This document shows positions 1 to 64,000 of a stretch of DNA of 64,000 bases, piece by piece. Numbering within the stretch: position 1 is the stretch's first letter; every line of letters starts with the position of its first letter. Both the position numbers and the translations under genes were made by a program. Below the pieces are notes generated by a model. It was given only the letters and a program-made list of their open reading frames with translations. It did not search any database and was not told the DNA's origin. Origin of the DNA: Brucella pseudogrignonensis (lineage in GTDB: Bacteria; Pseudomonadota; Alphaproteobacteria; Rhizobiales; Rhizobiaceae); the NCBI RefSeq assembly GCF_002252525.1, contig NZ_NNRM01000045.1:55756-119755 (forward strand), in the 5' to 3' direction.

Positions 1-722
1 GGGAAAAGCTCGACTTCCTGCTTAAAGTGCAGATGATTTTTCAGGACCCATTCGCATCGCTTGATCCAAGAATGAAGGTTCATGAGATTGTTGCAGAAGC
101 GCTGAAGGTTCACAAACTAGCGCCAAAAAACCAGATATCTGGAATGGTAGACCGCGCACTGGAAGAGGTCGGTCTTGATATCGCTTATCGCGAACGCTAT
201 CCGCATCAATTTTCCGGTGGTCAGCGACAGCGTATCGGCATTGCGCGTGCGCTCGCTGTCAAACCGGATTTTCTTGTTTGCGATGAGCCTGTTTCTGCGC
301 TCGACGTTTCTATCCAGGCGCAGGTCATCAACCTATTTATGGATCTGCGTGACCGATACGGCCTGACATATCTTTTTGTCAGTCATGATCTGGGTGTGGT
401 TCGTCACATAAGCGACCGTATTGCGATCATGTATCTTGGCCGAATTGTTGAGATCGGCTCAGCCGCTGACATTTTTGCCAATCCAGCACATCCCTATAGC
501 GCCGCGTTGTTGAATGCTAGCCCGTCTGTCAAACGGCGTAAGCGCAATTTTGAGCCGCTGAAGGGTGATTTACCTTCTCCACTTGCACCACCCAGCGGCT
601 GTCCTTTCCACCCGCGCTGCGCACAGGCCATGTCCGTGTGCCGTGACCATCGTCCCGAGCTTAAAGAAGTCACCTCTCGTCAAAGTGTGGCGTGCCATTT
701 GCATAATCTGGAGTTTCAATGA
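1..722 (+). CDS. Oligopeptide/dipeptide ABC transporter ATP-binding protein (5' partial)
   Basis: This is the C-terminal part of an OppF/DppF-type ATPase that powers import of peptides or similar solutes at the inner membrane. The reading frame is open to the left window edge, so the Walker A region lies outside. Visible are the Q-loop (IFQDPFASLDPRM), the ABC signature FSGGQRQRIGIARAL, Walker B LVCDEPVSALD, the H-loop VSHDLGVV, and the C-terminal oligopeptide-transporter extension with GCPFHPRC. A GTG at 27 could be read as a start but would remove the nucleotide-binding P-loop, so the gene is partial rather than short. It overlaps the next gene by 4 bases (ATGA), which points to one operon with the hydrolase and amidohydrolase downstream. 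Confidence 0.93.
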   Translation, partial: EKLDFLLKVQMIFQDPFASLDPRMKVHEIVAEALKVHKLAPKNQISGMVDRALEEVGLDIAYRERYPHQFSGGQRQRIGIARALAVKPDFLVCDEPVSALDVSIQAQVINLFMDLRDRYGLTYLFVSHDLGVVRHISDRIAIMYLGRIVEIGSAADIFANPAHPYSAALLNASPSVKRRKRNFEPLKGDLPSPLAPPSGCPFHPRCAQAMSVCRDHRPELKEVTSRQSVACHLHNLEFQ

Positions 723-1591
723 TTACCTCTTCGCTTAATCCAGAAGTCGGGAGAAGCGTTTTGCCTTTTCTCGACAGGTTTCACCCTGATCGCCCATTGG
801 AGGTAAACTTCTACCGACCAGCACACTATAAGCCGGGCAATCCTGTGGTTATTGTGCAGCATGGAATGCTACGCAACGGTGATGAGTACCGGGATTTCTG
901 GATAGCTGCTGCTGAAAAACACGGGCTATTGATTGCTGCGCCAACCTTCTCGGATGCAGCGTTCCCGATGGCTGAAAGCTATAATAATGGGCTTGTTTTA
1001 GATTCGGTTGGACGGGTTCGTGACCAGCAGGAATGGTTGTATGGGGTTCCTGCTCGGGTGTTTGCTGCATTGAAAGCATCTGGAGCAACCGACCAGGACA
1101 GCGCTTACCTTTATGGCCATTCCGCAGGTGGACAATTTGCACATCGCCTGCTCGCAACACAGCCGACTTACCCTTTTTGTGCGGTCATCGCTGCAAACCC
1201 GGGTTGGTATACATTGCCAGATATGGAGCGATCCTTTCCTGAAGGGATGGGGGGAGTTGGTTTGTCCGATGAACAACTCGCGCGCTGGTTTGCCTATCCA
1301 ATGCACATATTTGCTGGCGATCAGGATATCGTTGAAGACGATCCGAACCTTCCGTCTCAGCCCGAAGCATTAGCGCAAGGGCCTTCACGTTTTAAGCGCG
1401 CGCATTTTGTATATGCTTTTGCGATGGCGCAGGCCAAAAAGCGTGACCTGCCTTTCAATTGGAAACTAATAGACATTCAAGGTGTCGGTCATGACGGCGC
1501 TGCAATGTCTCGGGCTGCTGCAGCCTTTTGGTTTGAAGACAGAATTCCGCCTGCAAGTGAACTTGTTTTTGATGACGCAGCGCAGCTCTAG
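719..1591 (+). CDS. Alpha/beta hydrolase fold protein
   Basis: This 290-residue protein is a probable serine hydrolase of unknown substrate. It shows the nucleophile elbow GHSAG (Ser about 135), an oxyanion-type HG near residue 48, a candidate acid in AGDQDIVED (Asp about 201-203) and a candidate catalytic His in GVGHDG (about 258). No signal peptide is visible, so it is probably cytoplasmic. Its ATG overlaps the stop of the ABC ATPase gene, and the M20 amidohydrolase starts 21 bases downstream. The context suggests that it processes a compound brought in by the ABC importer, perhaps an ester or amide. That role is inference; the fold assignment is firm. Confidence 0.85.
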   Translation: MITSSLNPEVGRSVLPFLDRFHPDRPLEVNFYRPAHYKPGNPVVIVQHGMLRNGDEYRDFWIAAAEKHGLLIAAPTFSDAAFPMAESYNNGLVLDSVGRVRDQQEWLYGVPARVFAALKASGATDQDSAYLYGHSAGGQFAHRLLATQPTYPFCAVIAANPGWYTLPDMERSFPEGMGGVGLSDEQLARWFAYPMHIFAGDQDIVEDDPNLPSQPEALAQGPSRFKRAHFVYAFAMAQAKKRDLPFNWKLIDIQGVGHDGAAMSRAAAAFWFEDRIPPASELVFDDAAQL

Positions 1592-1612
1592 AAGCAGAAG
1601 TTGGAATGTGTG

Positions 1613-3037
1613 ATGAATGCAAATAATCGAATAGACCTCTGGCAAAAAGTCGATGATGAAAAAGAACGACTAATCGAGCTGAGTGATCGCGTTTGGGGCA
1701 TGCCGGAGGTGTGCTATACAGAATTTCGTTCCATGGCCGAACATAAAGCGGAGCTTCTGCATCATGGCTTTCGCGTCACGGAAGGGGTAGCAGACATTCC
1801 AACCTCCGTTATCGGTGAGGCGGGGCAGGGCGGACCAGTTATCGCATTTCTAGGCGAGTTTGATGCGCTTCCCGGTCTCAGCCAAGAGGCAGGCGTGGCC
1901 GAGTGCAGACCGTTGGAAGTTGGCGGCCATGGCCATGGCTGTGGGCATAATCTTCTTGGTTCTGGCGCTATGCTAGCCGCAATTGCGCTCAAGAATTACC
2001 TTGCCGAGAAAGGCATTGCTGGGCGCGTACGCTATTATGGTTGCCCTGCAGAAGAGGGTGGCGCGGCGAAAACCTTTATGGTTCGTTCAGGCGCATTCGA
2101 CGACGTGGATGTTGCGATCTCATGGCACCCTTACAGTTTCTGGGAAGTTGCGCCAGCACTTTCTCTCGCGAACACGCGTGCAGATTTCACGTTCAAAGGG
2201 CGTGCAGCCCATGCCGCAGCTGCACCCCATTTGGGGCGCAGTGCGCTTGACGCGCTTGAGCTGATGAGCGTCGGCGTCAATTATATGCGCGAGCATATGC
2301 CATCTGACGCGCGAGTCCACTCTGCAATTCTTGATACAGGTGGTATTGCGCCGAATGTTGTCCAAGCAAATGCGCGTGTTCGATATTCAATCCGCGCAAT
2401 GGAATTGCAGGACATGCATGATCTTGTTCATCGTGTGCATAAGATTGCGCAGGGTGCAGCCATGATGACTGAGACAACCGTCGAGATGAAAATAGTAAGC
2501 GCGGTATCCAATACGTTGGATAATAAGCCGCTGGAACACGCGCTCCACACGGCTATGGATGAATTGGGCGTACCCGATTTTGACAGTCAAGATCGTGCCT
2601 TTGCCCGTGAAATTCGGAAAACTTTCTCTGAAAAGGACATAGCCTCGGTCTATAAAGCGATAGGTTTGCCAATCACCGATGAGCCGCTCGCAAACTTCTT
2701 AACCCCCGAGAACACCAATCGTAAGCCATTCATCGGGTCGACTGATATAGGTGATGTGAGCTGGGTTGTCCCGACGGTTCAGGTACATGCCCCGACAGTC
2801 GCCATCGGCACGCCCTTTCATACGTGGCAGATTGTTGCCCAAGGTAAATCACCGGCAGCCCATAAGGCGATGGTGCATGCAGCAAAAGCGATGGCTGTTA
2901 CTGGACTGAATGTAATAACCGACCCGCTTTTGTTGAAAAATGCGAAAGCAGCGTTGGCAGAACATACGTCCAGAACACCCTACATTTCCCCGCTTGGTTC
3001 GGATGTCTCGCCACCATTGGATATGTCACGCGGATAG
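1613..3037 (+). CDS. M20 family amidohydrolase, AbgB-like
   Basis: This is a zinc-dependent amidohydrolase of peptidase family M20, closest in layout to AbgB, the p-aminobenzoyl-glutamate hydrolase subunit. The metal-binding motif HGHGCGHN lies near residues 106-113, followed by the catalytic/metal Glu pair in CPAEEGG, a His in SWHPYSF and a late His in GTPFHTWQ. The length (474 residues) fits AbgB. I chose ATG 1613; TTG 1601 and GTG 1610 are in frame just upstream. Being last in the ABC/hydrolase operon, it may cleave an imported N-acyl amino acid or folate breakdown product, but the exact substrate cannot be read from sequence. Confidence 0.87.
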   Translation: MNANNRIDLWQKVDDEKERLIELSDRVWGMPEVCYTEFRSMAEHKAELLHHGFRVTEGVADIPTSVIGEAGQGGPVIAFLGEFDALPGLSQEAGVAECRPLEVGGHGHGCGHNLLGSGAMLAAIALKNYLAEKGIAGRVRYYGCPAEEGGAAKTFMVRSGAFDDVDVAISWHPYSFWEVAPALSLANTRADFTFKGRAAHAAAAPHLGRSALDALELMSVGVNYMREHMPSDARVHSAILDTGGIAPNVVQANARVRYSIRAMELQDMHDLVHRVHKIAQGAAMMTETTVEMKIVSAVSNTLDNKPLEHALHTAMDELGVPDFDSQDRAFAREIRKTFSEKDIASVYKAIGLPITDEPLANFLTPENTNRKPFIGSTDIGDVSWVVPTVQVHAPTVAIGTPFHTWQIVAQGKSPAAHKAMVHAAKAMAVTGLNVITDPLLLKNAKAALAEHTSRTPYISPLGSDVSPPLDMSRG

Positions 3038-3136
3038 GTTCTGTCCAAACTCGCAGGGCGATTGGAAATGAATGGTGGTTTTGATGGCTGTGCGGGAGAC
3101 GATAAAAGTAATCGCTGGTTATCATGCAAAAAACAA

Positions 3137-4381
3137 TTACAGGGCAAGTCCATTGCCCCGTAATCTCCGTAAAATATAGAATGTCAAAGCGATCCCGAGT
3201 GCAGAGAGTACGGTTGCCAGTGTGAAAAGATCGGCATATCCAAATTTATCTGCAAGATAACCAGCCACCGAGGAACCAACAAGATAAATCAGCAGTTCGG
3301 CACAGGCGAGGATTGTGAAATCCGTGCCTGGCTGGTCGGAGGAAGATGCTTTCATGAACAGCGAGTAGATTGCGACCAGTTCCATATAGCGCAGAAAGGT
3401 TTGGATTGCTGACACAGTCATAGCAATCGTCACACCCGGCCAGATTTCTGCAGCATTGAAGCTGAAAGCAAGGAAGCAGAGGCTGCGCAATAATCCAAGC
3501 AGAATGAGCGCTGAGAAAAGCCCTGTCCAGCGGATCAGCAGCGCGGCCAAAACAGCTCCAATCATACCAGCAGTCGCAGCGGCAGCTCCAGAAAGATAGC
3601 CAATCCACGATAACGGCAGCCCGATATCCACGAGATAGCTGCCTTCCATCCCCCTTACCATGCCTTCGCTCGCCCGATAGGTCAGGGCAAAGCAAAGGAT
3701 GAGCCACGCGTTCGGCTGCTGGAAGAAACGTTTCAGGCTTGCGCGCGGCTTTTCCCGAGACTGCTTCTGATCACTTGTTTCTTGCATCCAGAACCCTGCC
3801 AGAAGTGGCAGGAGTGAAAGAGCGGAAACGATGAAAATCGTTGGACGCCAGCCGATCTTGTGGAAGAGAACCAGTGCCAGCGTGCCACCCACGATGACAC
3901 CAAGCGCAACTGCCCCGGCCTGAATTGCATTGCCGGTGGCACGTGTTTTATCGTTAAGATGACGCACAGCATAGCCGTCGGTCGCAATGTCCTGCAAAGA
4001 GGAGAGAAGCGTTATACATAGGCAGATCGCAAATAGCGCACCCGCCTGTTGCGGTTCTACGAAAGCCATACAAGCAATGCCGAAAGAGACAAGAAGCTGA
4101 GTAACAACGACCCAGCTTCGCCGGTGCCCCCAGCTTGCGATCAGCGGATAGCGATCCACCAGCGGTGCGATCGCGAATTTTGCGATCAGGGGTATCATCA
4201 GGAGATAGAAAAGCCCGATAGCCGTGCGCGAGGCACCGCTTTCGCGCATCAGTGGGGGCAATGCCACCAATAGAAGATAGGTCGGGATGCCCTGCGCGAG
4301 ATAAAGCCCTCCGAGAACGGTATAAAGGCGCGCGTTGGCGCCTTTAGTCTTTGTCGGTAGCATGTCTTGTTGTGCGATCAT
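3137..4381 (-). CDS. RhtX/FptX-family siderophore permease (MFS)
   Basis: This 414-residue inner-membrane protein has about 12 hydrophobic segments. Its N-terminus (LYLAQGIPTYLLLVALPPL) is typical of the RhtX/FptX group, single-polypeptide permeases that carry a ferri-siderophore across the inner membrane without an ABC system. Known members serve rhizobactin 1021 and pyochelin. Its ATG overlaps the stop of the upstream TonB-dependent receptor by one base (TGATG), so the two are probably translationally coupled. With the outer-membrane receptor and the AraC regulator it forms a complete uptake module. No siderophore biosynthesis genes are in the window, so use of a foreign siderophore is possible. 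Confidence 0.88.
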   Translation of the reverse strand: MIAQQDMLPTKTKGANARLYTVLGGLYLAQGIPTYLLLVALPPLMRESGASRTAIGLFYLLMIPLIAKFAIAPLVDRYPLIASWGHRRSWVVVTQLLVSFGIACMAFVEPQQAGALFAICLCITLLSSLQDIATDGYAVRHLNDKTRATGNAIQAGAVALGVIVGGTLALVLFHKIGWRPTIFIVSALSLLPLLAGFWMQETSDQKQSREKPRASLKRFFQQPNAWLILCFALTYRASEGMVRGMEGSYLVDIGLPLSWIGYLSGAAAATAGMIGAVLAALLIRWTGLFSALILLGLLRSLCFLAFSFNAAEIWPGVTIAMTVSAIQTFLRYMELVAIYSLFMKASSSDQPGTDFTILACAELLIYLVGSSVAGYLADKFGYADLFTLATVLSALGIALTFYILRRLRGNGLAL

Positions 4382-6609
4382 CAGAAGTTTTTGCTCAAAG
4401 CGAGGGCGAAAGTCCTGCCGCGGCCCTTGTAGTCGAAGATTTCTTCAGGTGCGAGTGCCCCATAAAGTGCTTTGGCCCGTGACCCCCAGACAGTGTTATA
4501 TTCCTTGTTGAACAGGTTGTGCACACCGAAATTCACTGTCATGTCGGCCTTTTCAACGTGATAAGAGCCGATGAGATCAAACAGCGTGTAACCTTCGATC
4601 TTGTAACCGGAGTTGTCTCCCAGATCGAAGACGTGCTGACCTTGTAAGCGCAGATTAAGTGTTTCATTGCCCCAGCCTATATGGCCACCGAGTTTGGAAA
4701 CGCTGGCAGAGCCGATCGTATCCTTGACCCAGTCACCATCCTGATCAACTTCGGTACGTACCCATTGACCCAGAATGCCTACATCGAAGCCATGATTAAG
4801 TTTCATGCCCGCTTTGCCTTCGATGCCATAGACCCGACGTTCATTATCCTCAAGTTCGACTGCCAGTGTAGTACGATTGAGTACAATGGAGCGATCGGAG
4901 GTGGAGTAGAAGCCTGCAGCCTCCAGATTATAGGTGCCATCATCAAGACGGTAGCCGATTTCGAAGGAATTGGTTTTGATCGCTTCAAGAGCAGAATTTG
5001 CAACATTCACGCCACTTAGCAACGTGTAATGGCCACCCGACAACGAGTAGGCACCATAACCATAGTACTTTGCCGGATCGGGCAGCTCAAAGCCCTGGCT
5101 GAAATTTGCATAGACCTGCTGTGTATTGGTCAGGCTATAGGTTGCGCCGGCGTTGAATAAGAAGGCGTCGTAATCGACCGAGCCGCCCGGAATTGAATCG
5201 GCAGAGGTCGCTGTCCCGTTGAGAATAGCGATCTGTTGCGCCGCGCCAACAAAGTCGCCAACTTCCGTTTTGGTGTACTGATAGCGCACGCCGCCATTGA
5301 AGGTAAGACGGTCTGTTGCTTCATAGGAGGCCTCTACGAAGCCAGCAAAGGTGGTAACCTCAATTTTTGGATAAAGGCCGGTAATGCCTGCTGTCTGAAA
5401 GTCCATCGCGCCGCTTTGCAGTGCCTTGCTCATATTGAAGATATGTTGGTTTGAAGAAAGTGAATCTCTATCAGCATCAACACCGTAGGTAACACGCAAT
5501 CCGTCAAGCGGCTCGGAGATGAGTGCGGCCTTCATGCCATAATAATCTGTGTCCTGCGCGCTGCCGTAAAAGTAGGTCGAGCTTGGGAACGGATGAAAGT
5601 TGATCTTCTCGCTGCGATAGAAGCCTTGCAAGAGTAACTGCTGGCCGAAGAAGTCATTATCCGTATAGGTCGCATTTAACATAGACCGGCGTGTGCGCGG
5701 GTTGAAATCCGAATTATAGCCATCTCGCGTTTCGATGAGGCTTGGATTGCGCAGTCCAGCCAGAAATTGCCCGAAGTAAACGCTGTAATCGGATTTCTGC
5801 TCGGAGTTAAAGTATTGTCCGCTGACCTCCAGCCGTCTGTCTGGGTCAAACTGGAAACCTGCGCTGCCCATAAGATCGATACGTCGGTTGAAAGCCGTCG
5901 AAGTTTGGGTGATGTCAGGCACAACCATTGTACCATCGGCGTCGTAAAACGCACCACTACGGTTACCTGCCAGCGACAATCGGGCGTCCCATGTTTCGCT
6001 GTTATAAGTGACAGCTGCTGCGCCGTTGCGATCCAGGTCATTGCCAGCGCGGAATCCGCTTTCTATGCCTGCCGTGATCTCGCCATGCAAACCGTCCGGC
6101 GCGTCCTTGCCTTTTTTGGTGATGATATTGATGATGCCGCCGGTGGCATTGCCGCCATAGAGCGACGTCGCACCAGAAAGAACTTCGATCCGTTCTATGT
6201 TGAATGGATCGATAGAATCAAACTGACGGCTCAGTCCGCTGGCAGAATTCATCGATATCCCGTCGATGAGCACCAGGGCGGTGCGTCCGCGCAGGTTTTG
6301 CCCATACGAGGTGCGTGACCCTCGGCTGACCGGATCAAAGCTTGGTATTTCCTGAGCCAAAATCTGTTGGATGGTTTCGCCTGAACGCGCGCGCATCTGG
6401 ATCTGTTGTGCTTCAACAACATAGACGGTGCGGGCCGTCTCTGAAATCTGCTGTCCACCGCGGCTCCCGGTAATCGTGATGGCGTTCAGTACCGTCACTT
6501 TGCCGGTCTCAGTCTCCGTTTCGGTCGCTGTTTGCGCCAATGCTTGTGCAGCGACGCTGCCGGCCGCCACCAAGGCGACAACCGAAATCCCGAGATATTT
6601 GTTGTGCAT
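4381..6609 (-). CDS. TonB-dependent siderophore receptor, IutA/RhtA-like
   Basis: This is an outer-membrane gated barrel that imports a ferric siderophore with energy from TonB. A signal peptide occupies about residues 1-26 and ends in AQALAQ. A plug domain follows with QNLRGRTALVLIDG, SIDPFNIERIEVLSGATSLY and GGIINIITKKG, strongly like the aerobactin/rhizobactin receptors IutA and RhtA. The C-terminus ends in Phe (LALSKNF), as expected for barrel insertion. I chose ATG 6609 because GGAG stands 8 bases upstream and the signal peptide then begins cleanly; ATG 6627 and a TTG at 6633 are in frame. A citrate-hydroxamate siderophore is the likely ligand (inference). Confidence 0.93.
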   Translation of the reverse strand: MHNKYLGISVVALVAAGSVAAQALAQTATETETETGKVTVLNAITITGSRGGQQISETARTVYVVEAQQIQMRARSGETIQQILAQEIPSFDPVSRGSRTSYGQNLRGRTALVLIDGISMNSASGLSRQFDSIDPFNIERIEVLSGATSLYGGNATGGIINIITKKGKDAPDGLHGEITAGIESGFRAGNDLDRNGAAAVTYNSETWDARLSLAGNRSGAFYDADGTMVVPDITQTSTAFNRRIDLMGSAGFQFDPDRRLEVSGQYFNSEQKSDYSVYFGQFLAGLRNPSLIETRDGYNSDFNPRTRRSMLNATYTDNDFFGQQLLLQGFYRSEKINFHPFPSSTYFYGSAQDTDYYGMKAALISEPLDGLRVTYGVDADRDSLSSNQHIFNMSKALQSGAMDFQTAGITGLYPKIEVTTFAGFVEASYEATDRLTFNGGVRYQYTKTEVGDFVGAAQQIAILNGTATSADSIPGGSVDYDAFLFNAGATYSLTNTQQVYANFSQGFELPDPAKYYGYGAYSLSGGHYTLLSGVNVANSALEAIKTNSFEIGYRLDDGTYNLEAAGFYSTSDRSIVLNRTTLAVELEDNERRVYGIEGKAGMKLNHGFDVGILGQWVRTEVDQDGDWVKDTIGSASVSKLGGHIGWGNETLNLRLQGQHVFDLGDNSGYKIEGYTLFDLIGSYHVEKADMTVNFGVHNLFNKEYNTVWGSRAKALYGALAPEEIFDYKGRGRTFALALSKNF

Positions 6610-6720
6610 GAATTTCTCCAAGGACATGAGCAACGCTGTATGTGCCCTTCGTCCAGTATTTTCTAAAGAGGACTATTCTCATCATGTTTAATTCATTAAA
6701 AGACGGATAGCTTGGAGACG

Positions 6721-6758
6721 AGCGAACCGGGAATGGATTAAAGCGAACCTTGAAGAGT
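6721..6758 (+). promoter_or_regulatory. Direct-repeat operator candidate for the AraC regulator
   Basis: Two copies of AGCGAACC lie at 6721-6728 and 6742-6749, exactly 21 bases apart, which is two helical turns. Similarity extends past the octamer (GGGAATGG against TTGAAGAG). Tandem sites on one face of the helix are the usual binding pattern of AraC-family activators. The site lies in the divergent gap between the receptor gene and the regulator gene, some 110 bases upstream of the receptor ATG and close to the regulator ATG. It could therefore serve activation of uptake and autoregulation. The binding partner is inferred. Confidence 0.5.
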
Positions 6759-6771
6759 TTTTGCACTGGAT

Positions 6772-7725
6772 ATGATGGGAACTGTTAAACCACAAAAATT
6801 CGGCAGCGCAGCCTCAAGGGCGACAGATGGGTTGAAGCCCTGCCTTAAGATCCTGCGAGATATGATTGGTATGCCTTCGGTCTCACCGGTTCAGGGTGAT
6901 CTGTCAAAGGTGCGCGGACTATTTTGGAACCATGGATCGCTGGCGCTTACCACGATCTATTTTCCGCTGATCCACACACGTCTTTCGGCGCCGGGCTCTC
7001 GGGATTCAGGCGTCATAATTCTGCGTGCAATGAGTGGTCCGGTTCAAGTGGAGCAGGGACAAATCCGGCTTGATCTAGCAAAAGGCGATGCCATTTTTAT
7101 GCCATCGGATGTGCCACTTTCGTTAAGCCTTCCGGAGGGAGGGCGTTTGGATTGCGCTTATCTGCCATCGGCGGCCATCACTCAAATCAAGGCAGAAGTT
7201 TCCTGTTTATTTTGGCAACCGCTCCCTATCACCTATCTGCCTTTTCAACTGCTGGTGACCTATGCGGGTTATCTCTTGCAGCAGGAATATCAGACCGAAA
7301 GCGACGCCGAGATTATGGTCAATCACTTTTACGAGTTACTACCCATACTGGCAGCAAACCTGAAGGCAGGAAGTAAACAACGGGTTTTGACAGGGCGCAT
7401 GGGGGCTATAAAAGCTAGGATTGATGCCCGGATCATGGATGCGGGCTTCTCGATAATGGAGCTTGCACAGTCTGAGGGGATAACTGCGCGTGCTATCCAG
7501 AAGCTGTTTAAACGAGAGAATACCACATTCTCTCGTTATCTGCTTGAACGCAGGCTTGATACGGCGAAGTCTGCAATATTGCATAATGATACATCTGCCA
7601 TAGCGAAAATTGCTTATGGTGTCGGATTTGATGATCCAGCTTATTTCAGCAGGGCGTTTCGCAATTATTACGGCGTCAGCCCATCTGATTTAAGGCGTCA
7701 AATCGCGCGCAGCGTATCGGGGTAA
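6772..7725 (+). CDS. AraC-family transcriptional regulator of siderophore uptake
   Basis: This 317-residue protein has a C-terminal AraC-type double helix-turn-helix (about residues 215-312), with FSIMELAQSEGITARAIQ as the first motif and IAKIAYGVGFDDPAYFSRAF as the second. The N-terminal part contains a cupin-like stretch (VEQGQIRLDLAKGDAIFMPS) that probably senses a ligand. It is divergent from the receptor and permease genes, like RhrA next to rhizobactin uptake genes, so it is likely to activate them when the siderophore is present. Several Met codons precede the conserved part (residues 1, 2, 27 and 30), so the exact start is not certain. The direct repeats just upstream may be its target. 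Confidence 0.86.
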   Translation: MMGTVKPQKFGSAASRATDGLKPCLKILRDMIGMPSVSPVQGDLSKVRGLFWNHGSLALTTIYFPLIHTRLSAPGSRDSGVIILRAMSGPVQVEQGQIRLDLAKGDAIFMPSDVPLSLSLPEGGRLDCAYLPSAAITQIKAEVSCLFWQPLPITYLPFQLLVTYAGYLLQQEYQTESDAEIMVNHFYELLPILAANLKAGSKQRVLTGRMGAIKARIDARIMDAGFSIMELAQSEGITARAIQKLFKRENTTFSRYLLERRLDTAKSAILHNDTSAIAKIAYGVGFDDPAYFSRAFRNYYGVSPSDLRRQIARSVSG

Positions 7726-8074
7726 CGGCCATCGTTACGAGTAATCCGCGATCATGATCGTAGTTAAGCGGATGCGCGTTTTAGCTTTAGAACAATTCGA
7801 CCGAAGCGCATAATACTTATAATAATAAATATTCAATTATCAGGACTGTAATTTCTTGTTCAGCAGTTAGTATATCTGCAGACCGGCTTTTACTGCATTT
7901 TGTATCGGCTGAAAATGGCTTTCAATGGATCAAGGCAATACCGAAGAACGGCAATAGCTCTTTCTAAAGCTCGAGACTTAGGCTCACTTTGGTTCCGAAG
8001 CGGGTCCGTCAAAAGCCATAAAAGCACAATAGAGATACTGTGTTGCTTTAAGATTTTGATTTTGTATTTAAAAA
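7726..8074. other. Intergenic region without recognised gene
   Basis: About 350 bases lie between the AraC regulator and the tRNA gene. The stretch is A+T-richer than its surroundings near 7800-7880. I found no ORF with a plausible start and family, no clear terminator hairpin and no known RNA motif. The run of T residues just past the tRNA 3' end (minus strand) may help end tRNA transcription. Confidence 0.5.
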
Positions 8075-8150
8075 TGGTGCCGCTTAGCAGACTCGAACTG
8101 CTGACCCCATCATTACGAATGATGTGCTCTACCAACTGAGCTAAAGCGGC
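8075..8150 (-). tRNA. tRNA-Thr (anticodon CGT)
   Basis: Read on the minus strand, this 76-base gene folds as a cloverleaf. The acceptor stem is GCCGCTT/AAGCGGC, the D arm begins GCTCAGTTGGTAGAGC, the anticodon stem is CATCA/TGATG around loop TTCGTAA, and the T arm is AGCAG-TTCGAGT-CTGCT. The anticodon CGT reads ACG (Thr). The 3' CCA is encoded in the DNA (TGG at 8075-8077 on the plus strand). A possible promoter lies upstream, with -35 TTGGTT at 8215-8220 and -10 CATAAT at 8191-8196 on the minus strand, 18 bases apart. No integrase or partial att copy is seen next to it. Confidence 0.97.
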
Positions 8151-8322
8151 CCGGAACTAACGTTCCATATCCTCGAAAGGATATCGATCAATTATGACCG
8201 AACGGTGCGCTGATAACCAATAGCATCAAGGAAAGCAAGGTCCAAAACGAACATTCTGCATGTTTGTCTCAGACCTTTTCAAATGATCCGCTCTCCGTGC
8301 ATCAATCTTGGGGCAGGGCGCG

Positions 8323-9291
8323 TCAGGCGCCCTGATGGATGCGGCTGCGAGCCGCAACATATTCGCGTTCGAGCCGGTCAACGAGTTTGGCTGCAGGCTC
8401 GATTTCTTTCACAGCCGCGATTCCTTGTCCGCAGCCCCAGATGTCTTTCCAGGCTTTGGCGCCTTCCTGATGTGCTTTGTCGAAATCCATTTTCGATGGA
8501 TCAGCTTCGGGAAGATTGTCAGGATCAAGGCCGGAGCCTGCAATTGATGGTTTGAGGTAGTTGCCAGAAATGCCTGTAAAATAGTTGGAATAGACAATGT
8601 CGGACGAATTGGAATCCACAATCATCTGCTTGTAGCCGTCAGATGCACGGGCTTCTGTGGTCGCGATGAATGGAGAGCCAATATAAGCCAGGTCCGCTCC
8701 CATCGCTTGAGCGGCAAGAATTGCGCCGCCATTGGCAATCGCGCCTGAAAGCAGTAGCGGCCCATCAAACCATTCGCGGATTTCCTGAACGAGTGCGAAA
8801 GGGGAAAGTGCGCCTGCATGTCCGCCTGCGCCAGCGGCGACAGCGATAAGACCGTCAGCGCCTTTACGGATTGCTGAATTGGCGTGGCGGTTGTTGATGA
8901 TATCGTGAAGCACGATGCCGCCATAGGAGTGGATTGCTGCATTGACTTCTGGCACCGCGCCAAGCGACGAGATGACGATCGGCACCTTGTATTTCACGCA
9001 AAGGCCAAGGTCGTGTTCGAGCCGCTTGTTGGAGCGGTGTACGATCTGGTTGACCGCGAAAGGTGCAGCCGGACGATCCGGATTCTTGGCGTCATAGGTG
9101 GCCAGGTCTTCGGTGATTTCGGCCAGCCATTCGTCAAGCTGTGCTTCGGGGCGTGCGTTCAATGCGGGAAACGAGCCGACGACGCCTGCTTTGCATTGTG
9201 CAAGCACCAATGCCGGATTGGAAATGATAAACAGTGGCGCTCCGACCACGGGAATGCGCAGCCTGCTTTTCAAAATATCCGGCAATGCCAT
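8323..9291 (-). CDS. Nitronate monooxygenase (2-nitropropane dioxygenase family)
   Basis: This is a TIM-barrel FMN enzyme of the nitronate monooxygenase/2-nitropropane dioxygenase family. It oxidises alkyl nitronates and has been linked to detoxifying propionate-3-nitronate. The N-terminal RIPVVGAPLFIISNPALVLA, the glycine-rich AVAAGAGGHAGALSPFALV and the phosphate-binding LLLSGAIANGGAILAAQAMGAD are typical. ATG 9291 is preferred over an in-frame GTG at 9303 because the GGAGGA ribosome site between them fits the ATG. A 22-bp palindrome sits at 9308-9329, right at the promoter, and is shared with the beta-oxidation operon at 29959. Substrate assignment is by family only; some members act on other compounds. 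Confidence 0.9.
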   Translation of the reverse strand: MALPDILKSRLRIPVVGAPLFIISNPALVLAQCKAGVVGSFPALNARPEAQLDEWLAEITEDLATYDAKNPDRPAAPFAVNQIVHRSNKRLEHDLGLCVKYKVPIVISSLGAVPEVNAAIHSYGGIVLHDIINNRHANSAIRKGADGLIAVAAGAGGHAGALSPFALVQEIREWFDGPLLLSGAIANGGAILAAQAMGADLAYIGSPFIATTEARASDGYKQMIVDSNSSDIVYSNYFTGISGNYLKPSIAGSGLDPDNLPEADPSKMDFDKAHQEGAKAWKDIWGCGQGIAAVKEIEPAAKLVDRLEREYVAARSRIHQGA

Positions 9292-9307
9292 TTCATCCTC
9301 CACAAAA

Positions 9308-9329
9308 TTGACGTTTCCGTAAACGTAAT
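9308..9329 (-). promoter_or_regulatory. 22-bp palindromic operator candidate upstream of nitronate monooxygenase
   Basis: On the minus strand the site reads ATTACGTTT-ACGG-AAACGTCAA. It is the same element, with the same centre and orientation relative to its gene, as the perfect palindrome at 29628-29649. It ends 16 bases before the start codon of the nitronate monooxygenase gene, a position where a bound repressor would block transcription. It resembles TTTACGT-type operators of MerR-family regulators of acyl-CoA breakdown such as LiuR, but the regulator is not identified in the window. Confidence 0.55.
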
Positions 9330-9600
9330 AGTTTTAACATGGCTTTTGCCGACGGCAACATGAAAATTAGGAGAGAATCAGACGGAAAATTAAATGTCTG
9401 AACCGGTCTCGCAGTCAAAGGTCGGGGGAAAATCACGGTTAAAGTTAAGATTTGGTAACTTTGACAGTTCCTAAGTCTAGCCAAAATGCGGTTCAAACAG
9501 CTAAATGCCTTGATTCAGACGTTAATTTCGCTGAGGCTCATGTAAGCATCTGTGTCCGAAAGACCCAGACAGAATACGGAAACCAAGGAAGAGCGGCCCT
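9330..9600. other. Divergent intergenic region
   Basis: This stretch separates the minus-strand nitronate monooxygenase from the plus-strand gene at 9601. It holds an inverted repeat AAAGTTA (9441-9447) / TAACTTT (9456-9462) of unknown role. A 24-codon frame from GTG 9552 overlaps the start of the next gene out of frame. No RNA gene or further ORF is supported. Confidence 0.4.
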
Positions 9601-10623
9601 TTGGAAAGTATCGAACGCGCAATTAGAAATGCATTTGCAAAGGCAGATGCACATAATCCAGCTACCCGCCAGCGTATCTACGAGGCTGCGTGGGGGGCGC
9701 ATGAACGCGCGCTGACGACAAATACTGCACTGAGTGAAGAACAGAAAAAGCAGCGTCGCCAGAAAATCAAAGACGCGATTTCCGATATTGAAGCTGAGTT
9801 CAAAACAGGGCAGGCCGCGTCTCGGCAGGAACCTAGTTTGGATGCCCCATCTTCGTCTGATCCGCTTCTGGGCGATGATGTCTATCAAGCTGGGCCTGCG
9901 CTCGATACCGCAGATATCCGAACCTCTTCCAAGAAGGGCAAGCGAGCTTCGGCCGATCTCGGCTATGAAGCAGGTGTTTCGCGCAAGGATCGCAAGAAGA
10001 AGAAGCGTTCGCCGCTTGTAAGTGTCGGTATCCCGGTTATGGTTATCGTCATTCTGGGGCTGATTGGCTTTTCGCTCTACAACAGCTTTGCAGATTTCAC
10101 GCGAGGCAACGGCTCAAGCCCGCTTTTGACTGACAACAGCATGGCACCGATCAAGGAAGGCGAAGACCCGGAAGGGCGCACCTGGATCAATATTTTCACG
10201 CCTGCGGATGCGACACGCATGTCTGTTCAGGGCCGCGCAACAGCTGAGATCAAGCGCGAGGGCACCAACAGTTTCGCGCGGGTTCAGACTTCGGGTGCAA
10301 ACGACAGTGTGACCTTTGATGTCGGTGAGGGCGTTCTTAATCAGCTTGCTGGCAAGAAAGCGACTTTCGACATTGTTGCGCGCAGTGATGATGGCAAAAC
10401 CACACAGATGTCGGTCAATTGCGATTTCGCGGGTCTCGGGGATTGTGGCCGCAGACGCTATGATGTCCGCGATTCTGTCAGTGATTTCCTGTTCGATCAG
10501 GAGTTTCAGGCAGGTCAATCAGCTGGACGTGCAGGCAAGATCACGATCAATTCCGATCTGAGCGGTTCCGGCAAGGCTGTGGATATTTACGCAATCCGCG
10601 TCACGACTGCGGTTGCCGAATAA
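9601..10623 (+). CDS. Membrane-anchored protein of unknown function
   Basis: This 340-residue protein is not recognised. The N-terminal about 140 residues are charged and probably cytoplasmic, with a helical start (IERAIRNAFAKADAHNP) and a basic patch (RKDRKKKKR). One transmembrane segment follows (VSVGIPVMVIVILGLIGFSL, about 140-160), then a periplasmic C-terminal domain of about 170 residues containing two pairs of nearby Cys (CDFAGLGDC). The start is TTG 9601, with AAGGAAGAG 7-8 bases upstream; no in-frame ATG lies near the N-terminus. It sits alone between a divergent enzyme gene and the convergent ligase gene, whose end abuts it directly. Confidence 0.75.
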   Translation: MESIERAIRNAFAKADAHNPATRQRIYEAAWGAHERALTTNTALSEEQKKQRRQKIKDAISDIEAEFKTGQAASRQEPSLDAPSSSDPLLGDDVYQAGPALDTADIRTSSKKGKRASADLGYEAGVSRKDRKKKKRSPLVSVGIPVMVIVILGLIGFSLYNSFADFTRGNGSSPLLTDNSMAPIKEGEDPEGRTWINIFTPADATRMSVQGRATAEIKREGTNSFARVQTSGANDSVTFDVGEGVLNQLAGKKATFDIVARSDDGKTTQMSVNCDFAGLGDCGRRRYDVRDSVSDFLFDQEFQAGQSAGRAGKITINSDLSGSGKAVDIYAIRVTTAVAE

Positions 10624-12243
10624 TCAACTCAGCAGCTTTTCAAGTGTTTCAAGCCGGTCTGCTTCGCGGGGCGGCTTGTCCCAGCGCAGTCGCGAGAAGC
10701 GGGGAAAGCGCATTGCGACACCGGATTTGTGTCGGGTTGAGCGGTTGAGCCCTTCAAAGGCGACCTCCACGACCAATCCATGATCCGGTTCCGCGCGAAC
10801 GGAACGCACCGGGCCAAAACGCTCAATCGTGTTTTCGCGCACGAATTTGTCGAGAAGCTTCAATTCCTCGTCGGTGAAACCGAAATAGGCTTTTCCGACG
10901 GGTACGAGCATGGGGTCTTCTTCGGGGCCGGTCCAAACCGCGAAAGTGAAGTCCGAATAGTAGCTTGAGCGTTTGCCGTGGCCACGCTGTGCATAGACCA
11001 CCACCGCATCCACTGTGAACGGATCGCGTTTCCATTTGAACCATGGCCCTTTCGGGCGCCCCGGCACATAGGCGCTGTCATGCCGTTTGAGCATAAGGCC
11101 TTCGATCACCGGATGTGGTGGGTTAAGACGCAATTTCGCTAGTTCGTCGAAGTCTGAAAACTGAAGCACTGGCGACAAATCAAACCGGCGCTTGTCGAGC
11201 TTTTCGACGAATTGAGCGAGCCGCGCTCGTCGTTCCGAGAAGGGTAGCGACCGCAAATCTTCGCCCGACTGCTGCGTGCCATCGTGCAGAAGGTCGTATG
11301 CGCGGATGAAGGCCGGATATTCGCGCAACTGTTTGGCCGTCACCGTTTTGCGATTAAGCCGCTGCTGCAAATCAGAAAAGGTTGCGGTTTCGATGCCCGT
11401 TTCGCCGTGATGGCCTACCAACAATTCGCCATCAATCGAGCCTTCGAAATCCATGGCCTCCAACACATCGGGAAAAGTGCCGGAAATGTCGTCGCCAGTG
11501 CGCGAATAAAGCCGCCGCACGCCATTTTCTGCAACGGCCTGCACACGAATACCATCCCATTTCCATTCGGCGCTATAGGCTAATGGATCAAGTGCTGGAA
11601 TCTCGGCCTCATCCAGTGCCGTGGCAAGCATGACGGGCCGAAATGGCGCGTCGGCAGTGGCTGCAGGTTTGGGGCCATGGCCTTCAAGCCATGCAAACAG
11701 CGCTGTGAAGGGTTGCGTCTGTCCGTGCCAAAGTTCTTCGATTTCAACGACATCCACGCCGCCAAAATCTGCCAGTGCCTGTTTGGCTAGACGGGCGGAA
11801 ACGCCAATGCGTAAGCCACCTGTTACAAGTTTCAAAAGAGCATAGCGCTCTGATATGCCAAGCAGGTCGAGCCAGCCAGCCACGAGCAACGGCCCCTCAC
11901 GGCGCGAGGCGTTTTGCAATTCATGCACGACGACGCTGAGCGGCAGGTTGGCACCCGCCGGGGTTTCGTTCGGGCCAGGCCAGATCAGCGAAATCGTTTC
12001 GGCAAGATCACCGACATAATCATAGGAATAGGCAAAAAGCGTCGGATCACTGCGCTCGGCAATCAGCGCCCGCAGCATGGCAGGCTTGACGCTCTGCAAT
12101 TCCAGATCACGGGTGATGGCGGCAAGTGCAAGGCCACGATCTGGATCGGGTGTGGTGCGGAAATAATCGACCAGCAGGCGCAATTTGCCATTGCGTTGCG
12201 GCGTGAGGACAAGGCGGTCGAGAAGTTCAGCAAAAGCACGCAT
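10624..12243 (-). CDS. ATP-dependent DNA ligase of the Lhr-Exo-PdeM repair set
   Basis: This 539-residue ligase seals nicks using ATP. The adenylated lysine lies in EWKWDGIR (Lys about 228), after an N-terminal DNA-binding domain and before an OB-fold with the conserved WFKWKRDP element. It matches the alphaproteobacterial cisplatin-damage-response ligase family, which is encoded next to an exonuclease, an Lhr-like helicase and a phosphoesterase, and not the NAD-dependent replicative ligase. ATG 12243 overlaps the stop codon of the exonuclease gene (TGATG), so the two are coupled. It ends directly against the convergent gene at 10623 with no space between. Confidence 0.93.
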   Translation of the reverse strand: MRAFAELLDRLVLTPQRNGKLRLLVDYFRTTPDPDRGLALAAITRDLELQSVKPAMLRALIAERSDPTLFAYSYDYVGDLAETISLIWPGPNETPAGANLPLSVVVHELQNASRREGPLLVAGWLDLLGISERYALLKLVTGGLRIGVSARLAKQALADFGGVDVVEIEELWHGQTQPFTALFAWLEGHGPKPAATADAPFRPVMLATALDEAEIPALDPLAYSAEWKWDGIRVQAVAENGVRRLYSRTGDDISGTFPDVLEAMDFEGSIDGELLVGHHGETGIETATFSDLQQRLNRKTVTAKQLREYPAFIRAYDLLHDGTQQSGEDLRSLPFSERRARLAQFVEKLDKRRFDLSPVLQFSDFDELAKLRLNPPHPVIEGLMLKRHDSAYVPGRPKGPWFKWKRDPFTVDAVVVYAQRGHGKRSSYYSDFTFAVWTGPEEDPMLVPVGKAYFGFTDEELKLLDKFVRENTIERFGPVRSVRAEPDHGLVVEVAFEGLNRSTRHKSGVAMRFPRFSRLRWDKPPREADRLETLEKLLS

Positions 12244-13256
12244 CAATCGCCCTCATCTTCGTAGCCGACGAGATGGAGCGGGCGCGCGGGGATGTTTTGC
12301 AGCTCGCACCAACGCACGAGTGCTTCTTCACGCCCATGCGTCACCCAGACTTCCGCAGGTTTTATCTCGCTGATCGTTGCGGTCAGCTCATCCCAGTCGC
12401 AGTGATCAGATATGATAAGTGGCAACTCGACACCGCGCTGTTTTGCGCGCTGGCGGATACGCATCCAGCCAGAAGCAAAGGCGGGCAATGGGTCGGGAAA
12501 ACGCCGTGCCCAGCGGTCGGAAAAGGCCGAGGGCGGTCCAACCACGATCTTTCCAGCAAAATCGGGCGAGGCTTCGCCACGTTCAAGCGTTGCAGGCTCC
12601 AGCGGACCAAGATCGATGCCCTGGGTCTGATAATAATCGCAAAGCTTTTGCAGGCCGCCGTGAATATAGATCGGCTCGTCATAGCCTGCATCGCGAATGA
12701 GCTTGATAACCCTCTGGGCTTTGCCGAGCGAGTAAGCACCTACCAGATGCGCGCGTTCAGGAAACTGTGAGAGTGACTTCAGCAAAGTCGCAATTTCATG
12801 ACCCGCTTCGGGATGGCGAAATACAGGAAGCGCAAAGGTCGCTTCGGTGATGAACACATCACAGGCAACAGGCTCAAAGGGCGTGCAGGTCGGATCGGCG
12901 GCACGCTTGTAATCACCTGACGCGACAATTCGTGAGCCGTCCTTTTCGACTGCAATTTGCGCCGAACCAAGCACATGGCCTGCCGGGTGGAAGCTGACAG
13001 TGACACCGTTTACATTCAGCACCGCGCTTAAATCAGCGGTTTGTGTGCTGCCTGCAAAATCTGCACCATAGCGGATAGCCATGATGTCGAGTGTCTGTTG
13101 CGTCGCAAGAACATGGGCATGTCCGGCGCGTGCATGATCGGAATGTCCGTGGGTGATCAGCGCGCGATCAACAGGCCGCACCGGATCAATGTAAAAATCG
13201 CCGGGCGGGCAGTAAAGACCTCTGGGTGTGGAACGCAGCAACTCGTCAAAACGCAT
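12243..13256 (-). CDS. Ligase-associated DNA exonuclease (metallo-beta-lactamase/beta-CASP fold)
   Basis: This 337-residue nuclease belongs to the family named ligase-associated DNA damage response exonuclease. The metallo-beta-lactamase motif THGHSDHARAGH (about residues 36-47) supplies metal ligands, and later motifs include HPAGHVLGSAQI, SGDYKR and the C-terminal VTHGREEALV. These are shared with SNM1/Artemis- and CPSF73-like nucleases. It is the first gene of the exo-lig pair and is divergent, across 123 bases, from the helicase gene, so both pairs may share a regulatory region. It probably processes DNA ends before sealing; this follows from the family and neighbours. Confidence 0.92.
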   Translation of the reverse strand: MRFDELLRSTPRGLYCPPGDFYIDPVRPVDRALITHGHSDHARAGHAHVLATQQTLDIMAIRYGADFAGSTQTADLSAVLNVNGVTVSFHPAGHVLGSAQIAVEKDGSRIVASGDYKRAADPTCTPFEPVACDVFITEATFALPVFRHPEAGHEIATLLKSLSQFPERAHLVGAYSLGKAQRVIKLIRDAGYDEPIYIHGGLQKLCDYYQTQGIDLGPLEPATLERGEASPDFAGKIVVGPPSAFSDRWARRFPDPLPAFASGWMRIRQRAKQRGVELPLIISDHCDWDELTATISEIKPAEVWVTHGREEALVRWCELQNIPARPLHLVGYEDEGD

Positions 13257-13379
13257 GATTTATTAGATAGGTCAGCAACTTCCTGCTGGAAAGAGTGCGT
13301 AAAGTGAACTGCTGACAAAATGAGAACAAAAGTGAACAAACATCTTGGCGACGACCCTTGCCCGCATTAGATTGGGTGT

Positions 13380-15932
13380 GTGACGCTGAACCTGACACCC
13401 ACTTCTGAGACCGCTGCCTTTCATCTGCCAGACCGTTTTGTAAAATGGTTTGCAGAAAAGGGCTGGTCGCCGCGCGCCCATCAGCTGGAGCTGCTTTCAC
13501 GCGCTGAACAGGGGCAGTCCACGCTGCTGATCGCGCCCACAGGTGCTGGTAAAACACTCGCAGGTTTTCTGCCTGCGTTGGTCGATCTGGAGCGAATGCG
13601 TAATAAAGTGGGAACCGGTTCTCCGTCCAGGGTTGCGCCTAAAACAAAACAAGGTGTTCACACTTTATATATTTCGCCGCTAAAGGCACTTGCGGTCGAT
13701 ATTCACCGAAATCTGACCATACCTGTCGAGGAAATGGGGCTCGACATTACGATTGAGACCCGGACTGGCGATACACCTGCACATAAACGTCAGCGCCAGA
13801 AGCTTGTGCCGCCTGACATTCTGCTGACGACGCCGGAACAGCTTGCACTTCTGATTGCCTCAAAAGGGGCAGAGCAGTTTTTCAAGGGCTTGCGTTATGT
13901 GGTGCTGGATGAGCTGCACTCGCTGGTCATTTCCAAACGCGGTCATTTGCTGGCGCTGGGGCTTGCGCGTTTGCGCCGACTGCAACCACAATTGCAAACC
14001 ATTGGACTGTCGGCAACTGTGGCGCAGCCTGACGAATTGCGTCGCTGGTTGGTCGAACAGGATGGCACAGAGCCGAAATCCGGTCTGGTCACGGTTGATG
14101 GTGGGGCCAAGCCTGAAATTACGATTCTCGATTCAGAGGAGCGGGTGCCGTGGGCAGGGCATTCCTCCCGCTATGCCATACCGGATATTTATGAGGCGGT
14201 CCGCGCCCATCGCACGACGCTGCTGTTCGTCAATACGCGCAGTCAGGCAGAGATGCTGTTTCAGGAGCTCTGGCGCGTCAACGAGGATACGTTGCCAATC
14301 GCCCTGCATCATGGCTCGCTTGATGCCGGCCAGCGCCGCAAGGTGGAACAGGCGATGGCTGCCAACACATTGCGTGCCGTGGTTGCCACCTCGACGCTTG
14401 ATCTCGGCATCGACTGGGGCGACGTCGATCTGGTCATTCATGTCGGTGCGCCAAAGGGGGCGAGCCGTCTTGCGCAGCGTATCGGTCGCGCCAATCACCG
14501 TATGGATGAGCCGAGCCGCGCCATTCTTGTGCCTGCCAATCGTTTCGAGGTGATGGAGTGTAGGGCAGCACTCGACGCCAACTATCTCGGCGCACAGGAT
14601 ACGCCGCCGCTGATCGATGGCGCGCTGGATGTGCTGGCACAGCATGTGCTGGGCATGGCCTGTGCCGAGCCTTTCAACGCCGATCAGCTTTATCGGGAAG
14701 TGCAGAGTGCTGCGCCCTATTCAAATCTCTCGCGCGAAACCTTTGATCAAATTCTCGATTTTGTGGCAACTGGCGGCTATGCGCTCAAGACCTATGAGCG
14801 CTTTGCCAAAATCCGCAAGACTGTCGATGGCACATGGCGGGTTTCTAACCCGCGCATCGCTCAGCAATATCGCCTTAACATCGGCACGATCGTTGAAGCG
14901 CCGGAGCTGAATGTCCGGCTCACGCGTGGCGGTAAGGGAGCTAATGCCCGTGCCGTTGGAAGGGGCGGGCGTGTTCTGGGTCGCATCGAGGAATATTTCC
15001 TCGAAACGCTGACGCCGGGCGACACATTCCTGTTCGCAGGCAAGGTGCTGCGGTTTGAAGGCATTCGTGAGAACGAATGCATCGCTTCCAATGCTGCGGG
15101 ACAGGACGCTAAAATACCGGTTTATGCTGGCGGTAAATTCCCGCTTTCCACCTATCTCGCATCGCAGGTACGCGCGATGCTGGCAGATCGTTCGCGCTGG
15201 CCGTTTCTGCCGCAACAGGTGCGCGAATGGCTGGAAGTGCAGGCATTCAAGTCGGTCCTGCCGCGTGAAGACGAGTTGCTGATCGAGACTTTCCCCAAAG
15301 GTGGGCGTTTCTATATGGTCGCCTATCCTTTTGAGGGCAGGCTTGCGCATCAGACGCTCGGCATGTTGCTCACCCGTCGTCTTGAGCGCATGGGGGCGCA
15401 TCCTCTTGGGTTTGTCGCCACCGATTATTCGCTGGGGCTGTGGGGCCTCAAAGACATGGGCGCGATGATCGGGTCAGGCAAATTAAGCCTTAAACGGCTG
15501 TTCGATGAAGACATGCTGGGTGACGACCTCGAAGCCTGGCTTGATGAAAGCTATCTTCTGAAGCGCACCTTCCGCAATTGTGCCGTGATTTCGGGGCTTA
15601 TCGAGCGACGGCATCCGGGGCAGGAGAAGACAGGCCGTCAGGTGACGGTCTCGACCGACCTCATCTATGATGTGCTGAGAACCCACGAACCGGACCATAT
15701 TTTGCTACAGGCAACGCGTGCCGATGCTGCGACCGGGCTTCTGGATATCAAGCGTCTTGGCGACATGCTGGCGCGTGTGAAGGGTCATCTACTGCATAAG
15801 CCGCTGGACCGTATTTCGCCGTTGGCGCTGCCTGTGATGCTTGAAATCGGCCGCGAGCGTGTGGCTGGTGAAGGTGATGAAATGCTGCTTGAAGAAGCAG
15901 CCGATGATCTGATCAGAGAAGCGATAGGATGA
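13380..15932 (+). CDS. Ligase-associated DEXH-box helicase (Lhr-like)
   Basis: This 850-residue superfamily 2 helicase matches the Lhr-core family seen with bacterial ATP-dependent ligases. Walker A is APTGAGKT (about 51-58), the DEXH box is DELH (about 177-180), motif III is LSATV, and the C-terminal RecA half has VVATSTLDLGIDWGDVDLVI and QRIGRANHR (motif VI). A long C-terminal winged-helix/beta-barrel region follows, as in Lhr. Lhr proteins move 3' to 5' on single-stranded DNA and unwind duplexes. The start is GTG 13380. It overlaps pdeM by 4 bases (ATGA). Expression with the ligase and exonuclease points to a DNA damage repair route. Confidence 0.93.
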   Translation: MTLNLTPTSETAAFHLPDRFVKWFAEKGWSPRAHQLELLSRAEQGQSTLLIAPTGAGKTLAGFLPALVDLERMRNKVGTGSPSRVAPKTKQGVHTLYISPLKALAVDIHRNLTIPVEEMGLDITIETRTGDTPAHKRQRQKLVPPDILLTTPEQLALLIASKGAEQFFKGLRYVVLDELHSLVISKRGHLLALGLARLRRLQPQLQTIGLSATVAQPDELRRWLVEQDGTEPKSGLVTVDGGAKPEITILDSEERVPWAGHSSRYAIPDIYEAVRAHRTTLLFVNTRSQAEMLFQELWRVNEDTLPIALHHGSLDAGQRRKVEQAMAANTLRAVVATSTLDLGIDWGDVDLVIHVGAPKGASRLAQRIGRANHRMDEPSRAILVPANRFEVMECRAALDANYLGAQDTPPLIDGALDVLAQHVLGMACAEPFNADQLYREVQSAAPYSNLSRETFDQILDFVATGGYALKTYERFAKIRKTVDGTWRVSNPRIAQQYRLNIGTIVEAPELNVRLTRGGKGANARAVGRGGRVLGRIEEYFLETLTPGDTFLFAGKVLRFEGIRENECIASNAAGQDAKIPVYAGGKFPLSTYLASQVRAMLADRSRWPFLPQQVREWLEVQAFKSVLPREDELLIETFPKGGRFYMVAYPFEGRLAHQTLGMLLTRRLERMGAHPLGFVATDYSLGLWGLKDMGAMIGSGKLSLKRLFDEDMLGDDLEAWLDESYLLKRTFRNCAVISGLIERRHPGQEKTGRQVTVSTDLIYDVLRTHEPDHILLQATRADAATGLLDIKRLGDMLARVKGHLLHKPLDRISPLALPVMLEIGRERVAGEGDEMLLEEAADDLIREAIG

Positions 15933-16645
15933 GTACAGCAGTCTGGGGAAATGGAGAGGCTTATAGTCTGGCGCATGCGGAATTGCGCGGTGTTGCGACG
16001 ATCTATGATCCGTGCGGCGCGCTTTTCCTGCCGGACCTGCATATGCTGGTCGTTTCCGATCTGCATCTTGAAAAAGGTTCGTCTTTTGCCCGACGTGGCC
16101 AGCTCATACCACCTTATGATACGGCCGCGACGCTCGATATGCTGGCTGCTGTCATCGCGCGTTATCAGCCGCGAACCGTTATCAGCCTTGGCGACAGTTT
16201 TCACGATGCAAAGGCCAGCGAGCGGTTGCCGTCGTTATATGCGATCCGTCTCAAATCGTTGATTGACCGCCGGGACTGGTTCTGGATCACCGGCAACCAT
16301 GATCCTGATAGCCCCGCTGACTTGCCCGGCGACTGTGTTGAGGAACTTGCAATCGGAACGCTGACTTTCCGGCATGAGCCATCGCGCATAGAAGCGAAGG
16401 GTGAGGTGGCAGGTCATCTTCACCCGGCAGCGCGCATCGTCCGGCGAGGACGGTCGGTTCGGCGTCCATGTTTTGCAAGCGACGGCGAAAGGCTGATCAT
16501 GCCTGCATTTGGTGCTTATACAGGAGCGCTCAATGTGCTGGATCGTGCGTTTCGCGGGCTGTTCGTCGATGCAAGCCTGCGCGCCTATATGCTGGGGCAG
16601 GGTAAGATTTATCCGATTGCACATGGTGCGCTGGTTGGCGGCTGA
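15929..16645 (+). CDS. pdeM: Ligase-associated metallophosphoesterase PdeM
   Basis: This 238-residue calcineurin-like phosphoesterase shows the full metal motif set: SDLHLEKG, LGDSFHD, TGNHDPD and GHLHPAAR. It corresponds to the ligase-associated DNA damage response endonuclease PdeM. It is coupled to the helicase gene by a 4-base overlap and completes the ligase-exonuclease-helicase-phosphoesterase set. The likely role is cleavage or end processing of damaged DNA. A dispersed repeat hairpin follows directly and may serve as a transcription end between this gene and the convergent TIGR02186 gene. Confidence 0.9.
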   Translation: MSTAVWGNGEAYSLAHAELRGVATIYDPCGALFLPDLHMLVVSDLHLEKGSSFARRGQLIPPYDTAATLDMLAAVIARYQPRTVISLGDSFHDAKASERLPSLYAIRLKSLIDRRDWFWITGNHDPDSPADLPGDCVEELAIGTLTFRHEPSRIEAKGEVAGHLHPAARIVRRGRSVRRPCFASDGERLIMPAFGAYTGALNVLDRAFRGLFVDASLRAYMLGQGKIYPIAHGALVGG

Positions 16646-16649
16646 GGCA

Positions 16650-16704
16650 TTTTACGGGCACAGGATTCCGAAAAACGATCCCCGCTTTTCGGGATGCGCA
16701 TTAA
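16650..16704. repeat. Dispersed palindromic repeat (copy 1, single hairpin)
   Basis: TTCCGAAAA and CTTTTCGGGAT form a hairpin in the short gap between convergent pdeM and the TIGR02186 gene. The sequence is related to other gaps in this window (about 18580, 19540 and 56800), with CCGAAAA, then a TC(G/A)CA-type spacer, then TTTTCGGGATGCGC. It may end transcription from both sides. Confidence 0.55.
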
Positions 16705-17519
16705 TCTTTTCTGAACAGAATACGCCCGGCCCAGCCTGTAAAGACAGCCAGGAACACGGCAAACAAGCCGTAATAGAAGCTGTATTTATGGGCCGCATCA
16801 TAGATGCTTTGCTCGACACCGGCTTTCACGATTTCAAGGCTTGCATTGGCTTCGCGCAGGAAAACACCATTGCGAAACAACAAAGCCCGCGCCTTGTGAC
16901 GTCCAACCGGCACATTGGCCGAGAGGTTCAGCGTTGCGCGAAACAGGGTGCGTGAGAGAAACTCAACGCCGCCAATGCGCTGGCTATAAAGGCCTTGCCG
17001 CATTTTCATCTCACGCAATTCGTTTCCGAATTTGGGGATGTTGCCTGAGAGGCTGGATGGGTCTTCCGGTCGAAGGTAGAAATTGCGCACACCAACCGAA
17101 AGCTGACGGTAAAGCTTTTCTTCTGCGATGTCCTGCAGATTGCGGGTTGATGCGAGCGAGTAGGACAGCGGTACGCCGAGGAAGGTTTCGGAATCCGCAT
17201 TCACCCAGACACCGAGATAGCGTTCCTTCTTACGCACGACCAGATCGCGCGAAGGGCCTTGCAGCACGACGATAATGTCGTAGCGGCCCTGACGCTGAAT
17301 CAATGGATCGGCATTGTCAAGCGCGCCGAAAATCGTGAGATCTGTGCCGCCGAAATTGGAAGTAATGGCAATTGTTTCGGTCGAAAGGCCGATTTCGATT
17401 GTTTCTTCAGAGGGGTTCTGCAACTGCGGCACGCCGTTGCCATCGCCGCTTGAATTGGTCTGGGCAGTTGCTGCCGTAACGCTAAAAAATAATGCAGATA
17501 TGAGCGTGAGTTTCCTCAT
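16701..17519 (-). CDS. TIGR02186 family protein (alphaproteobacterial membrane protein)
   Basis: This 272-residue protein has an N-terminal signal peptide (MRKLTLISALFFSVTAATA), a periplasmic body of beta character and one C-terminal transmembrane segment (YGLFAVFLAVFTGWAGRILF). It matches the family known as TIGR02186/Alph_Pro_TM, whose function is not known but whose gene is very often beside a TauE/SafE sulfite exporter, as here. The frame extends upstream of the chosen start, but ATG 17519 gives the clean signal peptide and follows the TauE stop with one base between. A periplasmic partner role for the exporter is inference. Confidence 0.88.
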   Translation of the reverse strand: MRKLTLISALFFSVTAATAQTNSSGDGNGVPQLQNPSEETIEIGLSTETIAITSNFGGTDLTIFGALDNADPLIQRQGRYDIIVVLQGPSRDLVVRKKERYLGVWVNADSETFLGVPLSYSLASTRNLQDIAEEKLYRQLSVGVRNFYLRPEDPSSLSGNIPKFGNELREMKMRQGLYSQRIGGVEFLSRTLFRATLNLSANVPVGRHKARALLFRNGVFLREANASLEIVKAGVEQSIYDAAHKYSFYYGLFAVFLAVFTGWAGRILFRKD

Positions 17520-17520
17520 G

Positions 17521-18441
17521 TCACATATCCGCAATTGAAATCGAGAACAGATTGTCAGGCCGTACGAAAAGGCCGAAAGCGAGACGCAGCCCCACCGCAA
17601 GAACCAGCAGTGCCAGCAACAGGCGCAGCTGTTCACCGCGCAGTTTCTGTCCGGCACGCGCACCATATTGCGCACCGATCACGCCGCCAAGCATCAGCAG
17701 GAACGCCAGCACAATGTCGATGGACTGATTGGTCGTTGCCTGCATGACCGTGGTAAAAGCCGTAACGAAAGTGATCTGAAACAGCGACGTGCCGACAACA
17801 ACATTGGTCGGTACATGCAGCAGATAGATCAGTGCGGGCACCATGATGAAGCCGCCACCGACACCCATTACAGATGACAACAAGCCGATGAAAAAACCGA
17901 TGCCGAGCACTGGAATGATGCTGACATAGATGGTTGAAGCGCGGAACCGCATCTTGAACGGTAGCTTGTGTATCCACGTATGCTGGCCCGGGCGGCGGAT
18001 TGCGCCTGCCTGTCCTTTTTTCACACGGCGCAGCGCGCGCACACTTTCAACCAGCATCAATCCACCGACCGTGCCCAGAAAGAAGACGTAAAGGATCGAA
18101 ACAATCAGATCGAGCTGACCGAGATCGCGCAGCCAGGAGAAAACAAAGATACCGAGCAATGATCCAACGATACCGCCCGCAACCAGAAACAGCCCGAGCT
18201 TGATATCAAGCGTTCGTCGTTTGAAATGCGCTAACGCGCCGGAAACCGACGAAGCGATGACCTGATTGGCGCCGGTTGCAACGGCAATGGCCGGTGGAAT
18301 GTTATAAAAGATCAGCAGCGGTGTGATGAGAAATCCGCCGCCCACGCCGAACAATCCCGACAGAAAGCCCACGGCAGCGCCCATGCCGAGCAGAACCAGC
18401 ATGTTGACCGACAATTCCGCAATGGGAAGGTAAATACCCAA
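17521..18441 (-). CDS. TauE/SafE family sulfite/organosulfur exporter
   Basis: This 306-residue inner-membrane protein has about eight transmembrane segments and the two repeated family motifs, GFLSGLFGVGGGFLITPLL near the N-terminus and GLLSSVMGVGGGFIMVPALI in the second half. TauE/SafE proteins export sulfite, sulfoacetate or related anions. A long loop of about 35 residues between the halves (RRPGQHTWIHKLPFKMRF) is typical of alphaproteobacterial members. The gene is first in a two-gene operon with TIGR02186. The substrate is not determined by sequence. Confidence 0.9.
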   Translation of the reverse strand: MGIYLPIAELSVNMLVLLGMGAAVGFLSGLFGVGGGFLITPLLIFYNIPPAIAVATGANQVIASSVSGALAHFKRRTLDIKLGLFLVAGGIVGSLLGIFVFSWLRDLGQLDLIVSILYVFFLGTVGGLMLVESVRALRRVKKGQAGAIRRPGQHTWIHKLPFKMRFRASTIYVSIIPVLGIGFFIGLLSSVMGVGGGFIMVPALIYLLHVPTNVVVGTSLFQITFVTAFTTVMQATTNQSIDIVLAFLLMLGGVIGAQYGARAGQKLRGEQLRLLLALLVLAVGLRLAFGLFVRPDNLFSISIADM

Positions 18442-18782
18442 TTCCGAACCCGGTTTTCACAACGCACAACACGCAGCCCTTTGCGGTCGCGCTATGCCGC
18501 AAGGTCTGTCTCGCTTCCGTTAAAACATGGCCTCATTCAGTTGAATCAGATCATTGCTCTAACAGTTTGATTTGCCGCGCATCTTGTCCGAAAACCATCT
18601 CACACATTTCGGAATGCGCTCCTAACGGTCTTGCTCTTTCAGCAAGGCGAAGTCAAACCCAGATTGAGATTAGAGTTACTTTGACAAATGATGTGGGATG
18701 AAAATGGCACATTGTTGTTTGCGAACAACAAAGTTGTCACCAGGTTTGCCACAAATGCTTCACATTATGGCTGCGAAAACCG
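18442..18782. other. Intergenic region with repeat and inverted repeat
   Basis: This stretch separates the TauE start (minus strand) from the end of the orphan minus-strand gene. It contains a dispersed repeat at about 18575-18622 (CCGAAAACC...TTTCGGAATGCGC). It also contains a perfect 8-bp inverted repeat, TTGTTGTT (18712-18719) and AACAACAA (18724-18731), with a 4-base loop. The second could end the orphan gene's transcript or bind a regulator. No gene is visible. Confidence 0.4.
18553..18622. repeat. Dispersed palindromic repeat (copy 2)
   Basis: GCGCATCTTGTCCGAAAACC followed by CACATTTCGGAATGCGC forms an imperfect hairpin. It closely resembles the right half of the full 104-bp unit at 56741-56844 (GCGCATCTTGTTCCGAAAAC and CTTTTCGGGACGCGC). 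It lies upstream of the TauE promoter side. Confidence 0.55.
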
Positions 18783-19337
18783 CTATTCTATATGTCCCTG
18801 ACGGTTGCTGAGAATGATCGAAATATGGTCTTTCGGCGTTATGACTGCATAAGTCGATGATGGATAGAATTGCGCTCTTATCGAAATGTGGTTCGATATC
18901 TTGTTATCGACAAGGCTGCCGTTTTTGATCACATAAAGATAGGAATTGGTGATACTGGCTCCATAAGAACCGGCGAATTTGCTATTCGATGTAAAGCCGA
19001 AAGAGCTTGCGCCTTCCGAATAATATTCGCCGTTCGTGACAAGCCAGTCATCGGTCGGATTTGAACGTGACATTGCTGTTTTTTTGCCGTCTGGCGTCGA
19101 AAAATTCAGATTGAACGATAGCGCTATGAAAATATTCTTGAGTTCCGTTGTTCCGGAAAAGACCTTGAACAACGACTTGTAGGGATGAAAATCGTCGGCC
19201 TGTATGAATTGTCGTTCCGGCGATGAGATTTCAAAGTCAATCGCGTCGCCTTGAAAGCCTTTGATGTCTTTGTCGAGCGCAAGAGGAATTTTGGCAATAA
19301 TGCCGTTTTCCATTTCATTATTGACGTGCAGCAACAT
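18783..19337 (-). CDS. Orphan protein of unknown function
   Basis: This 184-residue protein is not recognised. It has no signal peptide or membrane segment. It is rich in Ser, Asn, Ile and Phe, and the pattern of short hydrophobic stretches suggests a beta-sandwich. The coding sequence is visibly more A+T-rich than its neighbours, and the gene stands alone between a repeat-bearing gap and the podJ terminator, which hints at acquisition. The start ATG 19337 has only a weak G-rich ribosome site upstream. It could be a small secreted or stress protein, but nothing in the sequence settles this. Confidence 0.6.
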   Translation of the reverse strand: MLLHVNNEMENGIIAKIPLALDKDIKGFQGDAIDFEISSPERQFIQADDFHPYKSLFKVFSGTTELKNIFIALSFNLNFSTPDGKKTAMSRSNPTDDWLVTNGEYYSEGASSFGFTSNSKFAGSYGASITNSYLYVIKNGSLVDNKISNHISIRAQFYPSSTYAVITPKDHISIILSNRQGHIE

Positions 19338-19474
19338 TATACGGCCCCCGGTTTACTGGTCAGATAATAAACCCTTGGGAATAAATTCAACCTGCTACTT
19401 CTCGCAGAACGACGCAACTTCTGTGTATAAAACTGCGCTGGTCCATATTCGTTGTTTGGCAGGGCAGGCATAAC

Positions 19475-19505
19475 AAAAAAGCGCCAGAACATTATTCCGG
19501 CGCTC
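19475..19505 (-). terminator. Rho-independent terminator downstream of podJ
   Basis: On the minus strand, AGCGCC and GGCGCT form a stem around a 13-base loop and are followed by a run of six T residues (plus-strand A run 19475-19480). It lies about 95 bases past the podJ stop codon. Confidence 0.7.
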
Positions 19506-19521
19506 TGATTATCTATTTAAC

Positions 19522-19570
19522 GGCATCTTTAATTGAAAACCGTTTCACAATTTTCGGGATGCGCTTTAAT
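19522..19570. repeat. Dispersed palindromic repeat (copy 3)
   Basis: GAAAACCGTTTCACA then ATTTTCGGGATGCGC repeats the right-hand half of the family unit. GCATC at 19522-19526 pairs with GATGC at 19558-19562. It lies between the podJ stop codon and the terminator, so it would be transcribed as the 3' end of the podJ message. Confidence 0.5.
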
Positions 19571-19597
19571 CATTGCTAATAAAGGACTTTGTGAAGT

Positions 19598-22546
19598 CTA
19601 TTTATTCTTTTCAAGAAGAAGCTGCACAAGCTGCTGATTTACTTCGCCCGTTGGCTCCTGGCCATTTGCCTTCTGAATTTCAGCGATGGCATTGCGGGTT
19701 TTATTTCCCATCACGCCGTCGGCGCTTCCCACATCATAGCCATTCTTCTGAAGGATGAGCTGAATGTTACGGACCGCCTTTTTCATATCGACAGGAGCTT
19801 GAGCGACTGGTTCGCCATCCGACCAGTTTTGCGGAATGGTGAGCGCGTTGGCAGCCTCATTCATTGGCTTGGCCTTCCAGAGCTCGACAGAGCCCTTCGC
19901 ACGTTCAAGCTGATCTGGCTTAAGAGCTGCACCAATCTGATCGCGCTTGTCAGCCGCATCCTTGTCACCAGCCTTGGCAGCAAGCGCAAACCACTTATAG
20001 CTTTCTTCCAGATTAACCGGCGTCCCAAGGCCTTGAGCTGCGAGAATACCAAGATTGTATTGGCTGTCCTTCACGCCGAGTTCTGCCGCTTCGTTAAACC
20101 AGCGAACGGCAGACGTATTATCAGGCTTACCGTTGGCACCGGAGGCAAACAGTACGGCGAGGTTATGCATCGCGTTTGCATTGCCCTGTTTTGCGGCCTG
20201 CTGATACCAGTCGATTGCCTTGTTGAGATCGCGGGGCATACCAAGCCCCTTCTCATTCATGTTGCCCATGCGATAAAGCGCAGGTGCAAAATCTTTGCCA
20301 GCTGACTGCTCATACCACTTTGCAGCTTCAGCGTAGTCTTCTTTAACGCCACGGCCTTCCATGTAGCGATTGCCGATTTCAAACAATGCGCGGGCGTCGC
20401 CCGTCATTGCTGCTTCGCGCAAGGGGGCAGGGCCAGCATCGTCAGGCACATCGATTGCTGTTGCTTCGGGTTCCTGTGCAGGCGTCGTGTCGGAGATGGC
20501 CTCTTCGTGCTGCTCAATTGCAGGCTGCGGAGTAGTCAGGCTGCTCTGCTGCTGTGGCTTGGCAATTGTGGTTTCAGGCACCACAACTTCCGGCATTGGC
20601 TGCATTGCTGGGGCCGGTGTCTCAGTTTTCGCGGGTGCGATTGAGGCTGTTGTGCCCTTGTCGATTGCTGGCGTCTCGGTCTTTGCCGTCAATTCTGTCT
20701 GCTGGCTTTCTTCGAGGAAGACCGAGCCAACCTGCAAGCCAGCAATGGCAAGCATGATCGCACCGATTGCCAGCAGTATCGGCTTGCGCTGACGGTTAAA
20801 GAGACTGCTGATCGATCCCTTCTTTTTGTCGGTATCGCTTTCCTGCTGCGCTTCAAGCTTGCTGGATTCTTCGGCCGCTTGCTGAGCTGCACGACGTGCC
20901 ACGCTGATCAAATCCGCCTTGCGGCTGGTTTCTGTCTTGGCTGTGTCCTGCTGGCTTCGCTCTTCACGAACACGCTTCATAATCGTGTTCAGATCAAGCA
21001 CGCTGTCATTGTCTGGCTGGACGGAATCGAGCGAAGCGCTGAGTTCCGGTTCCTGGCGTGCTTTTGGCGTAAGCTTTGCAAGCTTTTCGCTTGCCACCGG
21101 CGCATCGATTGCCGGGCTGGCTGGCTTGTCTGTCTTCTCTACTGCCACCGATGGGAAAGACTGTGGTGCCGCTGAAAACGGATTAACAACTGGCTTTGTC
21201 TTGGCCACTGCTGGCTGAGGTAGATGGGGCTGTGTTTCGATCTGCTGTTCCAGATTGGACAGGCGATCAACGACTTTAACCAGCGTTTCATGAACAGCTT
21301 CAAAAGTCTTACCGTTACGCTCATCGGCATTGCGGGCAAGCGTTTCGAGCGACTTGATATCATTGGCAAGTTGCGTAGCAATCGCCGTGTCGTTCTGCGA
21401 ACCATGCTTGAGTACATGCGCAACGGCTGTTTCTGCCGCTTCGCGTGCTGCATCCAGAACAGTTTCACGATTGTCAGCGATGGAGCGCTCAATGGAATCC
21501 AGGCGCGGCTTCAATTCGGCCAGTTCGGCTGAAGGCTTGTTGAGCTGGCGAGCGATGTTTGCAATCTGGTTTTCCAGACCGCGAATGGCTTCGCGCTCAG
21601 CGTGGGCAACTTCTTCAGTCTGTGGGGTCTGCAGCAGGCTCAACGAAATTTGCTGCGAGATGTCGTCGAGACGACCTTCAATCGCATGGAGCATACCGCC
21701 TTCGGCGTAATGGCTCGCATATTGCGCATCAAGGCGCTTGGTCAGTTCCTTGAAGCGATTGTCGATCTTATCAAGAACAGCGGGATTTGGTTCATGCGCG
21801 AGCTTTTCTGCTGCTGCCAGCTTCTGATCGATAGCCGACAGACGGACTTCAACACTGTGATAGTCCGACTGGCTCAAATTCTCCATAACCTTGCCGACTT
21901 GATGGGCAAGGAGGTTGATCTGCTGTGCGAGCTGATCAATGGCCTGCTCAGGCAACTGCGATCCTTCGCTCAGTGCATCGATGCGTTGCGAGAGCTCGCC
22001 AAGGCGGCGAAACAGTGTGTCCGCATTCTGTTCGGCGACCGAATTATCCAGTTGATGTGTCAGTTCGTTCAGGCGCTGTTCGATGCGCTCAAGACGTAAT
22101 GTTTCTTCGCGATCTGAGTGCGGATGACGATTGGCAGCGATCACAGCCCGGCTTATTTCATCAAGACGGCTGTCGATCTGGCGCAATGTATTGTTTTCCG
22201 ACCGCGGTGCGCGTGGCTCTTCGCGCATTTCAGCGAAACGGGGAGCTAGGGGCATGGAGGGGCGGGCATCGTATTGTTCAGCCCGGTTCTGCTCTTCTGT
22301 AAGGCGGCGCAGATGTTCTGCAATCTCCGCAAGGCCGGTGATGTGCTTTTCAGCCTTTGGCTCAGGCGAGCGTGGATGGGGTGCTGCGTTTCCAATATGA
22401 CCGAGACGCTTTTCCAGTTCCGCCAAAGTGTTGTGCAATTCGTTCATAGCGCTCGACTTCGGCGCGATAGGCGCATGGCGCTCGCGCAAGGCGTTAAGCT
22501 CGTCAATGATGGAACGTGAACCGGATGCCTGGTGGTTGTTTGCCAT
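19598..22546 (-). CDS. podJ: Polar organelle development / localization factor PodJ
   Basis: This 982-residue polarity protein organises one cell pole in alphaproteobacteria. The layout agrees with PodJ: a long cytoplasmic region with repeated coiled-coil stretches (about 15-440), a Pro/Ala-rich linker, one transmembrane segment (about 588-608, KPILLAIGAIMLAIAGLQVG), a periplasmic linker, four or so SEL1-like repeats (about 713-865, such as AAKWYEQSAG and AIDWYQQAAKQGNANAMHNL), and a C-terminal peptidoglycan-binding domain (about 922-978, GYDVGSADGVMGNKTRNAI). In Caulobacter the periplasmic part is cut off in a stage-dependent way. The gene is monocistronic with its own terminator. Confidence 0.9.
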   Translation of the reverse strand: MANNHQASGSRSIIDELNALRERHAPIAPKSSAMNELHNTLAELEKRLGHIGNAAPHPRSPEPKAEKHITGLAEIAEHLRRLTEEQNRAEQYDARPSMPLAPRFAEMREEPRAPRSENNTLRQIDSRLDEISRAVIAANRHPHSDREETLRLERIEQRLNELTHQLDNSVAEQNADTLFRRLGELSQRIDALSEGSQLPEQAIDQLAQQINLLAHQVGKVMENLSQSDYHSVEVRLSAIDQKLAAAEKLAHEPNPAVLDKIDNRFKELTKRLDAQYASHYAEGGMLHAIEGRLDDISQQISLSLLQTPQTEEVAHAEREAIRGLENQIANIARQLNKPSAELAELKPRLDSIERSIADNRETVLDAAREAAETAVAHVLKHGSQNDTAIATQLANDIKSLETLARNADERNGKTFEAVHETLVKVVDRLSNLEQQIETQPHLPQPAVAKTKPVVNPFSAAPQSFPSVAVEKTDKPASPAIDAPVASEKLAKLTPKARQEPELSASLDSVQPDNDSVLDLNTIMKRVREERSQQDTAKTETSRKADLISVARRAAQQAAEESSKLEAQQESDTDKKKGSISSLFNRQRKPILLAIGAIMLAIAGLQVGSVFLEESQQTELTAKTETPAIDKGTTASIAPAKTETPAPAMQPMPEVVVPETTIAKPQQQSSLTTPQPAIEQHEEAISDTTPAQEPEATAIDVPDDAGPAPLREAAMTGDARALFEIGNRYMEGRGVKEDYAEAAKWYEQSAGKDFAPALYRMGNMNEKGLGMPRDLNKAIDWYQQAAKQGNANAMHNLAVLFASGANGKPDNTSAVRWFNEAAELGVKDSQYNLGILAAQGLGTPVNLEESYKWFALAAKAGDKDAADKRDQIGAALKPDQLERAKGSVELWKAKPMNEAANALTIPQNWSDGEPVAQAPVDMKKAVRNIQLILQKNGYDVGSADGVMGNKTRNAIAEIQKANGQEPTGEVNQQLVQLLLEKNK

Positions 22547-22675
22547 GTGAAATCACTTTTCCAAAAATAGAAACAGCCGAGAGCCGAATTCACCAATGAG
22601 TCGAAGCCATATTTGCTGAGGCTATATTCTTACAAACGTGGTAAACAAGTTATTAAAATCTATCATCGATTGCAT

Positions 22676-22701
22676 AAAAACAGCCTCCTTTGGGGAGGCT
22701 G
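22676..22701 (-). terminator. Rho-independent terminator downstream of the MFS gene
   Basis: On the minus strand, CAGCCTCC and GGAGGCTG form a perfect 8-bp stem with a 5-base loop, followed by TTTTT. It lies 31 bases past the stop of the MFS gene and separates it from podJ. Confidence 0.85.
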
Positions 22702-22731
22702 CGATTGTTTTAAGTTTCAGAAAAATAGGGA

Positions 22732-23895
22732 TTATTCGGCGACAAGTACTGTGCGTGGACGCAAGGTAAGTGCAAGCGCGAGAAACAGCAGGCAGGCAAC
22801 CGTGACGAAGACCGGGAGGCCGTGTGTCAAATATTGCTGCGCGATGCCTGCAAAGAGCGGGCCGATCAGTGCGCCGACGCCCCACATGAGGCCCATGCTG
22901 GCATAAATGCCCACAAGCTGCGCGCCTTTGAACTGACTGCCGACAACGCTCAGCATGATTGTGTAAATGCCGACAAATGCGCCACCCCACACAAACAGCA
23001 ACGTGTAGGTGAGCCATGGCAGGGTGAGGGCCCATGGCCAGATCGCGGCTCCCGCAGCAGACAAGCCTGCAAGGATGATGAGAAGTGTCTGGCGGCTCAT
23101 GCGGTCGCCCAGAAAGCCGATTGGAATCTGCAGTACAATCGCACCGAACATCATCACCGACATAAGCTGTGTCGCCTGATTTTCACTCCAGCCAAGATCG
23201 ACGGCATAAAGCGGCAGGAACGACAGGCCTGCAGATTCAATCGCTGCATTGAGTACGGTTGCTGCAAGCGCGACAGGTGCAAGTGCCAGATAATGCAGCG
23301 GGCTTCCGTGCGGTTTGTCGGTGATCGGCGGCGCACTAACCTTTGGGTTGGCGATTAAGAGCGCTGCAAGAAGGGCAAGGACTGAACCAACGAGATAAGG
23401 CAGGAAGCCGCTTGAGCCGACAATCGAGAGAATGAGCGGTCCAAGCGCAAAGCCAAGCGACAATGCCGCTGTATAGATGCCCATGGTCTTCGAGCGGTTC
23501 TCATCGGTGCTCAGCGAGTTGAGCCAGGTTTCAGAAACCACGAACAGGGTTTCAGATGCGGCGCCTAACAGAATACGCAGCGGAAACCACAGCCAGATCA
23601 ACGGAACTGCGGGAAATAGGCCCAGCAGGACTGCAGCCGCAGCAAGTGCGACAATCACCAGCGACCGCATTCCAAGCCACGCGCTCAGTCGCGGCAAAAG
23701 GAATGCCATGCAAAGCACGCCGACGGCGTGCATGGCCGCGTTGGCGCCAATGATTGCTTCGCTGAAGCCCATCTCATCAAGATCAAGAGCGATAAGTGCA
23801 GCGCTTAGGCTGTAGGTCAGGCCGAAGATCATCGCAGTGCTGGTGACTGCAGTGCGCGAGAGCATAACGTTGGAAGGAGCGTGTTCTGTGGTCAC
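22732..23895 (-). CDS. MFS transporter (YcaD-like)
   Basis: This 387-residue protein has 12 predicted membrane segments and the layout of the major facilitator superfamily, including the cytoplasmic loop motif GFLGDRMSRQ between segments 8 and 9. General features recall the YcaD/sugar-phosphate-efflux-like group (RILLGAASETLFVVSETWLN). The substrate is unknown. The listed start is GTG 23895; ATG 23865 at residue 11 is an alternative. It stands alone with its own terminator. Confidence 0.82.
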   Translation of the reverse strand: MTTEHAPSNVMLSRTAVTSTAMIFGLTYSLSAALIALDLDEMGFSEAIIGANAAMHAVGVLCMAFLLPRLSAWLGMRSLVIVALAAAAVLLGLFPAVPLIWLWFPLRILLGAASETLFVVSETWLNSLSTDENRSKTMGIYTAALSLGFALGPLILSIVGSSGFLPYLVGSVLALLAALLIANPKVSAPPITDKPHGSPLHYLALAPVALAATVLNAAIESAGLSFLPLYAVDLGWSENQATQLMSVMMFGAIVLQIPIGFLGDRMSRQTLLIILAGLSAAGAAIWPWALTLPWLTYTLLFVWGGAFVGIYTIMLSVVGSQFKGAQLVGIYASMGLMWGVGALIGPLFAGIAQQYLTHGLPVFVTVACLLFLALALTLRPRTVLVAE

Positions 23896-24051
23896 TGTGA
23901 TGATCCGGACGAGCTTGATACTGAAAATACTTAGATATCAAGAAGAGTGGGAACTCAACTACTTAGGAAAAATCTTTCAGCATCATCATGAATATTGTTG
24001 AATCAATCGTTCTTGGGCTAAAGCTCATATCTGTCGCCAGAGGAGATGAAT

Positions 24052-24477
24052 GTGAGCCAGCTAACCTATAACACTGTAGCCCGCTGCCCATCGGTGGAGG
24101 AATATTTGCATCTTCGTGCGGTGGCGGGCCTTAGCCCCTTCACGAAAGCCGCCGCTGCCAAAGGGCTCGAAGGCACGGTCTATTCTGTACTTGTTTTGCA
24201 CGATGGCTCTGCAATCGGAATGGGTCGGTTGATCGGGGATGGCGGTTGCTTTTTTCAGGTGGTGGATATTGCCGTTGAGCCGCAACATCAGGGGCGAGGC
24301 TTGGGCAAAGCCATCATGAGCGCCATCATGAACTATGTTAATACCGAACTTCCGTCTTCTGCCTATGTAAGCCTGATTGCTGATGTGCCAGCGAATAAGC
24401 TTTATGAGCAATTCGGCTTTAATGAAACTGCGCCACGATCCCTTGGAATGGCTTATCGCGTGAAGTCAGGGGCGTAA
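24052..24477 (+). CDS. GNAT family N-acetyltransferase
   Basis: This 141-residue protein carries the acetyl-CoA binding signature of GNAT enzymes (VAVEP-type strand VDIAVEPQHQGRGLGKAIMSA, with the Q/RxxGxG/A core QGRGLG). The C-terminal NKLYEQFGF is the usual last motif. GTG 24052 is preferred because AGGAG stands 6 bases before it; the ATG at 24046 lies almost on the ribosome site. The acceptor substrate is not known. Confidence 0.86.
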   Translation: MSQLTYNTVARCPSVEEYLHLRAVAGLSPFTKAAAAKGLEGTVYSVLVLHDGSAIGMGRLIGDGGCFFQVVDIAVEPQHQGRGLGKAIMSAIMNYVNTELPSSAYVSLIADVPANKLYEQFGFNETAPRSLGMAYRVKSGA

Positions 24478-24569
24478 TCGTCACTTTGCCGATCAGGGGC
24501 GCGGTCCGACAACAACATGATTGTTTGATCCTTTTCAATCGTTTATGCCTCACTTATTCGGAGGATCTT

Positions 24570-25025
24570 ATGAAATCTTTATTCACGTCTGCATTTGTAT
24601 CGGTTTTGGTTCTCGCATCCAGCTCGGCCTATGCTTTGGATGCTCAGAAAGATTGCTCCACGTTGAAGCAGGTCATCAAAGAATCGAAGATAAACTTCAA
24701 GAATGTTACAGCTGATGCAGCTCCCCAGGATGTGGATGTTTATCCATCAAAGCTCACATTAACCGGCAGCAATTCTTGCCGTGTTGTTCTGCGCACGAGC
24801 GTATCTTCGGTCAGCTGGTCGTGCGTTGTTGAAGATACGACCGTGAAAGCGGTTGCAGCTTTCGTTTCGAAATGCGTGGGCAAGCCTGAAACCCCTGATG
24901 CGGCGTATCAGAGGTCTGGCGCTAAAATCTTCCGTTTAAAGCCGCAGGTTCCCGCCGAGATCATTGTTTCGGAACTGGATCGCGGGAATATTGCCCTGCA
25001 AGTCAAAGCGCTGCAGAAGAAATAG
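24570..25025 (+). CDS. Small exported protein of unknown function
   Basis: This 151-residue protein begins with a signal peptide (MKSLFTSAFVSVLVLASSSA, cut after YA) preceded by a strong GGAGG at 24560-24564. The mature part has four Cys residues (DCS, SCRV, SWSCV, KCV) that could form two disulphides, as expected in the periplasm. No family is recognised. It lies between the acetyltransferase gene and the convergent metR gene, with no evident functional link. Confidence 0.75.
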   Translation: MKSLFTSAFVSVLVLASSSAYALDAQKDCSTLKQVIKESKINFKNVTADAAPQDVDVYPSKLTLTGSNSCRVVLRTSVSSVSWSCVVEDTTVKAVAAFVSKCVGKPETPDAAYQRSGAKIFRLKPQVPAEIIVSELDRGNIALQVKALQKK

Positions 25026-25066
25026 CATCGGCCGGCCGTGCGAACAGGCGCTCAGGTCTATCGTGT

Positions 25067-25960
25067 TCAAAGTTGCATTGATGCTTGCCGCGACGTCGCA
25101 AGGAATCCGTCGACAAAATCGATGGTTTCGTCACCGCTTCTTAGACCGAGATGAATGCTTTTCTGAATTCCCGTTTTGCCGATCCTGACGGGGTGAACGC
25201 CGAGTGTCTTTGCTTCTTGGCGCACCAGCCAGTTTGGAATGGCGCTGACGCCGCGGCCTGCCGCAACAAGTTGCAGCATCATTTCCGTAGTCTCGACATT
25301 TCGATGGTGCCGTGGGCGGCAATTGGCAGGCACCAGAAATTGCGTAAAGACATCAAGCCTTTCTGGTGGTACGGGATAAGTGAATAGGGTTTCCTCCAGC
25401 AAATTGGCAGGCTCTGCATTGTCCAGAAGCGATAAAGGATGACCGTCAGGAACGGCAAGCACGAGCTCGTAGTCGAACACTGGCACATAACGGATGCCGG
25501 AGGTCTCAATCGGATCTGGCGTAATCAGAATGTCGATTTCGTATCCCGTCAATGCTGCAACGCCGCCGGATGCAAATGATGTCGTTAGTTCCAGATCAAC
25601 ATCCGGCCATTCCACCAGGAAAGGCTTTGTTACACCCATCAGCCATTGATGGCAGGGATGACATTCCATCCCAATCCTGAGGGAGCCTCGCTGCCCGTAG
25701 CGATAATCTGATAAGACATCCTCCGCCCTTTCGATCTGTGGCAGAATGCGGTGTGCAAGTGTCACAATATAGCGTCCAGCCTCGGTGAGACGAAGATTGC
25801 GGCCATTCTTCTCCCACATGGCCACGCCATAGCGTTCTTCTAGCTTACGGATGGTGTGACTAAGCGCCGACTGTGTAACGTTCAGCTTTTCCGCCGCCGC
25901 CGTCAGGCTTCCCATGCGATCAACTTCGCGCAGGATTGACAGATGTTGTCTGTCCAGCAT
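25067..25960 (-). CDS. metR: LysR-family methionine regulator MetR
   Basis: This 297-residue LysR-type regulator has an N-terminal helix-turn-helix (GSLTAAAEKLNVTQSALSHT, about 17-36) and a ligand-binding domain that resembles enterobacterial MetR in its most telling stretches: MECHPCHQWL, the WP following it, SGIRYVPVFDYELVL and TYPVPPERLDVF. MetR senses homocysteine and activates methionine synthesis genes. ATG 25960 is chosen over GTG 25978 because GGCGGA stands 7 bases before it and the N-terminus then aligns with MetR. Upstream on the same strand is a cobalamin riboswitch, and divergent from it is the mesX-mesD operon, its obvious target. Confidence 0.88.
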   Translation of the reverse strand: MLDRQHLSILREVDRMGSLTAAAEKLNVTQSALSHTIRKLEERYGVAMWEKNGRNLRLTEAGRYIVTLAHRILPQIERAEDVLSDYRYGQRGSLRIGMECHPCHQWLMGVTKPFLVEWPDVDLELTTSFASGGVAALTGYEIDILITPDPIETSGIRYVPVFDYELVLAVPDGHPLSLLDNAEPANLLEETLFTYPVPPERLDVFTQFLVPANCRPRHHRNVETTEMMLQLVAAGRGVSAIPNWLVRQEAKTLGVHPVRIGKTGIQKSIHLGLRSGDETIDFVDGFLATSRQASMQL

Positions 25961-26107
25961 GATTATTTCCGCCTTCACTCATCTGTACTTGTCACCAGTA
26001 CAGCCATCAAATTTCAGCTGGGCGGTGAAATGGCGCAGAAACGACGGCACGGAATACCGGTCGCGAAAGCGGCACTCCGGGACACCCCGCCCGTGAACGT
26101 TATCTGA

Positions 26108-26280
26108 CGTGGCAGGTCTCCTGGCTCACGGGTAATCGCTCTCGTCCGTCTTCCCGGGGTAGACCCAGTGACAAAATTGGACGTTTGCTAACCGCTTACA
26201 GTTGCGGGGGCAGCTCCGGCGTTTGACCGAATTCCCTCTTAGCTACGGATTTAAATCCGCAGAACCACGACAGTGAACCA
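26108..26280 (-). ncRNA. Cobalamin riboswitch upstream of metR
   Basis: Read on the minus strand, the conserved elements appear in order: GGTTCTGC near the 5' end, AAGAGGGAA, the B12 box GCCCCCGCAACTGTAAGC (about 26195-26212), GTCACTG, CCCGGGAAG and the closing GAGCCAGGAGACCTGCC (26111-26127). These are the hallmarks of the AdoCbl-type aptamer. It ends about 150 bases before the metR start codon. No T-run terminator is visible in between. CCGCC (minus strand, 26021-26025) could pair with the GGCGG of the metR ribosome site (25969-25973), which would allow translational control. Such riboswitches normally switch genes off when B12 is plentiful. Confidence 0.92.
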
Positions 26281-26395
26281 ATGTCCTATGCCAACTGTCC
26301 GGTCAAGCCTTTCGGCCCATGGCTCATAACAATTGCGTCAAGCATTCATATTCGGGTGCGGTGTTCTGTCAAAGTCGGCCTAATCCGCCAACTTA

Positions 26396-26408
26396 TGAAC
26401 GTGGCTCA
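26396..26408 (+). promoter_or_regulatory. Candidate MetR-binding site
   Basis: TGAACGTGGCTCA agrees with the MetR consensus TGAA-N5-TTCA at seven of eight fixed positions. It lies between the riboswitch and the mesX start, about 180 bases before mesX, where an activator of the divergent operon or an autoregulator could bind. Confidence 0.4.
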
Positions 26409-26587
26409 TGCTTGTATGAAATGAAATCAATTTTAATCGTTCAACGCCTTCGGCATAAGAGGTTTAACGCTCTTATCCGAAGTCCGTATCAATACAGACT
26501 TTGCAGAAGGCCTGAGTAGAAATAGAAACTAAAGAAAGCAAAGACATCAAAGTGAATTTAAATCATAGATTGGGATGTCATGTCGCG

Positions 26588-27571
26588 ATGAATAGAGATT
26601 TTACATTCAACATTAAGAGTATTTGCTTTGATGAGGATTACCATCCCTCAGAAAATACTCGTATCACGACCAACTTTGCTAATTTGGCGAGAGGTAACAA
26701 TCGCCAAGAAAACCTGCGCAATGCACTCAGGATGATTGACAATCGTTTCAACGCTCTGGCGCATTGGGATAACCCGGAAGGCCATCGGTATTCGGTCGAA
26801 CTGGAAATCATTTCGGTTGAAATGAATATTGGTGCTGAAAGCAAGAACGATGCTTTCCCGGTGATTGAAATATTGAAAACCAATATCATGGATCGCAAGT
26901 CCGACGAGCGCATTGAGGGCATTGTCGGGAATAACTTCTCGTCCTACGTGCGAGATTACGACTTCAGCGTATTATTGCCAAAGCATAATAAGAATCGGCT
27001 TGAATTCAGCACGCCTGACAACTTCGGCGAATTGCATGGAAACCTCTTTAAATGTTTCCTAAATTCAAATGCTTATAAAGAGAACTTCAGTAAGCCGCCT
27101 GTAATATGTCTGAGTGCTTCAAGCAGCAAGACCTATCGTCGAACTGAAAATCAACACCCCGTATTAGGGGTTGAATACGAGCAGAACGAGTTCTCTTCGA
27201 CTGATCAATACTTCAAAAAAATGGGATTGGAGGTTCGATTTTTCATGCCTCCGAATAGTGTTGCGCCTTTGGCTTTCTATTTTATCGGCGATTTGCTTGC
27301 CGATTATACCAATCTTGAGCTGATCGGAACCATCAGTACGATGGAGACTTTCCAGAAGATCTATCGGCCCGAGATTTACAACGCCAACTCTGCGGCGGGC
27401 GCCTGCTATCAACCGGATTTGAAGCATCAGGACTATTCGCTGACACGAATTGTCTACGACCGCGAAGAGCGTAGCCGGTTGGCTGTCGAACAGGGCAAGT
27501 TTGCGGACGAGCACTTCATCAAACCATACAAGACCCTTCTTGAGGAATGGTTTGCCAATAGCGTTCATTGA
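26588..27571 (+). CDS. mesX: MesX (DUF1852), partner of folate-independent methionine synthase
   Basis: This 327-residue protein is a DUF1852 member (FNIKSICFDEDYHPSENTR, TTNFANLARGNNRQENLRN, MIDNRFNALAHWDN). DUF1852 proteins have been named MesX because they are needed by the MesD class of methionine synthase. There is no signal peptide. ATG 26588 fits the family start; a GTG at 26552 is in frame upstream. The gene is moderately A+T-rich and its stop lies 26 bases before the mesD ATG. Its biochemical role in the pair is not established; an oxygen- or flavin-linked step has been discussed for the system. Confidence 0.9.
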   Translation: MNRDFTFNIKSICFDEDYHPSENTRITTNFANLARGNNRQENLRNALRMIDNRFNALAHWDNPEGHRYSVELEIISVEMNIGAESKNDAFPVIEILKTNIMDRKSDERIEGIVGNNFSSYVRDYDFSVLLPKHNKNRLEFSTPDNFGELHGNLFKCFLNSNAYKENFSKPPVICLSASSSKTYRRTENQHPVLGVEYEQNEFSSTDQYFKKMGLEVRFFMPPNSVAPLAFYFIGDLLADYTNLELIGTISTMETFQKIYRPEIYNANSAAGACYQPDLKHQDYSLTRIVYDREERSRLAVEQGKFADEHFIKPYKTLLEEWFANSVH

Positions 27572-27597
27572 CGAACCAAAACACAAGGTTGCCTAGA

Positions 27598-28626
27598 ATG
27601 AAACCACTGTTGCCCACCTCAACGGCTGGCAGCTTGCCAAAACCAATCTGGCTTGCACAACCCGAGAAACTTTGGTCACCCTGGAAATTGCAGGATGAGG
27701 AATTAGCTGCTGGCAAACAGGACGCTCTGCGTTTGTCGCTGGACGACCAACAACAGGCAGGCATTGATATTGTCAGCGACGGCGAGCAGACGCGCCAACA
27801 TTTTGTCACGACCTTCATTGAGCATCTCAGCGGTGTCGACTTCGAGAAGCGCGAGACCGTCCGAATTCGCAATCGCTATGACGCAAGTGTGCCGACAGTT
27901 GTCGGCGCCATCTCACGTCCAAAACCTGTTTTTGTCGAAGATGCCAAATTCTTGCGTCAGCAGACGAAGCAGCCCATCAAATGGGCTTTGCCGGGTCCCA
28001 TGACCATGATTGATACGCTCTATGATGCTCATTATAAAAGCCGCGAAAAGCTGGCCTGGGAATTTGCCAAAGTCCTCAATGAAGAAGCCAAGGAGTTGGA
28101 GGCTGCTGGTGTCGATATCATCCAGTTCGACGAGCCGGCATTCAATGTTTTCTTCGATGAGGTAAACGACTGGGGCGTTGCAACGCTGGAAAAAGCAATG
28201 GAGGGACTTCAGTGTGAAACTGCTGTCCATATTTGCTATGGCTACGGTATCAAGGCCAACACCGACTGGAAGCAAACTCTCGGATCAGAATGGAGGCAAT
28301 ATGAAGAAACCTTCCCAAAACTGCAGAAATCCAGTGTCGATCTGATCTCTCTCGAATGCCATAATTCGCATGTTCCAATCGACTTGATCGAACTCATTCG
28401 AGGTAAAAAGGTTATGGTAGGGGCCATTGATGTGGCCAATAACGCGATCGAGACCCCTGAGGAAGTTGCCAATACTCTGCGGAAAGCACTGCAATTCGTG
28501 GATGCCGACAAGCTCTATCCCTGCACGAACTGTGGAATGGCGCCTTTGTCTCGTCGGGTGGCAACGGGCAAGCTGAAGGCTTTAACTGCGGGTGCTGAAA
28601 TTATCAGAAGAGAGCTTTCGGCTTAG
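27598..28626 (+). CDS. mesD: MesD, folate-independent methionine synthase (core MetE)
   Basis: This 342-residue protein equals only the C-terminal catalytic half of cobalamin-independent methionine synthase MetE (about 750 residues) and lacks the N-terminal half that helps bind methyl-tetrahydrofolate. Zinc ligands are in place: His and Cys in VHICYG, Glu in SLECHNSH, Cys in PCTNCGMAPL. Being beside mesX marks it as MesD. It should methylate homocysteine to methionine with a methyl donor other than folate. ATG 27598 is preceded by AAGG at 9 bases; a TTG at 27568 overlapping the mesX stop is the alternative. Expression is probably under MetR. Confidence 0.88.
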   Translation: MKPLLPTSTAGSLPKPIWLAQPEKLWSPWKLQDEELAAGKQDALRLSLDDQQQAGIDIVSDGEQTRQHFVTTFIEHLSGVDFEKRETVRIRNRYDASVPTVVGAISRPKPVFVEDAKFLRQQTKQPIKWALPGPMTMIDTLYDAHYKSREKLAWEFAKVLNEEAKELEAAGVDIIQFDEPAFNVFFDEVNDWGVATLEKAMEGLQCETAVHICYGYGIKANTDWKQTLGSEWRQYEETFPKLQKSSVDLISLECHNSHVPIDLIELIRGKKVMVGAIDVANNAIETPEEVANTLRKALQFVDADKLYPCTNCGMAPLSRRVATGKLKALTAGAEIIRRELSA

Positions 28627-28652
28627 TTGTGGCTGGGCAGCAGGAGGCCGAC

Positions 28653-29153
28653 ATGAATATGGTGGAACGCCGGTTCCACATTGTAGATAAAGCCACGTTT
28701 CGTAATGGCATGTCACGGCTGGGTTCGGCGGTAAGTGTCACCAGCACAAAGTTCGGCGGGAAGCGTTACGGCTTTACCGCCTCCGCTGTCTGCAGTGTCA
28801 GCGACACTCCAGCGACACTGCTTGTCTGCCTTAATCGGGAGAGCTCGTGTTTTCATGCCTTTGAGAACGCGCGCTATTTCTGCGTCAACACATTGATGCC
28901 CGGCCAGGAGGATATCTCGAACCACTTCGGTGGTAAGACGTCGGTGGAGGACCGGTTCGCCTATGGGGAATGGGTGGAGGGACTCACTGGAGTTCCGGTC
29001 CTTGCCAGTGCTTCGGTCAGCTTTGAGTGCGAATTAACAAATGCCGTCGATGAGGCCACACACCGCATCCTTTTTGGGCGCGTAATCGATATTCGTGAGA
29101 ATGAAAAACAAGCAGCGCTGCTCTATTGTATGCGTCGCTACCTCAGTGTTTAG
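28653..29153 (+). CDS. Flavin reductase family protein
   Basis: This 166-residue protein belongs to the FMN-binding flavin reductase-like (DIM6/NTAB, HpaC-type) family, with FRNGMSRLGSAVSVTSTK, YGFTASAVCSVSDTPATLLVC and NRESSCFHAFENARYFCVN. Such enzymes give reduced flavin to a partner oxygenase. It follows mesD by 26 bases with GGAGG before ATG 28653 (GTG 28629 is an in-frame alternative), so it probably belongs to the mesX-mesD operon and may supply FMNH2 to that system. That supply role is inference from gene order. Confidence 0.85.
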   Translation: MNMVERRFHIVDKATFRNGMSRLGSAVSVTSTKFGGKRYGFTASAVCSVSDTPATLLVCLNRESSCFHAFENARYFCVNTLMPGQEDISNHFGGKTSVEDRFAYGEWVEGLTGVPVLASASVSFECELTNAVDEATHRILFGRVIDIRENEKQAALLYCMRRYLSV

Positions 29154-29958
29154 GCAATCAACCGACCTTCACTCCAGAACGGTTAAAGGGCAGATCGTTT
29201 ACAAACAGGTGTCGCGACATTGAGATCAGTTGGCCAGCAGCGCTTGCATCGCTAACCGCTGCCCGCTTCAATTAAGATACTGCCGAAACAAATTCCGACG
29301 CGCGATCAGCTTGGGAATAACATTCCCGCAAGCACGGAAACCAGTTCAGACCATCTGGCAGCAATATCGAGCCTCGTTCAGTATGCCAGACTCCGTTATC
29401 CTCGATTGCGCATTGCTCCTTGATCATCGGCGGGTGAACAAGTTTCCTATTTTAAGAATCCTTGCAAATTTTGACGAAATGGCCTGCAGAAGAGGACGCT
29501 TCTGGCCCATGATTAGATTCACAATTTGGCAGAACCATCACAACGAATGGTCCACCAAAGCGCAAGATTAACCCGATAGACGTCTATAATTCACCGAAAA
29601 TCGGCAGCGCACAAACAAGTGTAATTTTTGACGTTTACGGAAACGTCAAAGTGCGCTAGTTTCGGCTCGGAATTGGAGTCTCGTCATCAATTTCAGAGCG
29701 GCGAGAGCTTCAAAAGTAGCAAAACTGGCTGGTTTTTTGAATTTTTAACCCCATTTTTGTTGCGAAGGGCATGATGTCACGCATTTGAGCATTTGCTGTG
29801 ACAATCATTCTGAAAGCATATCTTCCTTGGAGGGGAAGCCCGTCCGGGGATCGCGATATGCGAGAGAATAAAACTAAAGCGCGCCGCGCTTTAGATGCAG
29901 GTGGGAGCCTGTTCCGCTTCATGCGGAGCCGAGCGGGTAATTGATTTGGAGGATTTCG
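29154..29958. other. Long intergenic region upstream of the beta-oxidation operon
   Basis: About 800 bases hold no convincing gene; the longest plus-strand frame (29230-29571) has no family resemblance and no good ribosome site. The 22-bp palindrome at 29628-29649 and a 21-base palindrome CTAAAGCGCG-C-CGCGCTTTAG at 29874-29894 are the two clear structures. The second lies about 65 bases before the acyl-CoA dehydrogenase ATG and so is probably in its mRNA leader. Confidence 0.45.
29628..29649 (+). promoter_or_regulatory. 22-bp palindromic operator candidate upstream of the beta-oxidation operon
   Basis: TTGACGTTT-ACGG-AAACGTCAA is a perfect 9+9 inverted repeat. The same site, also with the ACGG centre reading toward the gene, stands before the nitronate monooxygenase gene (9308-9329). 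It is about 310 bases upstream of the acyl-CoA dehydrogenase start. The first half contains TTGACG, a possible -35 element. The form recalls operators of MerR-type LiuR regulators; the identity of the regulator is inferred only. Confidence 0.6.
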
Positions 29959-31752
29959 ATGCCGAGCTATCGCGCGCCAGTTGAGGATACAAATTTCGTT
30001 CTCAATGACGTTCTGAATTATCAGCGTTATAACAATCTGCCGGGTTTTGCCGATGCATCACCCGATGTCGTCGAGGCGATCTTGTCCGAAGGCGCGAAGC
30101 TTGCCGAAGGCACGCTGTTTCCGGTCAACCATACCGGCGATCAGGAAGGCTGCGCCCGTGCATCTGATGGTTCGGTGAAAACGCCAAAGGGTTTCAAAGC
30201 AGCTTATGACCAGTATCGCGAAGGCGGTTGGCTTGGTCTGGCGGTGCCTGAGCAATATGGCGGGCAGGGGCTTCCTTATCTGCTGCATACAGCGGTTGGC
30301 GAATATATGTCGTCTGCCAATATGGCGCTCACCATGTATCCGGGCCTGACGCAGGGCGCGATTGCAGCGATCCTTACCCATGGAACGGATGAGCAGAAAG
30401 ACACCTATCTGCCAAAGATGGTGGAAGGCACATGGACTGGCACCATGAACCTGACCGAGCCGCATTGCGGCACGGATTTGGGTCTGCTGCGTTCAACGGC
30501 GACACCACAGGAAGATGGTTCCTACAAGATTTCCGGCCAGAAGATTTTCATCTCGGCTGGCGAACATGACATGTCGGAAAACATCATCCATCTGGTGCTG
30601 GCTCGTATCGACGGCGCACCGGAAGGTGTGAAAGGCATTTCGCTGTTCATCGTGCCAAAGTTCATTCTGGATGCTGATGGCAATCCGGGAGAGCGCAATG
30701 GCGTGTCGTGTGGTTCCATCGAAGAGAAGATGGGCATCCACGGCAATGCAACCTGCGTGATGAACTATGACGATGCGACCGGCTTCCTGATTGGCGAGGC
30801 ACACAAAGGCCTGCGCGCCATGTTCACCATGATGAATGAAGCGCGTCTCGGTGTAGCTTTGCAGGGGCTTTCGATTGCCGAAACTGCTTATCAGAACGCC
30901 GCGATCTATGCGCGTGAGCGTATTCAGGGCCGTGCGCTTTCAGGTGCGGCAGCACCTGACAAGAAGGCCGATCCTATCATTGTGCATCCGGATATCCGCC
31001 GCAACCTTATGAATATCCGCGCCTTCAATGAAGCCGGTCGTGCGCTTATCCTCTGGACTGCGCTCAATTCCGATATTGCCCATCGCTCTGGCGATGAAGC
31101 AGAGCGTCAGGCGGCTGACGATCTGGTTGGCCTGCTGACGCCGGTGCTAAAAGGCGTTCTGACCGACAAGGGCTTTGAACATGCTGTCATGGCGCAGCAG
31201 GTGTTCGGCGGTCACGGCTATATCGAAGAACATGGCATGAGCCAATATGTGCGCGATGCGCGTATTGCCATGATCTATGAAGGTGCCAACGGCATTCAGG
31301 CGCTTGATCTGGTTGGCCGCAAGCTGGCGCTGAATGGTGGTCGTGCGATCACTGCTTTCTTCAAAGAAGTGGGCGAGTTCTGCGAAACCAACCGCGAAAA
31401 TGAAAAGCTCTCATTCTTCACTAAGCATCTGAAGAAGGGCGTCAACGATCTTCAAGCTGCAACCATGTGGCTGATGCAGAACGCGATGGCAAAGCCCGAC
31501 AATGCTGGTGCGGCATCGAATGATTACATGCATCTCTTTGGTCTGGTGGCGCTTGGTTACATGTGGGCGCGCATGGCGAAGGTTGCCGAAGAAAAGCTGG
31601 CATCGGGCGAAGGCAATAAGGCCTATCTTGAAGCAAAGCTTGTCACAGCGCGCTACTACTTCGAGCGGATCATGCCGGAAAGTGTGGCCCATCTCGCGCG
31701 CATCCAGTCGGGTGCGGATAGCATGATGGCGCTTAACGCAGACGCATTTTGA
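29959..31752 (+). CDS. Acyl-CoA dehydrogenase (DmdC/FadE-like)
   Basis: This 597-residue FAD enzyme introduces the first double bond in acyl-CoA beta-oxidation. Layout: a short N-terminal helical extension of this subgroup, acyl-CoA dehydrogenase N, middle ([21 protein letters not shown]) and C domains, and a C-terminal extension (about 470-597), as in the long acyl-CoA dehydrogenases related to DmdC. The catalytic base is probably the Glu in [20 protein letters not shown] 29959 has GGAGG 7 bases upstream. It is first of a three-gene operon with thiolase and hydratase/dehydrogenase. Chain-length preference cannot be read from the sequence. Confidence 0.92.
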
Positions 31753-31798
31753 GTTAGAGATCAGGCTAAGTTTTCGAACTTAGCGGGAAGGAGAAAAA

Positions 31799-33007
31799 AT
31801 GGCTGAGGCTTATATTTACGATCACGTCCGCACACCGCGCGGACGTGGCAAGAAAGACGGTAGCCTGCATGAAGTGCCTGCCGTTCGTCTGGGCGCGAAG
31901 GTTCTGGAATCCTTGCGCGACCGCAACGGCATCGACACGGCGAAGGTCGATGACATTATTTTCGGCTGCGTTGATCCTGTCGGCGAAGCAGGAGCTGTCA
32001 TCCCGCGCTCATCGGCTTTTGAAGCGGGTTACGACTTCAAGGCGCCGGGAATGCAGATTTCGCGCTTCTGCGCATCTGGTCTTGATGCCATCAATCTCGC
32101 TGCTGCCAAGGTTGCGTTCGGTGCCGACGATCTGGTGATTGCTGGTGGCGTTGAAAGCATGTCCCGCGTCGGCATGGGCATGTCGGGCGGTGCCTGGTAC
32201 ATGGACCCATCTGTTGGCTTTCCGGGCTTTTTCATGCCGCAGGGCGTCTCCGCCGATCTGATTGCCACGAAATACGGCTTCTCGCGCGATGACGTTGATG
32301 CTTATGCAGTCGAAAGCCAGAAGCGCGCCGCCAAGTCGTGGGAAAAGGGTTATTTCAAGAATTCGGTCATTCCGATCAAGGATCAGAACGGCCTCACCAT
32401 TCTTGACCATGACGAGCATATGCGTCCCGGCACTGATATGCAGGCGCTTGGCCAGCTCAACCCATCCTTCGTGATGCCCGGCGAAATGGGCGGCTTCAAT
32501 GCTGTTGGCATTCAGGCGCATCCAGAAGTCGAAACCATCAATCACGTTCACCACGCCGGTAATTCGTCTGGTATCGTTGATGGTGCAGCAGGCGTTCTCG
32601 TTGGCTCGAAGAAGGCTGGCAAAGCCTTTGATATCAAGCCGCGCGCGCGTATCCGTGCTTTTGCCAATATCGGTTCTGAACCAGCCCTTATGCTGACTGG
32701 CCCGGTTGATGTAACGGAAAAGTTGCTCAAACAGGCCAAGATGAAGCTTTCGGACATTGATCTGTTCGAGTTGAACGAAGCCTTCGCTGCCGTGGTTCTG
32801 CGTTACATGCAGGCTTTTGACATTCCGCACGACAAGATCAACGTCAATGGCGGCGCGATTGCGCTTGGCCACCCGCTGGGTGCAACCGGTGCCATGATCC
32901 TCGGCACGGTGCTGGATGAATTGGAACGCCGCGACCTCAACACCGCACTGGTCACTTTGTGCATCGGTGCCGGCATGGGTACGGCCACGATCATCGAGCG
33001 CGTGTAA
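31799..33007 (+). CDS. Acetyl-CoA C-acyltransferase (thiolase, FadA-type)
   Basis: This 402-residue thiolase makes the last cut of a beta-oxidation round, releasing acetyl-CoA from 3-ketoacyl-CoA. The acylated Cys is in [10 protein letters not shown] (Cys91), and the catalytic His and Cys are in [15 protein letters not shown] (His358) and CIGAGMG (Cys388). A good GGAAGGAG site precedes ATG 31799. The gene lies between the dehydrogenase and the hydratase/dehydrogenase fusion, 46 and 16 bases away. Confidence 0.94.
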
Positions 33008-33023
33008 GGGGAGGAGGCGAATA

Positions 33024-35240
33024 ATGGCTTATGTAAATTTCAAAGTTGAAACCGACACAGATGGCATCGCTCTCGTCACATGGGACATGCCTGAAAAGTC
33101 GATGAATGTTTTCACCGTCGATGCGATGCAGGAACTGAATGCCATCATCGACGCGACGACCGCTGACGAAAAGGTCAAGGGCGTGGTTATCACGTCCGGC
33201 AAAGACACGTTCTCCGGTGGCGCAGACCTGACCATGCTCGAAGGCATGTTCAAGGAATTCCAGAAGCAAAAGGCAAAGGACAAGCAGGCTGCTGTCCAGT
33301 CATTGTTCGACAATGTAGGTCGTATGGGCGGACTGTTCCGCAAGCTGGAAACCTCGGGCAAGCCATGGGTTTCGGCCATTAATGGCACCTGCATGGGCGG
33401 CGCGTTTGAAATGTCGCTCGCTTGCCATGCTCGCGTAGCATCCGATGCACCGGGCGTGAAGATGGGTCTGCCGGAAGTGAAAGTCGGTCTGTTTCCGGGT
33501 GCTGGCGGCACGCAGCGCGTTCCGCGCCTTGCCAACCAGCAGGACGCTTTGCAGATGATGACGACCGGCTCAAGCCTGACGGCGCAGCGCGCCAAGGCGA
33601 TGGGTCTTGTCACTGAAGTAGCACCTGCCAAAAAGCTCGTTGAAACCGCCAAGAAGCTTATCAAGGGTGGTCTCAAGCCGGTTCAGCCATGGGATGAAAA
33701 AGGCTTCAAGCTGCCGGGCGGCGCGATCTATTCTGCTGCTGGTGCAAATCTCTGGCCTGCTGCAACCGCTATTCTGCGTCGCGAAACCTCCGGCAATTAT
33801 CCGGCGGCGCTCGCTATCCTGAAATCGGTTTATGAAGGCCTTCTGGTTCCATTCGATACCGGCCTTAAGATCGAACAGCGCTATTTCACTGAAATCCTTC
33901 AGACGACCGAAGCGGGCATGATGATCCGTTCGCTCTTTGTGTCGCTGCAGGAATTGAACAAGGGCGCACGTCGCCCGGTTGAAGAAAAGCCAACCAAGTT
34001 CAAGAAGATCGGTGTGATTGGCGCTGGCTTCATGGGGGCAGGCATTGCCTATGTGACGGCCAAGGCTGGCATTCCGGTGGTGTTGATCGATCGCGATCAG
34101 GAATCTGCCGATAAGGGCAAGGCGCATACGGCTGATCTTATCATCAAGGAAATGCAGAAGGGCCGTGCCACGGAAGCCGACAAGGAAACACTTCTGTCGC
34201 TCATCACCGCAACGCCTGACTATGCGCTGCTTGAAGGTGCCGATCTGGTGATCGAAGCCGTGTTTGAGGACCGCGAAGTCAAGCGTGTGGCGACCGAAAA
34301 GGCTGAGGAAGTGCTGAAAACTTCTGCGGTCTTTGCGTCCAATACCTCGACCTTGCCAATCACTGGCCTTGCGAAAGTCTCCAAACGTCCAAAGAACTTC
34401 ATCGGCATCCACTTCTTCTCGCCAGTCGATAAGATGATGCTGGTGGAAGTGATCCTGGGCAAGAAGACGTCCGACAAGGCATTGGCAGTAGCCCTTGATT
34501 ATGTTCGTGCGATCAAGAAGACGCCGATTGTCGTTAACGACACGCGTGGTTTCTACGTCAATCGTTGCGTGCTGCGCTATATGTCGGAAGCCTACAACAT
34601 GCTTGTTGAAGGTGTCCCGGCTGCGATGATCGAAAATGCCGCCCGTATGGCCGGTATGCCGGTTGGCCCGCTTGCGCTCAACGACGAAACGGCAATCGAT
34701 CTCTCGCAAAAAATCCTCAAGGCCACACTTGCCGATCTTGGCGAAAAGGCCGTTGATCCGCGTCATGTGGAGCTGGTGGACAAGCTCGTCAATGAGTTTG
34801 ACCGTAAGGGCCGCAAGAACGGCAAGGGCTTCTACGAATATCCAGCCAAGCCTGCCAAGAAGCATCTCTGGGCCGGTCTGAAAGACCTCTATCCGCAGCA
34901 GAACCCGGATAAAATTGACGTGAAGGAGCTGAAAGAGCGCTTCCTCGTGACGATCGCTCTGGAAGCTGCACGCGTGATGGAAGAGGGTATCGTTACCGAC
35001 CCGCGTGAAGCCGATGTCGGCTCCATTCTGGCCTTTGGTTTTGCACCTTATACTGGCGGTACGCTTTCTTATATCGATGGCATGGGAGCGAAGAAATTCG
35101 TCAAGCTTGCCAAGGAGTTGCAGCGCCAATACGGCCAACAGTTCAAGGTACCGAAGCTGCTCCTTGATATGGCAGAGAATGGCGAAAGCTTTTATCAGCG
35201 ATTCAACCCATATAAGGGCGAGGCCAAGAAAGCAGCGTGA
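33024..35240 (+). CDS. Bifunctional enoyl-CoA hydratase / 3-hydroxyacyl-CoA dehydrogenase (FadB/FadJ-type)
   Basis: This 738-residue fusion carries out steps two and three of beta-oxidation. The N-terminal crotonase domain has the oxyanion-hole elements SGGADLTML and [10 protein letters not shown] and the acidic pair region [17 protein letters not shown]. The C-terminal dehydrogenase begins with the NAD fold [13 protein letters not shown] (about 330), the catalytic His in [15 protein letters not shown] and the typical [14 protein letters not shown] 33024 follows GGAGG at a good distance; the frame runs further up into the thiolase gene but without a start signal. A strong terminator follows the gene. 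Confidence 0.94.
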
Positions 35241-35263
35241 TCTGCTATTTCCATTAGCTATTA

Positions 35264-35298
35264 AAAATACGCGCGGCATTCCGATGTCGCGCGTTTTT
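35264..35298 (+). terminator. Rho-independent terminator of the beta-oxidation operon
   Basis: ACGCGCGGCAT (35269-35279) and ATGTCGCGCGT (35284-35294) pair around a TCCG loop and are followed by TTTTT, with an A-run on the 5' side. It stands 29 bases after the stop codon. Confidence 0.88.
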
Positions 35299-35423
35299 AT
35301 TTATGAATAAGAAAATTTTCCCTGTAAAATAGCACATCTTGCGTAAAATCAGGTTTTCAGCTAGGTTTGGCACAATATAGGATGGATGATTAGGTTTAAA
35401 ATCCTCTTTGGCGGGTTATAGCA

Positions 35424-36077
35424 ATGTTTTCTCATGATAGCGTATGGGCTGCGATCGATGCCTTGGCAGAACGCAATTCTTTAAGTGCGTCCGGTCTTGC
35501 GCGCCGTGCAGGGCTTGATCCGACCACTTTCAATAAATCCAAGCGGTATGCCTCTGATGGACGCGCACGTTGGCCATCGACGGAATCGCTGGCTAAAGTC
35601 ATGGAAGCGACGGGCGCAACATTCGATGAGTTGACCCGGCTCATTCGTGGCGAAGCCTCGACGCCTAATTATGGTGACTATTTGCAGGAGCCGAGCGCTA
35701 TTCCTCTGCTTGGCATGGCAGAAGCAGGCGGGGGGGGCTATTTTGATGATGCTGGTTTCCCTGCAGGCCAGGGCTGGGATGTCGTGCAGTTTCCAGCCGC
35801 ACCCACCGATAATGTTTATGCGCTGGAAGTTTCTGGCGACTCCATGTTGCCGCTTTATCGTGATGGCGATACGCTGGTTGTAGCACCCAATGCACCGGTT
35901 CGCCGCGGCGACCGCGTGGTTGTTCGTACCAAAGACGGAGAGGTTATGGCTAAAATCCTGCATCGCCAGACACCGCGTACGATTGAACTTCACTCGTTCA
36001 ATCCAGAATTTCCAAACCGTTCCTTTGAGACCAAGGATGTCGAGTGGATCGCCCGTATTCTATGGGCGAGTCAGTAA
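35424..36077 (+). CDS. S24-family (LexA/CI-like) self-cleaving transcriptional repressor
   Basis: This 217-residue regulator has an N-terminal helix-turn-helix (SASGLARRAGLDPTTFNKSK, about 21-40) and a C-terminal S24 peptidase domain. The catalytic Ser140 (SGDSMLPLY) and Lys177 (VMAKIL) are 37 residues apart, the same distance as Ser119 and Lys156 of E. coli LexA. A candidate Ala-Gly cleavage site is at residues 101-102 (AEAGGG). It is not LexA itself, whose HTH differs. No phage genes surround it. It overlaps the next gene by one base (TAATG), which suggests joint expression with the SNase-like protein. Confidence 0.87.
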   Translation: MFSHDSVWAAIDALAERNSLSASGLARRAGLDPTTFNKSKRYASDGRARWPSTESLAKVMEATGATFDELTRLIRGEASTPNYGDYLQEPSAIPLLGMAEAGGGGYFDDAGFPAGQGWDVVQFPAAPTDNVYALEVSGDSMLPLYRDGDTLVVAPNAPVRRGDRVVVRTKDGEVMAKILHRQTPRTIELHSFNPEFPNRSFETKDVEWIARILWASQ

Positions 36078-37045
36078 TGGCAAAACAGCAGACAAAGAGC
36101 CATGCACGCATTGTTTTTGGTGTTTTCGCAGGCATAACCGGGGCCATTCTTGTGGCCGCATTTGTCGCGCCGTTTTATGGCGCGCTTGACCGCCCGATCA
36201 CTGTTGTCGAAAGTGGCGACGGTCAAAGCAAACCGGAAGCGGGTTCGGGCAATGGAATTGTCGTCGAGCAGTTCGATTATAACGAGCCTGATAAGGACAC
36301 AGGAGCAGATAATCCTGCGGCGCCAGAGACACCGGTTCCAGAAGCTGCGCCAAACACTAATGAGCAGAACTCTGCCAGTCAGAGTGGTCAAAGCGGATCG
36401 CAGCAGGATGGACTGGAGCGCGAGCCTGCGCGCCCACCTCTGAGTGATCTGGGGCTGGCCTCAACGCCAAAACCACCAGAGCCGCCAGCACCTGCCGCAT
36501 CTGTAGACGAGGGCGAGCCGATGCAGCTTTTGCAGCGTCCTGTTGCAATTGCCGCGGGTAAGCTCGAGAGCCAGGGCAGGACTGTTGATCTGCAGGGTAT
36601 AGAACCCATGCCAATTGAACAAACCTGTCAGTCGTCCTCTGGTGAAAGCTGGCTTTGTGGCATGCAGGCGCGCACGGCGTTTCGGCAATGGTTGCGGGCG
36701 CGTGCAGTCATGTGTCGTTTGCCACAAAATGACAGTGGTGCTGCTGTTTCAACGCAGTGCAGTGTTGGCAATGAAGATCCCGCACAGTGGTTGGTTGCCA
36801 ATGGTTGGGCGAAAGCTGTCGCGGGCGGTGCCTATCAGGAAGCAGGGCAAAAAGCCGAAGACAATCGTTTGGGTATCTTCGGGAACAAGCCTGATGCATC
36901 CCTTCAAAGTCTGGAGCCTGATAATGGTGGGGCGTTGGAGAATCCTTCTCCGCTCGCACCACAGACGGAACCAGTGCCGACTTCGCCGTCACCACAGCAA
37001 GGCGAGTTTCCTCCGGCGCCCACAGTACCCGCTCCAGCAAACTGA
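36077..37045 (+). CDS. Membrane-anchored SNase-like protein, probably catalytically degenerate
   Basis: This 322-residue protein has an N-terminal membrane anchor (about 11-33, IVFGVFAGITGAILVAAFVA), a Pro/Ala/Ser-rich linker to about residue 160, a staphylococcal-nuclease-like domain (VDLQGIEPMPIEQTC, CGMQARTAFRQWL, WLVANGWAKAV, EAGQKAEDNRLGIFG) and a Pro-rich tail. The expected catalytic Arg of RLYGIDAPE is replaced (DLQGIE), the Glu of that motif is not at its place, and the DRYGR motif reads NDSGA, so nuclease activity is doubtful. ATG 36077 overlaps the S24 gene stop. It may be a periplasmic binding or structural domain. Confidence 0.78.
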   Translation: MAKQQTKSHARIVFGVFAGITGAILVAAFVAPFYGALDRPITVVESGDGQSKPEAGSGNGIVVEQFDYNEPDKDTGADNPAAPETPVPEAAPNTNEQNSASQSGQSGSQQDGLEREPARPPLSDLGLASTPKPPEPPAPAASVDEGEPMQLLQRPVAIAAGKLESQGRTVDLQGIEPMPIEQTCQSSSGESWLCGMQARTAFRQWLRARAVMCRLPQNDSGAAVSTQCSVGNEDPAQWLVANGWAKAVAGGAYQEAGQKAEDNRLGIFGNKPDASLQSLEPDNGGALENPSPLAPQTEPVPTSPSPQQGEFPPAPTVPAPAN

Positions 37046-37086
37046 GTTATAGCTTTGCCAGCAGAAGTGCGAAGCGCCTCCGCAAG

Positions 37087-37112
37087 GAAATCAGTTCGCC
37101 GGACTGATTTCT
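37087..37112 (+). terminator. Weak terminator-like hairpin after the SNase-like gene
   Basis: GAAATCAGT and ACTGATTTC pair around a 7-base loop and are followed by TTCTCTT. The stem is good but the T-run is broken. It sits between the convergent SNase-like and EamA genes and could serve either strand. Confidence 0.45.
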
Positions 37113-37143
37113 TCTCTTGCTGCTTCTGAAGCCTGCGATCTGC

Positions 37144-38082
37144 TTATGTCCCGACCACGGCTTTCTGTTCCTGTCTCAAAGGCTTCCTGAGTGGGATCGT
37201 GATCACAGCGAGACATGAGATAACAAGTACCACGCCAAACCAACCCATCAGCGGCAAACGCTCGCCTACAATGATTATGGCCAGTATCGCAGCGACTACC
37301 GGTTCGATCAGTGTGATAGTTGTCGCCATGCTGGCCGGAATACGCGCAAGACCGATCCCAAAGCAGACGTAGCCAAGAAACATTGGCACAATAGCCATAT
37401 AGATGCCGACTGCTGCATTGTTCCATGACGCCAGAAATGGACCGCCGGCCACTATCAAAACCGGCATAAGTAATAATCCGCCGAGCCCGAATGTAGCGCC
37501 CATGGCAACAGAGGACCGAACGCCATTGAGCATCATGCGGCGCGCTGTCCATGAATAAAGCGCATATGTGAGGCCACCAAGAAGTCCCAGACAAATGCCT
37601 GTAATAACGGAGCTATTTGTTTCTATAGCTGCATGGTCTGCACCTTCTGCGACCGTAATCAAGACGATCCCGATCAGTCCAATCAAAGCGCCCACGAGCC
37701 ATTGACGCGAAAGGCGTGAGCCGTCGAACAGATATTCGATGAGAGCGGAAAGCAGTGGTGCCGAGCCGATGGTGACGACCGTTCCGATTGTGACACCAGC
37801 CATCCGCATGGATGCGTAAAAAGCCAGTGGGTAAATGGCAACCGCAAGCCCACCTAAAACAAGAAGCGCCCATTGCTTATTCAGAAGGGACAAGCTGCGC
37901 ACAATCCCGCGCCCGGCGAGTAGAGCTTGTAACAAGCCTCCGATCCCCATGGCTGCGGCACCGATTGCAACTGCACTGACTTCGGGCGCGAAAGTGGCAG
38001 CAGTGCCAGTCGTTCCCCATACAACGGATGAGAAGAGAACGGCAGACACACCAATTGTGTAATCACGGGATGAATTGCTCAC
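37144..38082 (-). CDS. EamA/DMT-family transporter
   Basis: This 312-residue inner-membrane protein has ten predicted helices arranged as two EamA repeats, each ending in the usual small-residue-rich helix (IGSAPLLSALIEYL, LIEPVVAAILAIIIVGE). DMT exporters of this kind often expel amino acids or metabolites. It overlaps the stop of the TetR gene by 4 bases, so it is probably co-transcribed with and controlled by that regulator. The substrate is unknown. Confidence 0.87.
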   Translation of the reverse strand: MSNSSRDYTIGVSAVLFSSVVWGTTGTAATFAPEVSAVAIGAAAMGIGGLLQALLAGRGIVRSLSLLNKQWALLVLGGLAVAIYPLAFYASMRMAGVTIGTVVTIGSAPLLSALIEYLFDGSRLSRQWLVGALIGLIGIVLITVAEGADHAAIETNSSVITGICLGLLGGLTYALYSWTARRMMLNGVRSSVAMGATFGLGGLLLMPVLIVAGGPFLASWNNAAVGIYMAIVPMFLGYVCFGIGLARIPASMATTITLIEPVVAAILAIIIVGERLPLMGWFGVVLVISCLAVITIPLRKPLRQEQKAVVGT

Positions 38083-38666
38083 AATGCCTCCAGCATATCA
38101 GAGACGATTGCACGGGCATCTTGAACGCAGCCGCTATTACCTTCGAGACCTGCCCTTGAGATTGATCCCTCAAGCAGAAAAGACATATGTCTTGCGAGTG
38201 CAGCAGCATGATCGGGGGCGTCGGGCAGAAGCTCTGTCAAATGCGTGACGAGTAGCGCCTCAACCTCTCTTTTGTGATGTTTGACTGCCTGCCGCCCAAT
38301 ATCGTCTGCGGCTAGTTCTGCCGCAGCATTGAGCAGGCCGCAGCCGCGAAAGCCGCGTTCATATTCATGCTCGGCATGGTCCTGATAGGCGTCAAAAACG
38401 GCAAGAACTCTGCCTTTGGCCGTCGCCGCATGTTCCAATCGTGCATGATAAAGGCCTAACCATTCGGCATGTCGTGCTTCGAGATACTGGTTTACCAGAT
38501 CAGCTTTCGAGGCGAAGTTGTTGTAAAGGCTCTTCTTTGCAACGCCCGCTCTTTCAACAATAGCGTCAATACCGGTGCCACCGACACCGTTATTATAAAA
38601 AAGAACAGCAGCGGCTTTGAGCAGCTTGTCGCGCGCACTCTCCGATGGAGCTTTTTCGATACTCAT
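38079..38666 (-). CDS. TetR/AcrR-family transcriptional regulator
   Basis: This 195-residue repressor has the N-terminal TetR helix-turn-helix (GIDAIVERAGVAKKSLYNNF, about 28-47) and a variable C-terminal ligand domain. It is first in an overlapping two-gene operon with the EamA exporter, so it probably derepresses export when a ligand binds. A near-palindrome at 38687-38702, just upstream of its start, is a likely autoregulatory site. Confidence 0.88.
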   Translation of the reverse strand: MSIEKAPSESARDKLLKAAAVLFYNNGVGGTGIDAIVERAGVAKKSLYNNFASKADLVNQYLEARHAEWLGLYHARLEHAATAKGRVLAVFDAYQDHAEHEYERGFRGCGLLNAAAELAADDIGRQAVKHHKREVEALLVTHLTELLPDAPDHAAALARHMSFLLEGSISRAGLEGNSGCVQDARAIVSDMLEAL

Positions 38667-38686
38667 AGTCCTGCCTCGTCAGTAGT

Positions 38687-38702
38687 TAGGTCGTACTACC
38701 TA
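38687..38702 (-). promoter_or_regulatory. Candidate TetR operator
   Basis: TAGGTCGTACTACCTA is a 16-base near-palindrome (one mismatched pair) centred on GTAC, 21 bases upstream of the TetR start codon. Its place and form fit autorepression of the tetR-eamA operon. Confidence 0.5.
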
Positions 38703-38717
38703 CTAACGAGGATTGAG

Positions 38718-39683
38718 TCAACGGAGCTGATTTTGACCAAGGGCAAACGCGTCGAGCGCCATCCGCATTTCATTCGTTGAGAGCGGGCCGCCATGGCCTT
38801 CCGTTTCGATAACGCACAGCCGACTTGCAGGCCATGTTTGATGGAGCTTCCATGCGGTTATCACAGGGCTGCTGAAGTCCCTGCGTCCGCAAATCAGAAA
38901 CGCTGGAATATGTGCGATCCGGCCCATATTCGCCAGAATTTCAGCGCCATTGCGAAGGAAGCCGTCATTGGCCCAGTAATGCGTAACAAGCGTTGCGAAG
39001 GCCAGGCCTTGCAGATCACAGAAACGGCTTTCGATTGGTGTCCAATTGGGATCAAGCGAGATATGCGTCGATTCCCAGGCATTCCAATTCTGCGCGGCCT
39101 GCAAGCGTTCTTCCAGACTGCCATTGGCAAGCCGTCTCGCATAGGCCTCAACAACCCGCTCACCCGCGCACCTTGAAGAGGCTTTCTCGAACTGTTCCCA
39201 TTCTTCCGGAAAAAGGCATCCAACGCCTTCGGTGATCCAGTTCACTTCCTCACGGCTCGTGGTCGTGACGGCAACGAGTGCCAATTCAGTCACCCGGTCG
39301 GGATGCGCTTGTGCGTAGGCGAGCGCAAGCGTAGCACCCCATGATGAACCTGCGATCAGCCAGGCATTGACGCGAAGATGATTTCTGACTGTTTCAATAT
39401 CTTCAATCAGCGTCTGGGTCGTATTGAGATGAAGCTGGTCGAGATCATCAATCACCAGCGGACGACTGCGCCCGCAACCGCGCTGGTCAATGCCGATGAT
39501 AAGGTATTTTTCGGGATTAAAGCGCTGCCGATAGCTGCCCGTGCGCAAGCCGCTTCCCGGCCCGCCATGAAGATAAAGCGCTGGCTTTCCTTCCGGATTG
39601 CCCGATGCCTCCCAATAGATTTCATTGCCGTTTGATACAGCCAGCAGGCCTTTGGCGAAGGGGTCGCATTGGGGGTAGATCAT
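38718..39683 (-). CDS. pip: Prolyl aminopeptidase (proline iminopeptidase)
   Basis: This 321-residue alpha/beta hydrolase of peptidase family S33 removes N-terminal proline from peptides. It has the oxyanion motif LHGGPGSGLR, the DQRGCGRS element and the nucleophile elbow GSSWGATLALAY, with acid and His in CGRRDFSSP and ETEGHGG. ATG 39683 is preferred over the longer frame because GGAG stands 6 bases upstream. The promoter side is occupied by a 105-bp dispersed repeat that begins right before the ribosome site, so the leader derives partly from the repeat. Confidence 0.92.
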   Translation of the reverse strand: MIYPQCDPFAKGLLAVSNGNEIYWEASGNPEGKPALYLHGGPGSGLRTGSYRQRFNPEKYLIIGIDQRGCGRSRPLVIDDLDQLHLNTTQTLIEDIETVRNHLRVNAWLIAGSSWGATLALAYAQAHPDRVTELALVAVTTTSREEVNWITEGVGCLFPEEWEQFEKASSRCAGERVVEAYARRLANGSLEERLQAAQNWNAWESTHISLDPNWTPIESRFCDLQGLAFATLVTHYWANDGFLRNGAEILANMGRIAHIPAFLICGRRDFSSPVITAWKLHQTWPASRLCVIETEGHGGPLSTNEMRMALDAFALGQNQLR

Positions 39684-39694
39684 TTCTGCTCCGG

Positions 39695-39799
39695 CTAGAG
39701 CGGCTCGCATTTAATCGTAGTCATTGCGCTTGCTCTATCTCTATATTTTTGCGCATGTCGTTTCCGGAAAACCGGTTCCCACTTTTCCGCGACATGCTT
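39695..39799. repeat. Dispersed two-hairpin repeat, about 105 bp (copy 4, full unit)
   Basis: The unit starts with CTAGAGC (39695-39701), whose core returns as GCTCTA at 39732-39737. It continues to a second hairpin, GCATGTCG (39753-39760) against CGACATGC (39790-39797) with a nested GGAAAACCGG. The size and two-hairpin shape match the units at 55644 and 56741 and recall Bru-RS elements of Brucella. It fills the space upstream of pip. Confidence 0.65.
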
Positions 39800-39812
39800 A
39801 AAGACCGGGCAT

Positions 39813-39849
39813 AAAAAAGCCTCACCCGGTACGATTCCGGGTGAGGCTT
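39813..39849 (-). terminator. Rho-independent terminator of the class I lysyl-tRNA synthetase gene
   Basis: On the minus strand, AAGCCTCACCCGG and CCGGGTGAGGCTT pair over 12-13 bases around a 7-base loop and are followed by TTTTTT. It lies about 20 bases after the lysS stop. Confidence 0.92.
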
Positions 39850-39869
39850 CGCATAAAAATATCAAGCGC

Positions 39870-41525
39870 TTATGACAAGGTGCCAGCAAGAGCCTTCTGA
39901 ATGAGTGCGCGGGTTTCATCGATGCCATAAAGAGCAACGAATGAACCAAAGCGTGGGCCGCGTTCCTGACCGATCAGCACTTCATAGAGCATCTGGAAGA
40001 AGGAAACCGATACGCCCGGACCACCTTCAGGGCTCTTCTTGGTGTGATCCTGATAACGCTCGATTGCACGGGCAACGTCCAGAATGGCGTTCTGGATGTC
40101 GGTGCCATCAGTACCGGCAGGCAGCGTTGCAAGCTTGGCATCAAGGCCTTCCAGTGCTGCGCGTTCGACATCATCCGGCGTGCGGAACTGCTTGGTTGGC
40201 TTGACGAAATCATTGAAGTAGCGGATCGCATAGCCAACGAGTGCGTCGAGTTCCGGATTGTTTTCCGGTGTAACACCCGGCACATGGCGCGAGATGAAGC
40301 CCCAGAGAACGCTTGGGTTTTCTGCATTCGATGCGCTCACCAGATTGAGCATCAGCGCGAATGTAACCGGCAGTTCAACCTTTGGCGGATTGCCGTAATG
40401 GATGTGCCAGACCGGATTGTTCAGTCGGTCTTTCCACTCCTGACGGTTATAAGCCGAGAGATAGGTGAAATATTCGTCCACGGCCTTCGGGATCACGTCG
40501 AAATAGAGCTTCTTCGCGGTCTTTGGCTTCTGGAAGTTATAGAGTGCAAGGCTTTCAGTTGGCGCATAGGCCAGCCATTCGTCAATCGCGATGCCGTTGC
40601 CCTTCGACTTCGAAATCTTCTGGCCGATCTGGTCGAGGAAGAGTTCGTAAACAAAATGCTCCGGCGCGCGACCGCCCAGAATTTCGCAGATGCGGTCATA
40701 AATGCCCGCATTGGTCTGGTGATCTTTGCCGAACATTTCAAAATCGACGCCGAGCGCTGCCCAGCGCATACCGAAATCCGGCTTCCATTGCAGCTTCACA
40801 TTGCCGCCGGTGACAGGCAGCGTGGTTTCAACGCCATCTTCATCGTCAAAGGTAATGGTGCCAGCCTTGGCATCCACGCTTTTCATCGGCACGTAAAGCA
40901 CGCGGCCAGACTTTGGCGAGATCGGCAGGAACGGGCTGTAGGTCGCCTGACGCTCTTCGCCGAGTGTAGGCAGCATCACCTTCATGATGTCGTCGTAGCG
41001 CTCGACAGCTTTCAACAGCACGGCATCGAACTTGCCAGACTTGTAGTACTCGGTCGCGCTCGCAAATTCGTAATCAAAGCCGAAAGTATCGAGGAATCGG
41101 CAGAGCATTGCGTTATTATGTTCGGCAAAGCTCTTGTATTCGCCGCCAAACGGGTTTGGCACGGCTGAAAGCGGCAGTTGCAGATATGGCTCAAGGGCTG
41201 ACTTATCCGGAACATTGTCCGGGATCTTGCGCATCCCGTCGAGATCGTCCGAGAAGCAGATCAGGCGCGTCTTGACCTTGTCTTCCGTCAGAATGCGGAA
41301 AGCGTGCCGCACCATCGAAGTGCGTGCGACCTCGCCGAACGTACCGATATGCGGCAGGCCCGATGGTCCATAGCCGGTTTCAAAGATCACGGTTTCAGGG
41401 AACCCGGTCTTCTCATAGCGCTTGAGGATTTTCTTTGCCTCTTCAAAAGGCCACGATTTCGCTTCCGCAGCCGCCGCGGTCAGTTCCGGGGTCAGCGTAA
41501 TTTCGGGAAGACGGTGCGAAGTCAT
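39870..41525 (-). CDS. lysS: Lysyl-tRNA synthetase, class I
   Basis: This 551-residue enzyme charges tRNA-Lys. It is the class I type (LysRS1, also called LysK), with the Rossmann-fold signatures [10 protein letters not shown] (HIGH-like, about 56-65) and KISKSKGNG (KMSKS, about 294-302), instead of the class II enzyme of most bacteria. Class I LysRS is standard in many alphaproteobacteria. It has its own terminator and no operon partners; the next gene upstream is divergent. Confidence 0.95.
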
Positions 41526-41735
41526 GATTTTATCCTGATGTCCTGTGAAGGGCTTTATTTGTTGAAATCTTTTACACTGAAACGTGTCATTGCTCTATGG
41601 CGCGGTGGAACTCACACGTCAATCTTTGCCGCGGCAATTCCGACCGAATTTCCTTGCGCAAGTCTTACAGGCTCCCTAATTTTCTTGGAAATTAGCCGAA
41701 ACTATGATTCCGGTGAGACGATGCAGGAGCATTCG

Positions 41736-42146
41736 ATGAAAAATATTTCGCCGCAGGACGCGCTCGTTTACATCATGGTGACGACTTCCGCCGCAGATAC
41801 AACCATGACTGATGCAGAGCTGGCGTCGATCAGCAATGTGGTGTCGCGCCTTCCAGTTTTTCAGGGCTTTGATGCTGCGAGATTGCCAAAGCTGGCGAGT
41901 GATTGCCTCGAAATGCTTTCTTATGACGACGGTCTGGAGCGCATTCTCGATCTTGCGCATGATGCAATGCCGGAAAAGCTTTACGACACAGCCTATGCAC
42001 TGGCGGTTGAAGTGGCGGCGGCTGACCTGCATGTCGAGCAGGAAGAGCTTGAGTTTCTTCAGATGCTTCGTGATCGCTGGGCACTGGATGAGCTGACCGT
42101 TGCAGCCATTGAGCGCAGTGCGCGTGTGCGTTTCCGCAAGCTTTGA
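41736..42146 (+). CDS. TerB-family protein
   Basis: This 136-residue, mostly helical protein matches the tellurite-resistance TerB-like family (MTDAELASISNVVSRLP, YALAVEVAAADLHVEQEELEFLQMLRDRWALDE). TerB proteins bind divalent metal, and the acidic helices EVAAADLHVEQEELE are the expected site. ATG 41736 has AGGAG 7-8 bases upstream; the frame is open much further up but those residues run antisense to lysS and show no family match. No other ter genes are nearby, so a tellurite phenotype should not be assumed. Confidence 0.83.
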   Translation: MKNISPQDALVYIMVTTSAADTTMTDAELASISNVVSRLPVFQGFDAARLPKLASDCLEMLSYDDGLERILDLAHDAMPEKLYDTAYALAVEVAAADLHVEQEELEFLQMLRDRWALDELTVAAIERSARVRFRKL

Positions 42147-42163
42147 ATTAGAGATTGTGATTG

Positions 42164-42190
42164 AAAACGGGCGGGGTAAATCCCGCCCGC
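42164..42190 (-). terminator. GC-rich hairpin terminator between convergent genes
   Basis: CGGGCGGG (42168-42175) and CCCGCCCG (42182-42189) form a perfect stem. On the minus strand it is followed by TTTTC, which suits the end of the gene at 42209-42553; on the plus strand there is no T-run. Confidence 0.65.
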
Positions 42191-42208
42191 AGCATAAGTT
42201 AGTCTGGC

Positions 42209-42553
42209 TTAGCAGACGACAGGAACGCGCCGTGCTTTGCGCCATTCAAGTGCTGTCCGCATCATATGGGCAGCTTCGGCGAATGTGGCATTGTCTTTCC
42301 AGCGTTCCGTATGAATAAGATTTGACGGAACGATATCCCTCAATGCTTCAAGCGTATGGCGAGGGACTGTATCGGTGCAGCGCCACAAGCGACGGAAAAC
42401 GACGCTGATACGCGTGATCTTACCATTGATTGCTACGACTGGTTCGGCCGTTTCAAGATTCCAGTCTTCATAAGCATCCACTGCGTCCTGAAATGCGTGA
42501 TGCAAATAGATCGGTGCATGACCGTCATGAAGTGGGGGCAGCAAACTAGACAT
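42209..42553 (-). CDS. Small protein of unknown function
   Basis: This 114-residue soluble protein is not recognised. It has basic and Trp-rich stretches (VVFRRLWRCTDTVPR, EWRKARRVP) and no signal peptide or membrane segment. The start at 42553 gives MSSLLPPLHDGHAP; GGAA/GAGG is present just upstream on the minus strand. It faces the TerB-like gene across a GC-rich hairpin. Function is unknown and the gene may be limited to related genera. Confidence 0.65.
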   Translation of the reverse strand: MSSLLPPLHDGHAPIYLHHAFQDAVDAYEDWNLETAEPVVAINGKITRISVVFRRLWRCTDTVPRHTLEALRDIVPSNLIHTERWKDNATFAEAAHMMRTALEWRKARRVPVVC

Positions 42554-43024
42554 TTCTGTTTCCTCTCTTCCAATGGTGGTTCAGCTACAGGCACTTACGG
42601 AACTTTAGAGCGTCGTTCGCCCTCCTGGGCACATAAAGGTTGCTCTAATACTCTCACACAGGACTCCGCAAATGCGGTTCAAAAGAGCTGATCTCGGCTC
42701 TTCAACTGTGTGCCGTATCAATTTCTCCTCACGAAATACGACAACACATAATTAACCATGATCTATGCAAGGGAGGGTGTTTGGCAAGGAGAAAATTTCT
42801 TTAAACGAGCCGGAAGGGGAAAATCAGTTCGCTTCCCTTAAGACGGTCAACATTGCTTTTGACCGCTGTTTTGTGGGATTTTCGGGCTTATTTGAAAATG
42901 ACATTCATTCGAAAAAGAGAAACAGTTTTCGATATTTATTGCCACTGTGACAGGATTTTCCCTGCAATTCGCTGAGGCCCGGTGTAGACAAATACAAAGG
43001 GAATTGAATTTCAGGGGCAGCAAT
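42554..43024. other. Intergenic region upstream of the ABC importer
   Basis: About 470 bases lie between the divergent small gene and the solute-binding-protein gene. It contains the 44-base hairpin repeat at 42605-42648. The remainder is A+T-rich at 42740-42960, where the importer promoter probably lies. No gene is supported. Confidence 0.4.
42605..42648. repeat. 44-bp hairpin repeat (copy 5)
   Basis: TTAGAGCGTC at the left and GCTCTAA at the right bound a 44-base element with an inner CGCCC/GGGC pair. Its reverse complement matches the element at 55707-55750, also 44 bases, at roughly 36 positions, so this is a dispersed element in opposite orientation. Confidence 0.6.
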
Positions 43025-44638
43025 ATGGCTCGGTTTATTGCATCACGCAGGGCATTTCTGATTGGTTCGACATCGCTTGCGGCTTTGCCGCTGTTACCCC
43101 GTTGGGCGCGGGCCGAAGACACTCCGCAAAAAGGTGGGCGACTGGTCGTTGCCGCAGATTCCGAGCCACGCAATCTCAATCCGGCCATTGTCGCTTCCAA
43201 CGGCGTTTTCTTCGTGGCGAGCAAGGTAATCGAGCCTTTGGCCGAAGCTTCCTTCGACGGTGAAAACGGTCTGGAGCCGCGCCTTGCAATCAGTTGGGAA
43301 GGTTCTGGTGACGGTCTGACCGCAACCTTCCGCCTGCGTGATGGCGTCAAATGGCATGACGGTAAGCCCTTCACATCCGCAGACGTTGCTTTTTCGGCGT
43401 TGCAGGTCTGGAAACCGCTGCAAAATCTCGGCCGCGTGGTGTTCAAGGCCTTGGAGAGAGTCGAAACGCCGGATGAGCATACGGCAGTTTTCCACTTCAG
43501 CGAACCAACACCGTTTCAGCTTATTCGCAATGCGCTGCCTGCGCTGACCGCAGTGCTGCCGAAGCATGTGTTTGAGGGCACGGATATTGCCGCCAATCCC
43601 GCCAATGAGAAGCTGATTGGCACTGGCCCATTCCAATATGCCGAGCACAAGACCGGTGAATATTATCGCCTTGCGAAAAATGAAGATTATTGGGGCGAGG
43701 GCGAGCCTTATCTCGATGAAATCATCTATCGTGTGCTGCCGGATCGTGCTGCCGCAGCAGGTGCGCTGGAAGCCGAGGAAATTGACCTTGCTGCGTTTTC
43801 CGCCGTGCCTCTGGCTGATCTCGACCGCATTTCAAAAGTGCCGGGGATCAGTGTCATTTCCAAAGGCTATGAAGCGCTGACATATCAGCTGGTCGTCGAA
43901 ATCAATCATCGCCGCAAGGAACTCTCAGACCTTAAAGTTCGTCAGGCAATCGCTCACGCGATTGATCGCGATTTCGTCGTGAAGACGATTTTTCTGGGCT
44001 ATGCCAAGCCTTCGACTGGGCCAGTTCCGCAATATGACAGCCAGTTTTATACCGGCGATGTTGCCGCTTATCCTTTCGATGTGGTGAAGGCCAATGCGCT
44101 GCTGGATGAGGCGGGTTATAAGCGCGGCAAGGACGGGACGCGCTTTGCACTGAAGCTGCTGCCAGCCCCATATTTCAACGAAACCAAGCAGTTTGGCGAT
44201 TATCTGCGGCAGGCGTTGGCGGAAATCGGCATTGATGCGCGTATCGTCAACAATGATTCAGCAGCACATCAAAAGGCAGTCTATACCGATCACGATTTTG
44301 ATCTCGCCATCGCACCGACCGTCTATCGCGGCGACCCCGCAATTTCGACGACTATTCTGGTGGAAAGCGGGATTGCAGCAGGTGTGCCGTTCTCCAATCA
44401 GGGTGGTTATGCCAATGCGGAATTGGACGCGGTGATTGCCAAGGCTGCACATGAAATTGACGAGGAAAAGCGCACCGCGCTTTATCAACAGTTCCAGCAA
44501 CTGGTCGAAGCTGATCTGCCGCTCATCAATGTGGCGGAATGGGGCTTTATCACGGTTGCCAATGAGCGTGTTAAGAATGTCTCCAACAATCCGCGCTGGG
44601 CAGTTTCCAACTGGGCAGATGTGTTTATTGCACAGTGA
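43025..44638 (+). CDS. ABC transporter substrate-binding protein, peptide/nickel family
   Basis: This 537-residue periplasmic protein belongs to SBP family 5. The N-terminal signal carries a twin-arginine-like motif (SRRAFLIG) and a hydrophobic core ending RARAEDT, so export by Tat is plausible. Family signatures include NLNPAIVASNGVFFVASKVIEPL and FRLRDGVKWHDGKPFTSADV. It is the first gene of a five-gene importer operon. ATG 43025 lies in the best place for the signal peptide, with AGGGGC upstream. The solute (oligopeptide, dipeptide or other) is not determined. Confidence 0.92.
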   Translation: MARFIASRRAFLIGSTSLAALPLLPRWARAEDTPQKGGRLVVAADSEPRNLNPAIVASNGVFFVASKVIEPLAEASFDGENGLEPRLAISWEGSGDGLTATFRLRDGVKWHDGKPFTSADVAFSALQVWKPLQNLGRVVFKALERVETPDEHTAVFHFSEPTPFQLIRNALPALTAVLPKHVFEGTDIAANPANEKLIGTGPFQYAEHKTGEYYRLAKNEDYWGEGEPYLDEIIYRVLPDRAAAAGALEAEEIDLAAFSAVPLADLDRISKVPGISVISKGYEALTYQLVVEINHRRKELSDLKVRQAIAHAIDRDFVVKTIFLGYAKPSTGPVPQYDSQFYTGDVAAYPFDVVKANALLDEAGYKRGKDGTRFALKLLPAPYFNETKQFGDYLRQALAEIGIDARIVNNDSAAHQKAVYTDHDFDLAIAPTVYRGDPAISTTILVESGIAAGVPFSNQGGYANAELDAVIAKAAHEIDEEKRTALYQQFQQLVEADLPLINVAEWGFITVANERVKNVSNNPRWAVSNWADVFIAQ

Positions 44639-44682
44639 CGAAATATTGTGACGAAGCGTTGCTTTGATTGTACGCTCGCGGC

Positions 44683-45669
44683 GTGGCGCAGATTCTAACC
44701 CTTTTCAGGAAACGTCTGATCAGCAGCATGATTGTGCTGCTGATTGTTATTATTGGCTGTTTTTTGATGTTGGAAACAGCACCGGGCGATGCTGTTGATG
44801 CCTATGCGGTAAGCTTCGGCGGTGATGCGAATGCCATTGCTGAAATGCGCGCTCGCTGGGGGCTGGATCAATCCGTTTGGCACAGGTTGACTGCCTATCT
44901 TGCTGCACTTTTGCAGGGCAATCTTGGTTGGTCGGTCAGTTTCAATCGCCCCATTCTCGATGTCATTCTTGAGCGCCTTCCCAATACGCTTTTGCTGATG
45001 GGCGCTGCGACGGCGCTGTCTTTCGCGGTCGGTTCGGCTCTGGGGATTGTCGCAGGCGCAAGACCGGGAAGCTTTCGCGATCGTTTCCTGTCGGTTGCCT
45101 CGCTTGTACTCTATGCAATTCCCGGTTTCTGGCTGGCACTTGTGCTGGTCATCCTGTTTTCAATCCGGCTGCGCTGGCTGCCTTCAAGCGGCATTGAGAC
45201 CATTGCTTCCGGCAAGGAAGGTCTGGCGCGTGGGCTTGATATAGCGCGTCATCTCCTGCTGCCGGTGGTCTCGCTGGCGCTGATTTATCTGGCCCTTTAT
45301 CTGCGTGTGATGCGCGCTTCCATGGCTGACATCTGGCGTATGGATTTCGTCCGCGCACTGAAAGCGCGAGGCATATCACGCCCGCGCATTGTGCTGAGTC
45401 ATGTGGCGCGTAACGCGCTCTCGCCGCTTGTCACCATGCTTGGGCTGCAAGCTGCTTCCATGCTGGGTGGCAGCGTGGTGATTGAAAGCGTCTTTGCAGT
45501 TCCCGGCCTTGGAAGGCTCGCACAGGAGGCGGTCGCCAGCCGCGATACGCCTTTGCTGCTGGGCGTCATTTTGACGAGTGCCATCATGGTGATTGCCGTC
45601 AATTTTGTCGTCGATCTTCTCTATCTCTGGCTTGATCCGCGCATATCTGCGGGAAAGGTCCGGCCATGA
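44683..45669 (+). CDS. ABC transporter permease, DppB/OppB type
   Basis: This inner-membrane permease of about 328 residues has six membrane segments and the family loop ALKARGISRPRIVLSHVARNAL (EAA motif) near residue 230. An N-terminal TM and the short periplasmic ETAPGDAVDAY are typical of DppB. The start is uncertain: GTG 44683 or TTG 44668, neither with a good ribosome site. It overlaps the next permease by 4 bases. Confidence 0.9.
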   Translation: MAQILTLFRKRLISSMIVLLIVIIGCFLMLETAPGDAVDAYAVSFGGDANAIAEMRARWGLDQSVWHRLTAYLAALLQGNLGWSVSFNRPILDVILERLPNTLLLMGAATALSFAVGSALGIVAGARPGSFRDRFLSVASLVLYAIPGFWLALVLVILFSIRLRWLPSSGIETIASGKEGLARGLDIARHLLLPVVSLALIYLALYLRVMRASMADIWRMDFVRALKARGISRPRIVLSHVARNALSPLVTMLGLQAASMLGGSVVIESVFAVPGLGRLAQEAVASRDTPLLLGVILTSAIMVIAVNFVVDLLYLWLDPRISAGKVRP

Positions 45670-46496
45670 GTGGGATGAGACGTTACTTCGGATCTGGCGA
45701 GGGCGTTGCAGGCGCGATTATTCTGCTCGTGCTTATCGCAGCAGCGCTTTTTGCACCGCTGCTCTTTCCCGGCGATCCGCTGCGTATTGTTGCAACGCCG
45801 ATGCTTGCGCCATTCGACAATGCATCCTTTCCACTCGGAACAGACAGGCTGGGTCGTGATGTGCTGGCCGAGCTTTTCCATGCGAGTCGTACATCGCTGG
45901 TCGTAGGGCTGGCCGCAGCGACTGCATCTATTTTGATTGGCAGCATTGTCGGTACACTCTCAGGTTTCGCGGGTGGTCTGGTCGATGAAGTGCTGATGCG
46001 CATCACGGAAGCTTTTCAGACTGTGCCGGGCTTTCTGCTGGCGCTGGCACTGGTCAGCATAGCCGGGCCCTCGCTGCCGATCTTGGTTGCGGCGATAGCG
46101 CTTTCAAGCTGGACGCAGGCTGCACGCCTTACGCGCGGGCAGGTGTTGTCGATCCGTGAGCGCGATTATGTAGCGTCAGCCCACGTTATCGGTATGCACC
46201 CGTTGGAAATTGCTTTCCGGCAAATCCTGCCCAATGCCTTGCCGCCCGTGCTGGCGCTTGTGCCGGTGATTGTCGCCTCTGCAATTCTGATTGAAGCAGC
46301 GTTGTCATTTCTGGGGCTTGGTGATCCCAATCGCGTGACATGGGGCGGCATGATTGCCGAAGGCCGCACGGTTTTACGCTCTGCGCCTTGGTTGTCCATT
46401 CTGCCCGGACTTGCGCTGGCTTTGACCGTTGTTGGTGTCTATCTCGCGGGTGAAGGCATCACGCAGGCTGCATCGCGGCGCGAGGTGCAGGCATGA
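45666..46496 (+). CDS. ABC transporter permease, DppC/OppC type
   Basis: This 276-residue inner-membrane permease carries the DppC features: N-terminal TM, FPLGTDRLGRDVLAELFHASRTSL, and the EAA loop ASAHVIGMHPLEIAFRQILPNALP. ATG 45666 overlaps the stop of the DppB-type gene, and its own stop overlaps the first ATPase gene (ATGA), showing tight coupling. Confidence 0.92.
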   Translation: MSGMRRYFGSGEGVAGAIILLVLIAAALFAPLLFPGDPLRIVATPMLAPFDNASFPLGTDRLGRDVLAELFHASRTSLVVGLAAATASILIGSIVGTLSGFAGGLVDEVLMRITEAFQTVPGFLLALALVSIAGPSLPILVAAIALSSWTQAARLTRGQVLSIRERDYVASAHVIGMHPLEIAFRQILPNALPPVLALVPVIVASAILIEAALSFLGLGDPNRVTWGGMIAEGRTVLRSAPWLSILPGLALALTVVGVYLAGEGITQAASRREVQA

Positions 46497-47248
46497 GCGT
46501 GCTCGCCCATATTGAAAACCTCGGCGTGCGCTATGGCAGCGATACAGCGCTTAACAATCTTAATCTCGATATAGATACCGGTGAAACGCTTGCCATTATC
46601 GGTGAAAGCGGTTCCGGAAAAAGCACATTGGCGTTGGCCCTTGCGGGCCTGCTGCCAGCCAATGCTCGCGTTTCAGGCTCGATCCAATGGCCGAATGGAG
46701 AACCAAGGCCGGGCCGTGATGTGGGCTTTGTGTTTCAGGATCCGGCTTCAAGTTTCGATCCCTCGATGCGCGTTGGTGCGCAACTGGTTGAGACAATCCG
46801 TGCCCACGAAAACATTGATCGTCATGCGGCAAAAGATAAGGCGCTCAAGCTGTTAGCGCGCGTTCAGATAGCAGAGCCTAATTCAAGTTTTTCGCGCTAT
46901 CCGCATCAGTTTTCCGGTGGGCAGAAACAGCGTATCGCTATAGCTCTTGCCATCGCAGCCAACCCCAAACTGCTGATTGCGGACGAGCCAACCAGTGCGC
47001 TCGATACCATTGTGCAACAAGAAATTGTAGCACTGCTGCGCGCCTTGGTTCAGGCTGACGGCATGACGCTGATCTTCATCACACATGATATTGCGCTGGC
47101 TTCCAATCTGGCGGATCGTATTGCCGTGTTCCGTCATGGCGAACTGGTGGAGAGCGGTCCGGCGCGTGCGATCATAGCAAACCCAAAGAGCGATTATACA
47201 AAAGCGCTGATTGCAGCCGTTCCCAAGCTGGAGCCGCAACATGGATAG
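46493..47248 (+). CDS. ABC transporter ATP-binding protein, DppD/OppD type
   Basis: This 251-residue ATPase has Walker A GESGSGKSTLALAL, Q-loop VFQDPASSFDPSM, signature FSGGQKQRIAIALAI, Walker B LLIADEPTSALD and H-loop ITHDIALA. It lacks the long C-terminal oligopeptide extension, so it is shorter than usual OppD (about 330). It is fourth in the importer operon and overlaps the second ATPase gene by 8 bases. Confidence 0.93.
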   Translation: MSVLAHIENLGVRYGSDTALNNLNLDIDTGETLAIIGESGSGKSTLALALAGLLPANARVSGSIQWPNGEPRPGRDVGFVFQDPASSFDPSMRVGAQLVETIRAHENIDRHAAKDKALKLLARVQIAEPNSSFSRYPHQFSGGQKQRIAIALAIAANPKLLIADEPTSALDTIVQQEIVALLRALVQADGMTLIFITHDIALASNLADRIAVFRHGELVESGPARAIIANPKSDYTKALIAAVPKLEPQHG

Positions 47249-47984
47249 GACTTTGTTGCAGGCGACTGACTTGACCGTGCGTTATGGCGAGAAGCTGGCG
47301 CTGGATCATGTAAATCTTGAGATTGCAGCAGGTGAAACGCTGGCGCTGGTCGGGCCTTCCGGCAGTGGTAAATCCACATTGGCGCGCGCACTTCTAAGGC
47401 TGCATTCGCTTGAATCCGGTTTTATCCAGTTTGAGAATGAGAATTGGCTTGCGCTCAAAGGCAGCAAACTAAGAAAGCGTCGCGCACGGATGCAGATGGT
47501 GTTTCAAGATCCGCTTTCGGCATTCAATCCACGCGCAACGGTGCATGATCTGCTCAGCGAACCGCTGCGCATTCATGGGATAAGACGCGATATTTCCGAG
47601 CTTTTGCAAAAGGTTGGCCTTGATCCCAAGTTGAGCAAACGCGGAGTGCATGAGATTTCCGGTGGCCAGCGTCAGCGGGTGGGAATTGCGCGGGCCTTTG
47701 CAACAACACCGACGCTCATCGTTCTGGATGAAGCGGTGTCGGCGCTCGATGTGACGGTGCGTGGCTCTATTCTGAAATTATTGAAGGAAATACAGAAGGC
47801 CGAACGCACGGCCTATCTCTTCATCACGCATGATCTGGCGGTTGCTGCACAAATGGCCGATCGGATTGCTGTGATGGAACGCGGGCGAATTGTCGAATGC
47901 CGCCCGGCGCGGGAGTTAATCGCGGCACCGCAAGCGCCTGTTACAAAGGCGCTTATCGATGCGGTGCCGAAAATATCGACTTAG
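47241..47984 (+). CDS. ABC transporter ATP-binding protein, DppF/OppF type
   Basis: This 247-residue ATPase has Walker A GPSGSGKSTLARAL, Q-loop VFQDPLSAFNPRAT, signature ISGGQRQRVGIARAF, Walker B LIVLDEAVSALD and H-loop ITHDLAVA. ATG 47241 lies within the end of the previous gene. It completes the five-gene importer and converges on proC, overlapping its end by 4 bases. Like its partner it lacks the C-terminal extension, which fits a small-peptide or nickel-type system. Confidence 0.93.
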   Translation: MDRTLLQATDLTVRYGEKLALDHVNLEIAAGETLALVGPSGSGKSTLARALLRLHSLESGFIQFENENWLALKGSKLRKRRARMQMVFQDPLSAFNPRATVHDLLSEPLRIHGIRRDISELLQKVGLDPKLSKRGVHEISGGQRQRVGIARAFATTPTLIVLDEAVSALDVTVRGSILKLLKEIQKAERTAYLFITHDLAVAAQMADRIAVMERGRIVECRPARELIAAPQAPVTKALIDAVPKIST

Positions 47985-48796
47985 GCTTTTCCAAGCTCAA
48001 TCGAACGCTTGCGTGCCGCGTCAACAGCTTCGGCCACCAGATTCTTGAGGCGATCTTCACCCATTAAGACGTTCAGTGCTGCGGCAGTTGTGCCGTTGGG
48101 GCTTGTAACCTGCTCGCGCAGCTTGGTTGGGCTGTCGCTGCTTGCGGCAGCCAATGCACCTGCTCCCATGACGGTCTGCATGGCAAGAAGCGCTGCCGTT
48201 TCGCGCGGCAGGCCAGCGGTCACACCAGCATCGGTCAGCGCTTCAATGAAGTGGAAAACATAAGCAGGGCCGGAGCCGGAAACGGCAGTCACGGCATCCA
48301 TTTGTGCTTCATCGTCGATGCTTGCGACCTTGCCAGATGTTTTGAGCAGGCTCTTTACGAAAGCAGCGTCGTCATCGCGGACATTGGCATTCTTATAGGT
48401 GACAAGCATTCCCTTGCCGATTGCGGCAGGCGTGTTTGGCATACAACGCATGATTTTTGCATCGCTGCCCAGGTGCTGTTCGAAGAATGAAACCGGAATG
48501 CCAGCAGCCACGCTGACAAAGGTAGCATTCGGTGCAAAGCGCTTATAGGCAGGCAATACATCGCCCATGACTTGCGGCTTGACGGCAACCAGCACCATGC
48601 GCGGATTGAGATCATCGGAGAGGGAGTCGGCGCTTGAGCAGGCATTTACACCTGCAAGCGCTGCGCGGCTCTGAAGGGCTTCGGAAGGTTCAACCACATG
48701 CACATTCTCGGATTGTAAAATGCCGCTGTCGAGCCAGCCTTTGAGCATGGCAAAGCCCATATTACCGCAACCGACGAGAATGACTGTATCTTGCAT
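47981..48796 (-). CDS. proC: Pyrroline-5-carboxylate reductase
   Basis: This 271-residue NAD(P)H enzyme makes L-proline from pyrroline-5-carboxylate. The N-terminal nucleotide motif is GCGNMGFAMLKGW (about 9-21). The C-terminal signature region contains AVSGSGPAYVFHFIEAL and LREQVTSPNGTTAAAL, which form the dimer active site. The gene is monocistronic and converges on the ABC importer. Confidence 0.95.
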   Translation of the reverse strand: MQDTVILVGCGNMGFAMLKGWLDSGILQSENVHVVEPSEALQSRAALAGVNACSSADSLSDDLNPRMVLVAVKPQVMGDVLPAYKRFAPNATFVSVAAGIPVSFFEQHLGSDAKIMRCMPNTPAAIGKGMLVTYKNANVRDDDAAFVKSLLKTSGKVASIDDEAQMDAVTAVSGSGPAYVFHFIEALTDAGVTAGLPRETAALLAMQTVMGAGALAAASSDSPTKLREQVTSPNGTTAAALNVLMGEDRLKNLVAEAVDAARKRSIELGKA

Positions 48797-49043
48797 GAGA
48801 AAGTTCCACCTTCATGAATCGAGTGTTTAAGCACTGTCGTTTGTTGGGTCCGATATAGCCCTCCATAAACACAAACCGCAAGGCGCGAAGGCAAAAACTC
48901 TGGAGAAGAGACAGGCTTTAATGTTTCAAACTTGCAATCAATTCTTTGTTGAACAGATGCTGTTTTATGGATAGGTCTCTTTCTGGAAAATAGTTACGAC
49001 CTAATAAAATCTGTTGTAAATCATTGCTTTAAAAGGTGAGCAA

Positions 49044-49532
49044 ATGCTTGGAAAAGCTTTCCATATCGTGCGTGTGGCTACAATTGCAGCCGGTGTTATG
49101 ACCGCAGGTGCAGCCGTCGCCGAAACGCCAAACGGTCCGGAATGGGCCGTTAAGGAAATCAGCAAGCTGTCCGATGCTGATCTTGTTATTTCGTCACCCG
49201 CAGGCAAAGCACTTATGGATAAGCTGGCTCCTGATCACGACAAAGCTTGTGGCAAGCCAGATGAAAATCGCCCGGACTTTGACGAGTATTGCTCATGGGT
49301 CTTCAACAATGAAGAGGCCGATTTTGATGTCCTTTTCGGCATTAAAGATGGCAAGATCGTCAGCGTCGTAGCGTCAACTGTGCCTGAAAATAACGATGTA
49401 TGGGTATGCGGACCGACCAAAAAAGATATTCCTGAGAGCGACTTGCAGACATGCAATGTGCGTTCAGCTGATGAAAAGAGCCGTGCGCATTGGTCGGAAA
49501 GCTGGGAAAGCTTCCTGAACTCGATCAACTAA
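49044..49532 (+). CDS. Exported protein of unknown function
   Basis: This 162-residue protein has a signal peptide ending AAVAET and a mature part with four Cys residues (ACGK, YCSW, VCGP, TCNV), which suggests two disulphides in the periplasm. The ribosome site AGGTGAG stands 6 bases before ATG 49044, and a strong terminator follows. No family is recognised. Confidence 0.75.
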   Translation: MLGKAFHIVRVATIAAGVMTAGAAVAETPNGPEWAVKEISKLSDADLVISSPAGKALMDKLAPDHDKACGKPDENRPDFDEYCSWVFNNEEADFDVLFGIKDGKIVSVVASTVPENNDVWVCGPTKKDIPESDLQTCNVRSADEKSRAHWSESWESFLNSIN

Positions 49533-49570
49533 TGCTTAGTAACTAAGCGCAGGCTTTTGTTATTCATAAT

Positions 49571-49607
49571 AAGTGGCGCTGACGTAAGTTGGCGCCACTT
49601 TCTTTTT
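49571..49607 (+). terminator. Rho-independent terminator
   Basis: AAGTGGCGC (49571-49579) and GCGCCACTT (49592-49600) pair, followed by TCTTTTT. It ends the message of the exported protein gene at 49044-49532. Confidence 0.88.
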
Positions 49608-49682
49608 ATAATTTTATTGTGATTTATTGATTGCTTACTCTTTATGTTCCAAGATGCGGTGCACATTGCATTGAGGGGAACA

Positions 49683-50285
49683 ATGGATCCGGCATTAACG
49701 ACTGGCGTGCCACCTGCGGAAGCTTTCACGCATGTTCGCATCATCATCGGCATTATTCTTGGTCTTTGCGTATCCCGCCTTCTGACGGGTTTCGCGCGTT
49801 TCATCCAGCATCCAGGCAAGCAGAAAATCTACCCGGTTCATCTGGGCTGGGTGGCTTTCATTCTGCTTTCCGTCATCCATTTCTGGTGGTTCGAGTTTAG
49901 CCTGCGCACCATTCCGCTATGGACGTTCGAGAAATATTTCTTCGTCATTTTCTATGCCGGGCTTTATTTCCTGCTCTGCACGCTGCTCTTTCCCGACAGC
50001 ATGGAAGAATATACCGGCTATCGCGATTATTTCCTCTCGCGGCGAAAATGGTTCTTCGGCATTCTCGCGCTGGTTTACGTCGCTGATGTCATCGATACGC
50101 TAATCAAAGGCATGGAGCACTATAACCTTTACGGGATCGAATACCCAATTCGTGTCGGTGCGCTGATCGCGGGCAGTCTCATAGCGATGTTCACCGATAA
50201 CCGGCGCTATCATGCGATCTTTGTCAGCGTCGCGCTCCTCTATGAAATAGCCTTCACGCTCCGGCATTTTGCGACTTTATCCTGA
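49683..50285 (+). CDS. Integral membrane protein of unknown function
   Basis: This 200-residue protein has about five or six hydrophobic segments (IIIGIILGLCVSRLLTG, GWVAFILLSVIHFWWFEF, FFVIFYAGLYFLLCTLLF, FFGILALVYVADVIDTL, VGALIAGSLIAMF and the C-terminal ALLYEIAFTL). ATG 49683 with GAGGGGAA upstream is preferred to the longer frame from 49644. It has no recognised domain. It lies alone before folD with no visible regulatory link. Confidence 0.75.
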   Translation: MDPALTTGVPPAEAFTHVRIIIGIILGLCVSRLLTGFARFIQHPGKQKIYPVHLGWVAFILLSVIHFWWFEFSLRTIPLWTFEKYFFVIFYAGLYFLLCTLLFPDSMEEYTGYRDYFLSRRKWFFGILALVYVADVIDTLIKGMEHYNLYGIEYPIRVGALIAGSLIAMFTDNRRYHAIFVSVALLYEIAFTLRHFATLS

Positions 50286-50395
50286 AACTTGCCTTTTCTG
50301 AGATTGTCATCTCAGTCGATGACGCTTATTGGCATGTTTTCAGGATCAAGGCGCTGTATCCCAAGGCATCGCCTGTTTAAAACGGAGCATTCGAT

Positions 50396-51295
50396 ATGGC
50401 CCAATTGATCGATGGCAAGAAGCTCGCCGAGGATGTGGTTTCCACGGTGAAGCGTGAGACCGAAAAGCTCGTTAGTGCGACCGGCGTTGTGCCGGGCATC
50501 GCAGTGGTGATTGTCGGTGAAGATCCGGCAAGCCAGGTTTATGTCGCCTCTAAGGGCAAGAAAGCCAAGGAATGCGGCTTTGTTTCCGTTCAGCACGATT
50601 TGACTGAGAATGCTTCTGAGCAGGAGCTTCTCGATCTCATCGACAGCCTGAATAACGATCCTGCCATCCACGGTATTCTGGTGCAGCTGCCGCTGCCAAA
50701 GCACATCGATTCAGGTCGCGTGATCCAGACAATCTCGCCAGAAAAAGACGTTGACGGCTTCCATTTCATCAATGTGGGCAAGCTTGGCACCGGCGAAGTC
50801 GACACGGCTTTTGTTCCATGTACGCCAGCTGGCGCAATGATTATGATCGAGCGCATTCATGGCCGTGATCTGTCGGGCCTTAATGCCGTTGTGATTGGTC
50901 GTTCCAATATCGTTGGCAAGCCGATGTTCAACCTTCTGCTCGCAGCCAATGCAACAGTAACCGTAGCACATAGCCGTACTAAGGACCTGCCAGCGATTGC
51001 CCGCACCGCCGACATTCTGGTTGCGGCTGTAGGTCGTCCGCAGATGGTCAAAGGCGACTGGGTCAAGCCGGGAGCAACAGTGATCGATGTTGGTATCAAT
51101 CGCATCCCTGCACCTGAAAAGGGCGAAGGCAAGACACGTCTAGTTGGCGATGTCGATTTTGCGGATGCGGAAAAGGTGGCAGGTGCCATTACGCCGGTTC
51201 CGGGTGGCGTTGGTCCGATGACCATCGCTATGCTGATGGCCAACACTTTGACGGCTGCTTGCCGCAGTGTTGACTTCGAAAAGCCAGTATTTTGA
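50396..51295 (+). CDS. folD: Methylenetetrahydrofolate dehydrogenase / methenyltetrahydrofolate cyclohydrolase
   Basis: This 299-residue bifunctional enzyme interconverts methylene-, methenyl- and formyl-tetrahydrofolate for one-carbon metabolism. Signatures are [13 protein letters not shown] (with the catalytic Lys), QLPLPKHID, the nucleotide loop [12 protein letters not shown] and the C-terminal [16 protein letters not shown]. It is monocistronic with two terminator hairpins after it. Co-location with the mes methionine genes is not close enough to imply an operon. Confidence 0.95.
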
Positions 51296-51305
51296 CACAA
51301 TTGAG

Positions 51306-51326
51306 AGGCGTTTTTTGCGCCTTTTT
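51306..51326 (+). terminator. Terminator directly after folD
   Basis: AGGCG (51306-51310) and CGCCT (51318-51322) form a short stem followed by TTTTT. It is the first of two hairpins after folD. Confidence 0.6.
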
Positions 51327-51347
51327 GTGAGTTTTCGTCAGTTTAAG

Positions 51348-51384
51348 AGGCAAAGCGGCATAAAAACCGCTTTGCCTTATTTTT
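51348..51384 (+). terminator. Second terminator between convergent folD and edd
   Basis: AGGCAAAGCGG (51348-51358) and CCGCTTTGCCT (51367-51377) form an 11-bp perfect stem, with ATTTTT after it on the plus strand. On the minus strand no T-run follows. Confidence 0.8.
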
Positions 51385-51397
51385 AACACGTCAGATT

Positions 51398-53221
51398 TCA
51401 GAAGACCGAAGCGCCTTCGTCAGCTCGCCCGGCGATGTTGCGGAAAGCGCGGAAAAGTTCGCGTCCCATGCCATGTTCATTGGCTGAAAGATCGGGGCAC
51501 TGTTCGATACGTTCATCAAGGAGCGCATCACTGATGAGAACGTCCAGAGTACCGTTCACGGCATCAAGACGAACAATATCGCCGGTGCGGATTTTCCCAA
51601 TTGCGCCACCATCGAGTGCTTCCGGCGTCACATGGATGGCAGACGGCACCTTGCCGGACGCGCCGGAAAGACGACCATCGGTAACAAGCGCCACGCGCTG
51701 TCCGCGATCCTGCAAAATACCGAGCACCGTCATCAGTTTGTGCAGTTCGGGCATACCATTGGCTTTCGGCCCCTGATAACGCACAACTGCGATAAAGTCG
51801 CCGGTCAGGTCTCCAGCCTTGAAGGCCGCCTGCAATTCGGCCTGATCGTTGAAGACTTTCGCTGTCGCTTCAATGACATGGCGCTCCGGCTTGACGGCTG
51901 AAACCTTGATGATCGCATTGCCAATATTGCCGGTTAGAACCTTGATGCCACCGCTTGGCTGGAAGGGCGAGCCGATCTTTGCCAGCACCTTGTCGTCGCC
52001 ACTCTTTTCAGGAACGGGCTCGCGAACAACCGTGCCATTTTGCCCGAGCTTTGGCTCAATCGCATAAGGGCGCAGGCCTTCACCCCAAACGGTGCGAACA
52101 TCTTCATGCAAAATGCCGCCATCGAGCAATTCGCGGATCAAAAAGCCCATACCGCCCGCAGCATGAAAATGGTTCACATCGGCAAGACCGTTTGGATAAA
52201 CGCGCGCCAGCAAAGGCACCACGTCTGAAATCTCCGAAATGTCCTGCCACGTCAGTTTGATACCGGCGGCGGCTGCCATCGCAATCAGATGGATCGTGTG
52301 ATTGGTCGAGCCGCCAGTGGCGTTTAACCCAATGATACCATTGACGAAAGACCGCTCGTCGAGCATCTCGCCTACAGGCGTATATTCATTGCCACAAGCC
52401 GTAATCGCCAGCGCGCGCTTGGCAGCTTCGCGGGTCAGTGCGTCGCGCAATGGCGTGCCGGGATTGACGAAGGATGAGCCGGGCAAATGCAGCCCCATGA
52501 TCTCCATCAGCATCTGATTGGAATTGGCCGTGCCATAGAAAGTGCAGGTGCCGGGGCCATGATAGGATTTTGACTCGGATTCGAGCAATTCCGCGCGACC
52601 AACCTTGCCTTCTGCATAAAGCTGACGGGTCTTTGCTTTCTCGTCATTCGGCAGACCGCTTGTCATCGGCCCGGCCGGAATGAAGACCGCTGGCAAATGT
52701 CCAAAGGTGAGGGCGCCGACGATCAGCCCCGGTACGATCTTGTCGCAAACGCCGAGATAGACCGCAGCGTCGAACATATCATGCGACAGGCCGACGGCTG
52801 CTGCCATGGCAATGACTTCGCGGGAGAACAGCGAAAGCTCCATCCCGGCAAAGCCTTGCGTAACGCCATCGCACATTGCAGGCACGCCGCCCGCAACCTG
52901 CGCCACGCCGCCTGCTTCGCGCGCGGCTGTGCGGATCAGCTCCGGATAGGTTTCAAACGGCTGATGGGCCGAAAGCATATCATTGTAAGCGGTAATAATG
53001 CCGAGGTTTGGTACGACATCGGCGGTCAGAGCCGCCTTGTCATTCGGGCCGCAGGCGGCAAAACCGTGGGCGAGATTGGCGCATCCAAGGATCGAGCGAT
53101 GCGGCTTGCGAAAAGCCGCCTCGCGAACGCGCCCAATATAGGCTTCGCGGGTCGGTTTCGAGCGCTCAATGATACGCTCGGTAATGGCTTTGATGCGGGT
53201 ATGCGCAGTCTGCGTCGTCAT
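51398..53221 (-). CDS. edd: Phosphogluconate dehydratase
   Basis: This 607-residue iron-sulphur dehydratase converts 6-phosphogluconate to 2-keto-3-deoxy-6-phosphogluconate, the key Entner-Doudoroff step. Family marks include [70 protein letters not shown] and [19 protein letters not shown]. Cluster Cys residues occur in the MCDG, VCDK and GTCTF segments. ATG 53221 has AGGTGA upstream; GTG 53230 is in frame. It is third in the zwf-pgl-edd set; eda is not in the window. Confidence 0.95.
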
Positions 53222-53313
53222 GGGTATCACCTGCTGAAATATTGCCAGGCTTGCCTGTGGCTAATTATAAAACCCACAGTCCCAAACGCAAACTGCTGCG
53301 TTCGATGGGACTG

Positions 53314-54012
53314 TTAGCTCGTCCAGTAGAGTTGTATCGGCTTGCGCGCGTGACGGAACACGGCGCGAACCGGCATTTCATTTTCGTCGTCGTTGGCAAG
53401 TGCTTTCTCAAGCGTTGCCTGCTTGGCAGCGCCTTCGATATGCAGAACAAGCATGTCCGCTTCCACCAACAGCGGCAAAGTCAGTGTCAGACGCTTTTCG
53501 CCTGCGCCTTCCGCATGAATTGGCAGAACGACGGCTTTGGTCTTGGGATCGATTGCCTGATCAAGCCTGTCAGCATTCGGGAAGAACGAAGCTGTGTGGC
53601 CATCATTGCCCATACCAAGCACAACAACATCAAACGGGCGACGCAATGCATCGATGCGATTTGCTGCTGCAAGTGCTGCGGTTTCTGCGGTCGCTGCCGG
53701 ATTATAGAGGCCCACAAACTTCGCAACGCCTGCATGATCGCGCAACAGGTGGTCGCGCACCAGCTTTTCGTTGGAACGCTCGCTGGTTGGTGCAACAAAA
53801 CGCTCATCGACGAGCGTGATTGTAACAAGCGTCCAGTCGATCATCTTGCGGGACAGGATGTCGAACAGCTTGAGCGGCGTTGTGCCGCCGGAAACAGCGA
53901 TTGTCGCTTGCCCCCGCTCAGCGATAGCGGCAGCCAGCTTGTCCGCAATCGCTTCAGAAAGCGACTGTGCCAATTCCGTTCCGCTGGTAAAATCGTGCCG
54001 TTCGATGCTCAT
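53314..54012 (-). CDS. pgl: 6-phosphogluconolactonase
   Basis: This 232-residue enzyme hydrolyses 6-phosphogluconolactone to 6-phosphogluconate, joining zwf and edd reactions. It is the Pgl/DevB type with AVSGGTTPLKLFDIL, TLVDERFV, LGMGNDGHTASFFP and a C-terminal LPLLVEADMLVLHIEG. It is the middle gene of the Entner-Doudoroff cluster, with 121 bases to zwf and 92 to edd, so internal promoters or processing are possible. Confidence 0.94.
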   Translation of the reverse strand: MSIERHDFTSGTELAQSLSEAIADKLAAAIAERGQATIAVSGGTTPLKLFDILSRKMIDWTLVTITLVDERFVAPTSERSNEKLVRDHLLRDHAGVAKFVGLYNPAATAETAALAAANRIDALRRPFDVVVLGMGNDGHTASFFPNADRLDQAIDPKTKAVVLPIHAEGAGEKRLTLTLPLLVEADMLVLHIEGAAKQATLEKALANDDENEMPVRAVFRHARKPIQLYWTS

Positions 54013-54034
54013 GCCATACCTTTCAAGTCAGGAC

Positions 54035-54079
54035 AGAGCGAGCACCCCCTACCAGGTATTCGCGCTCGCTCTTTCTTTT
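54035..54079 (+). terminator. Terminator-like hairpin in the zwf-pgl gap, plus orientation
   Basis: AGAGCGAGC (54035-54043) and GCTCGCTCT (54064-54072) pair perfectly and are followed by TTCTTTTT on the plus strand, opposite to the genes around it. On the minus strand no T-run follows, so for the zwf-pgl message it would act only as an mRNA hairpin. Confidence 0.5.
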
Positions 54080-54133
54080 TGGCACAAAGACTGATCCGGA
54101 AATGTCTGTCAACGTCTCCGGGTCTTTGCTTTA

Positions 54134-55606
54134 TCAGCTTTCGTGCCAGGTCCGTCCGTCACGCTCGATAAGAGCGATTGAAGACGACGGACCCCATGTG
54201 CCTGACGTGTAGCCCTGAACCTGCTGGTTGTTCACATCCCAACCCTTGAGAATAGGGTCAACCCAGCGCCATGCAGCTTCAACTTCGTCGCGTCGCATGA
54301 ACAGGGTCTGGTTGCCACGAACAACGTCCATGATCAGGCGTTCATATGCATCCGGGTTACGTTCATTGAACGACTCGGCGAAGCTCATGTCGAGCGGAAC
54401 GTGACGAAGACGCATTCCGCCCGGACCTGGATCCTTAATCATCAGCCACTGCTTCACACCTTCATCAGGCTGCAGACGGATGACGAGCTGGTTGGCGACG
54501 ACCTTGCCAGCATTTTCGCCGAAGATCGAATGCGGGATCGGCTTGAAGGTGACGACGATTTCCGAAACGCGCGATGCAAGACGCTTGCCCGTACGCATGT
54601 AGAAAGGAACGCCAGCCCAACGCCAGTTGTCGATTTCAGCCTTCAGCGCAACAAAGGTTTCGGTGTTGCTGTCGTCGCTGCCGAGATCTTCGAGATAGCC
54701 CTTAACAGGGCCGCCTGCGGATGCACCAGCGCGGTACTGACCGCGAACCGTAACGTCTTCGACATTGGCCGTGGTGATTGGCTTCAGCGAACGCAGCACC
54801 TTGACCTTTTCGTCATGCACGGCATCTGCTTCGAGCGACGAAGGCGGCTCCATGGCGACGAGGCAGAGAAGCTGCAGAATATGGTTCTGCACCATATCGC
54901 GAAGCGCGCCTGCGGTGTTGTAATAGCCTGCACGGCCTTCAAGGCCGACGGCTTCGGCAACCGTGATCTGCACATGATCGATATGTGCGGAATTCCACAG
55001 TGGCTCATAAAGAGCATTGGCAAAGCGCAGAGCCATAAGGTTCTGAACAGTTTCCTTGCCCAGATAATGGTCGATACGGAAAATCTGGTCTTCGCGGAAA
55101 ACGCTGCCGATGGTGTCGTTCAGCGCATTGGCGGATTCAAGATCGCGGCCAATCGGCTTTTCTACGATAATGCGCGTGTCGCGGGTGATAAGGCCATGCG
55201 ACTTGAGGCGGCTTGCAATATCGCCAAACAGCGTCGGGCTTACGGCCAGATAGAATGCGCGAATCTTTTCAGGCTTCTTGCCAATGGCATCTTTCAGAGC
55301 GGCCCAGCCGTCTTCCGACTTCGCATCGACTGCAACATAGGTAAGGCGAGCAATGAAAGTCTCGACTTCCTTGGCGTCGATTTCAGAAGCTTTGACATGC
55401 TCGTTGATCGCATCGCGGGCAAACTTGCGATATTCCTCATCGGTCATGGCGCTGCGCGAAGCACCGATGATGCGCGTCGGCTCACTGAGCTGACCTGCAC
55501 GCTGGCGCTGATAAAGCGCAGGAATCAGTTTGCGCTCGGCAAGATCGCCGGAACCGCCGAAAACGATACAATCGAAGGGCTCTACCGGTATTATCTGGCT
55601 GGTCAT
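54134..55606 (-). CDS. zwf: Glucose-6-phosphate 1-dehydrogenase
   Basis: This 490-residue enzyme oxidises glucose 6-phosphate, giving NADPH and the lactone for Pgl. The nucleotide motif GGSGDLAERKLIPAL lies near residues 17-31 and the active-site signature is RIDHYLGKETVQN (about 175-187). The frame runs further upstream, but ATG 55606 starts the conserved N-terminus and the upstream part runs through a dispersed repeat. It is first in the zwf-pgl-edd cluster. Confidence 0.95.
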   Translation of the reverse strand: MTSQIIPVEPFDCIVFGGSGDLAERKLIPALYQRQRAGQLSEPTRIIGASRSAMTDEEYRKFARDAINEHVKASEIDAKEVETFIARLTYVAVDAKSEDGWAALKDAIGKKPEKIRAFYLAVSPTLFGDIASRLKSHGLITRDTRIIVEKPIGRDLESANALNDTIGSVFREDQIFRIDHYLGKETVQNLMALRFANALYEPLWNSAHIDHVQITVAEAVGLEGRAGYYNTAGALRDMVQNHILQLLCLVAMEPPSSLEADAVHDEKVKVLRSLKPITTANVEDVTVRGQYRAGASAGGPVKGYLEDLGSDDSNTETFVALKAEIDNWRWAGVPFYMRTGKRLASRVSEIVVTFKPIPHSIFGENAGKVVANQLVIRLQPDEGVKQWLMIKDPGPGGMRLRHVPLDMSFAESFNERNPDAYERLIMDVVRGNQTLFMRRDEVEAAWRWVDPILKGWDVNNQQVQGYTSGTWGPSSSIALIERDGRTWHES

Positions 55607-55993
55607 ATATTGCTCTCTTCCACTTCTGACGCAAATCACTGTGCTATAGCATCTGCCCAAAAATCGGAATCGATTTTTGGAAAGCACGATGCGTAGACTG
55701 AATAATTTAGAGCGTCCTTTGTACGCCCAAGAGGGCGTACGGCGCTCTAATTGCAGATTGCGATTTTCGTGCAGCCTTTGTCTATAATCTAATCGATTTA
55801 AATTCAACCGTCCAATATAACATTCTCGCGAATGTTGCCAATTACAGCTGTCTTTGCATTCCGGTTAACCGCATATGCATAGATGACATGTTCAACATAG
55901 AGCCATATTCAGGCATGAACACAGCTGTGCTGAACAAAGTTTTTAATGGTTTGACGGGCGGATCATATCTCTCATCCGCAAAAGGAGAATGAC
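55607..55993. other. Divergent promoter region of zwf and the SDR gene
   Basis: This stretch holds the about 107-bp two-hairpin repeat (55644-55750), and between 55760 and 55990 an A+T-rich area where both promoters probably lie. No gene or known RNA motif is seen. Confidence 0.4.
55644..55750. repeat. Dispersed two-hairpin repeat (copy 6, full unit)
   Basis: The first hairpin is CCAAAAATCG (55657-55666) against CGATTTTTGG (55671-55680). The second is the 44-base element 55707-55750, TTAGAGCGTCC...GTACGCCC against GGGCGTAC...GCGCTCTAA. The unit is close to 105 bp long, like those at 39695 and 56741, and lies directly upstream of zwf. Confidence 0.65.
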
Positions 55994-56743
55994 ATGAAGA
56001 GGCTGCAGGATAAGGTTGCGATCATCACAGGTGCGGGATCGGGTTTCGGTTCTGCCATAGCGCGCCGATTTGCAGCCGAAGGTGCAAAAGTCGTGCTGGC
56101 TGATGTCAATGTGAAGCGCCTTGAAGACGAGCTAGCCGATATTGGCGAGAATGCATTGTCTGTGCAGGCTGATGTTTCGCGCAAGGATGATATGGAGCGG
56201 CTGGCGCGTGCGGCATTCGACAAGTTCGGTCGTATCGACATCATGGTCAACAATGCCGGTTTTACGCATCGTAACATGCCTTTGACGGAGGTAGATGAGC
56301 ATAATTTCGATCTCATCAATGCGGTCAACATGAAGGCGATTTATTATTCGACATTGCTTGTCGCGCCGATCATGGAACACCAGGGCAGCGGCGTCATCAT
56401 CAATACCGCATCGGCGATGGCCAATCGTCCACGCAAGGGCCTCACATGGTTTGCTGCTTCCAAAGGCTGGGTTGTCAGCGCCACCAAGGCGATGGCGCTT
56501 GAACTTGCTGAGAAGAATATCCGCGTCAACTGCATCTGCCCCGCCGAAAGCGAGGGTGAGGCTCTCGGGTTGTTCCTGGCGGAAGACACACCGAAGGCGC
56601 GTGAAGGTCTGAAAGCCACCATTCCGCTTGGCCGTTTCTCCAAACCGGAAGATGTGGCGGAAGCCGCACTCTTCCTGGCATCGGATGCATCATCGATGGT
56701 GACTGGAACCGCGCTTAGCGTCGATGGCGGGTATTCGATCTAG
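55994..56743 (+). CDS. Short-chain dehydrogenase/reductase with Phe at the catalytic Tyr position
   Basis: This 249-residue classical SDR has the cofactor loop TGAGSGFGSAIA (about 12-23), the VLADVN strand whose Asp suggests NAD(H), the NNAG motif, an active-site Ser in INTASAM and the usual C-terminal VTGTALSVDGGYSI. The YxxxK motif reads FAASK: the codon is TTT, so the catalytic Tyr is Phe (LTWFAASKGW). The Lys is kept. This predicts strongly reduced or altered dehydrogenase activity. The close relatives look like glucose/3-oxoacyl reductase-type SDRs. Its TAG stop is the first three bases of a repeat. Confidence 0.85.
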   Translation: MKRLQDKVAIITGAGSGFGSAIARRFAAEGAKVVLADVNVKRLEDELADIGENALSVQADVSRKDDMERLARAAFDKFGRIDIMVNNAGFTHRNMPLTEVDEHNFDLINAVNMKAIYYSTLLVAPIMEHQGSGVIINTASAMANRPRKGLTWFAASKGWVVSATKAMALELAEKNIRVNCICPAESEGEALGLFLAEDTPKAREGLKATIPLGRFSKPEDVAEAALFLASDASSMVTGTALSVDGGYSI

Positions 56744-56844
56744 AGCATTTCCGGTTTTTATTAATCGTTGGAAATGCTCTATTTATTCGTACTTCCGCGC
56801 ATCTTGTTCCGAAAACCGCTTCGCACTTTTCGGGACGCGCTCTA
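56741..56844. repeat. Dispersed two-hairpin repeat, 104 bp (copy 7, full unit)
   Basis: Hairpin one is TAGAGCATTTCC against GGAAATGCTCTA. Hairpin two is GCGCATCTTGTTCCGAAAA against CTTTTCGGGACGCGC. The unit begins TAGAGC and ends GCTCTA. Its first TAG is the stop of the SDR gene, and its final CTA (TAG on the minus strand, 56842-56844) is the stop of the HD-domain gene. It therefore fills exactly the gap between the two convergent genes and probably ends both transcripts. Confidence 0.75.
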
Positions 56845-57492
56845 ATAACCCGCTTCGCTCAGGAAGTCATTGAATATGGCTTCCAGTTTTTCATGGCGTG
56901 CCGCCGCCATCTGGCTTCCGGTTTCAGTTTTGAAGCCGGAAGCAAGTTTGAAAAGCTTGGTGCGGAAGTGATCCAGCGCATAGTTTTTATCATCCAGCGG
57001 GCGATTTTCGGCCATCGGATCGTTGCTGTCATAAAGTGCGCTGCCCATGCGCCCTGCAATATAAAAGCAGCGCGCGGCACCAATCACACCAATCGCATCC
57101 AGCCGGTCCGCATCCTGCAATATCTTTGCCTCAAGCGTGCGCGTCTCTATATTGGCCGAAAAGCTGTGTGCCTCGATCACATGGGCGGTGGCAGCAATAC
57201 GTTCTTCATTCCATCCAAGCTCACGCAGGAGATTGGACGCTTTTTCAGCGGCCAGTCCTGATGCGCGATGGCGATCTGGCGAATTCTTTTCGACGCTGAC
57301 ACAATCATGGAGCAGGGCGGCGGCGAAGAGTATTTCCGCATCGCCGCCTTCCGACTTTTGAATTGCAGCAGCATTTTTCCATACGCGCGCAATGTGGGAC
57401 AGATCATGCGAGCCGTCGGCTTTTGCCTCCAGGGCGTGCGGCAGAAGCTGTTCTGCCAGTGCATCGAAGGGCGCGAATGGTTGGAATGTCAT
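56842..57492 (-). CDS. HD-domain phosphohydrolase
   Basis: This 216-residue metal-dependent hydrolase carries the HD motif set: HDLSHIARVWKNA, the central HDCVS (His-Asp), HVIEAHSF and DADRLDAIG. It resembles YedJ-type HD proteins, which act on phosphate esters or nucleotides. The C-terminal end FLSEAGY stops within the palindromic repeat. It precedes the MFS gene region but is not coupled to it. The substrate is not known. Confidence 0.88.
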   Translation of the reverse strand: MTFQPFAPFDALAEQLLPHALEAKADGSHDLSHIARVWKNAAAIQKSEGGDAEILFAAALLHDCVSVEKNSPDRHRASGLAAEKASNLLRELGWNEERIAATAHVIEAHSFSANIETRTLEAKILQDADRLDAIGVIGAARCFYIAGRMGSALYDSNDPMAENRPLDDKNYALDHFRTKLFKLASGFKTETGSQMAAARHEKLEAIFNDFLSEAGY

Positions 57493-57545
57493 GTCAGGCT
57501 TTCAAAAAGGACTCAATTGATGGGTGTACCTATTCCCGCCATACG

Positions 57546-58820
57546 TCAGTTCTGTGAAGCCCTGCGTAAAACCATCCAGTTATAAAGCGCGCCCATCGCC
57601 ATCAAGAGACAGGTGCCGATAAACACCCACGGCATACCCATGCGTCCGCCGACAAAGCCACCGGCGACCGGACCCGCAACCTGTCCGACATATTGCGCCG
57701 AAACAGAGAGGCCAAGCACGCTGCCTGCAACACGGTCAGGGACATTGTGCCGGATGACGCTGCTGATGCAGGGTAAAAGGCCGCCGAGCGCCAAGCCCAT
57801 CAGGAAGCGTAAACCGATCAGCTGCCAGGCTTCGGTTACGAAAGCCTGCGGAATCAGCAGGATTGCGGCAATCGCCAAAGCGCCAGTGATAACGCGGGTA
57901 TGGCCGATACGATCTGCCAGACGGCCAAGACGCGAGGCCGACAGGATGCTGCCGAGCGCTGCCGCAGCCATCACGACACCGGAAATCAGAGTGACCTTGG
58001 TCTGGTCATCCATCAGCTGCATCACATAGACGGTGATGATCGGTTCGATCGACATATTGGCGAACATCAACAACATACCGGTCGCAAGCATGGCAATGAC
58101 GGGTCTGCGGTCGGGAACTGCTGCCCATATCGATTGCTTCTTTTGTTCCTTGTTTCGCTTGGGCGGTTTACGATCTTCGCGGATCAGAAATGTTGTTGCA
58201 AGGAAGGTCAGGAAGATCACGCTGCCAGCCAGCCAGAAGGTTGCGCGGATGCCTATCAGCGGTGGAAGCGCGCCACCCAGCAGAGGGCCAGCTAGATTGC
58301 CTGCCATGATGCCGGCAGAAAGTGCGCCGAGCGCCCAGCCGGTCTTATCCTTTGGTGTCTGGGTTGCGACGAGGATCATGGAGCCGGACGAATAGCCGCC
58401 TGCAATGCCGACGAACAGGCGGAGTGCGACGAGCTGCCAGATATCTGTGACCATGCCCATCAGCGACATGGCAATAGCCATGCCAAGGCTCGCCCGGATC
58501 AGCATCAGCTTGCGGCCATAAAGATCGCCGAGCTTGCCCCAGAATGGAGCTACAATTGCGGCTGCGAGAAAGGTCGCGCCATAGGCAATGCCTGACCACT
58601 GCACGATAGCGGCATGATCGGCGACGCCCAGTTGTTCGACATAAAGCGGTAGGAACGGCAGAAGCAGCGACATGGCAACAAGCGTGGTGAACGAACCGAT
58701 CAGGCAGATGAGAAGGTTCTGCTTCCAGTAGCGCTCGTGAATTTCGTCTGCGACGGTCGTGTTTTTCGCATCCGCGTTGATTGTGGCCTTGCCGCCGCTT
58801 GTGGCGTGCTGGGTGCTCAT
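57546..58820 (-). CDS. MFS drug-efflux transporter, MdtG-like
   Basis: This 424-residue, 12-helix transporter resembles E. coli MdtG (YceE) in key stretches: LPFLPLYVEQLGV, WSGIAYGATFLAAAIVAPFWG, KLMLIRASLGMAIAMSLMG and LATQTPKDKTGWALG-type segments. MdtG is an efflux pump linked to fosfomycin and deoxycholate tolerance; the substrate here is not proven. ATG 58820 begins the conserved part after a hydrophilic head of about 35 residues. The gene is divergent from a GntR regulator, which may control it. Confidence 0.88.
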   Translation of the reverse strand: MSTQHATSGGKATINADAKNTTVADEIHERYWKQNLLICLIGSFTTLVAMSLLLPFLPLYVEQLGVADHAAIVQWSGIAYGATFLAAAIVAPFWGKLGDLYGRKLMLIRASLGMAIAMSLMGMVTDIWQLVALRLFVGIAGGYSSGSMILVATQTPKDKTGWALGALSAGIMAGNLAGPLLGGALPPLIGIRATFWLAGSVIFLTFLATTFLIREDRKPPKRNKEQKKQSIWAAVPDRRPVIAMLATGMLLMFANMSIEPIITVYVMQLMDDQTKVTLISGVVMAAAALGSILSASRLGRLADRIGHTRVITGALAIAAILLIPQAFVTEAWQLIGLRFLMGLALGGLLPCISSVIRHNVPDRVAGSVLGLSVSAQYVGQVAGPVAGGFVGGRMGMPWVFIGTCLLMAMGALYNWMVLRRASQN

Positions 58821-58946
58821 GCTGTGTTCCGTGTTTTTATGCGTGATTGCATTGTATGCCATTTTGGGATACCAAAACGGAATACACACATGCGCCTGTC
58901 CTGACGGCTTGTCAATCAGTCGCGCGCCAGAATTATTGAGGGTCCA

Positions 58947-59612
58947 ATGTCACAGATGCGTCAAGTCGAAGAACAGCTACGCGATATGATCCTCGGGCTT
59001 GAACTGGGGCCGGGTGAGCGGCTGACTGAACGCTGGATCGAAGCGCAGTTTAATGCTTCGCGCACGCCGATCCGCGCAGCGCTTTTGCGTCTTGAGGCGG
59101 AAGGGCTTGTGGGGCGGGAAGGGCGCGGTTGGACTGTTTCACCGATCAATCTTGCGGAGATTGAACAGATCGGCGTTTATCGTGAAGCGCTGGAGATAGC
59201 CGCCCTCAATGTCACTTGCGCGCTGGAAGATCGCAGTGGCGTGGAGGCGATTGCCGAAATGCTCAACAGTTGCGATGCCACAAGCACACGCGAGGAGTGG
59301 CATCGTGTGGGTATGGATTTTCACATCGAACTCGCGCGACTTTCAGGCAATGAATTTCTGAGCCGTGGTGTTCGCGATGCCATGCAGCGGCTGTCACGGG
59401 CGCGCTGGCTTGAAGTGCGCGACGCGGACGCGCTTGCGCGTGCGTGGCAGCAGCATCGCGCAATTCTTGATGCCGTGCGGGAAGGAGATGCGTCGCAAGC
59501 GACAGCTCTGATGACATCGCATCTTGGAGGAAGCCGGTCGCGCCTGATCGATAATCTGCGCGAGGACCGGCGAGGTTTGAAAGCGCGCGGCTTTGCGGTG
59601 GTTAGCGGCTAA
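58947..59612 (+). CDS. GntR-family transcriptional regulator (FCD)
   Basis: This 221-residue regulator has an N-terminal winged helix (GERLTERWIEAQFNASRTPI, ALLRLEAEGLVGREGRGWTV) and a C-terminal all-helical FCD ligand domain with a metal-binding-like DFHIELARLSGN. GntR/FCD proteins usually sense organic acids or metabolites. It is divergent from the MdtG-like transporter with 126 bases between starts, so control of that gene is plausible. Confidence 0.88.
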   Translation: MSQMRQVEEQLRDMILGLELGPGERLTERWIEAQFNASRTPIRAALLRLEAEGLVGREGRGWTVSPINLAEIEQIGVYREALEIAALNVTCALEDRSGVEAIAEMLNSCDATSTREEWHRVGMDFHIELARLSGNEFLSRGVRDAMQRLSRARWLEVRDADALARAWQQHRAILDAVREGDASQATALMTSHLGGSRSRLIDNLREDRRGLKARGFAVVSG

Positions 59613-59614
59613 AA

Positions 59615-59655
59615 GCATTTCCAGAAAAAGTGCGAAGAGGTTTTGCTGGAAATGC
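59615..59655. repeat. Dispersed palindromic repeat (copy 8, single hairpin)
   Basis: GCATTTCCAG (59615-59624) and CTGGAAATGC (59646-59655) form a perfect 10-bp stem. The 21-base loop contains AAAAAGTGCGAAGAGGTTTT, which is the family spacer seen elsewhere. It lies between the convergent GntR and DUF1127-like genes and may end transcription. Confidence 0.6.
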
Positions 59656-59672
59656 GTAAAAACAGATAACTT

Positions 59673-59894
59673 TCACCATTCAGGCAGCTTGTGTCCGTCA
59701 CGGTCAAAGCGGGAAGGTCGTCCTTCCTTAATGCCCACATCACGCAGCAGATATTCCGGCGAATTTTCGCTGATGACGTAATGGCTCGGCTTCCGCTTAA
59801 ACAAGCGTGCAATCCACGCACGCAGGCCGGAAGACGCTATTTTTTCAGGGCAAACAACGGCAATCGCTGATGAGTTGATTTCAACGTCACGCAT
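59673..59894 (-). CDS. Small DUF1127-like protein
   Basis: This 73-residue protein is basic in the middle (LRAWIARLFKRKPSHY) and has the DUF1127-type motif YLLRDVGIKEG near the C-terminus. Small DUF1127 proteins occur widely in alphaproteobacteria and have been tied to RNA and phosphate/carbon physiology in some species. ATG 59894 gives this short form; the longer frame from 60065 overlaps the next gene's start and is unlikely. It is divergent from the GcvA-like regulator. Confidence 0.65.
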   Translation of the reverse strand: MRDVEINSSAIAVVCPEKIASSGLRAWIARLFKRKPSHYVISENSPEYLLRDVGIKEGRPSRFDRDGHKLPEW

Positions 59895-60033
59895 GGTCGA
59901 TCTCGATTTTTCTAAGTTTAGGGCCGAGTGGGAAGTTCGGCTGTCGATTAAATTCTGCCTATGCTTATGACGGAAAAACGCGTTGTTTTCCAATCGAACG
60001 TCGATTATGATGCATAAGGAGAACTTATGTATT

Positions 60034-60915
60034 ATGACGTCGCCCTTACCGCCGCTCTCAGCCATTCGTGTTTTTGAATCTGCTTCCCGTCATGCGAGCT
60101 TTACGCGGGCTGCGGAAGAGCTTGGAATGACTCAGGCTGCCGTCAGCTATCAGATAAAATTGCTGGAAGAGCGTGTCGGCGCACCGCTGTTTCTGCGAAA
60201 GCCGCGCCAGGTGGAATTGACCGAACTGGGCAAGCGTCTCGCTCCTGCCATCAATGATGCTTTTGAAACCATGCGGGCCGCCTTTGCATCGGCACGCGAA
60301 GATACACAGGGCGTTTTGACGATCAGCGCTGTGGTGACTTTTGCGGCAAACTGGCTCGTGCAGCGGTTGGGATCGTTTCAGATGCGGCACCCCGCGCTGG
60401 CCGTGCGGCTGGATACATCGAACGATATGGTCGATTTCGCAACCTCAAATGTCGATATGGCCATACGCAGCGGGCGAGGTGAATGGCCCGGTATGATCTC
60501 GCATGAGCTGATTAAAGCGCAGTTTTCACCAATGCTTAGTCCGAAGCTTATTGAATCTGTCGGCGGTATTAAAGAACCTGCTGATCTGTTGCGTCTTCGC
60601 GCCGTTGACCCCACCGATCCATGGTGGAACATCTGGTACAAGGCTGCTGGAATTGAAAATCCGGACATCAAGGGCAACGCATTCAGCCGGTATGGCGCGC
60701 AGCATTTGGAAGGTCGTGCCGCTGCAGCCGGGCAGGGCGTGGGTATCCTGACGCCCGCGTTTCATGCGGCTGAACTGGCATCAGGGCAATTGATCCAACC
60801 CTTTGATCTTCTATGTGATGATGGACAGGCCTATTGGTTGGTCTATCCCAAAGCGCGAAAGAACATGCCCAAAGTCCGGGCTTTTCGTGAGTGGATTTTG
60901 GGTGAACTAAGTTAA
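60034..60915 (+). CDS. LysR-family regulator, GcvA-like
   Basis: This 293-residue LysR-type regulator has an N-terminal helix-turn-helix (ASFTRAAEELGMTQAAVSYQ) and a GcvA-type effector domain (DFATSNVDMAIRSGRGEWPG, GAQHLEGRAAAAGQGVGIL). GcvA controls glycine cleavage in E. coli, but many paralogs of this shape control unrelated genes. AAGGAG at 60016-60021 stands 12 bases before ATG 60034; ATG 60010 is in frame. Targets in the window are not evident. Confidence 0.85.
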   Translation: MTSPLPPLSAIRVFESASRHASFTRAAEELGMTQAAVSYQIKLLEERVGAPLFLRKPRQVELTELGKRLAPAINDAFETMRAAFASAREDTQGVLTISAVVTFAANWLVQRLGSFQMRHPALAVRLDTSNDMVDFATSNVDMAIRSGRGEWPGMISHELIKAQFSPMLSPKLIESVGGIKEPADLLRLRAVDPTDPWWNIWYKAAGIENPDIKGNAFSRYGAQHLEGRAAAAGQGVGILTPAFHAAELASGQLIQPFDLLCDDGQAYWLVYPKARKNMPKVRAFREWILGELS

Positions 60916-61401
60916 GTCTTGCAGACGAATACCAAGGTCCTCGATTTCCGTATCTGCGAAAACCTCAATGCCATGGCTGCGAAGAAGAGTGGCGGTGACA
61001 CCCGCACCAGAATGCTTCTGGCCGATGAATTTGCCATCATAGATCGTACGACTGCCGCAAGACGGGCTACCATCGATTAACAGAGCAAAGCGGCAATCAT
61101 TTGCTTGTGCCACGGCTAGCGCGGCCTGAGCACCGGCGACAAATTGTGCGGTTACATCGCCGCCGGTTTCTTCAATGACACGGCCTTTTCCGGAAAGAAC
61201 GGATTCACCATCGCCTCCCGCAGCGATTTCTGCAGGGAGGCGCGGCACGCTGAATCCCGCCATCAATTCGGGGCAAACTGTCACGAGTCGTCCCTCGGCA
61301 CGCCACTTATCGACAAGTGGATGTGCAAGCGGCTTTGCCGATCCGTTGTAACGGACCGGATGACCCGCAAGGCAGGCGCTGATCAGTATTTTGCCGCTCA
61401 T
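60907..61401 (-). CDS. DUF523 family protein
   Basis: This 164-residue protein matches DUF523. The conserved Cys-containing motifs are SACLAGHPVRYNG (about 8-20), TVCPELMAGF and DGSPSCGSRTIYDG. The spaced Cys residues may bind metal or act catalytically, but the function of the family is not known. It overlaps the convergent GcvA-like gene by 9 bases and follows the DUF3088 gene by 15, which suggests a two-gene unit. Confidence 0.85.
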   Translation of the reverse strand: MSGKILISACLAGHPVRYNGSAKPLAHPLVDKWRAEGRLVTVCPELMAGFSVPRLPAEIAAGGDGESVLSGKGRVIEETGGDVTAQFVAGAQAALAVAQANDCRFALLIDGSPSCGSRTIYDGKFIGQKHSGAGVTATLLRSHGIEVFADTEIEDLGIRLQDLT

Positions 61402-61416
61402 GGTGTGAACCTTTGA

Positions 61417-61764
61417 TTATGGATGCGGATTGGGGAAACCGTGCCGCTCGGCAAGAACTGCGAGAATAGCGTCCTTGTCCGAAACGAAAGCATTGCCTTC
61501 ATTCTCGCCGGCCTGATGGACCGAGCGATCACCTTTCGTCAATATGAACAAAGGTAATGACTGGTTTTCTTCCCCTACAAGCGCGATGACTTCATGCCTT
61601 GGGCGCGGCCAGGCGACCCGCTTGATGTCGAGGTCTTTCCCGAGTTCGGGAAAGGAAGCCAGAACCCCTTCCATCAAGGCACAATGCTCGCAATAGAATT
61701 TTTGTCCGGGATAGGCCGGGTCTTCAAACCTCGGCTGCAAAAGGTAAAGTGTATCGCGATTCAT
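61417..61764 (-). CDS. DUF3088 family protein
   Basis: This 115-residue protein fits DUF3088, a thioredoxin-fold-like family. The N-terminus (MNRDTLYLLQPRFEDP) leads to the Cys pair YCEHCALMEG in the position of a thioredoxin-type active site (CxxC). ATG 61764 has GGAAG 9-10 bases upstream. It is followed closely by the DUF523 gene. A redox role is suggested by the CxxC, but not shown. Confidence 0.78.
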   Translation of the reverse strand: MNRDTLYLLQPRFEDPAYPGQKFYCEHCALMEGVLASFPELGKDLDIKRVAWPRPRHEVIALVGEENQSLPLFILTKGDRSVHQAGENEGNAFVSDKDAILAVLAERHGFPNPHP

Positions 61765-61864
61765 GATTTCAACTTCCATCATTGCTTTGGAACAGGACGC
61801 CATACAGCAGAGTTCCTTAAACGTGAATCAGTTTAAGACAAAATTATGCCGTAAATATAAAGTG

Positions 61865-61912
61865 TTAGATCGACCGTTATGCGTCCAAAAGGGCGCATAA
61901 CGGTCGATCTAG
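61865..61912. repeat. Long near-perfect hairpin (copy 9)
   Basis: TAGATCGACCGTTATGCG-TCC (61866-61886) pairs with GGG-CGCATAACGGTCGATCTA (61891-61911) at 20 of 21 positions around an AAAA loop, with one G-T pair possible. The core CGTCC-AAAA-GGGCG resembles the second hairpin of the 55644 repeat. It directly follows the stop of the TyrA-type gene. It has no T-run, so it may be a processing or stability element. Confidence 0.7.
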
Positions 61913-62680
61913 TCATGCTTGAGAGACTCGGCTGAGTTCTTCATTCAGATTAGCAGCCAGTTCAAAAAAGCGCTGACGAATTTGCGGCGCAAAGTCATTT
62001 GCACGTTCGATGGCATGGAAAACCTCCGGCGCATCATGGCGCACCATGCCGACGGCCTGCATAATGAGATCGAAGCTCTTCGTCGTCATACGCGTTGGCA
62101 ATGGCTCCATCTGCACCAGCACTTTAGCGATCAGATGCGTGAGCCCCTGAACCATGGCCGCATCGCGATCATGGTCTTCGGGCGTTGTCATAATCACATC
62201 AAGCGCCAGTTGCTTGCGCAAGAATGCGCCGATGCGAAGCGCTTGCGTGCCGCGAACCGGACAAATGGCAATCTTCAGACCAGCGATCCCGTTGCGTGCG
62301 CTTTGCGGACCAAACAACGGATGCGTGGCGACAATATCGACATGATCCGGCAGGCCTTTGAGCATGATATTGGTGGGACCAACCTTCACCGATCCGACAT
62401 CCATAACCAGCGCGCCGGGCCGCAGATGCGGCGCGATAGCTCTGACAACGCCTTCAAGGGTTGATACTGGTGTTGCCAGAATAACGATGTCGCAACCGGC
62501 TGCATCTTCGATTGTCGCAAGTGTTACGGAGAGAGCGCCTGCAACATTATCCAGTCTTGCGACAGGATCATAAGCATACAGCCGGTAATATGGGCTGAGG
62601 TAACGGGCGATAAGCTGCCCGAATGCACCAAAGCCGATAATGCCGATTGTTTTATGCTGATGATTTTCGTCGAAAGACAT
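61913..62680 (-). CDS. Prephenate/arogenate dehydrogenase family protein
   Basis: This 255-residue protein has an N-terminal Rossmann motif (GIIGFGAFGQLIARYLSPYY, about 12-31) and the prephenate dehydrogenase marks LATPVSTLEGVV, MDVGSVKV, THPLFGPQSARNG and a C-terminal helical domain. It probably oxidises prephenate or arogenate on the way to tyrosine. ATG 62680 is chosen because the longer frame adds an unrelated leader. The protein is shorter than many TyrA enzymes and has no chorismate mutase domain. Confidence 0.87.
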   Translation of the reverse strand: MSFDENHQHKTIGIIGFGAFGQLIARYLSPYYRLYAYDPVARLDNVAGALSVTLATIEDAAGCDIVILATPVSTLEGVVRAIAPHLRPGALVMDVGSVKVGPTNIMLKGLPDHVDIVATHPLFGPQSARNGIAGLKIAICPVRGTQALRIGAFLRKQLALDVIMTTPEDHDRDAAMVQGLTHLIAKVLVQMEPLPTRMTTKSFDLIMQAVGMVRHDAPEVFHAIERANDFAPQIRQRFFELAANLNEELSRVSQA

Positions 62681-62892
62681 AGACTGACCTCTGAATGGCT
62701 GGATCGCCAGAGGCACCGTCTTCAAACTAAACCGCTGGCAATGCAGCGGTTGAACTATGACAAAGCAAAACCACCGCTATATGAGCGGGGCGTAATAAGA
62801 CCGGGTGTTGATGAGCGCTTTAATCATGGTGCCTTGCTATTCCTGCCGGGACGCATTGTCAATCACTTGAATGCGCCCCGGCGTTCAATCGT

Positions 62893-63642
62893 TCAAAGGT
62901 TGCTCACGCCGCCGTCGACCTGAATTTCCGAACCGACAACGAAGGTCGATTCATCAGAGGCAAGAAACACCGCAGCTTTCGCAAGCTCAACGGGCTTGCC
63001 CATCCGTCCAATTGGCACGAGCTTGCGTATATCCGCACGCAAGGCTTCTTCTTCATCGGCAGCAAGTCCCAGCTTGCCAAAAGCCGGCGTTTCAGTCGGG
63101 CCGGGGCTCAGACCATTTACACGAATGCCGCGATCGACAAGCTCGCCGGAAAGTGTCCGTGCGAGCGAAAGAATCCCCGCCTTGCTGGCAGCATAGACAC
63201 TGCTTTGCGGTAAGCCGATATGTGCGCTGGCCGATCCGCACAGGATGACGGATGAGGGATTGGCAAGAAGTGGTAGCAACGCTTTGATGAGAAAGAATGG
63301 CCCTTTGAGATTGATCGCCATCAGGCGGTCATAGGCCTCTTCGGAAAAGTCCTGCAGCGGGCTATGAGTGACGTCGCCCGCATTTATATAAAGGGCATCA
63401 AGGCGCGGCCATTGTTCTGCAAGCGTCTTTGCAAGCTGCTCCTGTGCCGCAACATCTCCTGAATCACTTCGGATTTTGAGAACACTGTCAGGCAGCTCGC
63501 GAGCAGCCGAGTCCAGACCTTCCGCCTTGCGGCCTGTAATGGCCACGGTCGCCCCTTCAAGGGCGAACTGTCTGGCTGTTTCAAGCCCGATACCGCTCGT
63601 ACCGCCTGTAATAAGCGTATATTTTCCTTCGAGACGACCCAT
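62893..63642 (-). CDS. Short-chain dehydrogenase/reductase
   Basis: This 249-residue classical SDR has TGGTSGIGLETARQFALEG (about 13-31), VAITGR (Arg suggests NADP(H)), NAGDVTHSPL, the Ser in ILCGSASA, intact YAASK and the C-terminal FVVGSEIQVDGG. It is divergent from the HxlR-type gene at 63772, the usual arrangement for a reductase controlled by an HxlR redox or xenobiotic sensor. The substrate is unknown. Confidence 0.88.
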   Translation of the reverse strand: MGRLEGKYTLITGGTSGIGLETARQFALEGATVAITGRKAEGLDSAARELPDSVLKIRSDSGDVAAQEQLAKTLAEQWPRLDALYINAGDVTHSPLQDFSEEAYDRLMAINLKGPFFLIKALLPLLANPSSVILCGSASAHIGLPQSSVYAASKAGILSLARTLSGELVDRGIRVNGLSPGPTETPAFGKLGLAADEEEALRADIRKLVPIGRMGKPVELAKAAVFLASDESTFVVGSEIQVDGGVSNL

Positions 63643-63700
63643 AATTCACCTTTCTGCAGCCGAAGCATTTTCGCTTCCGGGAGAAAGGACATTGTGTCCA

Positions 63701-63740
63701 TTAGTATCCAATGTATAGTAGGCACCAATTTGGTACTAAA
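63701..63740. promoter_or_regulatory. Inverted-repeat operator candidate between SDR and hxlR
   Basis: TTAGTATCCAAT (63701-63712) and ATTTGGTACTAA (63728-63739) form an imperfect inverted repeat (10 of 12 positions) in the divergent gap. HxlR/YodB-type regulators bind such sites with TAGTAC-like cores, so the truncated regulator next to it is the likely former or present partner. Confidence 0.5.
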
Positions 63741-63771
63741 GGAATAATTTTCCAATCTGGAGATCACGTCC

Positions 63772-63975
63772 ATGGGTGACATATCGAGTGAGGTGTCCAC
63801 CGACAGTCGGTGCCCCATGGTTGATTTCGTCAATCTGATTGCTGGAAAATGGGCGATACCGATCCTGTATCGGCTGATCGTTACGGATGGTCCCATCCGT
63901 TTTGGTGAATTGCAGCGTGCTGTCGCGCCGATCACCCAGAAAGAACTGACGCGGCAGCGGTGGGTTCTAGTTTGA
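63772..63975 (+). pseudogene. HxlR-family regulator, truncated at the window edge
   Basis: The frame encodes 67 residues. Residues about 14-59 are a clear HxlR winged-helix start (CPMVDFVNLIAGKWAIPILY, GPIRFGELQRAV, ITQKELTRQ). HxlR proteins are normally 100-150 residues and should continue with a LRELE-type helix and wing. Here the sequence becomes RWVLV and stops at TGA 63973-63975. The break in homology near 63957 could be a frameshift or the left end of an inserted element; only about 40 bases follow before the window ends. GGAG stands 9 bases before ATG 63772. Confidence 0.6.
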
Positions 63976-64000
63976 AGTGCGACTTGCAAATGATAACAAT

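What the first reader, a model, noticed from the sequence alone, without database searches (positions are those of the whole stretch)
25067..29153. Cobalamin riboswitch in front of metR, divergent from a B12-independent mesX-mesD methionine operon
Cobalamin riboswitches usually control B12 synthesis, transport or B12-independent isozyme genes directly. Here the aptamer (minus strand, 26108-26280) reads into metR, and the operon for the alternative methionine synthase lies on the other strand. This suggests a relay in which B12 stops MetR production, and lack of MetR then stops the folate-independent enzyme. Elements seen: the aptamer boxes, MetR signatures, MesX/MesD families and a possible MetR site.
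Basis: partly seen in the sequence, partly recalled or inferred. Interest (0 to 1): 0.75.

Follow-up and report, generated by a model that had tools for sequence, protein, structure and literature searches.

The report
B12 riboswitch acting through MetR regulator
In this bacterium a vitamin B12-sensing RNA sits in front of the gene for a MetR-like activator instead of in front of the backup methionine enzyme it probably controls, and close relatives wire the same vitamin straight to that enzyme.

Summary
A full-length cobalamin aptamer lies at 26094-26284 (-) (RF00174, 134.1 bits, E 1.4e-33). A recognisable L13 kissing-loop element follows, then only a MetR-like LysR gene (25067-25960). mesX-mesD-flavin reductase diverge from it.

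Comparison supports a relay. Thirteen loci share the layout, with the same metR promoter-like block directly upstream of the aptamer (13 of 13) and a MetR-type operator in front of mesX (strict form 12 of 13, against 0 of 10 directly wired loci). In the window's genus (35 genomes searched) each of the 9 genomes with more than a mesX fragment has a cobalamin aptamer on this system: 3 through metR, 6 directly on mesX; the close MetR occurs only in those 3. The two aptamer types cluster apart. In seven relay relatives a thioesterase gene sits between aptamer and metR; in six it is shortened or gone, while aptamer and metR stay.

The causal chain (B12 lowers MetR, hence mesXD) is inferred; a two-state folding test of the expression platform was inconclusive. 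MetR control of mesX-mesD (as PF08908-metE2) and direct cobalamin control of B12-independent isozymes are in print; my searches did not turn up the B12-to-MetR link. New variant of a known kind.

The parts
25067..25960 (-). metR-like LysR-type regulator gene (ATG 25960; ORF opens at GTG 25978)
   Evidence: LysR HTH and substrate domains; best NCBIfam match MetR 187.7 bits, below cut-off; closest solved structures 4ab5/4ab6, labelled LysR family
25969..25973 (-). probable metR Shine-Dalgarno GGCGG
   Evidence: by eye in GAAGGCGGAAATAATCATG, 25958-25976
26020..26027 (-). CACCGCCC, candidate element that could pair with L13 or with the metR SD
   Evidence: sequence; two-state folding inconclusive
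26077..26094 (-). P13/L13 element ACGGGCGGGGTGTCCCGG, complementary to aptamer L5
   Evidence: GGGCGGGG in 13 of 13 relay and 9 of 10 direct loci aligned; GCGGGG is the complement of CCCCGC in L5
26094..26284 (-). cobalamin riboswitch aptamer
   Evidence: RF00174, 134.1 bits, E 1.4e-33
26204..26214 (-). aptamer L5 region GCTGCCCCCGC
   Evidence: position; L5-L13 kissing loop as described in PMC9600662 (passages)
26278..26307 (-). probable metR promoter CTTGACC-N16-ACATTG, reading into the aptamer
   Evidence: same elements and spacing in 13 of 13 relay loci; position; not found by the consensus scan
26395..26409 (+). MetR-type operator site 1, ATGAACGTGGCTCAT
   Evidence: conserved footprint in relay loci and two Bosea loci
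26416..26430 (+). MetR-type operator site 2, ATGAAATGAAATCAA, 21 bp from site 1
   Evidence: tandem found, with a looser pattern, in 14 of 15 loci
26453..26459 (+). possible mesX -10 (GCATAAG)
   Evidence: by eye in the alignments; inference
26588..27571 (+). mesX (PF08908, putative oxygenase; ORF opens at GTG 26552)
   Evidence: MesX 631.6 bits; start chosen by eye
27598..28626 (+). mesD, folate-independent methionine synthase (ORF opens at TTG 27568)
   Evidence: NF006589 700.2 bits, cut-off 392; start chosen by eye
28629..29153 (+). flavin reductase gene, third gene of the operon
   Evidence: PF01613 127.1 bits

Best explanation
A two-step vitamin B12 relay. metR is transcribed from its own promoter (CTTGACC-N16-ACATTG) straight into a cobalamin aptamer. 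When B12 binds, the L5-L13 kissing loop forms and metR expression falls, most likely at translation (inferred). When B12 is short, MetR is made, and if homocysteine has piled up because MetH is idle (MetR's inducer in enteric bacteria, from the literature) it binds the tandem operator at the mesX promoter and switches on mesX-mesD-flavin reductase. Net logic: mesXD on only if B12 is low AND homocysteine is high. Shown: the sequence parts, their conservation and their co-occurrence. Inferred: ligand binding, direction and size of each regulatory step.
For: Aptamer 134.1 bits. No other gene between aptamer and metR; the next ORFs past metR (24486-25025, 24046-24477) run the other way. The genome has full-length MetH (1762 bits) and no MetE beyond MesD itself, so mesXD is the only B12-independent methionine synthase detected. 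Its four other cobalamin riboswitches sit on expected B12 genes: class I ribonucleotide reductase, a TonB receptor with a B12-type binding protein, a second such binding protein, and cbtA-cobU-cobW. Relay layout in 13 loci, all confirmed by cmscan (G143 scanned as L101). Promoter block 13 of 13. Operator: mean information 1.44 bits per base against 0.51 upstream and 0.86 downstream, n=14 of 15; strict site upstream of the aptamer in 12 of 13 relay and 0 of 10 direct loci; one strict tandem match in the whole own genome, none for the control pattern. Close MetR (88% or more) in exactly the 3 relay genomes of 35 in the genus; 6 others with mesX carry the aptamer on mesX itself. Relay aptamers cluster (2 changes, shuffled mean 10.4). 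Thioesterase gene between aptamer and metR intact in 7 relay loci, shortened in 2, gone in 4, aptamer and metR kept in all 13.
Against: Two-state folding does not show convincing L13-dependent occlusion of the metR SD: window change 0.13 with 19 of 150 shuffled linkers as large; L116 63/150; L013 66/150; only L012 1/150. Eight direct loci also failed this test (12 to 88 of 100 shuffles as large), so it is weak either way; the other nine relay loci were not tested. MetR equivalog cut-off not met. The consensus scan does not call the proposed metR promoter. The ancestral target of the riboswitch may have been the thioesterase. I found no expression data for a relay organism. No ligand test. Loci are related, so counts are not independent events.
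Confidence: 0.72

Rival explanations
1. Leftover switch: the riboswitch evolved to control the thioesterase gene that sits between it and metR in relatives. Where that gene is deleted, as here, the aptamer persists but metR is no longer effectively controlled by B12.
For: Seven relay loci keep an intact thioesterase ORF right behind the aptamer; the folding test gives little support for control of the metR start in the window.
Against: The window aptamer scores 134.1 bits, within the 127.8-135.9 range of the seven with the intact thioesterase gene; L13 and the promoter block are kept; different kinds of shortening or loss all keep the aptamer leader on metR; six same-genus relatives have B12 aptamers on mesX by another route.
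Confidence: 0.13
2. B12 does control metR, but MetR here mainly serves other genes; mesXD follows another regulator or is constitutive.
For: MetR regulons in other proteobacteria include metH, metF and glyA (PMC4239095, section 7 read).
Against: The only strict tandem match in the own genome is at mesX (single or degenerate sites would be missed); the same footprint is at mesX in two Bosea loci with metR and no aptamer.
Confidence: 0.07
3. Homocysteine alone sets mesXD; the riboswitch only trims MetR level with no real effect on output, because MetH activity in the presence of B12 already removes the inducer.
For: In Acinetobacter baumannii the MesX gene falls about 2^-8 with methylcobalamin (PMC12892962, passages), yet the mesX loci of two other Acinetobacter species show no cobalamin aptamer in about 11 kb (L029, L031), so another route can suffice.
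Against: It would not explain why cobalamin aptamers were attached to this system, perhaps twice.
Confidence: 0.08

Closest known systems
MetR-metE and MetR-PF08908-metE2 regulons (Leyn et al. 2014, PMC4239095; sections 7 and 8 read, passages elsewhere)
   Same: MetR divergent from a B12-independent methionine synthase; 15-bp palindrome ATGAA-N5-TTCAT; PF08908-metE2 is mesX-mesD
   Different: That paper places alphaproteobacterial MetR only in Rhodobacterales, and the passages and sections seen put no cobalamin riboswitch on metR
Cobalamin riboswitches directly on B12-independent isozyme genes (PMC3766115, passages)
   Same: Same ligand logic, same kind of end target
   Different: Here the aptamer is on the regulator; the enzyme operon is on the other strand with no aptamer of its own
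Listeria B12 riboswitch, AspocR and PocR (PMC8079631, passages)
   Same: A B12 riboswitch governs a transcription factor, which governs B12-related genes
   Different: There it terminates an antisense RNA to pocR, so B12 raises PocR; here the aptamer is in the sense leader and should lower MetR
MesD/MesX folate-independent methionine synthase (Price et al. 2021, PMC7857596, passages)
   Same: MesX, MesD and a nearby flavin reductase
   Different: The held text has no occurrence of 'riboswitch' and one word beginning 'regulat'

Membership tests
Cobalamin riboswitch (RF00174) | Covariance model match over the gathering score | tested here: met
   134.1 bits, cut-off 31.5, full length
Cobalamin riboswitch (RF00174) | L13 element complementary to L5 | tested here: met
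   GCGGGG in 26077-26094 against CCCCGC in 26204-26214; complementarity only, no structure test
Cobalamin riboswitch (RF00174) | Binds cobalamin and changes expression of the downstream gene | not testable with these tools
   needs probing or a reporter
Translational OFF switch on metR | Ligand-dependent occlusion of the metR SD | tested here: inconclusive
   window 19 of 150 shuffles as strong; L012 1, L116 63, L013 66 of 150
MetR (NF011950 equivalog) | Score over the curated cut-off | tested here: not met
   187.7 bits, cut-off 382; still the best NCBIfam match
MetR-type regulation | ATGAA-N5-TTCAT-type palindrome at the target promoter | tested here: met
   tandem, each with one mismatch to TGAA-N5-TTCA, conserved
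MetR-type regulation | Homocysteine-responsive activation | not testable with these tools
   literature property of enteric MetR
MesX (PF08908) | Score over gathering | tested here: met
   631.6 bits, cut-off 25
MesD (NF006589) | Score over cut-off, beside mesX | tested here: met
   700.2 bits, cut-off 392; mesX and mesD ORFs adjoin

The most novel reading that the evidence does not exclude
One genus holds two evolved circuits with the same input and output: a B12 riboswitch directly on mesXD (next to a SahR-like palindrome), and a B12 riboswitch on a captured MetR activator that then controls mesXD. The riboswitches look separately recruited, and the relay keeps the MetR connection while an intervening thioesterase gene decays. 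That would be a natural rewiring experiment, with the relay adding a homocysteine gate and a delay.
Probability: 0.55. Interest if true: 0.68.

Novelty: new variant of a known kind. Interest (0 to 1): 0.55.

Why it matters
Riboswitches are normally read as one-step switches on metabolic genes. Here the RNA sensor very likely acts on an activator that itself senses the pathway intermediate, giving a B12-and-homocysteine gate on an oxygen-dependent, cobalamin-free methionine synthase. Because relatives in the same genus wire B12 directly to the same operon, the cost and benefit of a relay can be compared almost gene for gene. It also means that B12 regulons drawn only from the genes right behind aptamers will miss targets such as mesXD in these strains.

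Tried and rejected
Single-site MetR motif search: rejected as evidence on its own, 34 one-mismatch matches against 32.4 expected; only conservation and co-occurrence count.

Two-state folding of expression platforms (L13 held open or free, linker shuffles): inconclusive for 4 relay loci (window, L116, L012, L013) and 8 direct loci. The other nine relay loci, including L115, L008 and the seven with the thioesterase gene, were not tested (L115 and L008 were, which timed out). By eye the L13 / anti-SD / SD pairing looks attractive and seems to co-vary between the window (CCGCC / GGCGG) and L116 (CTGCCC / GGGCAG), but I do not count that as shown.

Intrinsic terminator: two terminator-like hits in 25900-26600, one of them on the minus strand in the metR leader (26059-26045), against a shuffled mean of 0.8; not argued.

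MesX protein tree: too poorly resolved to count switches between wirings (relay 5 changes, shuffled mean 10.9; 15 of 33 inner branches open). The aptamer tree is also weak: bootstrap not settled, long branches joined, relay rows unresolved at its base. I use it only for clustering of the two types.

The pattern scan for the B12 box missed the direct aptamer of G122, found later by cmscan (L096, L123). So '10 relay and 3 direct of 80 named loci' is a lower bound; of the other 67 loci only L018, L021, L023, L029 and L031 were put through cmscan, and none of these five has a cobalamin match. L117's frame-broken mesX and the fragment in G123 were left out of the MesX tree; L118 was left out as the same record as L015.

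Order-wide sampling with MesX (2 of 397, own genome included) and MetR (7 of 397, own included) showed only that the system is patchy.

On recheck I first called the own-genome ribonucleotide reductase genes nrdAB; searches show an NrdI-like ORF before them, so class Ib (nrdIEF type) is the better reading. The notebook and the row label 'ownnrdAB' still bear the old name.
Full report
WHAT IS THERE. The cobalamin aptamer is unambiguous: RF00174, 26284-26094 on the minus strand, 134.1 bits, E 1.4e-33, all model positions. Behind it come 133 bases of leader and an ATG at 25960 that opens a 297-residue LysR protein. NCBIfam's best match is MetR (187.7 bits), well under the equivalog cut-off of 382; the closest solved structures are 4ab5 and 4ab6, labelled LysR family (I recall these as a neisserial MetR). 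On the other strand lie MesX (PF08908, 631.6 bits), MesD (NF006589, 700.2 bits, cut-off 392) and a flavin reductase. Price et al. showed in E. coli that MesD makes methionine without 5-methyl-THF and needs MesX and oxygen, and noted a putative flavin reductase often encoded nearby (PMC7857596, passages).

THE GENOME. The window lies in a 5.53 Mb genome in 53 contigs with five cobalamin riboswitch matches. The other four precede a class I ribonucleotide reductase set with an NrdI-like gene, a TonB receptor with a periplasmic binding protein and ABC genes, a second periplasmic binding protein with ABC genes, and cbtA-cobU-cobW (some names read from the ORFs by eye). MetH is present at full length (1762 bits). 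A full MetE is absent; the only match is MesD itself. So mesXD is the sole B12-independent methionine synthase detected. The genus is that of Ochrobactrum sp. RH2CCR150: the contig of same-genus G124 that carries mesX has the same length, 43,230 bases, as that strain's JACGXE010000025.1. The window's own species and habitat are not known to me.

COMPARISON. Thirteen loci have the aptamer on the metR strand facing away from mesX: the window, L116 (G136), L115/L101 (G143), L006-L013, L016 and L020, every one confirmed by cmscan. In ten other loci the aptamer lies on the mesX strand directly upstream of mesX (L015, L033, L048, L091, L093, L094, L117, L120, L121, L122), and cmscan adds G122 (L096/L123). 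Within the window's genus, MesX is found in 10 of 35 genomes. One (G123) is a fragment. Each of the other nine carries a cobalamin aptamer on the system: three by relay (G000, G136, G143), six directly (G122, G124, G128, G129, G142, G144). Two of the six are poorer assemblies (G122 85%, G128 69% complete), and G128's mesX is frame-broken. A close MetR (88% or more) occurs in exactly the three relay genomes; G124 has a 63% relative on another contig. MetH passes its cut-off in 34 of 35 genomes and MetE in 14 of 35.

PROMOTERS AND OPERATOR. Upstream of the aptamer all 13 relay loci have CTTGACC-N16-[AG]CATTG (26307-26278 in the window). A start 7 bases on would fall at the 5' edge of the aptamer's core stem, so metR should be read through the aptamer. 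A consensus scan found no sigma-70-like site on the minus strand in 25900-26600, neither this one nor one inside 25961-26107. In front of mesX there is a tandem of two 15-bp near-palindromes 21 bp apart, ATGAACGTGGCTCAT (26395-26409) and ATGAAATGAAATCAA (26416-26430). It is kept in relay loci and in two Bosea loci that have metR but no aptamer. Mean information is 1.44 bits per base in the tandem, 0.51 upstream and 0.86 downstream (n=14 of 15; L010 was dropped because its second site begins GTGA). The strict form ATGA-N7-TCAT is found in the 550 bases upstream of the aptamer in 12 of 13 relay loci (not L011) and 0 of 10 direct ones. In the whole own genome the strict tandem pattern has one match, this one, and its control none. 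Leyn et al. give the MetR consensus as ATGAA-N5-TTCAT and list PF08908-metE2 among well-conserved MetR targets, but place alphaproteobacterial MetR only in Rhodobacterales (PMC4239095, section 7). Nine of ten direct loci searched carry instead an AGATATAAACATTTCTTTAT-type palindrome (L091 misses the strict pattern; L033 was not in that search); it resembles the palindrome upstream of metH in L107, and from memory I take it as SahR-like.

THE THIOESTERASE. In L006, L007, L009, L010, L011, L016 and L020 an ORF of about 300 to 355 codons lies between aptamer and metR, its stop within a few bases of the metR start. The L006 protein has two 4HBT hot-dog stretches. In L008 and L115 it is shortened, with pieces of both ends recognisable (in L115 only by eye); in the window, L116, L012 and L013 no such gene is left. 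The own genome has no full copy, only a 34% partial match elsewhere. Yet aptamer, L13 element, promoter block and metR remain in all 13. This argues that metR is a selected target of the switch. A tempting guess for the thioesterase is relief of acyl-CoA build-up when B12-dependent mutases stall; nothing here tests that.

HOW THE SWITCH MAY WORK. After the aptamer, the 13 relay loci and 9 of 10 direct loci (not L033) share, with a few base changes, TAACGTCCACGGGCGGGGTGTCCCGG, whose GCGGGG is complementary to CCCCGC of L5, the known kissing partners (PMC9600662, passages). Much the same string follows the ribonucleotide reductase riboswitch of this genome (L086), so it is not special to metR. 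In the window the L13 strand could pair with CACCGCCC (26027-26020), which could otherwise pair with the metR SD GGCGG; this would be a translational OFF switch. I tested it by folding with L13 free or held: SD accessibility falls from 0.43 to 0.31 in the window, as large in 19 of 150 shuffled linkers; results elsewhere were 1/150 (L012), 63/150 (L116) and 66/150 (L013), and eight direct loci also gave nothing clear. So the mode of control is open.

ORIGIN. In a tree of 32 aptamers the relay type needs 2 changes (shuffled mean 10.4) and the direct type 2 (shuffled mean 9.4); ten of eleven direct aptamers group together (86/81) and with ribonucleotide reductase aptamers (87/93) rather than with relay ones, while relay rows are unresolved at the base and the bootstrap had not settled. 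This suggests, without proving, that B12 control of mesXD was put in place twice, by different routes. The MesX tree itself is too weak to count transfers. The system is patchy (5 of 121 in the family sample; 2 of 397 in the order sample; own genome included in both), so horizontal transfer is likely.

OUTSIDE EVIDENCE. In A. baumannii the MesX gene falls by log2 8.33 and 8.07 in two strains on B12 (PMC12892962, passages), which shows that B12 shuts this enzyme's gene down in at least one species, though the mesX loci of two other Acinetobacter species examined here have no cobalamin aptamer. A Rhizobium strain appears to escape nitrous oxide, which inactivates MetH, through MesD (PMC13059711, passages).

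IN PRINT? Searches listed no paper whose title or abstract opening describes a cobalamin riboswitch on metR. I opened passages of only some of the papers listed, and subscription journals are mostly missing from the library, so this is not proof of absence. The nearest principle is Listeria's B12 riboswitch on the antisense RNA of pocR (PMC8079631, passages).

VERDICT. The finding is real and the relay is the best reading (0.72), with every regulatory step still to be measured. It is a new variant of known parts, made interesting by the same genus holding both wirings.

Noticed in passing
L006, L007, L009, L010, L011, L016, L020: between aptamer and metR: An acyl-CoA thioesterase-like ORF (4HBT domains tested on L006) sits directly behind a cobalamin aptamer in seven relatives, an unexpected B12 riboswitch target; shortened in two and gone in four other relay loci.
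   Followed up: partly
L117 (G128) 2469-2657 (-) and 1420-2544 (-): A second cobalamin aptamer, back to back with the mesX one, reads into a QueH-family gene, recalled as the B12-free replacement for the B12-dependent epoxyqueuosine reductase QueG.
   Followed up: partly
L011 7810-8035 (+), L012 3219-3440 (-), L013 1743-1964 (-): In three relay loci a further cobalamin aptamer precedes NrdI- and ribonucleotide reductase-like genes (domains tested on L012) near mesXD-metR, so B12-independent backups cluster together.
   Followed up: partly
Upstream of the aptamer in direct loci such as L015 4578, L120 2841, L121 3017: A 20-bp palindrome of the AGATATAAACATTTCTTTAT type, SahR-like from memory, is found in 9 of 10 direct loci searched, where the MetR operator is missing.
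   Followed up: partly
L019: A contig labelled Bacillus subtilis SK6B4 carries a mesX gene nearly identical to that of Pseudochrobactrum (L018); probably a mislabelled or contaminated assembly.
   Followed up: no
L029, L031 (Acinetobacter): No cobalamin aptamer found in these two mesX loci although a related species represses MesX strongly with B12; its route is unknown to me.
   Followed up: no
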